43,319 bases of DNA from Oscillospiraceae bacterium. GTDB lineage: Bacteria > Bacillota > Clostridia > Oscillospirales > Acutalibacteraceae. The notes beneath the pieces are model-generated. The model ran no database searches. It was not told where the DNA came from and saw only the letters and a list, made by a program, of their open reading frames with translations. Location: contig CADBBT010000037.1 in NCBI GenBank assembly GCA_902792985.1, positions 1 through 43,319 of the forward strand. The letters are read 5' to 3'. Each line of letters opens with the position of its first letter. Position 1 is the stretch's first letter. Position numbers and translations under genes: made by a program. Below are positions 1-43,319 of the stretch, in pieces.

Positions 1-62
1 TCAATTCCATTTTAACGGATTTTTCCCAAATATGCTCTACTTTTTTATTCTTTTTCTTTCGT

Positions 63-105
63 AGGCTCTTTGGTTACCCCAACATTTATTATAGAGCCTC
101 TTTTT
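63..105 (+). terminator. possible terminator of a gene left of the window
   Basis: A 7-bp inverted repeat (AGGCTCT at 63-69, AGAGCCT at 93-99) is followed by a T-rich run at 100-105. It would end rightward transcription entering from outside the window. The 23-base loop is long, so this is weak. Bases 1-62 are AT-rich and hold nothing else I can support. Confidence 0.3.
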
Positions 106-114
106 GCTTCGGAA

Positions 115-232
115 AGCCCGGCGGCGGGGCCGCGCACCGCAGGTGCGCGTGCCGCAGCAACAGGGACTGCACAATCGCGCAGTCCCTGTTGCTGCGTAAA
201 CGTGCTTTGCACGTTTGCCCCGCCGCCGGGCT
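115..232. repeat. cloverleaf palindromic element A
   Basis: A perfect 16-bp outer inverted repeat (115-130 with 217-232) encloses three perfect hairpins that fill almost all the space between: 131-138/142-149 (8 bp, 3-base loop), 154-170/179-195 (17 bp) and 198-205/209-216 (8 bp, TTT loop). As single-stranded DNA or RNA it would fold as a four-way junction. It lies downstream of the tlpA-like gene, beyond its terminator. The 12-mer TTTGCCCCGCCG in the right part (215-226) recurs at 22025-22036 in element B. It has no coding potential. Confidence 0.85.
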
Positions 233-251
233 ATCGTTGCGTTGCAAAAAA

Positions 252-279
252 GAAAGCCGCTGCGTTTGCAGCGGCTTTC
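252..279 (-). terminator. terminator of the ccdA-tlpA operon
   Basis: A perfect 12-bp stem (252-263 with 268-279, loop GTTT) lies 10 bases past the tlpA-like stop. On the minus strand it is followed by TCTTTTTTGC, a good U-tract, so it is an intrinsic terminator for leftward transcription. Confidence 0.85.
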
Positions 280-288
280 AAGATGCTT

Positions 289-840
289 TTATTGCTCCAG
301 CAGCTTCAAAAACTGTCCCTCAAGGATCTCATACGTCATCGCGCCCGCATGCCGGAAGACGATCGTGCCGTCGGCGTCAAAAAGGATCGTTGTAGGAAAA
401 TTGTATACGCCGTAGGCGTTCAACGCTTCGGTGTCCAAATCATAGTAACCGGGAAAGCTGTAGCCGTTTTCCTCCAAAAAGCCTTTTGCGTTCTCAACGG
501 TTTCGCGCACGCCGTCGGTCGCGTCAACCATCGCAAAGTTGACTTTGTCGCCGTAAACGTCAAAGGCCCTTTGCATCTCGGGAAACTCCTGCAGGCAATA
601 CGGGCACCACGTTGCCCAGAAGTTGACGAGGGTCGGTTTGCCCAGCAGCGAGGAGAGCTTGACCTGTTCGCCGTCGGCGGTGTAGACGGTAAAATCCGCG
701 AACGAGTCCGAAAGCTCTGCGGGTGTCGGTAGAGCAGGAACATCCACATCGGCGCGCAGCCGTTGATAGGCCGCGTAGGCGCCGCCGAGTACAAGGACGA
801 ACACAAGAACAAGAATCAGAAGCCGTAGCTTTTTTTGCAC
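289..840 (-). CDS. membrane-anchored TlpA-like thiol-disulfide oxidoreductase
   Basis: An extracytoplasmic thioredoxin-fold protein of the TlpA/ResA type that probably reduces or exchanges disulfides in exported proteins. An N-terminal hydrophobic anchor (about residues 6-25) is followed by the thioredoxin domain with the active site WCPYC near residues 78-82 and the cis-proline segment YNFPTT. I chose the GTG at 838-840 because GAGGTGG lies about 7 bases upstream; the GTG at 847-849 would overlap that ribosome binding site. The gene follows ccdA directly, with the ccdA stop touching the RBS, so the two are co-transcribed and probably coupled. CcdA would pass electrons from cytoplasmic thioredoxin to this protein. 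No cytochrome c maturation gene is nearby, so the substrate is open. Confidence 0.85.
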   Translation of the reverse strand: MQKKLRLLILVLVFVLVLGGAYAAYQRLRADVDVPALPTPAELSDSFADFTVYTADGEQVKLSSLLGKPTLVNFWATWCPYCLQEFPEMQRAFDVYGDKVNFAMVDATDGVRETVENAKGFLEENGYSFPGYYDLDTEALNAYGVYNFPTTILFDADGTIVFRHAGAMTYEILEGQFLKLLEQ

Positions 841-850
841 AGGAACCACC

Positions 851-1504
851 TCACGAAAAGACTGCCATCAGCGCGTTCATCCAGCCGAAGCACATACAGA
901 TGCCAACGAGAATCAGGAAACTGCCGCAGACGCGGTTGATGACTTTGTAGTGTTTTTTGATTTTTGAAAACGTACTTTTGAATTTGTCGAGCAAGACGGC
1001 GCAGAGTAAAAACGGGATTCCAAGGCCGCCCGCATAAGTCAAAAGCAGCATTACGCCCTGCACTGCGGTTCCGCTGTTGGCAGCAAGCATGAGCGCCGAA
1101 CCGAGAAAAGCGCCGACACATGGGGTCAGGCTGACGGAATAGATCATGCCGAACAAAAACGCGCCGGCGACCGAGCCGATCTTTTTCCCTTTGCTTTGCC
1201 CCTTGAAAAACGGCAGATGGATCACATCGAGATATGACAGTCCGAACACGACCACAACAAGTCCGCTGACAATGTTGACGGCAGTTTGATACCTGGACAG
1301 CAGTGCGCCGAGTGACCCGGCAAACAGACCGAGCAGGCTGAAAACTGCCGAAAAGCCAAACACAAAAAACAGCGCGCGCAAAAAGGTTTGTCCCTTTTGC
1401 TTTTTTTCGCCGGCAAAGTAAGAAAGGTACACCGGCAGCAGCGGCAGCATACAGGGGGAGATGAAAGAGCTGACGCCTTCCAGCGCCGTGATCAGATACT
1501 GCAT
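851..1504 (-). CDS. ccdA: CcdA/DsbD-type transmembrane thiol-electron carrier
   Basis: A 217-residue polytopic protein with about six hydrophobic segments, the usual size for CcdA. The two redox cysteines are visible: SPCMLP (Cys18, first helix) and LTPCVG (Cys129, fourth helix), each next to proline as in the family. CcdA moves reducing equivalents from cytoplasmic thioredoxin across the membrane to an extracytoplasmic thioredoxin-like partner, here the TlpA-like protein encoded next. The ATG has GGGAGGG upstream. A promoter (TTGCAT, 18 bp, TATAAT on the minus strand) lies at 1535-1564. The positively charged loop KGQSKGKK separates the two symmetric halves. Confidence 0.92.
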   Translation of the reverse strand: MQYLITALEGVSSFISPCMLPLLPVYLSYFAGEKKQKGQTFLRALFFVFGFSAVFSLLGLFAGSLGALLSRYQTAVNIVSGLVVVVFGLSYLDVIHLPFFKGQSKGKKIGSVAGAFLFGMIYSVSLTPCVGAFLGSALMLAANSGTAVQGVMLLLTYAGGLGIPFLLCAVLLDKFKSTFSKIKKHYKVINRVCGSFLILVGICMCFGWMNALMAVFS

Positions 1505-1534
1505 CGCGCACCCTCCCTTTGTTTCTTTTTATTT

Positions 1535-1564
1535 ATTATACTATAACCCGCCTTGAAAATGCAA
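1535..1564 (-). promoter_or_regulatory. promoter of ccdA-tlpA
   Basis: On the minus strand TTGCAT (1559-1564), an 18-bp spacer and a perfect TATAAT (1535-1540) match sigma-A type promoters and lie just upstream of the ccdA RBS. Confidence 0.7.
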
Positions 1565-1578
1565 GCGCTTTGATCAAT

Positions 1579-1632
1579 TGGGCACCTCTAAAACTGCGCG
1601 CGCTCAAACGACTTGCGTTTTTGAGGCGCCCA
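1579..1632. repeat. imperfect inverted repeat upstream of the ccdA promoter
   Basis: Arms 1579-1594 and 1617-1632 match at 14 of 16 positions, with a GC-rich 22-base centre. It sits between the ccdA promoter and the end of the Cthe_2159-like gene. It may be a small intergenic palindromic element or a relic; no function can be assigned. Confidence 0.5.
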
Positions 1633-1650
1633 GTTCTGTGCAAACAGAAG

Positions 1651-1678
1651 GCGGGTGCCGACCGCAGCCGACACCCGC
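1651..1678 (-). terminator. possible terminator of the Cthe_2159-like gene
   Basis: A 7-bp GC stem (1651-1657 with 1672-1678) lies about 40 bases past the stop at 1715 on the leftward strand. The following sequence is only moderately T-rich, so efficiency is doubtful. Confidence 0.4.
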
Positions 1679-1714
1679 TTGGGAAAAAGAGAGGAGATGA
1701 GAAAACGGTTATGC

Positions 1715-3331
1715 TTATGCGCCGAAGGAGAACAGGCGCGTGAAGAAGTCGACGATCTTCTGGATCAGCTCAGACAAAAAGCTGAAGGAGGAGCCGTAGC
1801 TGACGCTGTTGTCGTTGCCGCCGTTGCCGCCCCAGTTTCCGCCGCCGGGCTGACCGCCGAAGCCGCCCTGACTGCCGGTGCCGGTCGTTGCGGAACCGTT
1901 GGAAGAGGTTCCGCCTGCCGCAAGAGTGTAGGTGCCGCCGCTGCTCAGGGAAGGCGAAGCAAAGACCACATAGCCCGCTGCGCGCGGCGCTGTGCTTTGC
2001 GCGGTGTAGATCACGTTGCCGCTGCTGTCCTTGATGGAGATCGTGCTGCCGGCGCTGACAACGCTGCCGCTGCCGCCCATGCCCGGTGCAAATCTGCCGC
2101 CAAAGCCGCCGCCCATGCCGCCGGAGGCGCTGCCGAAGGTCACATAGGTGCCGTTGTAGGACTGCTGCATCATGTTGTTGCCGACGCCGAGCACGGTGCC
2201 GCCGCTGAAGACTGCGCCGTATTCCGTGTCGATCGGGTCGCCGTCGCCCTGTGAGGGTGAGTAGATCTCTGCCACACCGCCCGCAAAGGTCGCGCTGCCG
2301 TTGGAATCAAGGCCGTCGCCGTTTGTGACATTGATATAGACGTAGCCGCCGTACTGATTGTAGCTGAACTGTGTGCTGCGCTCGGCAATGTCGCCGTTGG
2401 CGGCGTTGATGCCGTCGTCGGTTGCGGTCACATAGACGCTGCCGCTGTAAACATTGACCACGGAGCCTTCAATGCCTTCGGTCGCCTTTGTGACCTTGAT
2501 CGTCGGGCCGGTCGTGCCGTTTTCGCCGATGTTCAGCGTGTAGTCGCACTTGATGCCGTCATCGTTTGCGGATACCGTGATTTTTCCGGAGAGAATGTTG
2601 AGCTCTTTTTCCGCTTTGATCGCGTCGCCGTCATAGGAACTTGCGTCTTCGGGGTCCTTGTAGCTGTGTTTGATGCTGACGTTGAGCGTGACGTCTTTGA
2701 CCGTCAGGGACGCGGTGGAAAGCAGAACATCGGTGTAGTTGCCGTCTGCGTCCTCTTCATAAAGATCCGCGCCGCCCTTGACGCCGTTTTTGCCGTAGGC
2801 GTTCACGTTGATCGTGCCCGTGCCGCCGATGGTGACGTTAGAGCCGTCCTTGCATTTGATGACCGCGTTTTCAATGTCGGGGTAAAGCGTCTCATCGGTG
2901 TAGACGTCATCGTTGTTGAATTTGTCGTCGGCGAGATTGTTGACTGTGCCCGCCGCTGCGACGATTGTCACGCCGCTGCCCTTATTGCAGGTGATGGGTG
3001 CCGTGGCAGCCGCAGTGAGGGTCAGGCCGTTCAGCACAAGGGTGACATCGGTGACGTTTTTCTTGATGACGATCGAGCCGTTTGCGCAATCGCCTGAGAC
3101 CACATACACGCCGGAGCTGTTCAGTGTCAGCGCAGTGCCCTTGATTTTGTAGCCGGTGTAACTGCCTTCGGAAACGGAGATGCCGCTGTCGGAAAAGACG
3201 AAATAAGTTGCGCCTGTCAGATTCACGTCATCTGCCGCAAAGGAGAACAGGGCCGTTGACGGAAGGGCAAGGAGCATCACCATCAGAAGTGCGAAGACCT
3301 TGCGGATGCGTTTGGATTTCAGGTTTTTCAT
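1715..3331 (-). CDS. secreted Cthe_2159-like carbohydrate-binding protein
   Basis: A 538-residue secreted protein. The signal peptide spans residues 1 to about 32 (KSKRIRK, then a hydrophobic stretch ending SFAADD). The body has the repeated strand pattern of a parallel beta-helix: segments such as ALTLNSSGVYVVSGD, NVTIGGTGTINV, GKITVSANDDGIKCD and GSVYVTATDDGINAANGD. DDGI/DGL loop acidic pairs fit calcium binding. This matches the Cthe_2159 family, cell-surface proteins reported to bind acidic plant polysaccharide. A Gly-rich linker (about 480-508) leads to an amphipathic C-terminal tail (SFLSELIQKIVDFFTRLF) in place of a sorting signal. The RBS AAAGGAGG precedes the ATG. The gene is monocistronic; regulation probably runs through the phased repeats at 3409-3447. 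Confidence 0.82.
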   Translation of the reverse strand: MKNLKSKRIRKVFALLMVMLLALPSTALFSFAADDVNLTGATYFVFSDSGISVSEGSYTGYKIKGTALTLNSSGVYVVSGDCANGSIVIKKNVTDVTLVLNGLTLTAAATAPITCNKGSGVTIVAAAGTVNNLADDKFNNDDVYTDETLYPDIENAVIKCKDGSNVTIGGTGTINVNAYGKNGVKGGADLYEEDADGNYTDVLLSTASLTVKDVTLNVSIKHSYKDPEDASSYDGDAIKAEKELNILSGKITVSANDDGIKCDYTLNIGENGTTGPTIKVTKATEGIEGSVVNVYSGSVYVTATDDGINAANGDIAERSTQFSYNQYGGYVYINVTNGDGLDSNGSATFAGGVAEIYSPSQGDGDPIDTEYGAVFSGGTVLGVGNNMMQQSYNGTYVTFGSASGGMGGGFGGRFAPGMGGSGSVVSAGSTISIKDSSGNVIYTAQSTAPRAAGYVVFASPSLSSGGTYTLAAGGTSSNGSATTGTGSQGGFGGQPGGGNWGGNGGNDNSVSYGSSFSFLSELIQKIVDFFTRLFSFGA

Positions 3332-3392
3332 AAGTCAATCCTCCTTTGAATTTTCCGGGGTTCACTGTCCCGGTGCTGTTTGGATTGTCTGT

Positions 3393-3398
3393 AGTATA
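3393..3398 (-). promoter_or_regulatory. -10 element of the Cthe_2159-like gene
   Basis: TATACT on the minus strand is the best -10 upstream of the gene at 1715-3331. No good -35 hexamer lies 16-18 bp away; that position falls inside the phased CTGAAA repeats, which is typical of an activator-dependent promoter. Confidence 0.5.
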
Positions 3399-3408
3399 GC
3401 TGTATTTT

Positions 3409-3447
3409 CTGAAATGGAACTGAAATGGTGCTGAAAAAAAGCTGAAA
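3409..3447. promoter_or_regulatory. four CTGAAA direct repeats at 11-bp spacing (putative operator)
   Basis: CTGAAA begins at 3409, 3420, 3431 and 3442, each exactly 11 bp after the last, with unrelated 5-base spacers. Read on the minus strand it is TTTCAG-N5 four times. Direct hexamers with 11-bp periodicity are the known binding pattern of dimeric OmpR/PhoB-family response regulators. The array starts 11 bp upstream of the minus-strand -10, in the place of a -35, so it most probably activates the Cthe_2159-like gene. The tcdA -35 lies 20 bp further on the other side. No response regulator gene is in the window. Confidence 0.65.
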
Positions 3448-3467
3448 ATTAAATTTCTTTAAATGCT

Positions 3468-3496
3468 TTGACATTCTCTCTCTTTGGGAGTATAAT
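3468..3496 (+). promoter_or_regulatory. promoter of tcdA
   Basis: A perfect TTGACA (3468-3473), 17-bp spacer and perfect TATAAT (3491-3496) lie 30 bases upstream of the chosen start codon. Confidence 0.85.
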
Positions 3497-3525
3497 AGGG
3501 CAGTTTTTCAGAAAGGATGACAGGC

Positions 3526-4251
3526 ATGGACCATCCCTTTGCAAGGACCGAGCTGCTGCTCGGCAAAGAAGCGACCGAGACCCTTGCGCACGCGCGTGTG
3601 GCGGTGTTCGGTCTCGGCGGCGTCGGGGGCGCGGCTGTGGAAGCGCTTGCGCGCGCCGGTGTGGGTGCGCTCGATCTGATCGACAGCGACACCGTTTCGC
3701 CCAGCAACCTCAACCGTCAACTGATTGCGACGCACGAGACGCTCGGCCAACCGAAAACGCAGGCTGCCGCCGCGCGGGTGCATGCGATCCATCCGCAGTG
3801 CGTTGTGACAATGCACGATCTGTTTTATCTGCCGGAGAGCGCCGACGCGATCGACCTTTCCTTATACAATTATATTATTGACGCGGTCGATACCGTTGCG
3901 GCAAAGCTCACGCTCGCCGAACGCGCCGGGAACGCCGGCGTGCCGCTGATCTCCTGCATGGGCACGGGCAACAAGCTTGATCCGTCGCTCTTTCGCGTAT
4001 GCGATCTGTTTGAAACGTCCGGCGATCCGCTCTCGCGCGTGATGCGCCACGAATGCCGAAAGCGCGGCATCCATTCGCTGCGGGTCGTCTGGTCACCGGA
4101 GCCGCCGCTGCAGCCGAAAGGGGCTTGCGTGGAAAAAGCGCAGCAGGGCAGACGCAGTGTGCCGGGATCGGTGCCGTTTGTGCCGCCGGTGGCGGGCTTT
4201 TTGCTTGCGGGTGCGGTTATCAAAGATTTGATCGGTTTGCAAAGAATGTAA
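3526..4251 (+). CDS. tcdA: tRNA threonylcarbamoyladenosine dehydratase (TcdA/CsdL)
   Basis: A ThiF/E1-like ATP-dependent enzyme that cyclises the t6A base at tRNA position 37 to ct6A. The adenylate-binding glycine loop GLGGVGG is near residues 29-35, followed by the acidic DLIDSDTVSPSNLNRQ segment that positions ATP and Mg. Later landmarks are DAVDTVAAK and the C-terminal hydrophobic helix PPVAGFLLAGAVIKDL. At about 241 residues it has normal length. I chose ATG 3526 because AAAGG at 3512-3516 gives 9-base spacing; the upstream in-frame ATG at 3517 touches the RBS. It has its own promoter and no operon partner. Confidence 0.9.
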   Translation: MDHPFARTELLLGKEATETLAHARVAVFGLGGVGGAAVEALARAGVGALDLIDSDTVSPSNLNRQLIATHETLGQPKTQAAAARVHAIHPQCVVTMHDLFYLPESADAIDLSLYNYIIDAVDTVAAKLTLAERAGNAGVPLISCMGTGNKLDPSLFRVCDLFETSGDPLSRVMRHECRKRGIHSLRVVWSPEPPLQPKGACVEKAQQGRRSVPGSVPFVPPVAGFLLAGAVIKDLIGLQRM

Positions 4252-4289
4252 ACAAGCGGCGAAGAAGTTGAAAAGTTTCTTCATTTCTA

Positions 4290-4318
4290 TTGACCTTTCC
4301 ATGGATTTCTGTTATCCT
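4290..4318 (+). promoter_or_regulatory. promoter of the DUF4474-like gene
   Basis: TTGACC (4290-4295), 17-bp spacer and TATCCT (4313-4318) lie about 55 bases before the GTG start. Confidence 0.6.
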
Positions 4319-4373
4319 ATATAGTAACGAAAATTCGCGTTCTTTTTTGTGAAAAATACAGGAGGTTTCGATT

Positions 4374-5321
4374 GTGCGACTGGATAAACCGAAAACAACG
4401 ATCATCATCGTGACGGTATTGACCGTCCTTTGCGCCGGCTCGTTTTTTGCTGTGCGGATGATCAATCAGAATCTGGCGACCGAACAGCCGGTTACCATCT
4501 CTTCGATGGATCAGCAGGCTTTGCCGAGTGACACGCTGCCGAGCGAAAGCGCAGAACCGCTGGCAACCTCGCAGCTCGTTGCGCCGACCGACGAAACGAT
4601 GAACACCGATCTGTTCACAACGTTCGACATGGAAGATTTTACGAGTGCGACCGAGGAGACTGAGATCCCGACGATCGACTACAACACCGTGACCACCACG
4701 GCGCCCACCACAAACAGCTTTACGCTGAACACAACAACGACCGCTGCGCAGAAAACCACATCGGAGGAAGAGGCGCAGCAGGTCATTCAGCGCGCTGCCG
4801 TGTTTTCCAACGGCTTCCTCGGCTATCAGTACAACAAAGACGGCAACTATTACTATACCGTCGACGACCCGTGGCAGCGCAACTTCGGCTTCAACGCGCT
4901 GTATGACATCGGCGCGCCGTTCCTGAATTTCTATTACGACACGTTCCGCGTGAAGTTCACTTATAAAAAGATGGACTGGCTCATCCAGTTCTGGAAGGGT
5001 CAGTACGGTCCGACAGGTGAAGACGGCGTGCATTATGACGCTGTGAGCGACGAGGACGCGCTGTATATGTCCATGAGCTTTTATCGCAACGGCGAAGAGC
5101 GTTTGACCCGCGATTACGGCAGATACTGGTGGTGCACCGGCTTTGTGCCCGGTTCGCTCAACTCGTTCCGCGACCGTTCCGAGCTCTCCATGCGCGCGCG
5201 TCTGACGATGAAAGACAAGAAAATGCTCGGTCTGTTTACCGCGTCGCTGGAAAGCAACGGCTTTGTCAAGGATAAGACCTATTCCGTCTCCGGTCTGGAT
5301 GTTTACATCACGTGGAACTAA
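4374..5321 (+). CDS. membrane-anchored DUF4474-like protein
   Basis: A 315-residue protein with one N-terminal membrane segment (about 8-28) and a Ser/Thr-rich external linker (about 38-132, many TT and TTT runs) leading to a C-terminal domain (about 135-315). That domain carries the DUF4474-type signature: NGFLGYQYN, DDPWQRNFGFNALYD, then FRVKFTYKKMDWLIQFWKGQ and WWCTGFVPG. Function is unknown; the conserved W/Y-rich core facing outside suggests a cell-surface role. It starts at GTG 4374, supported by AGGAGG at 4360-4365 with 8-base spacing. It is monocistronic. The Thr-rich linker type recurs in the M23 peptidase, the sigma-linked membrane protein and two LRR proteins of this window. Confidence 0.78.
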   Translation: MRLDKPKTTIIIVTVLTVLCAGSFFAVRMINQNLATEQPVTISSMDQQALPSDTLPSESAEPLATSQLVAPTDETMNTDLFTTFDMEDFTSATEETEIPTIDYNTVTTTAPTTNSFTLNTTTTAAQKTTSEEEAQQVIQRAAVFSNGFLGYQYNKDGNYYYTVDDPWQRNFGFNALYDIGAPFLNFYYDTFRVKFTYKKMDWLIQFWKGQYGPTGEDGVHYDAVSDEDALYMSMSFYRNGEERLTRDYGRYWWCTGFVPGSLNSFRDRSELSMRARLTMKDKKMLGLFTASLESNGFVKDKTYSVSGLDVYITWN

Positions 5322-5365
5322 CCAAAAACAGGCAGATAATTTTTTAAAAATTATAAGAATAGCTA

Positions 5366-5394
5366 TTGAATTTTGATGAAAGATGTTGTATAAT
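5366..5394 (+). promoter_or_regulatory. promoter of the Gly/Ser/Leu-rich surface protein gene
   Basis: TTGAAT (5366-5371), 17-bp spacer and perfect TATAAT (5389-5394) leave a 5' leader of about 50 bases before ATG 5455. Confidence 0.75.
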
Positions 5395-5454
5395 ACATCA
5401 GTAATAGGGTAATATCTTGCGTATTGCATAGAGAACGGAAAGGAAGAAAATAAA

Positions 5455-6414
5455 ATGAAAAAAGTATTCAGCATTCTTGTTGCAGTTATGATGTGCCTGT
5501 GCCTGATCGTTCCTTCGGCGCTTGCCGCTGACGGTTTGGATCTGGACTCTCTCACCGGCGCACTTGAGGGCGTTGACATCTCCTCGCTGTCCGATTCCGA
5601 ACTGACCTCCATCCTGGACGGTCTGGATCTGGAGGGTGTGGATCTGGATTCCCTGAAGAATCAGCTCGGCTCCCTCGTCGGTGAAGGCGACGCGAAAGAC
5701 GACAAACTCAGCGAACTGAGCGACGCGATCTCCGGCCTTGCCAACGGCAGCGTGCCTGCGGCCGGCAGCACCGCAACCGGCGATTCCAGCCTTTCCAACC
5801 TGTCCGGTCTTCTGGGCGGTGTGGATATGTCCTGGCTGCCGAACGTGGTTTCCGATCCGAGCAGCATCGCTTCCATGTTCACCGACGCTTCTGCGGGCGG
5901 CGGTTTTGACCTCAGCGCTCTGGAAGATATGATCGGCGGCGTGTTCAGCGGCAGCGGTCTTGACCTTGCTTCCCTGACCAGCGGCATCGACCTCGGTTCC
6001 TTCGACATCACCAGCCTGCTTGGCGGTCTTGGCGGCGGCATCGGCGGCGGCGACGCGGCCAGCGGTGTGAGCGATATGGTTGCGAGCCTGACAGACGGTC
6101 TCAAGAGCGGTCTGCAGTCTCTCGGCATCGACACCTCCTTCCTGGACGGTATGATGGATAACGATATCGTCAACTTCTTTGCGAACCTGTTCATCGGCCT
6201 CGGTGACGTTGTCAAATCCGGCGACATCAGCAGCCTTGGCTCCATGCTCGGCGGCGGCGACAGCAGCTCTTCCGATACTGCGGATTACAGCGGCAGCTAT
6301 TCCACCGACGCTGTGACGCCGAACACCGGCGACACCTCCGCTGTTCTCGTTGCGATCGGCACCATCTCCGTCGCGGCTGCTGCAGCATTTGTCTGCCTGA
6401 TGAAGAAAGAGTAA
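5455..6414 (+). CDS. secreted low-complexity protein with TPNTGD sorting-like signal
   Basis: A 319-residue exported protein of unknown function. The signal peptide ends near residue 24 (VPSALAADG). The mature part is dominated by Gly, Ser, Leu and Asp in loose repeats such as DGLDLDSL, LEGVDISSL and LSGLLGGVDMSWL, probably amphipathic or coil-forming. The C-terminus is VTPNTGD, then a hydrophobic stretch of about 20 residues, then KKE. That layout matches a sortase sorting signal, with TPNTG replacing LPXTG in the manner of the NPxTG class. The RBS AAAGGAAG precedes the ATG. It has its own promoter and a strong terminator. Neither of the sortases at 13505 and 15363 is proven to use it. No recognised domain. 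Confidence 0.75.
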   Translation: MKKVFSILVAVMMCLCLIVPSALAADGLDLDSLTGALEGVDISSLSDSELTSILDGLDLEGVDLDSLKNQLGSLVGEGDAKDDKLSELSDAISGLANGSVPAAGSTATGDSSLSNLSGLLGGVDMSWLPNVVSDPSSIASMFTDASAGGGFDLSALEDMIGGVFSGSGLDLASLTSGIDLGSFDITSLLGGLGGGIGGGDAASGVSDMVASLTDGLKSGLQSLGIDTSFLDGMMDNDIVNFFANLFIGLGDVVKSGDISSLGSMLGGGDSSSSDTADYSGSYSTDAVTPNTGDTSAVLVAIGTISVAAAAAFVCLMKKE

Positions 6415-6430
6415 TTTCAACTGAAAAATC

Positions 6431-6466
6431 GAGCTATGCGAATGAAAATTCGCGTAGCTCTTTTTG
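6431..6466 (+). terminator. terminator after the 5455 gene
   Basis: A 13-bp stem (6431-6443 with 6448-6460, one G-T pair, loop GAAA) is followed by TTTTTG. Intrinsic terminator. Confidence 0.85.
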
Positions 6467-6511
6467 TTTTTTGTGTAAACTGCCGATTTCAGAAAAAGAC
6501 GCGCAAACCCC

Positions 6512-6539
6512 TTGCATCTTTTGCCTTTTGGAGTATAAT
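6512..6539 (+). promoter_or_regulatory. promoter of the GDPD gene
   Basis: TTGCAT (6512-6517), 16-bp spacer and perfect TATAAT (6534-6539), 45 bases before the start codon. Confidence 0.7.
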
Positions 6540-6584
6540 TCATTTGACAATGTACAGAAAAAGAACAGAAAGAAGAGATTGATT

Positions 6585-7316
6585 ATGTCAAAAATTTTCG
6601 GCCACAGAGGCTTCAGCGGCAACTACCCCGAAAACACCATGCTTGCCTTCCGCAAGGCGATTGAAGCCGGCGTGGACGGCATTGAGCTGGACGTGCATCT
6701 GACAAAGGATGACAAGCTGGTCATTATCCACGATGAAACGATCGACCGCACAAGCAACGGCACCGGCCATGTGAAGGACATGACCCTTGAGGAGCTGCGC
6801 AAATACGATTATTCCGCGTCGTTTGCCGGAAAATACGGCTTCAACGCGATCCCGACGCTGGAGGAATATTTTGACCTTGTGAAGGACCTTCCGCTCGTCA
6901 CAAACATCGAGCTGAAGACCGGCGTTTATGAGTATCCGACGATCGAGCGCCGCGTGATCGAGATGGTTCGCGCGTATCATCTGGAGGAAAAAATCATCTT
7001 CTCCTCCTTCAATCACTATACTGTCATGCGCTGCAAGGAAATCGCGCCGGAGATCAAATGCGGCTTTTTGACCGGCGACTGGCTGGTCGACTTCGGCGCC
7101 TATACAAAGGAGCGCGGCGTTGAATGCTGCCATCCGTGGTTTATCACGCTGCAGCCTGAGATCGTTCGTGAGATCCATTCGCAGGGACGCGAGATCAACA
7201 CCTACACGGTCAATGAGCCGGAAGATGTCAAACGACTGTCCGCCCTTGGCGTTGACACGCTGATCGGCAACTATCCCGACACGATGATCGCGGCGCAAAA
7301 CGAGATGGACGCATAA
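6585..7316 (+). CDS. glycerophosphodiester phosphodiesterase
   Basis: A 243-residue GDPD-family TIM-barrel enzyme that hydrolyses glycerophosphodiesters from phospholipids to glycerol-3-phosphate and an alcohol. The catalytic and metal residues are in place: GHRG near residues 6-9, PENT (15-18), the metal site GIELDVHLT and the second catalytic histidine in VIIHDETIDRTSNG. No signal peptide, so it is cytoplasmic, of the UgpQ type. I chose ATG 6585; an upstream in-frame start at 6471 would extend through the promoter and terminator region. It is monocistronic and followed by tRNA-Gln. Confidence 0.92.
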   Translation: MSKIFGHRGFSGNYPENTMLAFRKAIEAGVDGIELDVHLTKDDKLVIIHDETIDRTSNGTGHVKDMTLEELRKYDYSASFAGKYGFNAIPTLEEYFDLVKDLPLVTNIELKTGVYEYPTIERRVIEMVRAYHLEEKIIFSSFNHYTVMRCKEIAPEIKCGFLTGDWLVDFGAYTKERGVECCHPWFITLQPEIVREIHSQGREINTYTVNEPEDVKRLSALGVDTLIGNYPDTMIAAQNEMDA

Positions 7317-7352
7317 CTTTTTTCTGTTTTCCCATCTTTTTTCAAAAAAGCC

Positions 7353-7381
7353 TTGACATTTCCCGCACACTCATGTATAAT
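7353..7381 (+). promoter_or_regulatory. promoter of tRNA-Gln
   Basis: Perfect TTGACA (7353-7358), 17-bp spacer, perfect TATAAT (7376-7381), 12 bases before the mature tRNA 5' end. A consensus stable-RNA promoter. Confidence 0.9.
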
Positions 7382-7393
7382 ATCACATGCTGT

Positions 7394-7467
7394 AGCGGAT
7401 TTGTGTAAGGGTAGCACAGCAGACTCTGACTCTGTATGTCTGGGTTCGAATCCTAGATCCGCTGCCA
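7394..7467 (+). tRNA. tRNA-Gln (anticodon CTG)
   Basis: A full cloverleaf can be drawn: acceptor AGCGGAT/ATCCGCT, D stem GTG/CAC, anticodon stem GCAGA/TCTGT with loop CTCTGAC (anticodon CTG), T stem CTGGG/CCTAG with loop TTCGAAT. The discriminator is G and CCA is encoded. It reads CAG codons. It has its own promoter and terminator, so it is a single-gene unit. Confidence 0.95.
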
Positions 7468-7472
7468 AAAAG

Positions 7473-7503
7473 AAAAAGTCGCTCAAGCGGCTTTTTTCTT
7501 TTT
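7473..7503 (+). terminator. terminator of tRNA-Gln
   Basis: A 10-bp stem (7473-7482 with 7487-7496, loop TCAA) runs into a T-rich tail directly after the encoded CCA. Confidence 0.85.
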
Positions 7504-7530
7504 TCGTTTGGTTTTATTGTCGTCAACCTA

Positions 7531-7559
7531 TTGATAATCGCTGCAGAATGTATTATAAT
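7531..7559 (+). promoter_or_regulatory. promoter of the HAD hydrolase gene
   Basis: TTGATA (7531-7536), 17-bp spacer and perfect TATAAT (7554-7559), about 80 bases before ATG 7641. Confidence 0.75.
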
Positions 7560-7640
7560 ATTTTGGAAATTAGATTCAGAACATCATATCATTGAACCAA
7601 CTTTTTTCGTGAATGCCAAGGCGCAAAAGGAGAGAATCAC

Positions 7641-8279
7641 ATGAACGTCTATGATTTTGACGGAACGATCTTTTATTCGGATTGTTCTATCGGTTTCGCA
7701 CGCTGGTGCCTGATCCGTCACCCGAAGCTGTGCTTCACTTATCTGCCGCGTGTTTTGAAGAGTCTGCTTCAATACAAAACCGGAAAGATCCCGAACCATC
7801 TGATGCAGCGCAGGATGTTCAGCTATTTGACGATGGTCGACGATTTTGACGAGCAGATCGAACGCTACTGGGACAAGTATGAGAAGCGCATTTCCGCGTG
7901 GTATCTGGCGCAGAAAAGGCCGGATGATCTGATCATCAGCGCTTCTCCGGCATGCATCATCGGACCGATTGCAAAGCGGCTGGGCGTGCATTACATGGCT
8001 TCGGAATTTGACCGTGAATTCGGCGTTTTCGTCAACAATCTGATGTATGCCAAGGAAAAGTCCAAATACATCATTGATCACGGGTTTCCGATGATCGAAA
8101 ACTTCTATTCCGATTCCCTTGCCGATACGCCGCTTGCTTTGTGCGCGGAAAAGGCCCATCTGGTCACGAACAAGGCGAGCACCGTGCTCGACTGGCCGGA
8201 TTTGGATCCGGACACCATGAAAGTCGTGAAAAAGAAGATCGACACGGGCTGGAACATCCATCTGAAGGATGATGAATAA
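7641..8279 (+). CDS. HAD-superfamily phosphatase-like hydrolase
   Basis: A 212-residue protein with the HAD nucleophile motif at its N-terminus (DFDGTI, Asp5 and Asp7), the motif II region LIISASPA and the late acidic motif YSDSLAD. The 60-100 insertion rich in aromatic and basic residues (RMFSYLTMVDDFDEQIERYW) is a C1-type helical cap, as in the HAD-IB (SerB-like) group. It probably removes phosphate from a small metabolite; the substrate cannot be read from sequence. The RBS AGGAGAG precedes the ATG. It is monocistronic, with its own promoter and a terminator shared with the convergent M23 gene. Confidence 0.85.
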   Translation: MNVYDFDGTIFYSDCSIGFARWCLIRHPKLCFTYLPRVLKSLLQYKTGKIPNHLMQRRMFSYLTMVDDFDEQIERYWDKYEKRISAWYLAQKRPDDLIISASPACIIGPIAKRLGVHYMASEFDREFGVFVNNLMYAKEKSKYIIDHGFPMIENFYSDSLADTPLALCAEKAHLVTNKASTVLDWPDLDPDTMKVVKKKIDTGWNIHLKDDE

Positions 8280-8338
8280 GCCCCGGTCTGCCCGCTCGAC
8301 GCGATGAAATGTTCGTGAAAAAGAATCACATAAAAGCA

Positions 8339-8368
8339 AAGGCAGTACGTTTTTGTGCTGCCTTTTTT
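8339..8368 (+). terminator. terminator of the HAD gene
   Basis: A 10-bp stem (8339-8348 with 8355-8364, one G-T pair) ends in a T-run. It lies between two convergent genes and may also act leftward. Confidence 0.8.
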
Positions 8369-8375
8369 CTTGTGT

Positions 8376-9155
8376 TCAGTTGACGCCCAACGCTGTCATC
8401 GGGTCGATCAGCGCCCCGTCACGCAGGGCTTCAAAGTGCAGATGCGTGCCCTCGGCGCTTTCCAGCGGAATATCCGCCAGCGTGCCGATCACATCGCCCG
8501 TGTGCACCTGGGTGTCGATCCCGACGGCATCCTCCTGCGAAAGTGCGCAATAGCGCGCAGTAAACGCGCCGTAATCGATCTCGACCGTGTAGCCCCAGCG
8601 CGGGTCGGAGCTGACTTTGCGCACCGTACCGTTGCCGACCGAGCGCACCTTTACGCCGGTTTCCGCGGCAAAATCAACGCCGCTGTGCGTGCGCCAATCC
8701 TGCATGGTTTCGCTGTATTGCAGCACGTCGGGGGTGAATTTCTTTGTCACTTTTGCGCCTTCGATCGGCAGAATAAAGTGTGTATTTTTCACGGTTGCTG
8801 CGGCCGCGGTTGTCGCGGCTTCTGTGGTGGTCGGTGCCGTTGTTTGCGGGGCAGGGGAGGTCGTTGCCTTCGGCGCAGCAGCAGTTGTCGTCCGCGCTTG
8901 CGCAGCCTGCTGCCCGGTTGTTTTTTCGGTCGTGGGCAGCGTGGGTTCCTCGGTCGGCAGCGTAAAACGCGGGTCGGGTGCGTTTGTGATTTCTTGCTGC
9001 ACGTCTGTTGCCGCCTGCGTGGTCGGAAGGCGCAGCAGGTCGCGCGTCATGCGCTTTGTGGCCTGCCGCATGACCAGCATGCTGCTGAGTACCGCACACA
9101 GCACCACAACGGCCACCACGGAATATCGTTTGACTTTGCGTTCATTTTCGTTCAT
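8376..9155 (-). CDS. membrane-anchored M23 (LytM) peptidase, SpoIIQ-like
   Basis: A 259-residue protein. An N-terminal membrane segment (about 11-30) is followed by a long Thr/Ala/Pro linker and a C-terminal LytM domain. Zinc ligands are intact: HSGVD (His and Asp four apart) and the HLH of THLHFE. M23 peptidases cut peptide cross-links in peptidoglycan. Size, anchor and domain order resemble SpoIIQ, which acts at the forespore membrane during engulfment; clostridial SpoIIQ often keeps the zinc site. The context does not prove the sporulation role. I chose ATG at 9153-9155 (MNENERK) because the longer ORF start at 9212 adds a tail with no RBS. Divergent from lexA. Confidence 0.82.
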   Translation of the reverse strand: MNENERKVKRYSVVAVVVLCAVLSSMLVMRQATKRMTRDLLRLPTTQAATDVQQEITNAPDPRFTLPTEEPTLPTTEKTTGQQAAQARTTTAAAPKATTSPAPQTTAPTTTEAATTAAAATVKNTHFILPIEGAKVTKKFTPDVLQYSETMQDWRTHSGVDFAAETGVKVRSVGNGTVRKVSSDPRWGYTVEIDYGAFTARYCALSQEDAVGIDTQVHTGDVIGTLADIPLESAEGTHLHFEALRDGALIDPMTALGVN

Positions 9156-9255
9156 GATCTTTACCGCCGTTTCTTCAAATTTTCTGCTGTTAGTCTGCGC
9201 AGGCGGGCGCACGCTTATGCAATTATGAACGGAAAAAGAATTTTTTGTAAACTTT

Positions 9256-9267
9256 AAACATTCGTTT
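9256..9267. promoter_or_regulatory. SOS/LexA box-like palindrome
   Basis: AAAC-ATTC-GTTT is a symmetric variant of the Gram-positive LexA box (GAAC-N4-GTTC, extended CGAAC...GTTCG). It overlaps the -35 of the lexA promoter by two bases, the right place for autorepression. Confidence 0.6.
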
Positions 9268-9294
9268 GCATTCGCCGGAAAAGTATGCTATAAT
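9266..9294 (+). promoter_or_regulatory. lexA promoter
   Basis: TTGCAT (9266-9271), 17-bp spacer, perfect TATAAT (9289-9294), followed by AGGAG at 9321-9325 and ATG 9336. Confidence 0.8.
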
Positions 9295-9335
9295 ACCACT
9301 GTGAATATTTGTTCTGCGAAAGGAGACAACGGGCA

Positions 9336-9953
9336 ATGAATAAGACCGAAGGAACCGAAAAGCGCGCACTCGACGAAAAGCAGCGAAAGGTGTTCGAATA
9401 TCTGAAAGATAAAATCAGCACCGGCGTGCCGCCCACGGTACGCGAGATCTGCCGCGCGTGCAACGTGCCGTCCACATCCACGGTGCAGCATTTGCTGGAC
9501 ACGCTTGAGGAAAAAGGCTACATCTCCCGCGACCCGATGCATAAGCGCTCGATCCGCCTGGTCGGTCAAAGCGAGCGGATGCAGCATGTGCCCCTGCTCG
9601 GCACAGTCACGGCCGGCTTGCCGATCCTTGCGGTGGAGCAGGTGGAGTCCTACATCCCCTATACGGGCTACGCGTCCAAGGATAAACCGCTCTTTGCGCT
9701 GCATGTGCGCGGTGAAAGTATGCGCAACGCCGGCATCCTCGACGGCGACATCATCATCGCCGAGCGCACGCCGATTGCGGAAAACGGCGACATGGTCGTT
9801 GCGCTGATCGACGACGAAGCCACGGTGAAGACGTTCTATAAAGAGGACGGCCATTTCCGTCTGCAGCCGCAAAACGACGCGTTTGAACCCATCATCGTTG
9901 ACGAAGTCGCTGTGCTCGGCAAAGTCGTCGGACTGATGCGTTACTACGACTGA
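9336..9953 (+). CDS. lexA: LexA repressor
   Basis: The SOS repressor, a 205-residue protein of normal length. Residues 1-70 form the winged helix-turn-helix (PPTVREICRACNVPSTSTVQ covers the recognition region). The self-cleavage site is Ala93-Gly94 (VTAGLP), and the catalytic dyad is Ser128 (GESM) and Lys165 (ATVKTF), so autoproteolysis on RecA activation should work. Start ATG 9336 is set by AGGAG 10 bases upstream; an earlier TTG at 9309 overlaps the RBS. Autoregulation is likely through the palindrome at 9256-9267. No sulA/yneA-type gene follows; a terminator closes the gene. Confidence 0.95.
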   Translation: MNKTEGTEKRALDEKQRKVFEYLKDKISTGVPPTVREICRACNVPSTSTVQHLLDTLEEKGYISRDPMHKRSIRLVGQSERMQHVPLLGTVTAGLPILAVEQVESYIPYTGYASKDKPLFALHVRGESMRNAGILDGDIIIAERTPIAENGDMVVALIDDEATVKTFYKEDGHFRLQPQNDAFEPIIVDEVAVLGKVVGLMRYYD

Positions 9954-9965
9954 AAAAAATCATTG

Positions 9966-10003
9966 CGTCCTTCTCCCTTTACAGGCGGGAAGGGCGTTTT
10001 TTT
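9966..10003 (+). terminator. lexA terminator
   Basis: A 10-bp stem (9966-9975 with 9987-9996, two G-T pairs) is followed by seven T residues. Confidence 0.85.
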
Positions 10004-10095
10004 GTTGCATAAAAAACATGCTCGTTTCCGATCGTTTTGACGCTCCAAAATAAAAATTTTTTATCAATAAAATAGAAATATAGACCCATAAAACA

Positions 10096-10124
10096 TTGAC
10101 TTTTTCGGCGTTTTGTGGTAATAT
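10096..10124 (+). promoter_or_regulatory. promoter of the 10131-10341 RNA
   Basis: TTGACT (10096-10101), 17-bp spacer and TAATAT (10119-10124). This predicts transcription from about 10131 into sequence without a plausible gene. Confidence 0.75.
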
Positions 10125-10130
10125 AAGTAC

Positions 10131-10341
10131 ATCTTTGTTGGACATAATCCACAAAGAGCATTTCCCCTTTTATTGGGTATGGTGCCGGATACGTTTGACG
10201 CGTTGGGGGACCGAAATCATACTTGATAAGGAAGCGAAACTATGGCATTTTTTACCCCGGAACACGGCGTTCCAACCACGACTTTTTACAGCAAGAAAAA
10301 AGACAGTTGAGGCTGCCTTTTGCTTGCTGTTTTCTTTTTTA
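10131..10341 (+). ncRNA. unidentified structured RNA upstream of the pilus operon
   Basis: About 210 bases with a strong promoter, several stems and a terminator-like end but no credible ORF. The 5' hairpin is 10132-10142/10148-10157 (10 bp, one bulged T). A second module begins GTGCC (about 10172) and closes with GGCAT (about 10244), with inner pairing ATA-c-GTTT/AAAC-TAT and ATCA/TGAT. A 5-bp hairpin GGAAC/GTTCC follows at about 10259-10273. The 3' end (about 10295-10340) is a stem running into TTTCTTTTTT. It may be a free regulatory RNA or an attenuating leader, since the next gene starts 39 bases on. I cannot assign a family; raiA-type and 6S RNAs are classes worth testing, but the closed 5' hairpin argues against 6S. 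Confidence 0.6.
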
Positions 10342-10379
10342 GAAAAACATGTCGATTTTTTGACAGGAGGCGACGAATC

Positions 10380-10649
10380 ATGACAGACAAAGAGCTGAAA
10401 AAACTCAACCGTACCAAGCTGCTGCAGATGCTTTTGGAGGTGGAGCGCGAAAACGAAACCCTACGCGCGCGCAACGCCGAGCTGGAGCAGGCAATGAGTC
10501 GACGGGAGCTGCAGATCGCGTCTGCGGGTTCGATCGCAGAGGCCTCGTTGAAGCTCAGCGGGATCTTTGAAGCGGCGCAAAAGGCCGCAGACCAGTATTT
10601 ATACAACGTGCGGCGACGCGCATCCACGTCGCAGGGAGGGCAGACATGA
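10380..10649 (+). CDS. small coiled-coil protein at the head of the pilus operon
   Basis: An 89-residue cytoplasmic protein of unknown function. Residues 1-45 (TDKELKKLNRTKLLQMLLEV onwards through ERENETLRARNAELEQ) have clear heptad spacing of Leu and charged residues, a coiled coil. The C-terminal half carries a second helix (SIAEASLKLSGIFEAAQKAA) and a basic end. Start ATG 10380 is supported by AGGAGG at 10365-10370. Its stop overlaps the next start as ATGA at 10646-10649, so translation is coupled to the signal-peptidase-like gene. It may organise pilus assembly at the membrane, but this is only context. Confidence 0.75.
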   Translation: MTDKELKKLNRTKLLQMLLEVERENETLRARNAELEQAMSRRELQIASAGSIAEASLKLSGIFEAAQKAADQYLYNVRRRASTSQGGQT

Positions 10650-10921
10650 ACAAAGACGAAAAAACCTGGCCCTCTGCCGTTTTTGAAGTAACGGACACGA
10701 CGGACCCCCAACCGCCACCGTTATCGCAACCGCCGCCGTTGTCGCAGCCGCCGCCGGGCAAAGAATCACCCCCGGGCGCAAGCGTTCCCCCACGCGAACG
10801 TCCGTCGTTGACGCAGATCGAGGGCGAGATCGCGCGCGAAGCCGGAAAATACCGTTTTCGGCGCGCCATCCGTTCCGCAGCCTACGCCATTCTGGTGATT
10901 GCCGCGCTTGCGATTCCATGA
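10646..10921 (+). CDS. N-terminal part of a broken signal peptidase I-like protein
   Basis: 91 residues: a Pro-rich cytoplasmic tail (PPPLSQ repeats, about 24-45), a basic stretch (YRFRRAIRS) and the start of a membrane helix (AAYAILVIAALAI) that stops abruptly at a TGA. In type I signal peptidases this helix runs on into the catalytic serine box. Here the box is found at once in another frame (next entry), so the two ORFs look like one gene broken by a small deletion with frameshift. RBS GGGAGGG lies 5-6 bases before ATG 10646. Coupled to the coiled-coil gene by ATGA. It could also be a real separate single-pass protein. Confidence 0.6.
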   Translation: MNKDEKTWPSAVFEVTDTTDPQPPPLSQPPPLSQPPPGKESPPGASVPPRERPSLTQIEGEIAREAGKYRFRRAIRSAAYAILVIAALAIP

Positions 10922-11313
10922 AACCGACAGTGCGCGCGGACGAGGTCGTTGTGTGCGTGAAAAAGCGCACCTATGAACCCGGCGACATCATCGCCCTTTA
11001 TTTCAACAACCGCATCCTTTTGCGCCGCGTGATCGCGGTGGGCGGCGAAAGCTTCAACATTGACGAAGCGGGCAATGTCTTTATCAACGAGGAATACCTC
11101 GATGAGCCGTATCTTTCCGAAAAAGACCGCGGCGAAACGGACATTGAACTGCCGTTCGAAGTGCAGGAGGACAACTACTTTGTGATGGGCGACCACCGCA
11201 GCGGCACACTCGACAGCCGCTCGATCGCGGTCGGGACCATCACAAAGGACCAAATTGCAGGCAAGGTCCTGTTCAGCCTGTGGCCGCTCAAAACGGCGCG
11301 GTCACTGGGATAA
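10918..11313 (+). CDS. detached signal peptidase I-like (S26) domain, probably inactive
   Basis: 131 residues matching the periplasmic part of type I signal peptidase: VVCVKKRTYEPGDIIALYF, then NRILLRRVIAVGG and the late box VMGDHRSGTLDSRS. The ATG used lies inside the serine box: read just upstream in this frame the codons give D-S-M-K-P-T, but the Ser is before the start and the anchor helix is in another frame. The general base, normally Lys in the (L/V)KR(V/I)I motif, is Arg (LLRRVIAV). So it lacks an anchor, the nucleophile and the base. The start overlaps the previous stop as ATGA, so re-initiation is possible. It sits directly upstream of the backbone pilin gene. In streptococcal pilus loci, SipA proteins are catalytically dead homologues needed for assembly, a possible parallel. 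Confidence 0.72.
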   Translation: MKPTVRADEVVVCVKKRTYEPGDIIALYFNNRILLRRVIAVGGESFNIDEAGNVFINEEYLDEPYLSEKDRGETDIELPFEVQEDNYFVMGDHRSGTLDSRSIAVGTITKDQIAGKVLFSLWPLKTARSLG

Positions 11314-11437
11314 CACAGTTACAACGAAAGTCAACCCCCGGCTTTCGCGTAATATTTCCATCAAGCGCGACGGGACGCCGACCGCCGCAGGCGAAGGAAG
11401 ACAATACCAAATATTTTTAGAAAAGGAGTAAACAACC

Positions 11438-13129
11438 ATGAAAAAATTCTTAGCAATTCTTTTGAGCGTTATGCTCGTCCTGACGTTCAGCACGGTTGCG
11501 TTCGCTGCGTATACTTACACAGCGGTTCAATCCGGTGCTACTTACGACGCAGGTACAACCTACTACACCGATCAGAACGGCACAGCTTATACCGGCGGCG
11601 AAGATGGCTTTGCTGATGCACTTGCAAATGGCACCCTTTATACCAGAACCGGTCCTGCGCAACCCAGCATTACGATCATCCCTAACAACACAGAAGGCGA
11701 TACCCAAAGCTTGGAGATTGATTACACATGGTATCGGATCTTGGAAGCTGACATTGACACTGATCCTACTGTGACTCAGGCAACAGGCGCAACCTCCACT
11801 CCCGGTACGGCTGCGTATTATGTGACCACTCAGGCGCGTGCTACCGAGCTTGAAGAAACCAATCTGTTCAATATCACAAAAGTTGATGGACAGGACAAGT
11901 GGTTTGTTGAACTTAAGAACAAGGACACAACAACTGCAGATGCTATTATTGCTGCCATTGAAGCAAGCACTTTTGATCTGACTGCTTTCCCGACTGGAAC
12001 ATTCGATAAGGCTGCTGGTGAAACAAGTGCTGAATCTGGTAATCTTGACGCTGGTTACTATTACATCACTTCTTCCCTTGGTACAAAGGCTGCTGTTCAG
12101 ACGTTGGCTCCTGTGACGATCAACGAAAAGAACTCCTATCCGAGCATCAACAAAGAGGACGACAAGGAAACAATGGCAATCGGTGATACCATCACCTACA
12201 CCATTAGCGTTGTGATTCCTGCATCCGTTGATGAACAGCCGATTGTCATCACCGATACGATCACCAATGGCTTGACTCTGAACACAGCTGCTACCGTTTC
12301 CGGCGCTGTTGCCGACCCCGCTTATACCACTGCAACATTTGTTTATGACAGTGCAATTGCGGCTTCTCCCGCTGTTGAGGCAGTTGAAGACGATCCTTCA
12401 ACTCCTGATGTAGATGAATCAGCACCGGCACAGGATGCAGTTCAGGGTGCTAAGGTCTATAAGCTTACAATTCCGGCAGCAACCGTTATTGCAAACGCTG
12501 GCAAGACTCTTACTTTCACCTATACTGCAGTGATGAATCAGGATGCTGTTGTTCTTGAAAAAGAGCACAACAAGGCGTATATGCAATATGTGGATTACAC
12601 CACAACTGAAAAAGATACGGACGTTGAGACCCTTGCGTTTGATGTCCAGAAGGTTGACGGCACCGACAACACGATCGTCCTTGCAGGTGCTGAATTTGAA
12701 CTGTACGATGCTGAAACAGCCGGCAACAAGATTCCGCTTGTGTTGGTGCAGGCGGCTTCCAGCTCCAACGGAAATGTGAATGTCTATCGTGTAGCTGATG
12801 CAACCGAGCGTGCTGCTTCCGGCTTTACATCTGCAGTTATGTCCGCAGGCACAGTTCGCATTGAAGGTTTGGATGCGAAGACCTACTATCTGGAAGAAAC
12901 AAAAGCTCCCACGGGCTACAACCTTCTGAACGGTAGAGTTGCGTTGACGGTTTCCGAATCCACAGCTCCGTCTACAAACATTGATTCGCAGATCGAGAAT
13001 AACAAAGGTTCAACCCTTCCCAGCACCGGCGGCATCGGTACCACGATCTTCTACATCGTTGGCGCCATCCTTGTCCTCGGCGCGGGCATCCTGCTGATCG
13101 CTAAGAGACGTTCCACTGTCTCTGAATAA
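11438..13129 (+). CDS. SpaA-type isopeptide backbone pilin (LPSTG)
   Basis: A 563-residue major pilin candidate. The signal peptide ends near residue 24 (VAFAAYTY). An N-terminal domain is followed by a D2-type fimbrial domain from about residue 230 (SYPSINKEDD, AIGDTITYTISVVIP, VITDTITNGLTLN) and a C-terminal CnaB-like domain (about 400-505: AFDVQKVDG, AGAEFELYD, YYLEETKAPTGYN) with the E-box glutamate for an intramolecular isopeptide bond. SINK, after YPS, may hold the lysine used for polymerisation. The sorting signal is LPSTG at 527-531, a hydrophobic helix and KRR. RBS AAAAGGAG. Codon use is visibly more AT-rich (many GCT, GAT, GTT) than its neighbours, fitting either high expression or transfer. 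Substrate of the class C-type sortase that follows. Confidence 0.9.
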   Translation: MKKFLAILLSVMLVLTFSTVAFAAYTYTAVQSGATYDAGTTYYTDQNGTAYTGGEDGFADALANGTLYTRTGPAQPSITIIPNNTEGDTQSLEIDYTWYRILEADIDTDPTVTQATGATSTPGTAAYYVTTQARATELEETNLFNITKVDGQDKWFVELKNKDTTTADAIIAAIEASTFDLTAFPTGTFDKAAGETSAESGNLDAGYYYITSSLGTKAAVQTLAPVTINEKNSYPSINKEDDKETMAIGDTITYTISVVIPASVDEQPIVITDTITNGLTLNTAATVSGAVADPAYTTATFVYDSAIAASPAVEAVEDDPSTPDVDESAPAQDAVQGAKVYKLTIPAATVIANAGKTLTFTYTAVMNQDAVVLEKEHNKAYMQYVDYTTTEKDTDVETLAFDVQKVDGTDNTIVLAGAEFELYDAETAGNKIPLVLVQAASSSNGNVNVYRVADATERAASGFTSAVMSAGTVRIEGLDAKTYYLEETKAPTGYNLLNGRVALTVSESTAPSTNIDSQIENNKGSTLPSTGGIGTTIFYIVGAILVLGAGILLIAKRRSTVSE

Positions 13130-13160
13130 GATTTGCAGCGTTTTCGCTGACTCATGACAT

Positions 13161-13196
13161 TTTGGGCGCACTGCGGCTGCAGTGCGCCTGCCAAAG
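13161..13196 (+). repeat. hairpin after the backbone pilin gene
   Basis: A perfect 10-bp stem (13165-13174 with 13179-13188, loop GGCT), extended by TTTGG/CCAAA across a small bulge. There is no U-tract, so it looks more like an mRNA-stabilising or processing hairpin than a terminator. It lies 31 bases past the pilin stop. Confidence 0.6.
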
Positions 13197-13359
13197 CGGA
13201 AGGAACGAGCTGAGAATGTCGGCGTCATTCCCTTCGGCGGGGGTGCAGAGGTTTGCTCTGTGCTCCCGCATCGGCCGTTTTAAAGGGGTTCAAAAAAGGC
13301 ACAAAAAGCCGCCCTTTTGATGGTTGATTTCGTTCAGATTTCGCTTGAATCCACAAAAA

Positions 13360-13420
13360 ATGCAGCCGCTGATTCATTTCAGCAAAGTTTGACTCACAAA
13401 AAATGAGTCAGCGGCTGCAT
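13360..13420. repeat. 20-bp inverted repeat with a competing inner hairpin
   Basis: Arms 13360-13379 and 13401-13420 pair over 20 bp with one G-T. The loop contains TGACTCA (about 13390-13396), which can pair instead with TGAGTCA in the right arm (about 13404-13410), so two structures exclude each other. A related GCTGACTCAT occurs at about 13146. The rest of 13130-13504 holds several small hairpins and no gene. It sits between backbone pilin and sortase, where it could tune downstream expression. Confidence 0.7.
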
Positions 13421-13504
13421 CAAGATCCTGCTTTTGGCTGTGTGCCCAAAGCGCGTTGTTGGAAACCGAGAAACCAAAATCAGAGCAACACGGAGAGTCT
13501 CATC

Positions 13505-14353
13505 ATGAAAAAGAAAACTACAACCATTCTTTTGATTGTTCTCGGTGTGGTGGGATTGTCCCTGCTGCTCTACCCCAGTGTATCCAACTACTGGAACTCC
13601 CTGCATTCCTCGCGTGCGATCTCCGGCTATATGGAAGCTGTGAACAATATGGACGAAGAGGAGCAGCAGGCTTTACTGGACGAAGCGCACGCCTATAACA
13701 AAAAGCTCTTTGAAGACGGCTACACGCTGGTGCTGCCGGAACCGCGCCGCGAAAGCTACTTTAAGCTGCTCGACATCTCCGGCACGGGCATCATGGGCTA
13801 CATTGAAATCCATAAGCTCGGCGTACTGCTGCCGATCTACCACGGCACATCGGAATCCGTGCTGCAGATCGCAGTCGGCCACATCGAAGGCAGCTTCCTG
13901 CCCGTCGGCGGAAAAAACACCCACACGGTACTTTCCGGCCATCGCGGTCTGCCGTCGGCAAAGCTGTTCACCGACCTCGACAAAATGCAGATCGGCGACA
14001 CGTTTTCGATCAAGGTGCTCAAGGACGAGCTGACCTATGAGGTCGACCAGATCCTGACGGTGCTCCCGAATGAACTGCAGGCGCTCGATGTGGTGCCGGG
14101 GGAGGACCTTTGCACGCTCATCACCTGCACGCCCTACGGCATCAACACCCACCGTCTGCTGGTGCGCGGCCACCGCATTGAAACGCCGGCAGATGTGAAA
14201 TCACGCCTTGTCCCGGGCGATGCGCTGCGGGCAAATACGGCGGTCGTTGCGGTGTTCCTGGCGGCGCCTGTGCTGCTGGCGCTGTTCGTGCTGATGCTTG
14301 TGAAAACACCCAAGCAAAAGTCAAAGAAACCGAAAAAAGCAACCAAAAAATAG
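13505..14353 (+). CDS. class C-type (pilus-polymerising) sortase
   Basis: A 282-residue membrane transpeptidase. An N-terminal membrane segment (about 8-24) and a C-terminal one (about 243-268) flank the catalytic domain, the two-anchor layout of pilin sortases. His146 (TVLSGHRG), Cys208 (LITCTP) and Arg217 (NTHRLLVRGHR) form the full catalytic set. Residues 86-100, ahead of the barrel, are where class C enzymes have their lid; no classic DPW/DPF lid motif is visible. It should cleave LPXTG-type signals and join pilins to the lysine of the next subunit. I chose ATG 13505 (MKKKTTT) with a CGGAGAG RBS; the longer ORF from 13403 starts inside the inverted repeat. Confidence 0.9.
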   Translation: MKKKTTTILLIVLGVVGLSLLLYPSVSNYWNSLHSSRAISGYMEAVNNMDEEEQQALLDEAHAYNKKLFEDGYTLVLPEPRRESYFKLLDISGTGIMGYIEIHKLGVLLPIYHGTSESVLQIAVGHIEGSFLPVGGKNTHTVLSGHRGLPSAKLFTDLDKMQIGDTFSIKVLKDELTYEVDQILTVLPNELQALDVVPGEDLCTLITCTPYGINTHRLLVRGHRIETPADVKSRLVPGDALRANTAVVAVFLAAPVLLALFVLMLVKTPKQKSKKPKKATKK

Positions 14354-14388
14354 AGTGAATCGAAGAATTCCAAGAAAGAGGTGAGACT

Positions 14389-15366
14389 ATGAAGAAGCAA
14401 CACGTCCGTTCTGCGCTTGCAGGACTGCTGTGTGTGTTGTTGCTGCTGCTGTGCGCCGGGTCGGCGTTCGCGGGCGGTCTGGAACTGACGCGCCCCTGCA
14501 GCGTAACGTTCCGCGTGGTCTCGTTCTATCAGCCGGTGCCGGGCGGCAATATCAAGCTTGTCAAAGTGGCGTCCTTCGACGGCAGCCGCTACGCCTGGAT
14601 CCCGGCGCTTGCCTCGTTCCCGCTGCAGCCGACCGAGGTCGATACGCTCACCGAATGCGCTGCGCTGTATGCGCTTGTGCAGCAAAAGGATCTGCCCGCC
14701 ATGGAGCGCACGGTCGATCAAAAGGGCGAAGCGACGTTCAGCAACCTCGAACCGGGGCTGTACCTGTATTATCAGACCGTACCCGCGCCGGGCTTCACCG
14801 TGTTCCCGCCGTTTGTGCTGTCTCTCCCGCTGTTGGAGGACGGACAGTGGAATTACAACCCGACGGTTTATCCGAAACCCGGGCTGCCGGAGCCGTCAAC
14901 GTCGCCGGGTACCCCGACGTCGCCTTCGACGCCCACCGCGCCGACAAGCCCGACAAGTCCGACATCACCGACAAGTCCGACGTCGCCGACAAATCCAACA
15001 TCACCGACAAATCCAACATCACCGACAAATCCGACGTCGCCGACAAATCCGACAAGCCCGACGTCGCCGACCGAGCCGACCGGCACAACCGCGCCGACCG
15101 AGCCGGGCAAACCAACGTCGCCGGATACGCCGACCGAACCCGGCGAACCGACAAAACCGACAAAACCGACCAAACCGGGCGAGGATACGACCGCGCCCGA
15201 CCACAGCAAAACGGAACCGCGTACCACGACGGAAAAACCCGAGGAGCTGCCGAAAACGGGACAGCTCAAGTGGCCGGTGCCGGTCCTTGCCGGCGCGGGA
15301 CTGCTGCTGCTGGCGCTCGGCGCGCTGCTGCGGCTGCTTGACCGCCGCGAGGAGGATACGCCATGA
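14389..15366 (+). CDS. small accessory/basal pilin with Pro-Thr stalk (LPKTG)
   Basis: 325 residues. The signal peptide ends near residue 28 (AGSAFAGG). A single CnaB/pilin-like domain (about 30-163) ends in WNYNPTVYPK, a good match to the pilin motif whose Lys163 receives the sortase-linked subunit; an E-box-like NLEPGLYLYYQT is at about 119-130. Then about 110 residues of Pro/Thr/Ser repeats form an extended stalk, followed by LPKTG at 287-291, a membrane helix and RR. The size and stalk suit a basal subunit that spans the wall. The RBS is GAAAGAGGTGAG. Its stop overlaps the next gene as ATGA. Confidence 0.85.
   Translation: MKKQHVRSALAGLLCVLLLLLCAGSAFAGGLELTRPCSVTFRVVSFYQPVPGGNIKLVKVASFDGSRYAWIPALASFPLQPTEVDTLTECAALYALVQQKDLPAMERTVDQKGEATFSNLEPGLYLYYQTVPAPGFTVFPPFVLSLPLLEDGQWNYNPTVYPKPGLPEPSTSPGTPTSPSTPTAPTSPTSPTSPTSPTSPTNPTSPTNPTSPTNPTSPTNPTSPTSPTEPTGTTAPTEPGKPTSPDTPTEPGEPTKPTKPTKPGEDTTAPDHSKTEPRTTTEKPEELPKTGQLKWPVPVLAGAGLLLLALGALLRLLDRREEDTP
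14931..15070 (+). repeat. in-gene tandem repeats coding (N/T)PTSPT
   Basis: An 18-base unit coding NPTSPT (and variants TSPTSP, NPTSPT) repeats several times with near-identical DNA. It encodes the extended stalk of the small pilin and is prone to slippage, so length may vary between strains. Confidence 0.8.
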
Positions 15367-15980
15367 CGCGCCGCAGACGGTTCGCAAACCGGCTGATGAC
15401 CGTCGGCGCCGTGCTGGTGCTGCTTTCGGTGATTCTGCTGCTATACAACCTCAACCGCGACTGGGACGCGAAAAACAGCGATTTTGAAATTCTTTCCGAG
15501 CTGGATGAAGCCGTGCAGGCGCAGGAGATCTTCCGCGTGCCAAAGGATGTCAAGCCGGAATTTCCCGATGACATGGACAGCGTGAACATCGACGATGTGG
15601 ACTATGTGGGCTATATCACGATCCCCGCGCTCGGTGTGGAGCTGCCGGTCACAAAAACATGGAGCTATGAAAAGCTCAAGCTTTCACCCTGCCGCTATGC
15701 CGGCAATGTGACGGACGGCAACCTCGTCATCTGCGCCCACAATTACCGCAGCCACTTCGGACGGCTGCCGCGGCTGACGCAGGGCGAAGAGGTCCGCTTC
15801 AAGGATGTGCACGGCAACGTGACGCATTATCAGGTGACAGCCTCGTCGGTCCTTGCGCCGACAGCGATCGAAAAGGTCACGCTCAGCGACGCCGATCTGA
15901 CGCTGTTCACCTGCACTTACGGCGGACGCACGCGCTACACCGTACAGTGCGCCAAACGAAACGATATTGTAATCAACTGA
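15363..15980 (+). CDS. second sortase (single N-terminal anchor)
   Basis: A 205-residue sortase with one N-terminal membrane segment (about 12-29) and no C-terminal anchor. Catalytic residues: His126 (ICAHNYRSHFG), Cys184 (LFTCTYGG) and Arg191 (GRTRYTVQCAK). The short length and AHNY motif point to a class B/D-like housekeeping or wall-anchoring enzyme in place of a polymerase. Together with the class C-type sortase it gives the usual pair: one builds the fibre, one anchors it to the wall. ATG 15363 overlaps the previous stop (ATGA), so translation is coupled. The class assignment is tentative. Confidence 0.88.
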   Translation: MTRRRRFANRLMTVGAVLVLLSVILLLYNLNRDWDAKNSDFEILSELDEAVQAQEIFRVPKDVKPEFPDDMDSVNIDDVDYVGYITIPALGVELPVTKTWSYEKLKLSPCRYAGNVTDGNLVICAHNYRSHFGRLPRLTQGEEVRFKDVHGNVTHYQVTASSVLAPTAIEKVTLSDADLTLFTCTYGGRTRYTVQCAKRNDIVIN

Positions 15981-16019
15981 TTTTTGACCTGATATTTTTA
16001 CAGAAGGGAGGTCGATCGC

Positions 16020-19000
16020 ATGAACAAAAGCAAAGCGATTGCTTTGAAAGTACGCTGCAAATTTGCGGCGCTGCTTTGCGTTGTCATGCTGCTGACCTCT
16101 CTGCTGCCGACCTTCTCCGTTGCTTTTGCGGCCGACCGGCGCACGCGCAGCACCGTTTGCACGGACGCGCAGGGCAACCGCTATGCCGTTTCGGTACGCT
16201 ACACCTCCGCCGCGATGATCCCCGATGACGCGGAGCTGACCGTGCGCGAGATCTCGCCGGATGAGGATGCGTATCAGACCTATCTTGAACACACCGAAGC
16301 CGTGCTTTGCGACAAAAACGAATCGGTCAATTCCGCGCGCTTTTTGGATATCAGCCTGGTTTCCCGTGAGAACCCGAACGTGCAGTATCAGCCGGCGGAC
16401 GGCGCAAAGGTGCAGGTGCACATTCAACTGGAAACTGCGCCGCAGTGCGAGCTGAGCGTTGTCCACTTTGCCGAAGAAGCGCCGCCCGAGGTGCTCAGCA
16501 ACACCGTAAAAGGCGACACACTGCAGTTTGAAACCACCGGATTTTCCGTCTACGCGATCGTGGATGCGCCGGAGAGCAACAACACCAATTTCGGCGATGT
16601 GGAGACCGAAGCTACCGGCCTTGACGGCAGCGGTTTCTATTTGGGCGCAGGCAAGTCCGAAAGGGTTCTTTACTGGATGCGCACCGGCACTGTACGTACC
16701 AGCAACGCCGGCGTCGTGATCAACCGTACCGTTGCAAATGATCCGACGTTGGCTGAAATGTATTATTTCCAGCGCGTTCCCGGAGATCAGGAACAGTATT
16801 ACCTTTACTATAAAGATGATCAGGGCGGTTTCCACTATGTGAAGCTGACCGGTGAAACCAATGCGGAATTTGTTTCAAGTGCCGCAAACGCAACGGCGTT
16901 TAGCATTGAATCCTGCGGCTCTGACGGTCCGAACCGTTTCTACCTTTCTTTCAAGCAAGGCGGAACGACTTACTACCTCAATCTGCGTAAGGGCGACTCC
17001 GGCCAGGGCTTTTCCGGCTCAACCTTCGGTAAACCGCAAAAGGATAAGGGCAGTATGATCTATCTGTGCAAGCGTTTCACACAGGCGGACGATCCCTACG
17101 ATCTGGACGGTAAGACCACCGGCATCATCCTGATGAAGAACAGCACCGATTATAGTGTGATCGAACTGACGAATACTGCTTTGGACGATACCGCTTTGAC
17201 TGCAAAGGAACACCCGCTGAATGGAAATCCGCTGGATCCGGATCAAGCGCTGATCTATGCAGACGGCGATCTGTCGCAGTGGACGTTTGAATCTCTCGGT
17301 GGGAAAGACTATTATATGAAAACGACTGTCGGCGGCCAGACGAAATATCTGCGCTTGACAGAAACCGGCGCTTCGCTTGTGGACACACCGGATGACAACT
17401 GCAGAATTACCGTAGTGGCAGGCGCAGACAGCTTTGCAGGCAAATATTGGTTCTACAATGCTGCAAGCAGAAACTCCTTGGTGCTCGAAAACGGATCGAT
17501 CGCCAACGGCTTCGGCGCAACGACTTCTACCGGGTCGGCCAACGCCTGGTTCAAATTAGCCGATCTTTCCGTGCTTCAGGAAGATGACCTTGTCTCCTAT
17601 GTTGCGAAAAAAGTCAGCATCTCCGACCGCAGCCGCATCAAAAACGGCTCGAAGGTCGTGATCTACTACCGCATGTGGAACGAGAGCACCAAAAAATATG
17701 ATTTTTACGCGCTCGATCATGACGGTTCGCTCGTGTACTTGTATGATGAGGGTGACACGCTGCGTTGGACAGGCAGCCAGATCAACTCGCTGCTTTGGGA
17801 TTTCACCGAGTATTACTATTGGTTCACGAACATTCCCAACGGGTATTATGAGCTGCAAAATGAATATTCCGGCAAGTATCTTGCGCCGCAGATCAACGGC
17901 GGTCAGATCCTTTCCGATTCGCCGGTGGGTATCAACCTGACAGGCCGCCGCCACGGAGAAGTGGACTCCACCATCCTTGCGTGGGATAACCGCTACTATG
18001 ACTACGCCGCTCTGAAGACCGACGGCGACCATGTGGACTCTGTGCCGATGTCGCAGGGTGACCGGTTCTACTTTGCCGTGATGGACTATGATGCAGACAC
18101 GCTCCATGAAGTGGAAACGGTGGATAACACCGAATATGGCATCAAGATGAAGATGATCAAGTATCCGCGTGAACTAACTTACGCCAACAGCAGCAGCGGC
18201 GGCGGACGAAACCATCTGCAATCCGACGTTCTCGGTGAAGACACCGCCTACGTTTCGGAACTCAAATTACCGAGCAGGGATCTTGTGACGACCGATCTCA
18301 ATGAGAACGGCTATCCGGTTGCAACCCATACGGGCAGATCGCTTGAAGAGCTGTTTGGCAACGCAACCGACGCGAACCATCTGTTCTATCAGCAGGTATA
18401 TGATGAGAGCGGTTACTTTGAGTATAACAGTACGTTGACGTTTGCGTCCTACGACAATGTGGACGGAGACTTTACGGTTTATAATGAATTGTGCACGGCG
18501 GAAGTCAACACAAACAGCCAGGGACACAGCCAGTTCCTGCCCTATAACGAAATCGACACGTCAAGGATCTCGCAGTTTGTGAACATCTCCGACGTCTACA
18601 ATGTCCGCCTGCCGCTCAGCCATCCGCGCCGCGGCGAGCAGATGTACTCCATTCCTGTCAGAGAAACGAATTACCACTTCGGTATGGAGATGGAAGCGAG
18701 CTTTGTGCAGTCGCCCGATGGACTTGACGCCTGGGGACACGACCTGGTCTTTGAATTCGCCGGCGACGACGATATGTGGCTGTATGTTGACGGCGAGCTT
18801 GTGCTTGATCTCGGCGGTATCCATTCCGCTTTGGTCGGTAAGATCAACTTCCACACGGGTGAAGTTACCATTCCGTCCGACACCGTGATCGGCGGCAGCA
18901 CTTTGACCTCCATCAAAACCACAACGCTGCGTCAGTTGTTCAAGGAAAACTATCTCAAACGCAATCCCGACGCCACAGCGGATGAAGTGAACGAGTATCT

Positions 19001-21977
19001 CGATCACTACTTTGAAGACGGCGGCACCGTGTTCAAGAGCTACACGGCGCACACGATGAAGATGTTCTACATGGAGCGCGGCGCAGGTGCGTCGAACCTG
19101 ATCATGCGCTTCAACCTGAGCACTATGAGCAACGGTCAGCTTCTGCTTGGCAAAGAGGTTTCCGGCACCGATAAGCAGGATTACGCCAGCGCGGTCTTCC
19201 CGTTCCAGATCTACTACTGGGATCCGAATTATACCGAAGGCGACGAGACCGGCAGCGGCGACGGAACCGAAACAGGCGACGAGACCGGCAGCGGCGACGG
19301 AACCGAAACAGGCGGTGAGACCGGCAGCGGCGACGGAACCGAAACAGGCGGTGAGACCGGCACAGGCGGCGAAACCGGAACGGGCGGCGAAACCGGAGAC
19401 GGTGACGATTCGCAGACGACCACGGGCGCATGGCGGCTGGTTACGCGGCTGCAGGAGCTGCAGGGCAGTGACATCTACTCCTACCTCGGCGCCACATCCG
19501 TGAACTATGAAAACACCAACACGCCGGTGGCGTACGCAGACACCTATGAGGCGGCGCCGAACGTGGTCTATGATAACGTGTTCTTCCTCAAGCCCGGCGA
19601 GCGGGCAGATATCCACTTCCCGAGCGATGAGACACAGTACCGCATTCAGGAATGCGCTGTTAACGGCAGCATTTACGACCAGGTCAAGAGCAATGACACG
19701 ATTTTGCTTGCCAACAACGTGGAAGGAACCACACTTTCGGATTATATCACCGATCCCGATGTGGTCGGTCAGCGCAAGGTCGTGAAATTTGATAACCATG
19801 TCAGCGAAAACGCACTGCGCACGCTGCTTGTGACCAAGAGACTCTATGACGAGCAGGGCAGAGAACTGACGCGCGCAGAGGATGACACAGGGTTCAAGTT
19901 CCGTATGTATATCGGAAACGAGGACAGCTTCGATGATCTGAACTATTACAGTCTGGACAGCTATTATGTCAAGGACCCGAACGGCTGCTACTGCATTTTC
20001 GATCCGGACGACGGCTTTGTTTCGACCGGCGAGACAGACCTCGAGGAGCTTTCCGAAACGCAAAAAGCGAGAGCGACCTTCAACACCTCGCCCTCCGGCG
20101 CGATCGATCTGATCCCCGCGCAGTACAGCATCGAGATCCGCAATCTGCTGATCGGTACGAAATTCAAGGTGATCGAGCAGACCTCCGATATTCCGCATGG
20201 TTATGACTTTGTGGAATATGAGCGTGACGGCAACTCCTATATTTCCGAAGAAGAGCCGAACATGGGTACCATCCGCGACATCAACAACCCGCATGTCACG
20301 GTGAAAAACTGCCGCGGCTGGGGTCTGACCGTTGAAAAGAGCTGGTCCGACGATTCCTTTATGGCGTCGCATGACAATATCTATTTCGCGGTTTATTGCA
20401 ACGGCGTGCTGTTGCCCGATACCGTGCGGCGGATGCACACCGAGGTCAACGCGGAGTATCCGGGCGGTGAAAACTCGATCTACTACTTCTTCAAGCAATT
20501 GCAGGAGAATACGACCTTCAGCGACTACACGGTGCGCGAGGTCCTGCTTGAAAACCCGGTCGTAGATACAACCGGCAAGGTGACAAGCTACGACAGCATT
20601 ACGCCGCTGGCCGAAAACGGCACACTGCCCAACGAAGGCGGCGTGCTTGCGGAAGACCAGTCGCGTGTATCGTATAATTACTCGGTGCATTACAATCCCG
20701 GCACACCGACACAGGATACGCCGAATGTGCGTACCGACAAGGTGAACAACGATCGTCCCGGTTTGCGCATTGTGAAGACCGATATGAACGGTGTTCCGCT
20801 GGAAAACGCGACCTTCACACTGACCGAATCCGGGGAATCCGTCGGCGCCAACGCCTATGTTTCCGGCAGTGACGGCCTTGTGACGATCGCCTACCTGAAC
20901 AAGAACACACCTTACACACTGACTGAAACAGCGGCGCCGCAAAACTACATTGCGCTGATGGATCAGATCACGCTCACGATCGACAACAATGATATCGTGA
21001 CGGTTGGCAATGCGCCGGCGGGTGATATTGTGACGGTGGATTATAACGATCCTTCGGGCATGACCACGGTCAAGATCAAGAACAGTCCGACGGGATTCAA
21101 ATTCGAAAAAGTGACGGCGGAAACGGATCAAAGCGGTGTCCACACGCCGCTGAGCGGCGCGCACTTTGCGTTGTATCCCGAGGTCACGGCCTATGACGGG
21201 ACAAAGCGTAAGAACTACTATCCCGTGACCGGATATGACGATATCGTTTCCAACGCGACCGGCGAGCTGCCCGACTTGATAAATGCATTGACGCCAGGCT
21301 CCTACTATTACCTCACGGAAACGCAGGCGCCCGCGAATTACATGCAGCTTACTGGCGATATTCGGTTTGCGATCAATGAACGCGGTGAGTTGGTCATTGA
21401 TGACGAGAGCTACGCCGCATGGCTGACTACGACCACAGAAAACGGCACGCTCGTGCAGACGTTCAGCATTCAAAATGAACGCCTGGAGCAGATCATGATC
21501 TTTAAGAAGGACAGCAAAACGGGCACAGCGTTGGCCGGTGCGGAATTTGCGCTTTACGCGGCTGCGGATTTCGACGATTCAACAGACACACCGCTGGCAG
21601 ATGCAGAACCGGTGAGAACCGGAGAAACCGGCAGCAACGGTCTGCTTCCGCTGGGCAATCTGCCACGCGGCAGTTATCGGCTTGTGGAAACAAAAGCGCC
21701 GTTGGGCTACTTTGCACCGGAACATGCCCTGCCCATTGAAGTGACCGAGAACAGCATCACGATCACGCAGAACGGCGTAACGAGAACGGCGACCACAGGC
21801 ACAGGCGGTGCGCGCATCCTTGATGTTACAAACGTCTTGGCAATTGAGCTTCCCGCAACCGGCGGGTCGGGTCCGTGGTTGATCTATGCAGGCGGCTTCT
21901 TCCTGCTGTTGATCGTTGGCGCGGCGCTGATCTGGCTGCGCAGAAGACGCACAGCCGAAGGCGTACAAGCAGTGTAA
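16020..21977 (+). CDS. giant fibro-slime/CnaB surface adhesin, likely pilus tip (LPATG)
   Basis: A 1985-residue exported protein. The signal peptide ends near residue 38 (SVAFAAD). The large N-terminal half has no domain I can name. A fibro-slime domain lies at about 855-950, marked by FEFAGDDDMWLYVDGELVLDLGG. An acidic Gly/Thr repeat (about 1074-1128) is a flexible linker. At least three C-terminal CnaB/SpaA domains start near 1581, 1691 and 1823, each with its E-box (TETAAPQNY, TETQAPANY, VETKAPLGY) for isopeptide bonds. LPATG is at 1944-1948, then a helix and RRRR. RBS GGGAGGT with 8-base spacing. Last gene of the pilus locus and followed by a terminator. Size and domain order suit the tip subunit that binds host or food ligands. 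Confidence 0.88.
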   Translation: MNKSKAIALKVRCKFAALLCVVMLLTSLLPTFSVAFAADRRTRSTVCTDAQGNRYAVSVRYTSAAMIPDDAELTVREISPDEDAYQTYLEHTEAVLCDKNESVNSARFLDISLVSRENPNVQYQPADGAKVQVHIQLETAPQCELSVVHFAEEAPPEVLSNTVKGDTLQFETTGFSVYAIVDAPESNNTNFGDVETEATGLDGSGFYLGAGKSERVLYWMRTGTVRTSNAGVVINRTVANDPTLAEMYYFQRVPGDQEQYYLYYKDDQGGFHYVKLTGETNAEFVSSAANATAFSIESCGSDGPNRFYLSFKQGGTTYYLNLRKGDSGQGFSGSTFGKPQKDKGSMIYLCKRFTQADDPYDLDGKTTGIILMKNSTDYSVIELTNTALDDTALTAKEHPLNGNPLDPDQALIYADGDLSQWTFESLGGKDYYMKTTVGGQTKYLRLTETGASLVDTPDDNCRITVVAGADSFAGKYWFYNAASRNSLVLENGSIANGFGATTSTGSANAWFKLADLSVLQEDDLVSYVAKKVSISDRSRIKNGSKVVIYYRMWNESTKKYDFYALDHDGSLVYLYDEGDTLRWTGSQINSLLWDFTEYYYWFTNIPNGYYELQNEYSGKYLAPQINGGQILSDSPVGINLTGRRHGEVDSTILAWDNRYYDYAALKTDGDHVDSVPMSQGDRFYFAVMDYDADTLHEVETVDNTEYGIKMKMIKYPRELTYANSSSGGGRNHLQSDVLGEDTAYVSELKLPSRDLVTTDLNENGYPVATHTGRSLEELFGNATDANHLFYQQVYDESGYFEYNSTLTFASYDNVDGDFTVYNELCTAEVNTNSQGHSQFLPYNEIDTSRISQFVNISDVYNVRLPLSHPRRGEQMYSIPVRETNYHFGMEMEASFVQSPDGLDAWGHDLVFEFAGDDDMWLYVDGELVLDLGGIHSALVGKINFHTGEVTIPSDTVIGGSTLTSIKTTTLRQLFKENYLKRNPDATADEVNEYLDHYFEDGGTVFKSYTAHTMKMFYMERGAGASNLIMRFNLSTMSNGQLLLGKEVSGTDKQDYASAVFPFQIYYWDPNYTEGDETGSGDGTETGDETGSGDGTETGGETGSGDGTETGGETGTGGETGTGGETGDGDDSQTTTGAWRLVTRLQELQGSDIYSYLGATSVNYENTNTPVAYADTYEAAPNVVYDNVFFLKPGERADIHFPSDETQYRIQECAVNGSIYDQVKSNDTILLANNVEGTTLSDYITDPDVVGQRKVVKFDNHVSENALRTLLVTKRLYDEQGRELTRAEDDTGFKFRMYIGNEDSFDDLNYYSLDSYYVKDPNGCYCIFDPDDGFVSTGETDLEELSETQKARATFNTSPSGAIDLIPAQYSIEIRNLLIGTKFKVIEQTSDIPHGYDFVEYERDGNSYISEEEPNMGTIRDINNPHVTVKNCRGWGLTVEKSWSDDSFMASHDNIYFAVYCNGVLLPDTVRRMHTEVNAEYPGGENSIYYFFKQLQENTTFSDYTVREVLLENPVVDTTGKVTSYDSITPLAENGTLPNEGGVLAEDQSRVSYNYSVHYNPGTPTQDTPNVRTDKVNNDRPGLRIVKTDMNGVPLENATFTLTESGESVGANAYVSGSDGLVTIAYLNKNTPYTLTETAAPQNYIALMDQITLTIDNNDIVTVGNAPAGDIVTVDYNDPSGMTTVKIKNSPTGFKFEKVTAETDQSGVHTPLSGAHFALYPEVTAYDGTKRKNYYPVTGYDDIVSNATGELPDLINALTPGSYYYLTETQAPANYMQLTGDIRFAINERGELVIDDESYAAWLTTTTENGTLVQTFSIQNERLEQIMIFKKDSKTGTALAGAEFALYAAADFDDSTDTPLADAEPVRTGETGSNGLLPLGNLPRGSYRLVETKAPLGYFAPEHALPIEVTENSITITQNGVTRTATTGTGGARILDVTNVLAIELPATGGSGPWLIYAGGFFLLLIVGAALIWLRRRRTAEGVQAV
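19239..19400 (+). repeat. in-gene repeats of the tip adhesin linker
   Basis: Three nearly identical 36-base units (19239-19274, 19275-19310, 19311-19346) code G(D/G)ETGSGDGTET, then shorter GGETGT units continue to about 19400. A low-complexity acidic linker between the fibro-slime part and the C-terminal stalk; likely length-variable. Confidence 0.85.
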
Positions 21978-21991
21978 AAAAACACAAAAAG

Positions 21992-22027
21992 AAACCGGAA
22001 CACGGCATCGGCTGCGTTCCGGTTTTT
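21992..22027 (+). terminator. terminator of the pilus operon
   Basis: A 10-bp stem (21992-22001 with 22016-22025) ends in TTTTT (22023-22027), 15 bases past the adhesin stop. Its right edge merges with palindromic element B. Confidence 0.85.
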
Positions 22028-22246
22028 GCCCCGCCGCGCCGCAGCTTTGCTGCGGCGCGGCACACGCGGGCGAGACGACACCAGGCGGCGCTTCCAAAGG
22101 AAGCGCCGCCTGGTGCGCCCGGGGCACAGCGGACGTGTGACTGAAAAAAACGCTTTTTTTGCGCCCCGGGCGGCCGCGCGCAGCGCGGGTCGTCTCGCCC
22201 GCGTGTGCCGGACAGCTTCCCAAAGGGAAGCTGTCCGGCGGGGCAA
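22026..22246. repeat. nested cloverleaf palindromic element B
   Basis: A 10-bp outer stem (22026-22035 with 22237-22246) encloses three branches: hairpin 22036-22045/22049-22058; a perfect 19-bp stem (22061-22079 with 22189-22207); and hairpin 22208-22221/22225-22238 (14 bp, AAA loop). The 19-bp stem itself encloses three more hairpins: 22080-22095/22099-22114 (16 bp, AAA loop), 22117-22125/22163-22171 and 22174-22179/22183-22188. The whole stretch between the convergent adhesin and gtrA-like genes is this one structure. Confidence 0.88.
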
Positions 22247-22298
22247 CCAGCGCAACAAAAAAGCTCCGCCTTAACGGGCGGAGCTTCAAAAAGCAGCT

Positions 22299-22841
22299 TT
22301 ATGCTTCTTCCTTTTCTTCCTTCGGCTTGCGGAAAAGGATCTTGTCGACCGGGAAATACAGGAAGAACTGGATCGCGGAGCAGATCATCGTTGCGGTGTT
22401 GGCAGCAAGGTCGTCGCCCCAGCCGTGACCGATGAACACGTTTTTCAGCGTCGGGTTCAGCCACGCGGAAAACGCGATGAGCGCGATGGTGAAGACGATG
22501 TAGATTGGCAGCGTCACCGCGATGTTCGCGCTGGAATTGAACGTCTTTTCACGGTTGACAAAGAAAGAGACGATCTGCGCGGCGATGTTCGCGGTGTTGT
22601 TGACGATAAAGTAGCCCAGACCGCCGATGGCTGCCGGACAGAAGAACACCCACCAGCGGAAGTCCTGCCCGTTGGCATAGAGCTCCTGGATCGGCGGCAG
22701 GAGCTTCAGCAGATTCAGCAGCGCAAACTGCACGATCATGGCCAGCAGACTGACGACGATGAATTTGACGAACTGCCAGATGGTGGTCAGGACAGAGCCT
22801 TTTTCAGCGGCTTTGGAGTCGATGTCTTTGAGTTTTGCCAT
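22299..22841 (-). CDS. GtrA-like membrane protein
   Basis: 180 residues with four hydrophobic segments (about 20-48, 75-98, 108-128 and 145-165), matching the GtrA family in size and topology. The NREKTF-type motif (SFFVNREKTFNS) between helices two and three is characteristic. GtrA-like proteins are linked to flipping or transfer of lipid-bound sugars to wall polymers. It is the last gene of a leftward set behind the alpha/beta hydrolase, 41 bases apart, with an AGGTGA ribosome binding site. The C-terminal KPKEEKEE tail is cytoplasmic. Confidence 0.85.
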   Translation of the reverse strand: MAKLKDIDSKAAEKGSVLTTIWQFVKFIVVSLLAMIVQFALLNLLKLLPPIQELYANGQDFRWWVFFCPAAIGGLGYFIVNNTANIAAQIVSFFVNREKTFNSSANIAVTLPIYIVFTIALIAFSAWLNPTLKNVFIGHGWGDDLAANTATMICSAIQFFLYFPVDKILFRKPKEEKEEA

Positions 22842-22882
22842 TTGTTGTCACCTCATAAATAATAGTATATGTTTTGCCGAGT

Positions 22883-23803
22883 TCAGCACCCGGCGCTTTC
22901 CCATTGCTTCAGGAAGGGCAGCAGCACATCCATTGTGCGTTCAGCCTCATCAAAAAGGAATACATGACCGCTGCCGGAGAAGGGCACAAACTGCGCGTTC
23001 GGAAGGATCTGACGGAAGCGCTCGCTCTGATAAAACGGCATCGTCTTGTCCTCTTCGCCCCAGATGCACAACACAGGTAAGTTCTGCGCGGCAACTTTTT
23101 CATAAGCTTTTGTCACGTCTTTCGCGGCAAGGATGGTGTTGCGCAGGCTGGAGAGCGTGCAGCGCACAAAGTCGCGGTAGACGATGCACTCGCCGAAGGC
23201 GCGCATAAAATCGTCGATTTCGCTCTGCGGCACATGGGTCATTTCGGACGCGCATTTGGAAAGCAGCGTCTTGTTTGCAATCAGATGGAACACCGCGGTG
23301 CCGATGACGGGTGTGTTTGCGAGCTTCATATAAAACGGCGGCTCAAAAGTGTCCATGCCCGCCGGTGCAAGCCAGGCAACGGCCTTTGCGCGGCCGGGAT
23401 AGGTGGCACAGAAGGTCGCAGTGACTGCGCCGCCCATGGAGGTGCCGATCAAAAGGAACGGCGTGTCAGGCAGCAGCGCATCGGTCAGCTCCTTGAGCTG
23501 GCGGGCAAACAGCGCGGGATCATAAACGGTGTTTGTGCGTTCAGAAAGTCCGCGGCCCAGCAGGTCATAGCGCAGCACACGAAAACCGGCGGCAACGAGC
23601 GCATCGAAAACCTTATTATAAATGTAATAGGGCGTGGCGTATCCGGGCACCAGCACAACAGGGGTGCCTTCCCCCTTCATCTCATAATGTGTGTTGCCGC
23701 AGGGCAGGGCGATGAAGCTGTCCGGCAGGTGCGCGTGTTCCGTATCGGTGAGCTCTTTTGTGCCTGCCTGTTTAACATAACGGTTCAGTTCTTCTTTTGT
23801 CAT
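22883..23803 (-). CDS. alpha/beta hydrolase
   Basis: 306 residues. The fold landmarks are all present: oxyanion strand VVLVPGYATP (about 49-58), nucleophile elbow GTSMGG with Ser122, the acid in IWGEEDKTMPF (about 245) and the histidine in SGSGHVFLFDE (about 280). No signal peptide, so it is cytoplasmic. It could be an esterase, lipase or peptidase-like enzyme; the substrate is not readable. The AAGGAG RBS overlaps the stop of the upstream solute-binding protein gene, so the two are co-transcribed. Confidence 0.88.
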   Translation of the reverse strand: MTKEELNRYVKQAGTKELTDTEHAHLPDSFIALPCGNTHYEMKGEGTPVVLVPGYATPYYIYNKVFDALVAAGFRVLRYDLLGRGLSERTNTVYDPALFARQLKELTDALLPDTPFLLIGTSMGGAVTATFCATYPGRAKAVAWLAPAGMDTFEPPFYMKLANTPVIGTAVFHLIANKTLLSKCASEMTHVPQSEIDDFMRAFGECIVYRDFVRCTLSSLRNTILAAKDVTKAYEKVAAQNLPVLCIWGEEDKTMPFYQSERFRQILPNAQFVPFSGSGHVFLFDEAERTMDVLLPFLKQWESAGC

Positions 23804-23814
23804 AAAGAATCTCC

Positions 23815-25428
23815 TTACACTTTGATGGCGTGTTTGAAATAGAGCACGTCGCCGGTCGGGTTGGTACCGATGCCGGAAACGCCTTTGGCAAAGCCGAGGT
23901 AGGTCTGTGTGAAGGCGACCGGAAGGATCACGGCCTGTTCCACAAGCACCTGTTCTGCACGTCGGACGGCCTGGTTGACCTCCTTGGGATAAACGGCGGT
24001 CGAAACGCTTTGCAGCAGCGCGTCATATTTTTCATTATTCAGTCGCACAACATTGCCGTTTCGTCCGCTGCAAAAACGCAAAAGCGTGTCCAGCGCGGAT
24101 GTGTTCGAAAATGTGAGCGTAGAGAACGCCATCTGATATTCGCCGCTGCGTACGCGGCTTTCCACTTCCGCTTCCTCCAGCGCTTCCACAGCGATGCTGA
24201 AATGCACGCCGAACGCGGACTGCCACTGCTGCATGACGGTGCGCACAGCGGTCTCCACGGCAGTGCTGCAAAGCACGGTCAGCTCCACATCGCGCAGATC
24301 CAGTGCGTCCATGCCGCTTTGCAGCAGCGTTTTTGCTTCCTTGGTGCTGCCCGTTTTCCAAGCTGCGGATGCAAACTGTTCGCGGAAGGGCTTGTCACCC
24401 CAAAGACACGCGGGCGGCACCAGACCGGCAGCCTGCGGCAAGGCGAGCGCTTCGAGCATCGGCGCGGTGTTGAACGTCATCGCGATGGCGCGACGGATGG
24501 CGCTGCTTTTGAGCACAGGATCGCTGCAGTTGAACAACAGACCGAACACGGCGTTTTGAAAGGAACGGATGCTGATGTGTTTTTCGTCGGAAAGCACATC
24601 GGCCTGGGCCGCAGTGAGCCTTGCGGCTTCATAGGTGCCGCTTTTCACCTTGGCGTCACGGGTGGCCTGTTCATTGTTGATGGAAAAATAGATCGACGCC
24701 GGCTTCACATCGTTCGGGTCGCGGTAGGGGTCCATGTTCTTGCGCGTTTTGCGCACAGTGATGGCAGTGCCGCTGTTCCAGTTGCTGATGTAAAACGGGC
24801 CGTTGCAAATGAAGTATTCGGGAGAAAGTCCGTAACGTCCGTGTGTGGCTTCAAAATATGTCTGATCGCACGGCATGGCGCCGGGCAGTGTCAGCGCAAA
24901 CAGAAAACCGTCGTCCTTGCGCGTGAGCTTGATCTCCAGTGTCAGGTCGTCAACAGCCTTCACGCCGAGCTTGCTTTCCGCTTTGGAACCGGCAAAAACC
25001 TCCGGCGCGTTTTTGATCGCCATCAGATACGGTGCGGCGGGGGAGTTGGTTTCGGGCCGCAAAGCACGCCGCAGGCCGAAAACAAAATCTTCGGCGGTGA
25101 TGCGTTTGTCAAAGCTGTCCTTCTCCTCGCCGAGGATCGCGGCCGCTGTGTTGGTCACACGCCAGCGCAGATCGTCGCGCAGATGAAAGGTATAATTCAG
25201 TCCGCCCGGAGAAACCTCAAAGCTTTCTGCGGCAGCAGGCACAAGGGCGCCGCTTTCGTCAAAAGTCATCAGCCCCTCAAAGCAGGCGGCAATGATGCAG
25301 GCGCTTTCACTGCCGGACGCGATCTGCGGGTCGAGGTATTCCGGCTCGGTGTCGATGGGATAGATGACCTGCACGTCGGTGCCGTCCTTTCCGCAGGCGG
25401 AAAGCGAAAACAGCAGCGCGCAGAGCAA
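23815..25428 (-). CDS. extracellular solute-binding lipoprotein, family 5 (peptide type)
   Basis: About 537 residues resembling OppA-type substrate-binding proteins of peptide ABC importers: YPIDTEPEYLDPQIA near the start, AAESFEVSPGGLNYTFHLRDDLRW, then ITAEDFVFGLRRAL. The lipobox LSAC gives a lipid-anchored cysteine. No permease or ATPase gene is adjacent, so it is an orphan binding protein. The start is a problem: in this frame the earliest start is TTG 25428, which leaves only about ten residues before the Cys, no basic residues and no RBS. A better signal sequence (MVQAFILHP then AFIVILILFVFF) lies in another frame from ATG 25496, so a frameshift near 25425-25440 is likely. First gene of a leftward operon. 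Confidence 0.8.
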   Translation of the reverse strand: MLCALLFSLSACGKDGTDVQVIYPIDTEPEYLDPQIASGSESACIIAACFEGLMTFDESGALVPAAAESFEVSPGGLNYTFHLRDDLRWRVTNTAAAILGEEKDSFDKRITAEDFVFGLRRALRPETNSPAAPYLMAIKNAPEVFAGSKAESKLGVKAVDDLTLEIKLTRKDDGFLFALTLPGAMPCDQTYFEATHGRYGLSPEYFICNGPFYISNWNSGTAITVRKTRKNMDPYRDPNDVKPASIYFSINNEQATRDAKVKSGTYEAARLTAAQADVLSDEKHISIRSFQNAVFGLLFNCSDPVLKSSAIRRAIAMTFNTAPMLEALALPQAAGLVPPACLWGDKPFREQFASAAWKTGSTKEAKTLLQSGMDALDLRDVELTVLCSTAVETAVRTVMQQWQSAFGVHFSIAVEALEEAEVESRVRSGEYQMAFSTLTFSNTSALDTLLRFCSGRNGNVVRLNNEKYDALLQSVSTAVYPKEVNQAVRRAEQVLVEQAVILPVAFTQTYLGFAKGVSGIGTNPTGDVLYFKHAIKV

Positions 25429-25518
25429 AAGAAAACAAAGAGTATGAGGATAACTATAAAGGCGGTTTGGGGATGTAAAATGAAAGCTTGTACCATGAAA
25501 AATATCTTGTCAAAAATG

Positions 25519-25547
25519 TTGATGATAACAATATTTTATTGTATAAC
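25519..25547 (+). promoter_or_regulatory. promoter of rmuC
   Basis: TTGATG (25519-25524), 17-bp spacer and TATAAC (25542-25547), 18 bases before ATG 25565. The leader is therefore very short, with GGAGG at 25552-25556. Confidence 0.55.
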
Positions 25548-25564
25548 AAATGGAGGTTTGAGCG

Positions 25565-26851
25565 ATGACGCAAACACAGTTTATCATTTTGGTCGTTTTG
25601 TTGAGCGTCCTTCTTATTATAAGTCTTGTGGCAGTGATTTTAATTTCAAAAAAGAAAAATAACAAAGAATATGACCAACTTTTGCAAAAAATGCAGGAGA
25701 CCGGCGACCGCACGGCGGCGTATCTGGCACAAAGCGAACAAAAGCGCACCGAAGAGACGCGGAACAGCCGCATGGAGCTGACGCAGACGCTCAGCACGCA
25801 GCGGCAGGAAATGACGATCGCCATGCAGGACATGAGCAAGCGACTGGAAAAAATGACGCACGACAATTATGCGTTCAACATGCAGACGACGCAGACGATC
25901 GAGCGCCACATGACGGAGCTGCGCAAGGGGAACGAGGAAAAGCTTGAAAAAATGCGCCAGACTGTGGACGAAAAGCTGAACGAAACGCTCACGCAGCGGC
26001 TGGACAGCTCGTTCAAGACCGTCAGTGAGCAGCTTGAAAACGTGTATAAATCCCTCGGCGAGATGAAGGTGCTCTCCACGGGTGTAACAGAAAACGTGAC
26101 GTCGCTCAACCGCATTCTGACAAACGTCAAGGCGCGCGGCACCTGGGCGGAGGTTCAGCTTGAAGGATTGCTCGATCAGACGATCCCCGGAATGTTCGTC
26201 AAAAACTTTTCGCCGAATCCCGCCTCGCGCGAGATCGTAGAATTCGCGGTGAAGATCCCGTCGAGCGAAGACAAAAACAGCTTTACCTTCCTGCCGCTGG
26301 ATTCCAAGTTCCCGGTGGAGGATTACATCCGCCTGTGCTCGGCCGCCGACAGCGGCGACCCGGCAGGCGTGGACGCGGCACGCAAGGCATTGGAGGCGCG
26401 GGTGCTTTCACAGGCAAGAGAGGTCAAAAAGTACATCCATGAGCCGGTGACAACGCCGTTTGCGATCATGTATCTTGCGACCGAGGGGCTTTACAGCGAG
26501 ATCCTTTCTTCCAAAAGCGGCGTCGCCGAGCGCTGCCAGAACGAGTTCGGCGTGATGCTTGCCGGTCCGGGCACGATCACGGCGCTGTTGAACTCGCTGG
26601 CGATCGGTTTTCGCGCCATGGCGATCAACGACAAAGCCAAGGAGGTGCGCACGCTGCTTGCCGCCGCAAAAACACAGTATGAAAAATTCGGCGCGCAGCT
26701 TGAAAAGGCACGCAAGAAAATCGATGAAGCCGGACGCAGCCTGGAGGACGCGCAGAACCGCAATGCGATCATCCAAAAGAAGCTGCGCACTGTAGAGGAA
26801 ATCGACCAAAGCGAAGCGGAAGCATTGCTTGGGTTGGGCGAAGGTACATAA
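25565..26851 (+). CDS. rmuC: RmuC-family DNA recombination/stability protein
   Basis: 428 residues. An N-terminal membrane helix (about 6-27) is followed by a long coiled coil (about 35-205) and the RmuC core (about 205-380) with its hallmark stretches ARGTWAEVQLEGLLDQ, FLPLDSKFPVEDY, YLATEGLYSE and PGTITALLNSL. RmuC limits DNA inversions at short inverted repeats in E. coli and has a nuclease-like fold; the mechanism is not settled. That link to inverted repeats is notable in a window rich in palindromes, but may be chance. Start ATG 25565 has GGAGG 8 bases upstream. Two tiny genes follow on the same strand. Confidence 0.9.
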   Translation: MTQTQFIILVVLLSVLLIISLVAVILISKKKNNKEYDQLLQKMQETGDRTAAYLAQSEQKRTEETRNSRMELTQTLSTQRQEMTIAMQDMSKRLEKMTHDNYAFNMQTTQTIERHMTELRKGNEEKLEKMRQTVDEKLNETLTQRLDSSFKTVSEQLENVYKSLGEMKVLSTGVTENVTSLNRILTNVKARGTWAEVQLEGLLDQTIPGMFVKNFSPNPASREIVEFAVKIPSSEDKNSFTFLPLDSKFPVEDYIRLCSAADSGDPAGVDAARKALEARVLSQAREVKKYIHEPVTTPFAIMYLATEGLYSEILSSKSGVAERCQNEFGVMLAGPGTITALLNSLAIGFRAMAINDKAKEVRTLLAAAKTQYEKFGAQLEKARKKIDEAGRSLEDAQNRNAIIQKKLRTVEEIDQSEAEALLGLGEGT

Positions 26852-26891
26852 TTCTATAAACGCTTGCTTTTAAGTGAATGGAGGTGAAATC

Positions 26892-26984
26892 ATGGCATTT
26901 TTTGAAACCGTTTTGAACGCAATCAGCAGTCTTTTGACAAAGATTTTCAACATGGTGGTCGTTGCGATCAACATCGAAAAATAA
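26892..26984 (+). CDS. 30-residue amphipathic peptide
   Basis: A short ORF, MAFFETVLNAISS then LLTKIFNMVVVAINIEK, behind a textbook RBS (GGAGGTGAAA, 8-base spacing). Nearly the whole peptide can be one amphipathic or membrane helix with only two acidic and two basic residues. Length and character recall phenol-soluble modulins and delta-haemolysin, or small membrane regulators, but I see no sequence identity that proves kinship. It is 40 bases past rmuC and 37 bases before a second small ORF with the same RBS. Confidence 0.6.
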   Translation: MAFFETVLNAISSLLTKIFNMVVVAINIEK

Positions 26985-27021
26985 GAAAGCTGAAACACAA
27001 CAACGACGGAGGTGAAAACAT

Positions 27022-27156
27022 ATGGACGCACTGGAAAACCTGACGGAAAACGAACAGACGCAGGAGGCGCTGGATCAAGCGAAATCCTTTTTGGATAAAT
27101 ACGGCGACATTCTGATGGCCATTTTCCGCTATTTCATCTTCTTTTTGAACCTTTAA
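27022..27156 (+). CDS. 44-residue peptide with hydrophobic C-terminus
   Basis: ATG 27022 lies behind GGAGGTGAAAACAT, the same RBS block as the preceding peptide gene. The first half is acidic and helical (DALENLTENEQTQEALDQ), the second half hydrophobic (ILMAIFRYFIFFLNL), so it probably sits on or in the membrane. No family recognised. A strong terminator 28 bases downstream closes the unit, so the two peptides end the rmuC transcript or have their own. Confidence 0.6.
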   Translation: MDALENLTENEQTQEALDQAKSFLDKYGDILMAIFRYFIFFLNL

Positions 27157-27183
27157 TCTTTGATTTTTAACCGAAACAGCAAC

Positions 27184-27220
27184 GCCCGCCACGGTTTCAA
27201 CACCGCGGCGGGCTTACTTT
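27184..27220 (+). terminator. terminator after the twin peptide genes
   Basis: A 7-bp GC stem (27184-27190 with 27207-27213), extended inward by CGGT/ACCG, is followed by TTACTTTTG. Confidence 0.75.
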
Positions 27221-27225
27221 TGATT

Positions 27226-27291
27226 GCTAACAGCTACCGACTACCGACTAACGACTATCAGCTAGCAGCTAACAGCTAACAGCTAACAGCT
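27226..27291. repeat. degenerate heptamer tandem repeat (GCTAACA) at the proS 3' end
   Basis: Runs of CTAACAG/CTACCGA/CTAACGA variants, ending in at least three exact GCTAACA copies, lie immediately past the proS stop (27293). A matching tract follows ileS at 28845-28868. Confidence 0.8.
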
Positions 27292-27292
27292 C

Positions 27293-28735
27293 TTAATACG
27301 CTTTGCCCCAAACGACCATGTGCTTTGCGGGTTTGCCGCAGCAGACACAGACGTCGGAGAGATGCTCCTGTTCAAACGGGATGCAGCGCGAACCGACGCC
27401 GGTGAGCTCTTTCACCTTGTCCTCGCAGCTTTCTTCGCCGCACCACATGGCTTTGACAAAGCCGTCGCCGTTTTGTTCAAGCGCGGCGGTGATCTCGTCG
27501 AGCGTTGTGCACGCGTAGGTTCTGCGTTCGCGGTTTTCCAATGCGCTCTTGTAAAGCGCGTCGCGCACCTCGGTGAGCTTGGTCTTGACCGCGTCGGCAA
27601 TGCCATCAAGCGGCAAAACGGTTTTTTCGCGGTTGTGACGTGTGACGAGGACGCAGCTTCCGTTTTCAATGTCACGCGGACCGAGCTCGATGCGCACAGG
27701 CACGCCCTTCATCTCATATTCGCTGAATTTCCAGCCGGGGCTGTTGTCGCTGCTGTCAAGCTTGACGCGGATGCCCGCGTTTTCCAGTGTGGCTTTGAGC
27801 TCGTTTGCCTTGTCAAGCACGCCGGGCTTGTGCTGCGCTACGGGGATGATGACGGCCTGAATGGGCGCAACGGCGGGCGGGAGCACAAGACCGTTGTTGT
27901 CGCCGTGGGTCATGATGATCGCACCGATCAGGCGGGTCGTGACGCCCCAGGACGTCTGATGCGGATATTCCAGCTTGTTTTCCTTGCTCTGATACTGGAT
28001 GCCGAACGCGCGGGCAAAGCCGTCGCCGAAATAATGTGATGTGCCGGCCTGCAGCGCTTTGCCGTCGTGCATGAGCGCTTCAATGGCGTAGGTTGCCACC
28101 GCACCGGCGAATTTGTCGCTTTCGGTCTTTCTGCCCTTGAGCACAGGCATGGCGAGATACTGCTCGCAGAAATCGGCGTAGACATTCAGCATGCGCTCTG
28201 TCTCTTCAACCGCTTCCTCGGCGGTGGCGTGGATCGTGTGACCCTCCTGCCAGAGGAATTCGCGCGAACGCAGGAACGGACGCGTGGTCTTTTCCCAGCG
28301 TACCACGGAGACCCACTGGTTATACAGCTTCGGCAGATCGCGGTGGGATTGGATGATGTTGGCATAATGCTCGCAGAACAGCGTTTCCGACGTGGGACGC
28401 ACGCACAAGCGCTCTTCAAGCTTTTCGTTGCCGCCGTAGGTGACCCAGGCCACCTCGGGCGCAAAGCCTTCCACATGGTCCTTTTCCTTTTGCAGCAGGC
28501 TTTCGGGAATGAACATGGGCATACAGACGTTTTCATGGCCGGTCGCCTTGAACATGCCGTCGAGGATGCGCTGCATGTTTTCCCAGATCGCGTAACCGTA
28601 GGGACGGATGACCATGCAGCCCTTGACGGAGGTGTATTCGATCAGCTCCGCTTTTTTGACGATGTCTGTATACCATTTTGCAAAATCTTCTTCCATGGAA
28701 GTGATGTCTTCCACCATTTTTTTCTGTTGAGCCAC
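27293..28735 (-). CDS. proS: prolyl-tRNA synthetase, short (type 3) form
   Basis: A class II aminoacyl-tRNA synthetase charging tRNA-Pro, 480 residues. This is the archaeal/eukaryote-like form without the editing insertion: [39 protein letters not shown], and the anticodon domain with QAVIIPV. The C-terminal part carries four cysteines (GEESC, then [10 protein letters not shown]) of the zinc-binding type and ends in Tyr, as usual for this form. The start is GTG (28733-28735) behind GGAGGAG. It lies downstream of ileS on the same strand, 136 bases apart; co-transcription is possible. Confidence 0.95.
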
Positions 28736-28791
28736 AATTGCTCCTCCAGTTCCATTTGTATTTTCTTCGATCCCTTACAGAAAGGGAGTTG

Positions 28792-28811
28792 CAATTCGGA
28801 ATTCCGAATTG
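28792..28811. repeat. perfect 20-bp palindrome between ileS and proS
   Basis: CAATTCGGAATTCCGAATTG is a perfect palindrome, followed at 28814-28835 by a GGCGCA/TGCGCC hairpin. There is no U-tract; it may be an intergenic palindromic repeat. Confidence 0.7.
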
Positions 28812-28844
28812 TGGGGCGCAGCTTACGCCATGCGCCAATCAAGG

Positions 28845-28868
28845 GCTAACAGCTAACAGCTAACAGCT
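28845..28868. repeat. GCTAACA heptamer repeats at the ileS 3' end
   Basis: Three exact GCTAACA units plus a partial one end 3 bases from the ileS stop codon (28872-28874). Same unit and same position relative to the stop as the tract at the end of proS. Confidence 0.85.
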
Positions 28869-28871
28869 TCA

Positions 28872-31800
28872 TCAAGCTTTTTTCACCGCCAGCGTCACAT
28901 CGGTATCGGCAATCGAAACCGTCTTGATCAGATCGGCGTCTGGCAGTTCGCCGAAGATCACGTCGTCGGCGAGCAGCTCTGCGGCCATGTGCTCTTTGCT
29001 GTCCTTCAGCGCGGCCATCAGCGCGGCGTTTGCGCTCGTCACGGCGATCACCACGCGCTGTTCCACTTCGTAGCCCGCTTCCTTGCGGATGAGCTGGCAC
29101 TGACGCACGGTGTCACGGACAAGGCCTTCCTTGATCAGGTCATCGGTCAGCACCACGTCGAGCGCGACGATCGTCTTGTTCTGGCATTCCGCAGAAACAA
29201 TGCCGCTCTTGGTTTTGTGCATCACGGTGAAGATCTCGGGGCTGTAAGCCTCGTCGAAGCCCTTCACAAGCACAGCCTCACCGGCTTCGGCTTTTGCGGT
29301 ATAGGCAGCCATCTCGTCGGGTGCAGCGGTTTCAAGCGCCTGCTTCATCTTGTTGACGTTTTGTTTGAGCACGGCGCCGGCCTTGCGGAAGTTCAGCGCG
29401 AGGAAGCTGTCTTCAAGTACGGCGGGGTCGGTCACATGGACTAATGTTTTGATGTTCAGCTCGTCGAGGATGTTCTTTTCGAACACGGCGATCTTTTCCA
29501 TCTCCGCGTCGTCGCAGGAAAGATAGAGTGTGGACAGCGGCTGACGGACTTTGATCTGATGCTCGTTGCGCAGACGCATGGCCACTGCGATGATCTCGCG
29601 CGCATCGGCAGTCTGCTGCAGAATGCCGTCGTCTTCAAAGCCTTCGAGCGGCTGCGGCCAGTCGGACAAATGCACGCTCAGCTCGCTGCCGGGCAGAACA
29701 CGGCGCGTGAGCTTTTGCCAGATCTCTTCCGTCATAAACGGGATGATCGGCGCCATGACCTTGACGCAGGCATTGATGGCGTTGAACAGCACCCAGTAGG
29801 CGAGCGTCTTGTCCTCTTCGTCGCCGGTCTTCCAGAAGCGGCGGCGGTTGGTGCGAATGTACCAGTTGGAAATATCGTCCACAAAGACTTCAAAATCCTT
29901 GATGACGTTGTAGGCTTTGAAATCATCCATCTGCACGGTGGCGCGCTTGATGAATTCGTTGGTGCGGATGACGAGCCACTTGTCGGTGACAGTCATCTTC
30001 GCTTTGTTTGGCACATAGCCGTCGAAGTTCGGCTTGTCGATCTTGGCATAGGTCTCAAAGAAGGTGTAGGCGTTCCAGAAGGAAAGCAGCTTTCTTCTTG
30101 CCTCGTCGCCGAGGTTGAAACCGAAACGCACATCGTTTGCCACCGGCGCGCCGGCATACATATAACGCACCGTGTCGGCGCCGATTTTTTCCGCCGCTTC
30201 GTCAAAGCGGATCATGTAGCCCGTTTTGGAGAATTTTGCGCCGTTTTCCTGCACAACGCTGCTGTGGCAAAGCACACGCTTATACGGTGCGCAGTCCTCG
30301 AGCACGGTGCTCATGAACAGCAGCGAATAGAACCAAAGGCGGACCTGCTCGCGCATTTCGACCACCCAGTCGGCGGGGAAGTGCTTTTTCCATTCTTCTC
30401 TGTCGCTGAAATAGCCGGTGGTGGAGAAGGGGACGATACCGGCGTCCAGCCAAACGTCGCCGATCTCGCTCACACGCTGCACGGGCTCGCCGCACTGCGG
30501 GCACTTGATCTTGATCGCGTCGATCCACGGACGGTGCAGCTCGGGCAGCGCGTCCACCTGCGCGGGATCGACCGCACGCTCACGCAGCTCTGCTTTGCTG
30601 CCGATGACGTGGACATGGCCGCATTTTTCGCAGACATAGAACGGCAGCGGCATCCCGTAATAACGCTTGCGCGAAATGTTCCAGTCGCCCATATTGTTCA
30701 GCCAGTCCACCATGCGCTTGCCGTTGCTTTCCGGTTCCCATTTCACGCTTTCGGCGGCTTTGATCAGGCGGGGCTTGAGTTCGGCGGTGCGGATGTACCA
30801 CGCCGGCACAAGGCGGAAGATCACTTCGCTCTTGCAGCGCCAGCAAATGGGATAGCTGTGCTCGATGGGAACAATGGCGTAAAGCTTGCCGCGCTCTTTC
30901 AGCTCGTCAAACACGAACTGCGCAACGTCGCTTGTGGTGTGACCGGTCATAAAGCCGAAGCCCGGCAGAATGACGCCCATATCGTCGACCGGCATCACCT
31001 CGGGCAGGCCAAGACGTTTGCCGAGTTCGTTATCTTCAATACCGCAGCCCGGTGCAATGTGGACAACGCCGGTGCCTTCTTCGGCGTCTACGTCTTCCCA
31101 TGCAACGATTTTATGGGTGAATCCCTGCTGCTTTTCGAATTCGGGGAAGCAGGTCTCATATTCCTTGCCGACCAGCTCTGCGCCCTTGAACATGCGCAGC
31201 ACTTCCTCTTTGTCGTCGCCCAGACGGCCGATGGCGTTCTTTGCAAGGAACAACGTGTCGCTGTCGCTCTTGACCTTGACCTCCACATAGTCGATCTCCG
31301 GGTTGACCGCCAGCGCAACGTTGGAAGAAAGCGTCCACGGCGTCGTGGTCCAGACAAGGATCTTGGAATTCGTGCCGACAACGGGGAGCTTGAAGAACAC
31401 TGAGTTGTGCGTGATGTTCTTATAGGAGCCGGTCATCTCGTGCTCGCTGAGCGAAGTGCCGCAGCGCGGGCACCAGGGCATCGGCTTGTATTCGCGCTGG
31501 ATCCAGCCGTTGTCATCGCATTTTTTGAGGAAGTGCCAGATGCCGCCGATGTTCGTGTCGGTGTTGGTGAAGTAAGAGTTGTCCCACTGCATCCACTGAC
31601 CCAGACGCTTGCTCTGTTCGGTGATGATGCCGGAGAAGTGCTTCACGCGGTCCTTACACTGCTCGGTGAACTTGTCCATACCGTAGTTTTCGATGTCCTT
31701 TTTCGTTTCAAAGCCGAGCGCTTTTTCCACTTCGACCTCGACCCACAGACCCTGGGAGTCAAAGCCGTTCTGACAGCGGCAGTCAAAGCCCTGCATGGAC

Positions 31801-32012
31801 TTGTAGCGAATGAAGGTGTCCTTCAGCGTGCGGCCCCAGGCGTGGTGGATGCCCATCGGATTGTTGGCCGTGATCGGGCCGTCGATGAAGCGGAACATCT
31901 CGTGTCCGGCATTTTTCGCCTTGCGTTTGCCGAAGCAGTCGTTTTCGTTCCAGAAATCCAGAATCTCGTGTTCCATCTGGATAAAGCTGTTGCTCTTTTC
32001 GGTTTCAGCCAT
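28872..32012 (-). CDS. ileS: isoleucyl-tRNA synthetase, long eukaryote-like form
   Basis: A class I synthetase for tRNA-Ile, 1046 residues. The HIGH motif appears as MGIHHAWGR (about 54-62) and the KMSKS motif as GAKFSKTG (about 590-597). The editing (CP1) domain has TTTPWTLSSN. The long C-terminal region without a bacterial zinc finger fits the type 2 form, which is often less sensitive to mupirocin. RBS GGAGGG, ATG 32012. The promoter at 32047-32075 leaves a leader of about 30 bases, so there is no T-box, unlike many Firmicutes ileS genes. Confidence 0.95.
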   Translation of the reverse strand: MAETEKSNSFIQMEHEILDFWNENDCFGKRKAKNAGHEMFRFIDGPITANNPMGIHHAWGRTLKDTFIRYKSMQGFDCRCQNGFDSQGLWVEVEVEKALGFETKKDIENYGMDKFTEQCKDRVKHFSGIITEQSKRLGQWMQWDNSYFTNTDTNIGGIWHFLKKCDDNGWIQREYKPMPWCPRCGTSLSEHEMTGSYKNITHNSVFFKLPVVGTNSKILVWTTTPWTLSSNVALAVNPEIDYVEVKVKSDSDTLFLAKNAIGRLGDDKEEVLRMFKGAELVGKEYETCFPEFEKQQGFTHKIVAWEDVDAEEGTGVVHIAPGCGIEDNELGKRLGLPEVMPVDDMGVILPGFGFMTGHTTSDVAQFVFDELKERGKLYAIVPIEHSYPICWRCKSEVIFRLVPAWYIRTAELKPRLIKAAESVKWEPESNGKRMVDWLNNMGDWNISRKRYYGMPLPFYVCEKCGHVHVIGSKAELRERAVDPAQVDALPELHRPWIDAIKIKCPQCGEPVQRVSEIGDVWLDAGIVPFSTTGYFSDREEWKKHFPADWVVEMREQVRLWFYSLLFMSTVLEDCAPYKRVLCHSSVVQENGAKFSKTGYMIRFDEAAEKIGADTVRYMYAGAPVANDVRFGFNLGDEARRKLLSFWNAYTFFETYAKIDKPNFDGYVPNKAKMTVTDKWLVIRTNEFIKRATVQMDDFKAYNVIKDFEVFVDDISNWYIRTNRRRFWKTGDEEDKTLAYWVLFNAINACVKVMAPIIPFMTEEIWQKLTRRVLPGSELSVHLSDWPQPLEGFEDDGILQQTADAREIIAVAMRLRNEHQIKVRQPLSTLYLSCDDAEMEKIAVFEKNILDELNIKTLVHVTDPAVLEDSFLALNFRKAGAVLKQNVNKMKQALETAAPDEMAAYTAKAEAGEAVLVKGFDEAYSPEIFTVMHKTKSGIVSAECQNKTIVALDVVLTDDLIKEGLVRDTVRQCQLIRKEAGYEVEQRVVIAVTSANAALMAALKDSKEHMAAELLADDVIFGELPDADLIKTVSIADTDVTLAVKKA

Positions 32013-32046
32013 TTGTATCCCTCCGTGAAATAAACATACTGTGTCA

Positions 32047-32075
32047 TTATACTATATTATAATGGCAAATGCAAG
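32047..32075 (-). promoter_or_regulatory. ileS promoter
   Basis: On the minus strand TTGCAT (32070-32075), 17-bp spacer, perfect TATAAT (32047-32052). Confidence 0.75.
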
Positions 32076-32158
32076 AACAAACGAATAAAAAAGTCGAGCC
32101 CCGTGTCAAAAACTTTTGCAGAATCTGCAGCACAACCGGAAATTTTTCTGAATAACGC

Positions 32159-32187
32159 TTGACAACGGCGGCGAACTCTGTTATAAT
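32159..32187 (+). promoter_or_regulatory. rplU operon promoter
   Basis: Perfect TTGACA (32159-32164), 17-bp spacer, perfect TATAAT (32182-32187), as expected for a ribosomal protein operon. Confidence 0.9.
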
Positions 32188-32193
32188 CATTCC

Positions 32194-32284
32194 TACCGCG
32201 TGAGAAAGGCGGCGTGTTTCGGCATGCCAAAAGTGAAGTTTCCGCCTGCATCAGCGAGTCCATAATAAAGGAAGGAAAGTAAGT
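32194..32284 (+). promoter_or_regulatory. rplU 5' leader, possible L21 leader
   Basis: About 90 untranslated bases between the predicted transcription start and ATG 32285. The GGCGGC...GCC and GGCGG...CCGCC stretches (about 32209-32248) can form one or two stems. Firmicutes rplU genes often carry a structured L21 leader for autoregulation; position and length fit, but I cannot confirm the consensus by eye. Confidence 0.45.
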
Positions 32285-32596
32285 ATGTACGCAATCATTG
32301 AAACAGGCGGCAAGCAGTACAAAGTTCAGGCCGGCGATGTCATCTACATCGAAAAGCTGGACGTGGAAGCTGACGCCGAAGTCACCTTCGACAAGGTGAT
32401 CGCAGTCGGTGCTGACGATGGCATCAAGGTCGGCGCTCCCTATGTGGACGGCGCAACGGTCAGCGCAAAGGCGATCAAGAACGGCAAGGCGAAGAAGATC
32501 ACGGTTTTCACCTACAAGCCGAAGAAGAACGCGAAGCGTAAAATGGGTCACAGACAGCCCTATACGAAGGTCGAAATCAGCGCGATCAACGCGTAA
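32285..32596 (+). CDS. rplU: 50S ribosomal protein L21
   Basis: 103 residues, full length for L21. It starts [17 protein letters not shown] and has the basic end ([21 protein letters not shown]) that contacts 23S rRNA. RBS GGAAGGAAAG. First gene of the conserved rplU-prp-rpmA operon. Confidence 0.98.
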
Positions 32597-32598
32597 CC

Positions 32599-32949
32599 AT
32601 GATCACCGTTACATTTTGCGGAACCAAAGACAGGCTGACCGGATTTCAGATCCACGGACACAGCGGCTTTGACGAGGCGGGCAAAGATATTGTCTGCGCG
32701 GCCGTTTCCTCCGCAGCGATCCTCACCGCCAACACGGCGACCGAAATTCTGCATTTGCACGCACAGGTCACAGACGCCGACGGCGAGATGCAGTTTCAGC
32801 TTGAACCGGCGGACATTGACGCCGCCCAGCCGCTTTTGCAGGGCTTTTTGCTGCACTGCAGGGAGCTTTCAAAGACCTATCCGCAAAACATCCGGTGTCA
32901 AACCAAGAAGTATTCCATCAAAATTCGGAGGTGCAACAACAATGCTTAA
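32599..32949 (+). CDS. prp: ribosomal-processing cysteine protease Prp
   Basis: 116 residues of the Prp (YsxB) family, which trims the N-terminal extension of L27 in Firmicutes. The catalytic pair is visible: His in IHGHSGF and Cys in DIVCAAVS, about 12 residues apart as in the family. It starts 2 bases after the rplU stop and overlaps rpmA by 8 bases, so all three are translated together. The substrate is encoded next door: L27 begins with the matching cleavage motif. Confidence 0.95.
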
Positions 32950-33226
32950 AATGAACATCCAGCTTTTCGCGCATAAAAAAGGTATGGGTTCCACCCGTAA
33001 CGGCCGTGATTCCGAATCCAAGAGACTCGGCGTAAAGCGTGCCGACGGTCAGTTCGTGCTTGCCGGCAACATCCTTGTCAAGCAGCGCGGCACCCACATC
33101 CATCCGGGCAACAACGTCGGCAAGGGTTCCGACGATACGCTGTTCGCGCTCGTTGACGGCAAAGTGAAGTTTGAACGCTTTGGCAAGACCCGCAAGAAAG
33201 TCAGCGTTTATGCGGTGGAGCAGTAA
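32942..33226 (+). CDS. rpmA: 50S ribosomal protein L27 with cleavable N-terminal extension
   Basis: 94 residues. The first nine or ten residues ([10 protein letters not shown]) are the Prp-cleaved extension, cut just before the conserved AHKKG start of mature L27, which reaches the peptidyl-transferase centre. The body [17 protein letters not shown] is typical. Start ATG 32942 has GGAGGTG upstream; longer ORF extensions to 32669 run through prp in another frame. Confidence 0.97.
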
Positions 33227-33244
33227 TCAACGCAATAGTTCAGC

Positions 33245-33284
33245 GGCGGCTGTCGAAATTTTCGGCGGCCGTCCTTCTTTTTTG
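33245..33284 (+). terminator. terminator of the rplU-prp-rpmA operon
   Basis: An 11-bp stem (33247-33257 with 33261-33271, three G-T pairs) is followed by CCTTCTTTTTTG. Confidence 0.8.
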
Positions 33285-33324
33285 CCCGGAACGCTTGCAT
33301 TTTGCCGCGCAATATGATACAGTA

Positions 33325-33512
33325 AATGTGCCACATAATTGCAAAATAACATTTTTTGCAGCATAACCGTATAAACTCATACGAAGTGCGTATTTTTTTG
33401 TTGTAAAGATACGGACTCTCATTTCGTGCTTGTATGAGCGGTTATGAAATTGTGTGGCAACATTGAGTCATGTATTTTTACGGTGCGCGGCTCAACGGGT
33501 CGCGCATTTTTT
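33325..33512 (+). ncRNA. rod-like structured RNA candidate
   Basis: Between rpmA and the sigma gene lies a long hairpin made of coaxial stems: 33329-33340/33448-33459 (12 bp, one G-T), 33362-33369/33439-33446 (8 bp), 33376-33382 and 33384-33390 with 33425-33431 and 33432-33438 (14 bp with one bulge), and an apical CGTAT/ATACG. A side hairpin TGCAAAA/TTTTGCA sits in the left bubble. A weak promoter (TTGCAT 33295-33300, 17 bp, TACAGT 33318-33323) precedes it and a terminator (33484-33489/33501-33506 plus six T) follows. A rod with a large internal bubble is the general plan of 6S RNA; a small inverted-repeat element is the alternative. Confidence 0.5.
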
Positions 33513-33645
33513 CTTCCTCACCGAAAACGCAGGGACAAGTTTTTTCATGGCTTTTAAAAAAAATTCGGTTTTACTGTAAGATTTCGGCGGTCAAAGGCAC
33601 TAAAAAACAGAAGGAGCAATCCTTCGGAAAGGCAAGGGCAATCAG

Positions 33646-34194
33646 ATGGACAAAGGAGCGAACAGCTACAACTGCTTTCTGAATGGCAACAATGATGCGC
33701 TTGTTGAAATCATACGAGAATATAAAGACGGTCTGACGTTCTTCCTTGGCGGATTTGTCGGCGATCTTTCGCTTGCGGAGGAGCTGATGGAGGATACGTT
33801 CGTCCGCCTGTATGTCAAAAAGCCGCACTTTTCCGGAAAATCTTCATTCAAAACGTGGCTTTACGCAATCGGCAGAAACGTTGCCCGTGAATATTTGCGC
33901 AAGGAAAAACGAAGAAAAACGGTTTCGATCGACGACCATCCGGAGCTGACGGATCCTCTCTGGGATCCGGAACGAAGCTATTTTAAAAACGAAAACCGTC
34001 TGCGGCTATATGCAGCGCTGCAAAAGCTCAAGCCGGAATACCGGCAGGTCCTGTGGCTGCATTATTTTGAAGAGCTGCGCGAAAAGGAGATTGCGCAAGT
34101 TATGAAAAAGAGCAGCAACAATATCGGCGTTCTGCTGCACAGGGCAAAAAAAGCGCTGAAAGATGAATGTGAGAAAGAAGGTGTTTTGGAATGA
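33646..34194 (+). CDS. ECF-type RNA polymerase sigma factor
   Basis: 182 residues with both functional regions. Region 2 (about 20-90) contains GDLSLAEELMEDTFVRLYVK and FKTWLYAIGRNVAREYLRKEKRR. Region 4 (about 125-178) contains LKPEYRQVLWLHYFEELREKEIAQVMKKS and VLLHRAKKALK, the helix-turn-helix for the -35. It has no regions 1 or 3, as expected for ECF factors. The RBS is weak (AAAGGCAAGGG). The stop overlaps the next start as ATGA, the normal arrangement with a cognate anti-sigma factor. It probably directs transcription of its own operon with the LRR genes; the 130 bases before it (33513-33645) show no clear promoter of the vegetative type. Confidence 0.92.
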   Translation: MDKGANSYNCFLNGNNDALVEIIREYKDGLTFFLGGFVGDLSLAEELMEDTFVRLYVKKPHFSGKSSFKTWLYAIGRNVAREYLRKEKRRKTVSIDDHPELTDPLWDPERSYFKNENRLRLYAALQKLKPEYRQVLWLHYFEELREKEIAQVMKKSSNNIGVLLHRAKKALKDECEKEGVLE

Positions 34195-35069
34195 AGACTT
34201 ATCTTGAAGTTGCCGATGAAGTTTTTAAAAAGGGCGAGGTGCGGCTGGCAGAAAAAAGAGAGAGAAAAAGAAAAATCCAGCAGGGCGCTGCGTTTGCAAC
34301 GCTGGCAGCGGTCATTCTCATTTCTGCTTTTTCAATCACAAAAGGTCTTTTCCCCCACCGAATCCCGGCGGAGCTCCCGCTTTCTTCCGAAACGCCGGAA
34401 ACAGCCACAACCGCGCAAGGCGGCGAAACAATTTCAACGGCAAAACCCGCTTTTCCAAGCACGCAAAACGCAGCTCCGGGCGCGCAGACAACAAGCCCGA
34501 GAGAGTCCGGCACCACGGCGACCCGGGCTGCAGACGGCGCAGACGATTCAAAAAAGCAGACTGTGCCCAAACAAGAAACCGACGAACCGACAAGCATCAT
34601 GCCGGACGAATCCGTCCAAACGGAACCGGTGAGCGAGCCGGGCGGCGACGCAGAGCTGACAACCGACAGCGGTGAACAAGCAACGCAGACGCCGGACGAA
34701 CCGGTGACAGAAACGACGCTGCGAAGCATCTCCGACAGGGAACAAACGACCAGAAGGCTTGCGCCTGCCGCGTCGAGCCGTAATGCGGAACGCGTGCTGC
34801 GCGCCGCGTTGGAGGACAATGCGTATGCCTGGGTCAAATACAGGGATCACTATTTTGTGCACGATGAATGGACGAATGCAGACGCGCTCGGACCTGGCGA
34901 AAAAATCGGCGAGGCAAACGATTTTGAGGGAAATCTCGAACTGCTTGCGCTTTCGGGCGATCTGTATGCGATAGAAAACGACGAAGAAGATCTATGCTTG
35001 CTGCTGAAAACCCCCGACGGGCAGAGCATGGCTTTTATCCTGAATCCCGCAGGGGAGGAAAGGGAGTGA
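34191..35069 (+). CDS. membrane protein, probable anti-sigma factor
   Basis: 292 residues. A short cytoplasmic N-terminus (1-30, LEVADEVFKKGEVRLAEKRE, basic and helical) that could hold the sigma factor, one membrane segment (about 31-50), a long Thr/Pro/Glu-rich external linker (about 60-195) and a folded external domain (about 198-292: AERVLRAALEDNAYAWVKYRDHYFVHDEW). There is no zinc-binding HxxxCxxC. The ATGA overlap with the sigma gene and the topology suggest the anti-sigma partner; the external domain would sense something at the wall. Inference from context, not from a recognised family. Confidence 0.65.
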   Translation: MKTYLEVADEVFKKGEVRLAEKRERKRKIQQGAAFATLAAVILISAFSITKGLFPHRIPAELPLSSETPETATTAQGGETISTAKPAFPSTQNAAPGAQTTSPRESGTTATRAADGADDSKKQTVPKQETDEPTSIMPDESVQTEPVSEPGGDAELTTDSGEQATQTPDEPVTETTLRSISDREQTTRRLAPAASSRNAERVLRAALEDNAYAWVKYRDHYFVHDEWTNADALGPGEKIGEANDFEGNLELLALSGDLYAIENDEEDLCLLLKTPDGQSMAFILNPAGEERE

Positions 35070-35159
35070 CGAATCATGGAAACAGCATGACAATGAGACG
35101 AAAAAGCCTGCACACGATCCTTTCCATTTGAAAAAACGAGCAAAAGGAGAATGATATAT

Positions 35160-36353
35160 ATGAAAAGAAACCTGTTGTTTATCCTTACCTGCGCCGCACT
35201 GCTGTGTGCTTTCTGCTTCAGCGCGGGCGCAATCAAGGCCGACCGCCCGTACAAGGAAAGCAAAACGATCAAGATCATCGACCATGTGGTGTATCAATAT
35301 CGCAGCCATCCCTTTCATGAGCCGGAGCAATATTACGCTGTGATTGATTATTTTGATACCGACGAAGCGGCGAACGATCCTAAGATCGCGAAAACGATTA
35401 GAATTGTGGATAAGATCGGAAAAATACCCGTGACGGATATTCTTGTCAGTGTGTATAGTGAAAGAGCGTATGACGACGTTGATTCCGGTCACTGCAGCAG
35501 CAGCCACACGCAGAATATCGAACTGCCAAAGACGATCAAGAATCTGCATTGCTATGCTTTTGAGGGCTTTACTTCGCTGCGTTCAATCACATTGCCGGAG
35601 GGTGTCCGCGTTCTTGGAAGCGGTACGTTTGAGAACTGCTATCAACTGCGCGAGGTCCACATGGAAAGCGAACTGACAATGATTGGTCACATGGCCTTTC
35701 AGCACTGCAAACAATTGAAAAGCTTCACCTTCGGCGACAATCTGGAACAGATCGGTGAATCCGCTTTTTATGGTTCCGGCCTGCGCAGCATCTCGCTTTC
35801 CGCCTCTACTTTTTTGGATTGGGACGCCTTTTCAAACTGCGAAAACCTGACAAAGGTGAAGTTCCGCGCAAACAGCAAAGAGCAGGCGCTTTCTCTTGCT
35901 TTTGGTGTGTTTTACGGCAGCGCACTGAAGACGGTTGTCTTTTCAAAGAATATCAAAGATGTGTATATTGGCGACAGTGTCTTTGGAAATTGCCGAAATC
36001 TGCAAACGCTGAAAAATATATCCAATCTGCGGATGATTGGTGAGCGGGCGTTTGAAAACTGCACCGCCCTGCGAAGCTTTACAATTCCGAAAAAGATCCA
36101 ATATATCCACCCCTATGCTTTTTTGTCCTGTGTCAATCTCAAAACGATGTATTTAAACAGCAAAAACCCGAATCTGCTCAAAGACAGTCTGACGTTTTAT
36201 AATCAGAAAAAATCGGAAATAGACTATGACTATCTTGACTGCAACTTCATTGACTTCTTGCGCAACGACTGCATGATCTATGTGAAAAACGCGGATATGC
36301 TGCGCATGGTGCAGGAGGATGCGCTGCACAGCAAAGCACAGATCGCAGCATAA
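35160..36353 (+). CDS. secreted BspA-type leucine-rich-repeat protein (short)
   Basis: 397 residues. The signal peptide ends near residue 22 (CFSAGAIKA). An N-terminal module (about 25-100) holds IKIIDHVVY, YYAVIDYFDTDEA and TIRIVDKIGKIPV; it recurs in the next two genes. Then LRR_5/BspA repeats of about 23 residues (AFEGFTSLRSITLPEGV, AFQHCKQLKSFTFGDN, SAFYGSGLRSISL). No sorting signal, LysM or FN3 end, so how it stays on the cell is unclear. I chose ATG 35160 because AAGGAGA (35144-35150) lies 9 bases upstream, while ATG 35151 abuts it. Base composition looks more AT-rich than the two paralogues that follow. Confidence 0.85.
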   Translation: MKRNLLFILTCAALLCAFCFSAGAIKADRPYKESKTIKIIDHVVYQYRSHPFHEPEQYYAVIDYFDTDEAANDPKIAKTIRIVDKIGKIPVTDILVSVYSERAYDDVDSGHCSSSHTQNIELPKTIKNLHCYAFEGFTSLRSITLPEGVRVLGSGTFENCYQLREVHMESELTMIGHMAFQHCKQLKSFTFGDNLEQIGESAFYGSGLRSISLSASTFLDWDAFSNCENLTKVKFRANSKEQALSLAFGVFYGSALKTVVFSKNIKDVYIGDSVFGNCRNLQTLKNISNLRMIGERAFENCTALRSFTIPKKIQYIHPYAFLSCVNLKTMYLNSKNPNLLKDSLTFYNQKKSEIDYDYLDCNFIDFLRNDCMIYVKNADMLRMVQEDALHSKAQIAA

Positions 36354-36392
36354 ATTTAACTTCATCACAAATTTTCAGAAGGAGTGACAAAA

Positions 36393-38015
36393 ATGAAAAA
36401 GCTGATTTCCCTTGCGCTGGCAGTGTTTCTGTGCCTGAGCTGCCTCGTGCCTGCTTTCGCAGAGGAACCGGAGCCCACCACCGCCGCGCCGGACGCGACA
36501 CAGGCCACCACCGAACCTCCGGAGGAAACGACCGAAGCCCCCGCCCTCCCGGAAGCCTATCTCAAATGGGCCCACGGCGACGAGTACAGCGACCGGGGCG
36601 CCTTTGACCGTTCCTTCCGTCAGTATTACACTGAAGACCCGGACGTGGAGATCATCGACGGTATGGTGTTTTTCAAGACGCCTGTGCGCCGCTTCCGCCC
36701 GACGGAGCTTTGCTATCGGCTGATCGATTATTTTGCCTCGGACGAGTTGGAGCGCACCGTGACGGAGCTGCGCATTCCCGGCGAGGTGAAGGGCTGCCCG
36801 GTGAGCCTGCTGGCCTACGACCAGACGGTGCCCTGGCCGGAGAAAAACGAAACGCCCTTTTCCAATGATACCGTGACCAAGGTCGTTTTGGGCGAGGGCA
36901 TCACCACGGCGCCCTACTTCGCCTTTCGCAATTTCACGGCGCTGAAAACCGTCAAGCTGCCCTCCACCCTTCGGATGATCTATGATTCCGCCTTCGAAAA
37001 CTGCGGGAACCTCAAAAAGATCGTGGGTGCCGGCAACGTTGGGACCGTCCACGCCGCCGCGTTCAAAAACTGCAAAAAGCTCGCCTCCTTCGCCCATATG
37101 GAAAGCATCACCTACATCATCGGCGACGCCTTTTACGGCTGCGGCTTTGAAACCCTGACGCTGGCCGGTACGCTGAGTATCGTCGGCCCCACGGGGGACA
37201 TGGATTATTACGCCACATCCAACGCCTTCGCAAACTGCAAAAAGCTCAAGGACGTGACCTTCCTTTCCCTTAAGAAGTATCCCCGCCTGTGGATCGGCGG
37301 CGGCGCCTTCCGGGGCTGCACGGCGCTGGAAAGCGTGACCTTCCCGAAGAAGACCGCCGGCGTCCACCTCTTGCACCGGGCGTTTCAGGACTGCACAAAG
37401 CTGAACACGCTGAAAAACGTGGGGAAACTGAAAAGCATCAGCAACTTTGCCTTTGCCCGCTGTACGTCGCTGGAAAGCGTCGTTCTGCCCGAAGGGATCG
37501 AATACGTGGCCGAACAGCCCTTCAAGGGCTGCAAACGCCTGAAAACCCTTGACATCCGCTCCGAAGACATTGACCTTTTCGGCCGGAATTATTATTTGTA
37601 CGGCGTGTACTATTACGGCGCAAACTATACGACAGAGGAGCTGTCCACCACGAATTTTGTGAAGTACCTGCCCAAAACATGTACCGTCCTTGTGCCGACG
37701 CTCGCCATGAAGCAGATCGCTCAGGCTCACGGCTGCACGGCGAAGCTGAAAATCAAGGCGGACGTGCCCGCGCCGAAAAAGCTGAAAGCGGCTTCGTCGG
37801 GCGGCACGGTCACGCTCAAATGGAGCGCCGTGCAGGGTGCGGACGGCTACCGCGTCTATGCCGTGAACGCCAAAACGGGCGCGCTGACGCCGCTGAAAAC
37901 GCTCGCCGCGCCGACTGTTAAGGTCACGCTGAAAACGGGCGGCAAAGCCTTTGCCGTGAAAGCGTTTTGCGACATCGACGGCGACCGTTCGTGGAGCAAG
38001 CCGACCACCAATTGA
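36393..38015 (+). CDS. secreted BspA-type LRR protein with FN3-like end
   Basis: 540 residues. The signal peptide ends near residue 22 (VPAFAEEP), followed by a Thr/Glu/Pro linker, the shared N-terminal module (DVEIIDGMVFFK, YRLIDYFASDE, LRIPGEVKGCPV), about eight BspA repeats (AFRNFTALKTVKLPS, AFENCGNLKKIVG, AFARCTSLESVVLPEG) and a C-terminal FN3-like domain (PKKLKAASSGGTVTLKWSAV then GADGYRVYAVN). Such proteins bind host or polymer surfaces in other gut bacteria; the ligand here is unknown. ATG 36393 is set by AAGGAG at 36379-36384; the GTG at 36384 overlaps it. 39 bases after the preceding LRR gene. Confidence 0.87.
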   Translation: MKKLISLALAVFLCLSCLVPAFAEEPEPTTAAPDATQATTEPPEETTEAPALPEAYLKWAHGDEYSDRGAFDRSFRQYYTEDPDVEIIDGMVFFKTPVRRFRPTELCYRLIDYFASDELERTVTELRIPGEVKGCPVSLLAYDQTVPWPEKNETPFSNDTVTKVVLGEGITTAPYFAFRNFTALKTVKLPSTLRMIYDSAFENCGNLKKIVGAGNVGTVHAAAFKNCKKLASFAHMESITYIIGDAFYGCGFETLTLAGTLSIVGPTGDMDYYATSNAFANCKKLKDVTFLSLKKYPRLWIGGGAFRGCTALESVTFPKKTAGVHLLHRAFQDCTKLNTLKNVGKLKSISNFAFARCTSLESVVLPEGIEYVAEQPFKGCKRLKTLDIRSEDIDLFGRNYYLYGVYYYGANYTTEELSTTNFVKYLPKTCTVLVPTLAMKQIAQAHGCTAKLKIKADVPAPKKLKAASSGGTVTLKWSAVQGADGYRVYAVNAKTGALTPLKTLAAPTVKVTLKTGGKAFAVKAFCDIDGDRSWSKPTTN

Positions 38016-38037
38016 ATTTTAAAAAGGAGAATGTGCT

Positions 38038-39801
38038 ATGAAGAAACTGATTTCACTGCTCTTGGCATTACTGGTCTGTGCAGCCTGCTTGCTGCCGACG
38101 TTTGCCGAAACAACGGAAACCGAAACGGAAACAACGACCGCCGCTGAAAACGCGGAAACGTCCGCTCCGGCGCCGACAGAACCCGACACCGCTGCAGCGT
38201 CCGACTGGACAACAACGGCCATTTATGCGGAAAGTCCGGCGCCGACGAGCGAAGAAACCCGGCCTGCCGCCGGTGAAACGGAAACAACGACCGCCGCGCC
38301 CGACGAAACGCAGGCGACGACTGTCCAGCCTACAGAGGAAGACGGCGATTCGTCTTTGCGGGAGTCGTATGAAACCTGGAAGGGCGACCGCGGCGACAAC
38401 GCGCGTTATCACAGAGCCTACCGCAAGTTTTATGCGGCCGATCCCGACCTCACCATTGTAGATCACATGGTCTTCAAAAAGGTGGAAGCGACGCGTTGGA
38501 GCAAGGCGTACTATGCGCTGATCGACTATTTTGACACCGACGAAGCCGAAGCGACTGCCTTCGCGCTGCGCATTCCGAGCGAGATCAACGGTTTGCCGGT
38601 AGCTTTAGACTTGGCCGGCGATGACGACTATGTTGACGGCCTCTTTTATAACGGCTACCGTAACGACACGGTGCGTCTCGTGGTTCTGGAAGAGGGCTTC
38701 ACCGGCGTGGCGTCCTATGCGTTCACGAACTTCACCGCTCTTTGGACCGTGAAAATCCCCAAAACGGTCACAGCCATCGGCTACGGTGCGTTCTGCGGCT
38801 GCAAAATGCTGCAAAAGATCGTCGGCGGCGAAAACATTGCGGAGGTTCGCTCCTTTGCGTTTGACGGCTGCGCACGGCTCGCGTCCTTCCCGCATATGGA
38901 AACGCTGAAAACCATTGAGGGCAACGCCTTTTCCGGCTGCGCGTTTAAAAAGCTGAATCTTTCCGGCGATCTCCGGCTATCCATCGGCGACGAGGACAAC
39001 TACTCCGCGTGGAACGCCTTTGCCGATTGCAAAAACTTGAAAACCGTGACCTTCCTGGACGGCAGCGAAAAAAAGGGACTGCTGATCGGTATGGGCTCGT
39101 TTCGCGGCTGCACGTCGCTGAAAAGTGTGACGCTGCCGAAAAAGTGTTCGGATATTCAGCTTGACGACAGCGCGTTTTACGGCTGCACGTCGCTGAAAAC
39201 GCTCGGCAATATGGACAAGGTCACCGAGATCGGGCGCTTTACGTTTGCAAACTGCACTTCTCTGACGTCTGTGACCCTGCCGGCAGGCATCAAAACCGTG
39301 ACGCAGGACGCGTTCAAGGGCTGCAAGAATTTGAAAACGCTGGATTTGAAATCCACGGACATCGACCTGCTCAGCCGCACATTTTACAACGGCTGGAGCT
39401 ATCCGGGCGACGATCAGGGCAAAACCACGACCAACTTTATCAAGCACATACCGAAGAAATGCACGGTCTATGTGGTGAACAAAGACATGAAGCTGGCTGT
39501 GAAAGCCCACGGCTGCCGCGGCACGGTGAAGATCAGGGTCGACGTCAAAGCGCCGAAGACCTTCAAGGCGGCAAAGCAGGGGAGCGCCGTGCGTCTGCAA
39601 TGGAGCAAGGTCAAAAACGCCGACGGCTACCGCCTGTATGTCTATAACGCCAAAACAAAAACGTTTGAAAAATTGAAAACCGTGAAAGCGCCGATTCTGT
39701 CCGCAACCGTAAAAGCAAACGGAAAGACCTTCGCTGTTCGCGCGTTCCGTAAGGTGGACGGCGACGTTTCGTGGGGCGCTGCGGTGCGCTGCAAAAAATA
39801 A
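38038..39801 (+). CDS. secreted BspA-type LRR protein with FN3-like end (paralogue)
   Basis: 587 residues, a close paralogue of the preceding gene with the same order: signal peptide to about residue 22 (LPTFAETT), longer Thr/Glu/Ala/Pro linker (about 23-105), shared module (LTIVDHMVFKK, YALIDYFDTDEAEA, LRIPSEINGLPV), BspA repeats (AFTNFTALWTVKIPK, AFDGCARLASFPHME, TFANCTSLTSVTLPAG) and an FN3-like end (APKTFKAAKQGSAVRLQWSKV). The tandem position and identical plan point to gene duplication. RBS AAAAAGGAG; 22 bases after its paralogue. A strong terminator follows, closing the sigma-LRR operon. Confidence 0.87.
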   Translation: MKKLISLLLALLVCAACLLPTFAETTETETETTTAAENAETSAPAPTEPDTAAASDWTTTAIYAESPAPTSEETRPAAGETETTTAAPDETQATTVQPTEEDGDSSLRESYETWKGDRGDNARYHRAYRKFYAADPDLTIVDHMVFKKVEATRWSKAYYALIDYFDTDEAEATAFALRIPSEINGLPVALDLAGDDDYVDGLFYNGYRNDTVRLVVLEEGFTGVASYAFTNFTALWTVKIPKTVTAIGYGAFCGCKMLQKIVGGENIAEVRSFAFDGCARLASFPHMETLKTIEGNAFSGCAFKKLNLSGDLRLSIGDEDNYSAWNAFADCKNLKTVTFLDGSEKKGLLIGMGSFRGCTSLKSVTLPKKCSDIQLDDSAFYGCTSLKTLGNMDKVTEIGRFTFANCTSLTSVTLPAGIKTVTQDAFKGCKNLKTLDLKSTDIDLLSRTFYNGWSYPGDDQGKTTTNFIKHIPKKCTVYVVNKDMKLAVKAHGCRGTVKIRVDVKAPKTFKAAKQGSAVRLQWSKVKNADGYRLYVYNAKTKTFEKLKTVKAPILSATVKANGKTFAVRAFRKVDGDVSWGAAVRCKK

Positions 39802-39825
39802 GCGGCGCGGGAAGTTTCTTTTTTG

Positions 39826-39870
39826 GAACCCTTGCATTCGGATGTTGCCGAACCGCAAGGGTTCTTTTTT
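39826..39870 (+). terminator. terminator of the sigma-LRR operon
   Basis: A 10-bp stem (39826-39835 with 39855-39864) with an inner TTCGG/CCGAA stem, then six T residues. Confidence 0.9.
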
Positions 39871-39994
39871 GAAAAGGAAGCGGATTGATTTTCTTAAAAA
39901 AGTATTTAATTTACAATTTGTTCAATAAAAGAAATAAAAAAGCACAAGATTTCTATGTAACATGAATGTGATTCTTCCAACAGGAGTGTTCAAC

Positions 39995-41617
39995 ATGAAA
40001 AGATGCTTATCCTTGTTTCTTGCGTTTTTGCTGCTGCTTTCGGCCGCAGTTGTGCCGACCACAGCAGCCTATGAGTTCTCTGTCGATCTGCCGGTAATCA
40101 ATATTCGCGGCAACGCACAGTCCATTGTGGATGAAGACGGCGTTGTGGTGTATGATTTTGACCCTTCGGAGGAAGCTATCAAAGCCTGTGCAAAGCGCGT
40201 GCTGCCGCTGCTGCTGAAAGGCTTTGTGACCAACAACTTTGACGAATACTACCGCGCGTTCGGCGAAGAGATGACAAAGATTTATTACCACTGCCAGCTC
40301 GATGAAAACGGCAATGCGCAGTGGGGCACCGGCATCGGCAAAGAGGCACAGGACTGGCTTGCGGAATGTATGCAGCATGACTGGGCAGATGAAAACGGCA
40401 GATATGCTGTCAGCGGCTGCACCTACAATTTTGACTGGCGGCTCGATCCGCTGGAAAGTGTGGACGGACTCAACGAATTCATCAACGCCATTCTTGTGAA
40501 TTCCGGCAAGAACAAGGTGAACCTTTATTGCAACTGTCTGGGCGGCGAGCTGCTGCTGGCCTACCTTGCAAAGTACGGCGCAGACAAGATCAACGGGCTT
40601 GCTTTTACGGAAACTGTGGTCTTTGGCAGCGAGCTGGTGGATGAGACCTTTTCCGGAAGGATGAATATTGACCCGAACGCCGTTGTGCGTTTCATGGGTG
40701 ACGAATTCATGGAGGATGAGCTGCGCGAAAACCCGGTGCTGCGCACGTTTTTGAATGAATCCATCATCCTCGCAAAGCAGACCGGTGTGCTGGACGGCGT
40801 GACAAAGCTGTTCATGCGCACGCTGTATGACAAGCTCTATGAGGGTCTGACGCCGGAGCTGTGCCTTGCGACCTTCGGCACCTGGCCGGGCTATTGGACG
40901 CTGGTGACAAAAGAGCATTATGCCGAAACGAAGCAGTTCATTTTCGGAAAGCCCGGCAGCGAACGCTATGAAAAATATGCCGGTCTGATTCAAAAGCTCG
41001 ACAACTGGGACATGCAGGTGCGTCAACGCATTCCCGAACTGCTGCAGGGCGCGATGGAGAACGGCACCAAGCTCGGCATCACGGTGCGTTACGGTTCGCA
41101 GTTCCCGCCGGTGCTGCAATCGAACGACGCCAACGGTGACGTCTGGGTCTCCGCGAAAAATGCGTCGCTCGGCGCAACGGTGGCCGAGATCGGAACCACA
41201 CTGCCGGAAAGCTACCGCGCAAGACGCACGGCGGAGGGCTTTGGCAAGTATCTTTCCCCGGACGGACAGATCGACGCTTCGACCTGTGCCTTTCCCGATC
41301 AGACATGGTTCGTCAAAGGCGAGCCGCATAACAACCACGGTGTGTACAGTGAACCGTTCTGGACGGCATTTTTCAATTACAACGGTATGCCGACAGTCGA
41401 TTCGTTCCGGGAGTATCCGCAGTTCCTTGTGGCTGTGCGTACCAACCCGGGCACATCGAATACGGCAGCGTTTCTGTACCCGATGACGGAAGAAAATATG
41501 CATACGGAAACCTATGAGGTTGACGCAAAGGAAAAGACCTTCTTTGAAAAGCTCAAATTCTTCTTTGAGCACGTCAGGCTCTGGTTTGCTGCGCTCGTGA
41601 ACCTGCTGAAAAAATAA
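39995..41617 (+). CDS. secreted alpha/beta-hydrolase-like protein with Cys at the nucleophile position
   Basis: 540 residues. The signal peptide ends near residue 25 (VVPTTAAYEF). The first part has the layout of lipase/LCAT-like hydrolases: strand VNLYCNCLGGELLLAYLAKYG (split here at 176-196), where the usual G-H-S-x-G-G reads C-N-C-L-G-G, so Cys181 stands where the serine should be. A possible histidine is in EPHNNHGVYSE (about 447). It could be a cysteine-nucleophile hydrolase or a catalytically changed binding protein. The C-terminus (FFEKLKFFFEHVRLWFAALV) is an amphipathic helix with KK at the end, similar in kind to the tail of the 1715-3331 protein. ATG 39995 has AGGAG with 8-base spacing. 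Monocistronic, between a terminator and the palindromic block. Confidence 0.7.
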   Translation: MKRCLSLFLAFLLLLSAAVVPTTAAYEFSVDLPVINIRGNAQSIVDEDGVVVYDFDPSEEAIKACAKRVLPLLLKGFVTNNFDEYYRAFGEEMTKIYYHCQLDENGNAQWGTGIGKEAQDWLAECMQHDWADENGRYAVSGCTYNFDWRLDPLESVDGLNEFINAILVNSGKNKVNLYCNCLGGELLLAYLAKYGADKINGLAFTETVVFGSELVDETFSGRMNIDPNAVVRFMGDEFMEDELRENPVLRTFLNESIILAKQTGVLDGVTKLFMRTLYDKLYEGLTPELCLATFGTWPGYWTLVTKEHYAETKQFIFGKPGSERYEKYAGLIQKLDNWDMQVRQRIPELLQGAMENGTKLGITVRYGSQFPPVLQSNDANGDVWVSAKNASLGATVAEIGTTLPESYRARRTAEGFGKYLSPDGQIDASTCAFPDQTWFVKGEPHNNHGVYSEPFWTAFFNYNGMPTVDSFREYPQFLVAVRTNPGTSNTAAFLYPMTEENMHTETYEVDAKEKTFFEKLKFFFEHVRLWFAALVNLLKK

Positions 41618-41664
41618 ACGTGTGTTTTGGGGGCTTTTGCTAAATGCAACAGCCCCCTTTTTGC

Positions 41665-41850
41665 GCAATGTCGTCAACTTAAGGCAAAGCCTTCCCCGCT
41701 TCAGCGGGGAAGGGGGACCGGCGAATGCCGGTGGAAGGGGTAAAAGAAGAAATATTTTCCTCTTCACCCCTTTCGTCAGCCTGCGGCTGCCACTTTCCCC
41801 GCTAAAGCGGGGACAGCTTAATCTGAGTTTTCTTAAGTTGACGACATTGC
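41665..41850. repeat. MITE-like element C (19-bp terminal inverted repeats)
   Basis: Perfect 19-bp inverted repeats (41665-41683 and 41832-41850) border about 150 bases made of hairpins: 41690-41699/41704-41713, 41717-41722/41727-41732, 41735-41741/41766-41772, 41777-41781/41785-41789 and 41796-41802/41807-41813. No ORF and no transposase. Size and terminal repeats fit a non-autonomous miniature element; no clear target duplication is visible at the edges. Confidence 0.8.
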
Positions 41851-41857
41851 TCCTCTT

Positions 41858-42011
41858 GCGCCGTTTTGCTTTTGCAAAACGGCGCACCGGCGGCGGGCGG
41901 CCGTCCGTGCAGCGCACGGACGAGCAGGGCGCTTTTGCGCCCTGCGCCCTGCGCCTTCGGCGCAGGGCCGCCCGCCGCCTGACGCTGCGCGGCAAAGCTT
42001 TGCCGCGCAGC
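41858..42011. repeat. cloverleaf palindromic cluster D
   Basis: Three adjoining parts: hairpin 41858-41869/41874-41885 (12 bp, TTTT loop); a 14-bp outer stem (41889-41902 with 41966-41979) that encloses three hairpins (41903-41910/41914-41921, 41924-41932/41937-41945, 41946-41955/41959-41968); and a perfect 28-bp palindrome (41984-42011). The middle part repeats the one-stem-three-hairpins plan of elements A and B. It begins only 8 bases after element C. Confidence 0.85.
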
Positions 42012-42053
42012 AGGAGCGCATGTGAAACCCTGCCATAGGAGCGAACTTAAACA

Positions 42054-42081
42054 AATCGCACACTGCCCCTCGTGTGCGATT
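42054..42081. repeat. 10-bp inverted repeat upstream of rpoB
   Basis: AATCGCACAC (42054-42063) and GTGTGCGATT (42072-42081) form a perfect hairpin without a U-tract. Between 42082 and 42202 I see no gene or clear signal. Confidence 0.6.
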
Positions 42082-42202
42082 CCGAAACGGAAAAATAAAC
42101 GCCGCGCGTGCCTGATTCGCCGGCGCAGCCGCATCGGTTGGACTCGGACTGAAAAATGGAACAAAACGCCACTTTATTTTTCCAAATTCAAATAAAACAA
42201 AG

Positions 42203-42232
42203 AAAAATCCGCCGAAAAGGGCGGATTTTTTG
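42203..42232. terminator. terminator ahead of the rpoB promoter
   Basis: An 11-bp stem (42203-42213 with 42220-42230) with A residues on the left and T on the right, so it could work in both directions. It isolates rpoB from upstream readthrough. Confidence 0.75.
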
Positions 42233-42262
42233 ATAATTTTACAATTCTATTCCGTTTTTCTC

Positions 42263-42291
42263 TTGACAAAGCTGTTTCTTTGTGCTAAAAT
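42263..42291 (+). promoter_or_regulatory. rpoB promoter
   Basis: Perfect TTGACA (42263-42268), 17-bp spacer, TAAAAT (42286-42291). A second TATAAT at 42301-42306 lacks a convincing -35. The leader to ATG 42461 is about 160 bases and contains a GAGGA/TCCTC hairpin. Confidence 0.8.
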
Positions 42292-42460
42292 ATCAAAACC
42301 TATAATGCGGAATTATGCGCTGAGGAAAACTTCCTCTATAAGCATATTAGCATGGGCGGCGCAAAATGTCAAGAGATTTTTTGCAAAATCCCTGTCGGTG
42401 CCTGTCGCGGAAGCGGCGCGGCGGGTGCGGCAAATTTGAAAAATGGAGTGATTGGTTCAG

Positions 42461-43319
42461 ATGGTTAACGTAACCGAAGTGAAGCTCGGCACCACCACAA
42501 GAAAGAGCTTCGGAAAGATCAGCGAGGTCATGCAGATGCCCAACCTGATCCAGGTGCAGAAGGATTCCTACAAATGGTTCCTCGATGTCGGTCTGAAGGA
42601 AGTGCTCCGCGATATGGCGGACATTACCGACTACACCGGCAACCTCGTGCTTTCCTTTGTGGATTACCACATGGAGAAGCGTGCAAAGTACAGCGTGCGC
42701 GAATGCAAGGAGCGCGATGTTTCCTATTCGGCGCCCATGCGTGTGACGGCACGGCTGTATAACAAGGAGACAGGCGAAGTCAAGGAAAGCGACGTCTATA
42801 TGGGCGATTTCCCGCTCATGACGGAGTCCGGTACTTTCGTCATCAACGGCGCAGAGCGCGTCATCGTGTCGCAGCTTGTGCGTTCTCCGGGCGTGTACTA
42901 CGGCATGAGCCACAACATCACCGGCAAAAAACTGTTCACCACCACCATCATTCCCAACCGCGGCGCATGGCTTGAATATGAGACCGATCAGAACGATCTG
43001 TTCTTCGTGCGCATCGACAAAAACAGAAAGATCCCCATCACCACCTTCATCCGTGCGCTGGGTCTTTCCTCCAACAACGACATCCGTGAATTCTTCGGTC
43101 TGGATGACCGCATTGAAGCGACGCTGGAAAAAGACAGCACGCAGAACAGTGAGGAAGCGCTGATCGAAGTCTATAAAAAGCTGCGTCCGGGCGAACCGCC
43201 GACACTGGCGAGCGCACAGAGCCATCTGGAAGGCCTGTTCTTTGAAGATCGCCGCTACGATCTTTCCCGTGTGGGCCGCTATAAATACAACAAAAAGCTC
43301 GGCATCGCCGAACGTATTC
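42461..43319 (+). CDS. rpoB: RNA polymerase beta subunit, N-terminal part
   Basis: The first 286 codons of rpoB; the gene runs off the right edge. [20 protein letters not shown], then [53 protein letters not shown] and [14 protein letters not shown] are the conserved beta-subunit N-terminal and lobe sequences. Start ATG 42461 has GGAG at 42445-42448, a rather long 12-base spacing. rplJ/rplL, which usually precede rpoB, are absent; instead rpoB has its own promoter and terminator-isolated leader. Confidence 0.97.

Follow-up and report, generated by a model that had tools for sequence, protein, structure and literature searches.

Three elements in the 43,319-nucleotide stretch of Oscillospiraceae DNA that we analysed (the window) are, on balance, probably copies of one lineage-specific, non-autonomous, palindromic mobile repeat, whose movement we infer. 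Our observations cover its fold, its family, its distribution, its context and its pattern of change; an enzyme, movement and excision lie outside that set. The comparison took in 34 congeneric genomes, including the window's own (G000) and two metagenome-assembled relatives, RUG11928 (G004), which we take to be from cattle rumen, and RGIG3704 (G028), from goat rumen.

Element A (115-232, no strand assigned to this or the following elements) has no flanking hairpins and is formed by an outer stem, 115-130 paired with 217-232, round three hairpins. A preliminary description made from the window alone had proposed this plan of a perfect outer stem and three perfect hairpins, and folding bore it out, with an energy of −109.5 kcal/mol as compared with −64.0 ± 3.7 for shuffled sequences (n=200, z −12.2), none of the 200 being as low. 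The outer arms are of 16 bp, as proposed, and the hairpins lie at 131-149 (8 bp, loop 3), 153-196 (18 bp, where 17 had been given, loop 8) and 198-216 (8 bp, loop 3). The stem of the third hairpin, AAACGTGC, recurs in a G004 cloverleaf adjoining the orthologous gene. A terminator-like hairpin at 252-279 belongs to the adjoining minus-strand gene and lies outside the element. The covariance model described below (R1) matched element A at 118-229 with 53.8 bits.

The same plan had been claimed for two further sites and was present at both, with more structure than described. Element B (22027-22245, z −18.3 against shuffles) is a cloverleaf within a cloverleaf, with two nested levels and a middle branch that is itself a cloverleaf. 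A 9-bp outermost stem (22027-22035/22237-22245) encloses a left hairpin at 22036-22058 (10 bp in the fold, up to 13 bp at 22033-22061 if it takes its neighbours' bases), an inner cloverleaf at 22059-22209 and a 12-bp right hairpin at 22210-22236, which in G028 is one matched base pair shorter, the G028 contig beginning inside the element. The inner cloverleaf has a perfect 21-bp stem (22059-22079/22189-22209) and branches at 22080-22114, 22116-22172 (with a 37-nt loop) and 22174-22188; the R1 match to element B was weak (22064-22204, 29.9 bits, E 0.098). Element B lies between the convergent genes 16020-21977(+) and 22299-22841(−). Element C, upstream of rpoB, extends over at least 41857-42011 (z −14.3), its cloverleaf being flanked by a further perfect hairpin on either side (41857-41886 and 41984-42011), and its fold adds a 7-bp outermost stem (41848-41854/42012-42018). 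The core cloverleaf (41889-41979) has an outer stem of 11 bp in the fold, or 14 bp if bases of the third hairpin are used, and hairpins at 41902-41922, 41924-41945 and 41946-41968.

The 12-mer TTTGCCCCGCCG, reported as common to the three copies, is present in two and absent from element C. It occurs only 6 times in the whole genome and was rejected as the family signature; at most it marks a subfamily. Its occurrences in contigs C4 and C5 fell one inside and one outside a locus of the model.

Other features of the window were recorded separately. The gene 16020-21977 encodes 1985 aa with SpaA prealbumin-fold domains and has 18-bp-spaced repeats at 19238-19417; a search of viral contigs with this protein found no relative and has no bearing on the element. 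The ORF 42347-43225(−) is antisense to the start of rpoB (42452-43318, +), and the in-frame TGA codons in its homologues were dismissed as an artefact of this. GCTAACA simple repeats occur at 27226-27291 and 28845-28868.

Family structure, distribution and genomic setting

Fifteen cores from G000 and G004 aligned with a common outer stem, GGCGGCGGRAC/GTYCCGCCGCC, which by sequence comparison is the family signature, a first hairpin round CGCGCRG, a variable middle arm and a third hairpin round CGTGC. These cores were used to build R1. The search for further copies that had been proposed as a check returned dozens in three genomes, with 64 matches in G000, 54 in G028 and 86 in G004 among the best 123 candidates of each genome, both strands being counted so that copies matching on both count twice. 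The best 123 candidates were likewise scored in non-carriers with thousands of first-look candidates. At E up to 0.1, 92 loci could be placed in the sampled DNA (47 in G000, 27 in G028 and 18 in G004).

A strict, model-free detector was run on 770 kb of G000, 330 kb of G028 and 312 kb of G004, DNA partly chosen because copies were present, and found 13, 7 and 9 cloverleaves, respectively. Third-order Markov shuffles, three for each carrier's DNA, gave none, in line with the earlier view that chance is excluded. All 29 had exactly three inner hairpins. The same detector found none in 160 kb of G001 or 100 kb of G002, and two weak two-hairpin hits in 140 kb of G019. G000 contigs C4-C6 (396 kb) hold 12 copies, which extrapolates to about 79 per genome. 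Many similar non-coding copies at unlinked sites, the mark of dispersed palindromic repeats in general, were present in these genomes.

Among the 92 loci, flanking hairpins were found on both sides in 51, on one side in 25 and on neither in 16. The core measured 89-97 bp in 53 loci and at least 110 bp in 34. In this long form the middle arm encloses a loop, of 29-37 nt in 22 of 32 cases, and a model-free scan gave the same loop-length peak (19 of 68 arms, 65 of the 68 being within model loci); a further group near 63-78 nt in that scan probably represents outer stems. When aligned, the long-form loops had no apparent conserved motif. Folding of 22 loops (mean z −0.91 ± 0.38) showed decayed hairpins in some and not in others. 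Their best match outside elements in the sampled stretches was of 18 nt (E 4e-4), and one loop has 17 nt in common with hairpins of other copies. Examples of long-form cores are L198:2100-2225 and L180:10092-10214; at these orthologous loci the arms are for the most part conserved, and the loops do not look related. A single outermost stem round all full elements was considered and found not to be general, being seen in B, C and some G000 and G028 copies (GCGCTTT...AAAGCGC).

Some cloverleaves in G028 and G000 are joined to about 100-400 bp more of repeated non-coding DNA, forming composite repeats (beside elements at L167, L168, L169, L170, L171, L178, L188, L190 and L204). Contigs that start or end within 150 bp of a copy include the window itself (1-115) and G028 C66, C17, C24, C45 and C29.

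Of the other 31 congeners, 29 had no R1 match among the best 123 candidates per genome, and the remaining two had a single marginal one apiece (E 0.006-0.007). Judged by the identity of proteins at two loci, G028 (84% and 97%) and G004 (61% and 97%) are the nearest of the congeners, the next having 49% and 90%. G038, which ranks next after G028 and G004 by protein B (90% identity), had no R1 match among its best 123 candidates. Two wider scans under stricter filters, of 300 genomes from the family and 394 from the order, gave a match at E 1e-4 in G000 alone; they took at most the best 13 and 10 candidates per genome, a depth at which weak or rare copies would be missed, and the presence of G028 or G004 in the two samples is not evident from their lists. 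A DNA pattern scan of a collection of species genomes gave 36 stretches, 26 from RUG11928, 4 from RGIG3704 and six single hits in six unrelated organisms, which are probably due to chance. Viral contigs gave no match to the pattern, and a search of plasmids and phages with one G004 copy was likewise negative. Among the papers listed, none on such an element was found by title or start of abstract, in a search outside which most subscription journals and preprints lay.

On contigs C4-C6, with genes called by a simple codon-usage gene finder, 35 gaps were convergent, 163 tandem and 37 divergent, and elements occupied 10, 2 and none of these, respectively. The contigs are nearly, not fully, unselected: C4 and C5 had come up in a match to the 12-mer, and C6 because it holds a Y1 gene. 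Over all the sampled DNA, partly chosen for its elements, 76 copies could be classified (46 convergent, 26 tandem and 4 divergent), the other 16 of the 92 lying inside predicted ORFs (8) or at edges (8). The predicted ends of the genes on the two sides are often no more than about 100 bp away from the copy. The single GC-rich hairpin followed by a T-run that defines an intrinsic terminator was not what we found, the structure being multi-branch.

Stem and loop changes between copies

In the R1 alignment 17 of 34 pairs carried changes on both sides, and four of five measures of covariation exceeded all 500 shuffles (score 0.323 as compared with 0.128), in agreement with the earlier proposal that the architecture is kept while the letters of the stems change. 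The fifth measure, further pair types, gave 29 against 27.3 in shuffles and was reached by 144 of the 500. The structure also exceeded all slid controls.

Between orthologues, a strict count gave 7 double and 14 single stem changes as compared with 8 and 124 in control hairpins (Fisher p 0.001); singles thus still outnumber doubles in the strictest count. It used ten chosen syntenic pairs and left out L055/L169 (0.60 identical, with different forms), L043/L183 (0.78), the sites of A and B, and L188/L167 and L188/L168, where synteny was doubtful. The controls were 105 non-element hairpins, mostly chance ones, with 17 skipped for less than 60% aligned identity; nine were terminator-like, with 0 double and 5 single changes. 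Since most controls are chance hairpins, the surplus of double changes demonstrates that pairing is maintained and does not by itself distinguish selection from templating. Looser counts gave 17 double and 79 single changes with energy-folded flanks included, 13 and 33 from both species, and, with paralogous hits mixed in, 20 and 29 against G028 (control 8 and 124) and 18 and 18 against G004 (control 5 and 59). The inner stems were not decaying freely in this comparison between species, an outcome that had been named beforehand as one that would speak against the proposal; the other outcome so named, a lack of further copies, did not occur either.

The loops were altered in 15 of 33 shared hairpins, and 5 of the 15 were the exact reverse complement of their counterpart, as compared with none of 43 changed loops in the controls (p 0.0007). 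Concerted stem changes and loop inversion, the signs of a hairpin maintained by template switching, were therefore both in excess of the controls, which are mostly chance hairpins. Summed from the strict count, stem bases differed at only about 3.5%, while the BLAST identity of the flanks of syntenic pairs was mostly 80-98%; this contrast suggests that a sequence constraint or recent conversion probably acts on the stems beyond pairing.

We weighed these data against the possibility that the element acts as RNA, as a bidirectional 3'-end structure (a terminator, read-through insulator or exonuclease block) between converging transcripts that is selected for RNA folding. The very large folding energies, the strong preference for convergent gaps and the frequent position within about 100 bp of both predicted gene ends would suit such a role. 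However, both genes flanking element B already have terminator-like hairpins of their own, one on either side of the element, and 31 congeners do without convincing copies. Wobble pairs were not favoured: G·U made up 7 of 39 non-Watson-Crick cells in the pair table, close to the expectation for random mismatches (2 of 12 types), and in orthologues 2 of 14 single changes were to G·T as compared with 38 of 124 in control hairpins. Loop inversion, moreover, is a DNA event. Neither a curated family match nor wobble-tolerant covariation was found: Rfam gave no match at the gathering score in the window except a tRNA, and its 21 matches in L034:3700-4200 were all below that score (best ncS011, E 1.8e-5, 28.5 of 48 bits). 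We therefore regard a role as RNA as unlikely. With wobble no more favoured than other mismatches, and with loops inverting, the pattern of change points to DNA folding, with one arm templating the other, over structured RNA. The preliminary description had held that structure is kept, as RNA or as single-stranded DNA; the first part stands, and on the choice it left open the evidence favours DNA.

Palindromes might also be made and perfected in place by template switching and amplified by ordinary recombination, with neither transposition nor function. Matched-pair changes together with inverted loops are the footprint of template switching during DNA replication, as set out in the part of PMC8794818 drawn on here. 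By itself, however, such mutation yields neither a shared outer stem nor a fixed three-hairpin plan across many contigs and dozens of sites, nor does it explain the restriction to three of 34 congeneric genomes, and we consider it a decidedly unlikely account of the family.

Copying, turnover and candidate mobilisers

Core pairs at least 90% identical numbered 33 of 1081 in G000, 24 of 351 in G028 and 1 of 153 in G004, with top paralogue identities of 0.97, 0.99 and 0.91, respectively. Fourteen G028 elements had both flanks in the sampled G000 DNA; 11 of these sites were occupied there (one spanning two G000 copies) and 3 were not (one of them a weak model match). The G000 copies at L187:6621 and L204:12270 have no listed counterpart in G028. 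Beside gene 289-849 a cloverleaf is present in G000 and G004, not in G028, the site being comparable on one side only in G000, where the contig starts. At one orthologous site the forms differ between the two species (identity 0.60). Divergence of the intergenic flanks meant that no empty site with clean boundaries could be obtained.

Conserved occupancy of many sites between G000 and G028, the convergent location and the slight change in orthologue stems would also be expected of a chromosomal site that serves the host, such as a DNA-binding or supercoiling (gyrase-like) site between converging genes that is selected for its cruciform. The differences in occupancy between species and the lack of a match in G038 among its best 123 candidates argue against this, and we hold it to be improbable. 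That the elements are an artefact of assembling or sequencing metagenome-assembled genomes is already refuted and can hardly be credited, despite the several contigs that start or end within 150 bp of a copy, by orthologous copies in three distinct assemblies, two of which belong to different accession series.

Returning to a mobile repeat, we looked for signs of how it might move. The best direct-repeat score at the ends of 51 elements averaged 5.51 as compared with 5.70 for permuted pairings, and the target-site duplication of MITEs was not seen. Inverted flanks scored 5.27 against 4.67 over 18 nt, above all 50 permutations, and 6.67 against 6.20 over 45 nt, below the highest of 40 permutations (6.75). 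Neither a parent transposon nor a mobilising gene was found for the family. The link to RAYT-like transposases that had been suggested did not hold: Y1_Tnp is found not only in carriers but also in such non-carriers as G001, G010, G012, G022 and G025, and Y1 genes do not track the family, for which reason RAYT/IS200 was rejected as its driver. The GTAG/CGTC tag was absent from all 102 flanks (6 nt outside each terminal hairpin of the 51 elements, among the 92, with both flanking hairpins, the inner hairpins not being included). Among the matches listed, the shortest distance from a Y1 gene to an R1 match was about 2.4 kb (G000 C6); a Y1 gene flanked by the repeat, with correlated abundance, as in REP/RAYT systems, was not found. 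Two Y1 proteins of G000 are presumably of the ordinary IS200 type, by sequence resemblance. A RAYT-like protein (Y1 transposase-like gene) in G004 adjoins an unrelated palindrome with 26-bp arms (L030:649-704), which is possibly an ordinary RAYT-repeat unit.

In bacteria, DNA with long perfect palindromes is as a rule unstable, and SbcD is a subunit of the hairpin nuclease SbcCD. NCBIfam SbcD was above the cut-off in 2 of 34 genomes (G002 and G007) and in none of the three carriers, weak partial hits leaving room for divergent SbcD proteins. Its absence above the cut-off may allow long palindromes to survive; as it is missing from most non-carriers too, it cannot explain who carries the family.

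We propose that the element would fold into a four-way-junction cloverleaf on single-stranded (lagging-strand) or supercoil-extruded DNA, and that a structure-recognising enzyme supplied in trans would copy or move it. Insertions would survive mainly where no promoter is hit, past the ends of two converging genes. During replication, polymerase on the folded element could switch template onto the opposite arm, re-making perfect stems and flipping loops, and the fold would persist although its letters change. The background of a genus mostly lacking SbcD above the cut-off may be permissive for such palindromes. More tentatively, and as a possibility that we rather doubt, the mobile element might be defined by its DNA fold, not by terminal sequences: a structure-specific enzyme would recognise the four-way-junction cloverleaf, stems could be rewritten arm from arm and middle branches exchanged with the element still movable, and in long-form copies the middle arm would hold a variable cargo whose length is nearly constant (29-37 nt).

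Relation to known repeats

A genome with dozens of nested palindromes is a natural experiment in tolerating, maintaining and spreading such DNA. The orthologous copies in three species allow the co-evolution of hairpin arms, by selection or templated repair, to be measured directly, and since contigs often end at copies, the elements may affect the recovery of genomes from metagenomes. MITE-type repeats have terminal inverted repeats round one body. Like the cloverleaf, MITEs, ERIC and bcr1 are non-coding intergenic repeats with a shared fold (PMC2267715, drawn on in part); the cloverleaf differs in having several perfect hairpins in a multi-branch structure, with no target-site duplication or parent transposon found.

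The compensatory stem changes and loop inversion of template-switch hairpins are the same as in the cloverleaf, although the mechanism in the portion of PMC8794818 used here is one of mutation in RNA genes, and in the cloverleaf it would act repeatedly on a dispersed DNA repeat. REP, BIME and REPIN sequences and their RAYTs are likewise dispersed, intergenic, lineage-specific palindromes, often in higher-order hairpin arrays (PMC2817692 and PMC3733652, each consulted in part). They have 20-40-bp units with a GTAG/CGTC tag, whereas the cloverleaf has a nested multi-hairpin plan and untagged flanks, and no listed copy of it flanks a Y1 gene. The GC clusters of yeast mitochondria, as described in part of PMC4478555, are also short, GC-rich, palindromic, non-coding and mostly intergenic, with fast turnover and constrained structure, and merging and shuffling of palindromes is reported for them. 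In contrast to these clusters, the cloverleaf is bacterial, longer and of fixed plan, and no counterpart was found to the AG target nucleotides given in that part of the source. The best reading is that the cloverleaf is a dispersed palindrome like the REP/BIME or GC-cluster repeats, but with a new architecture.
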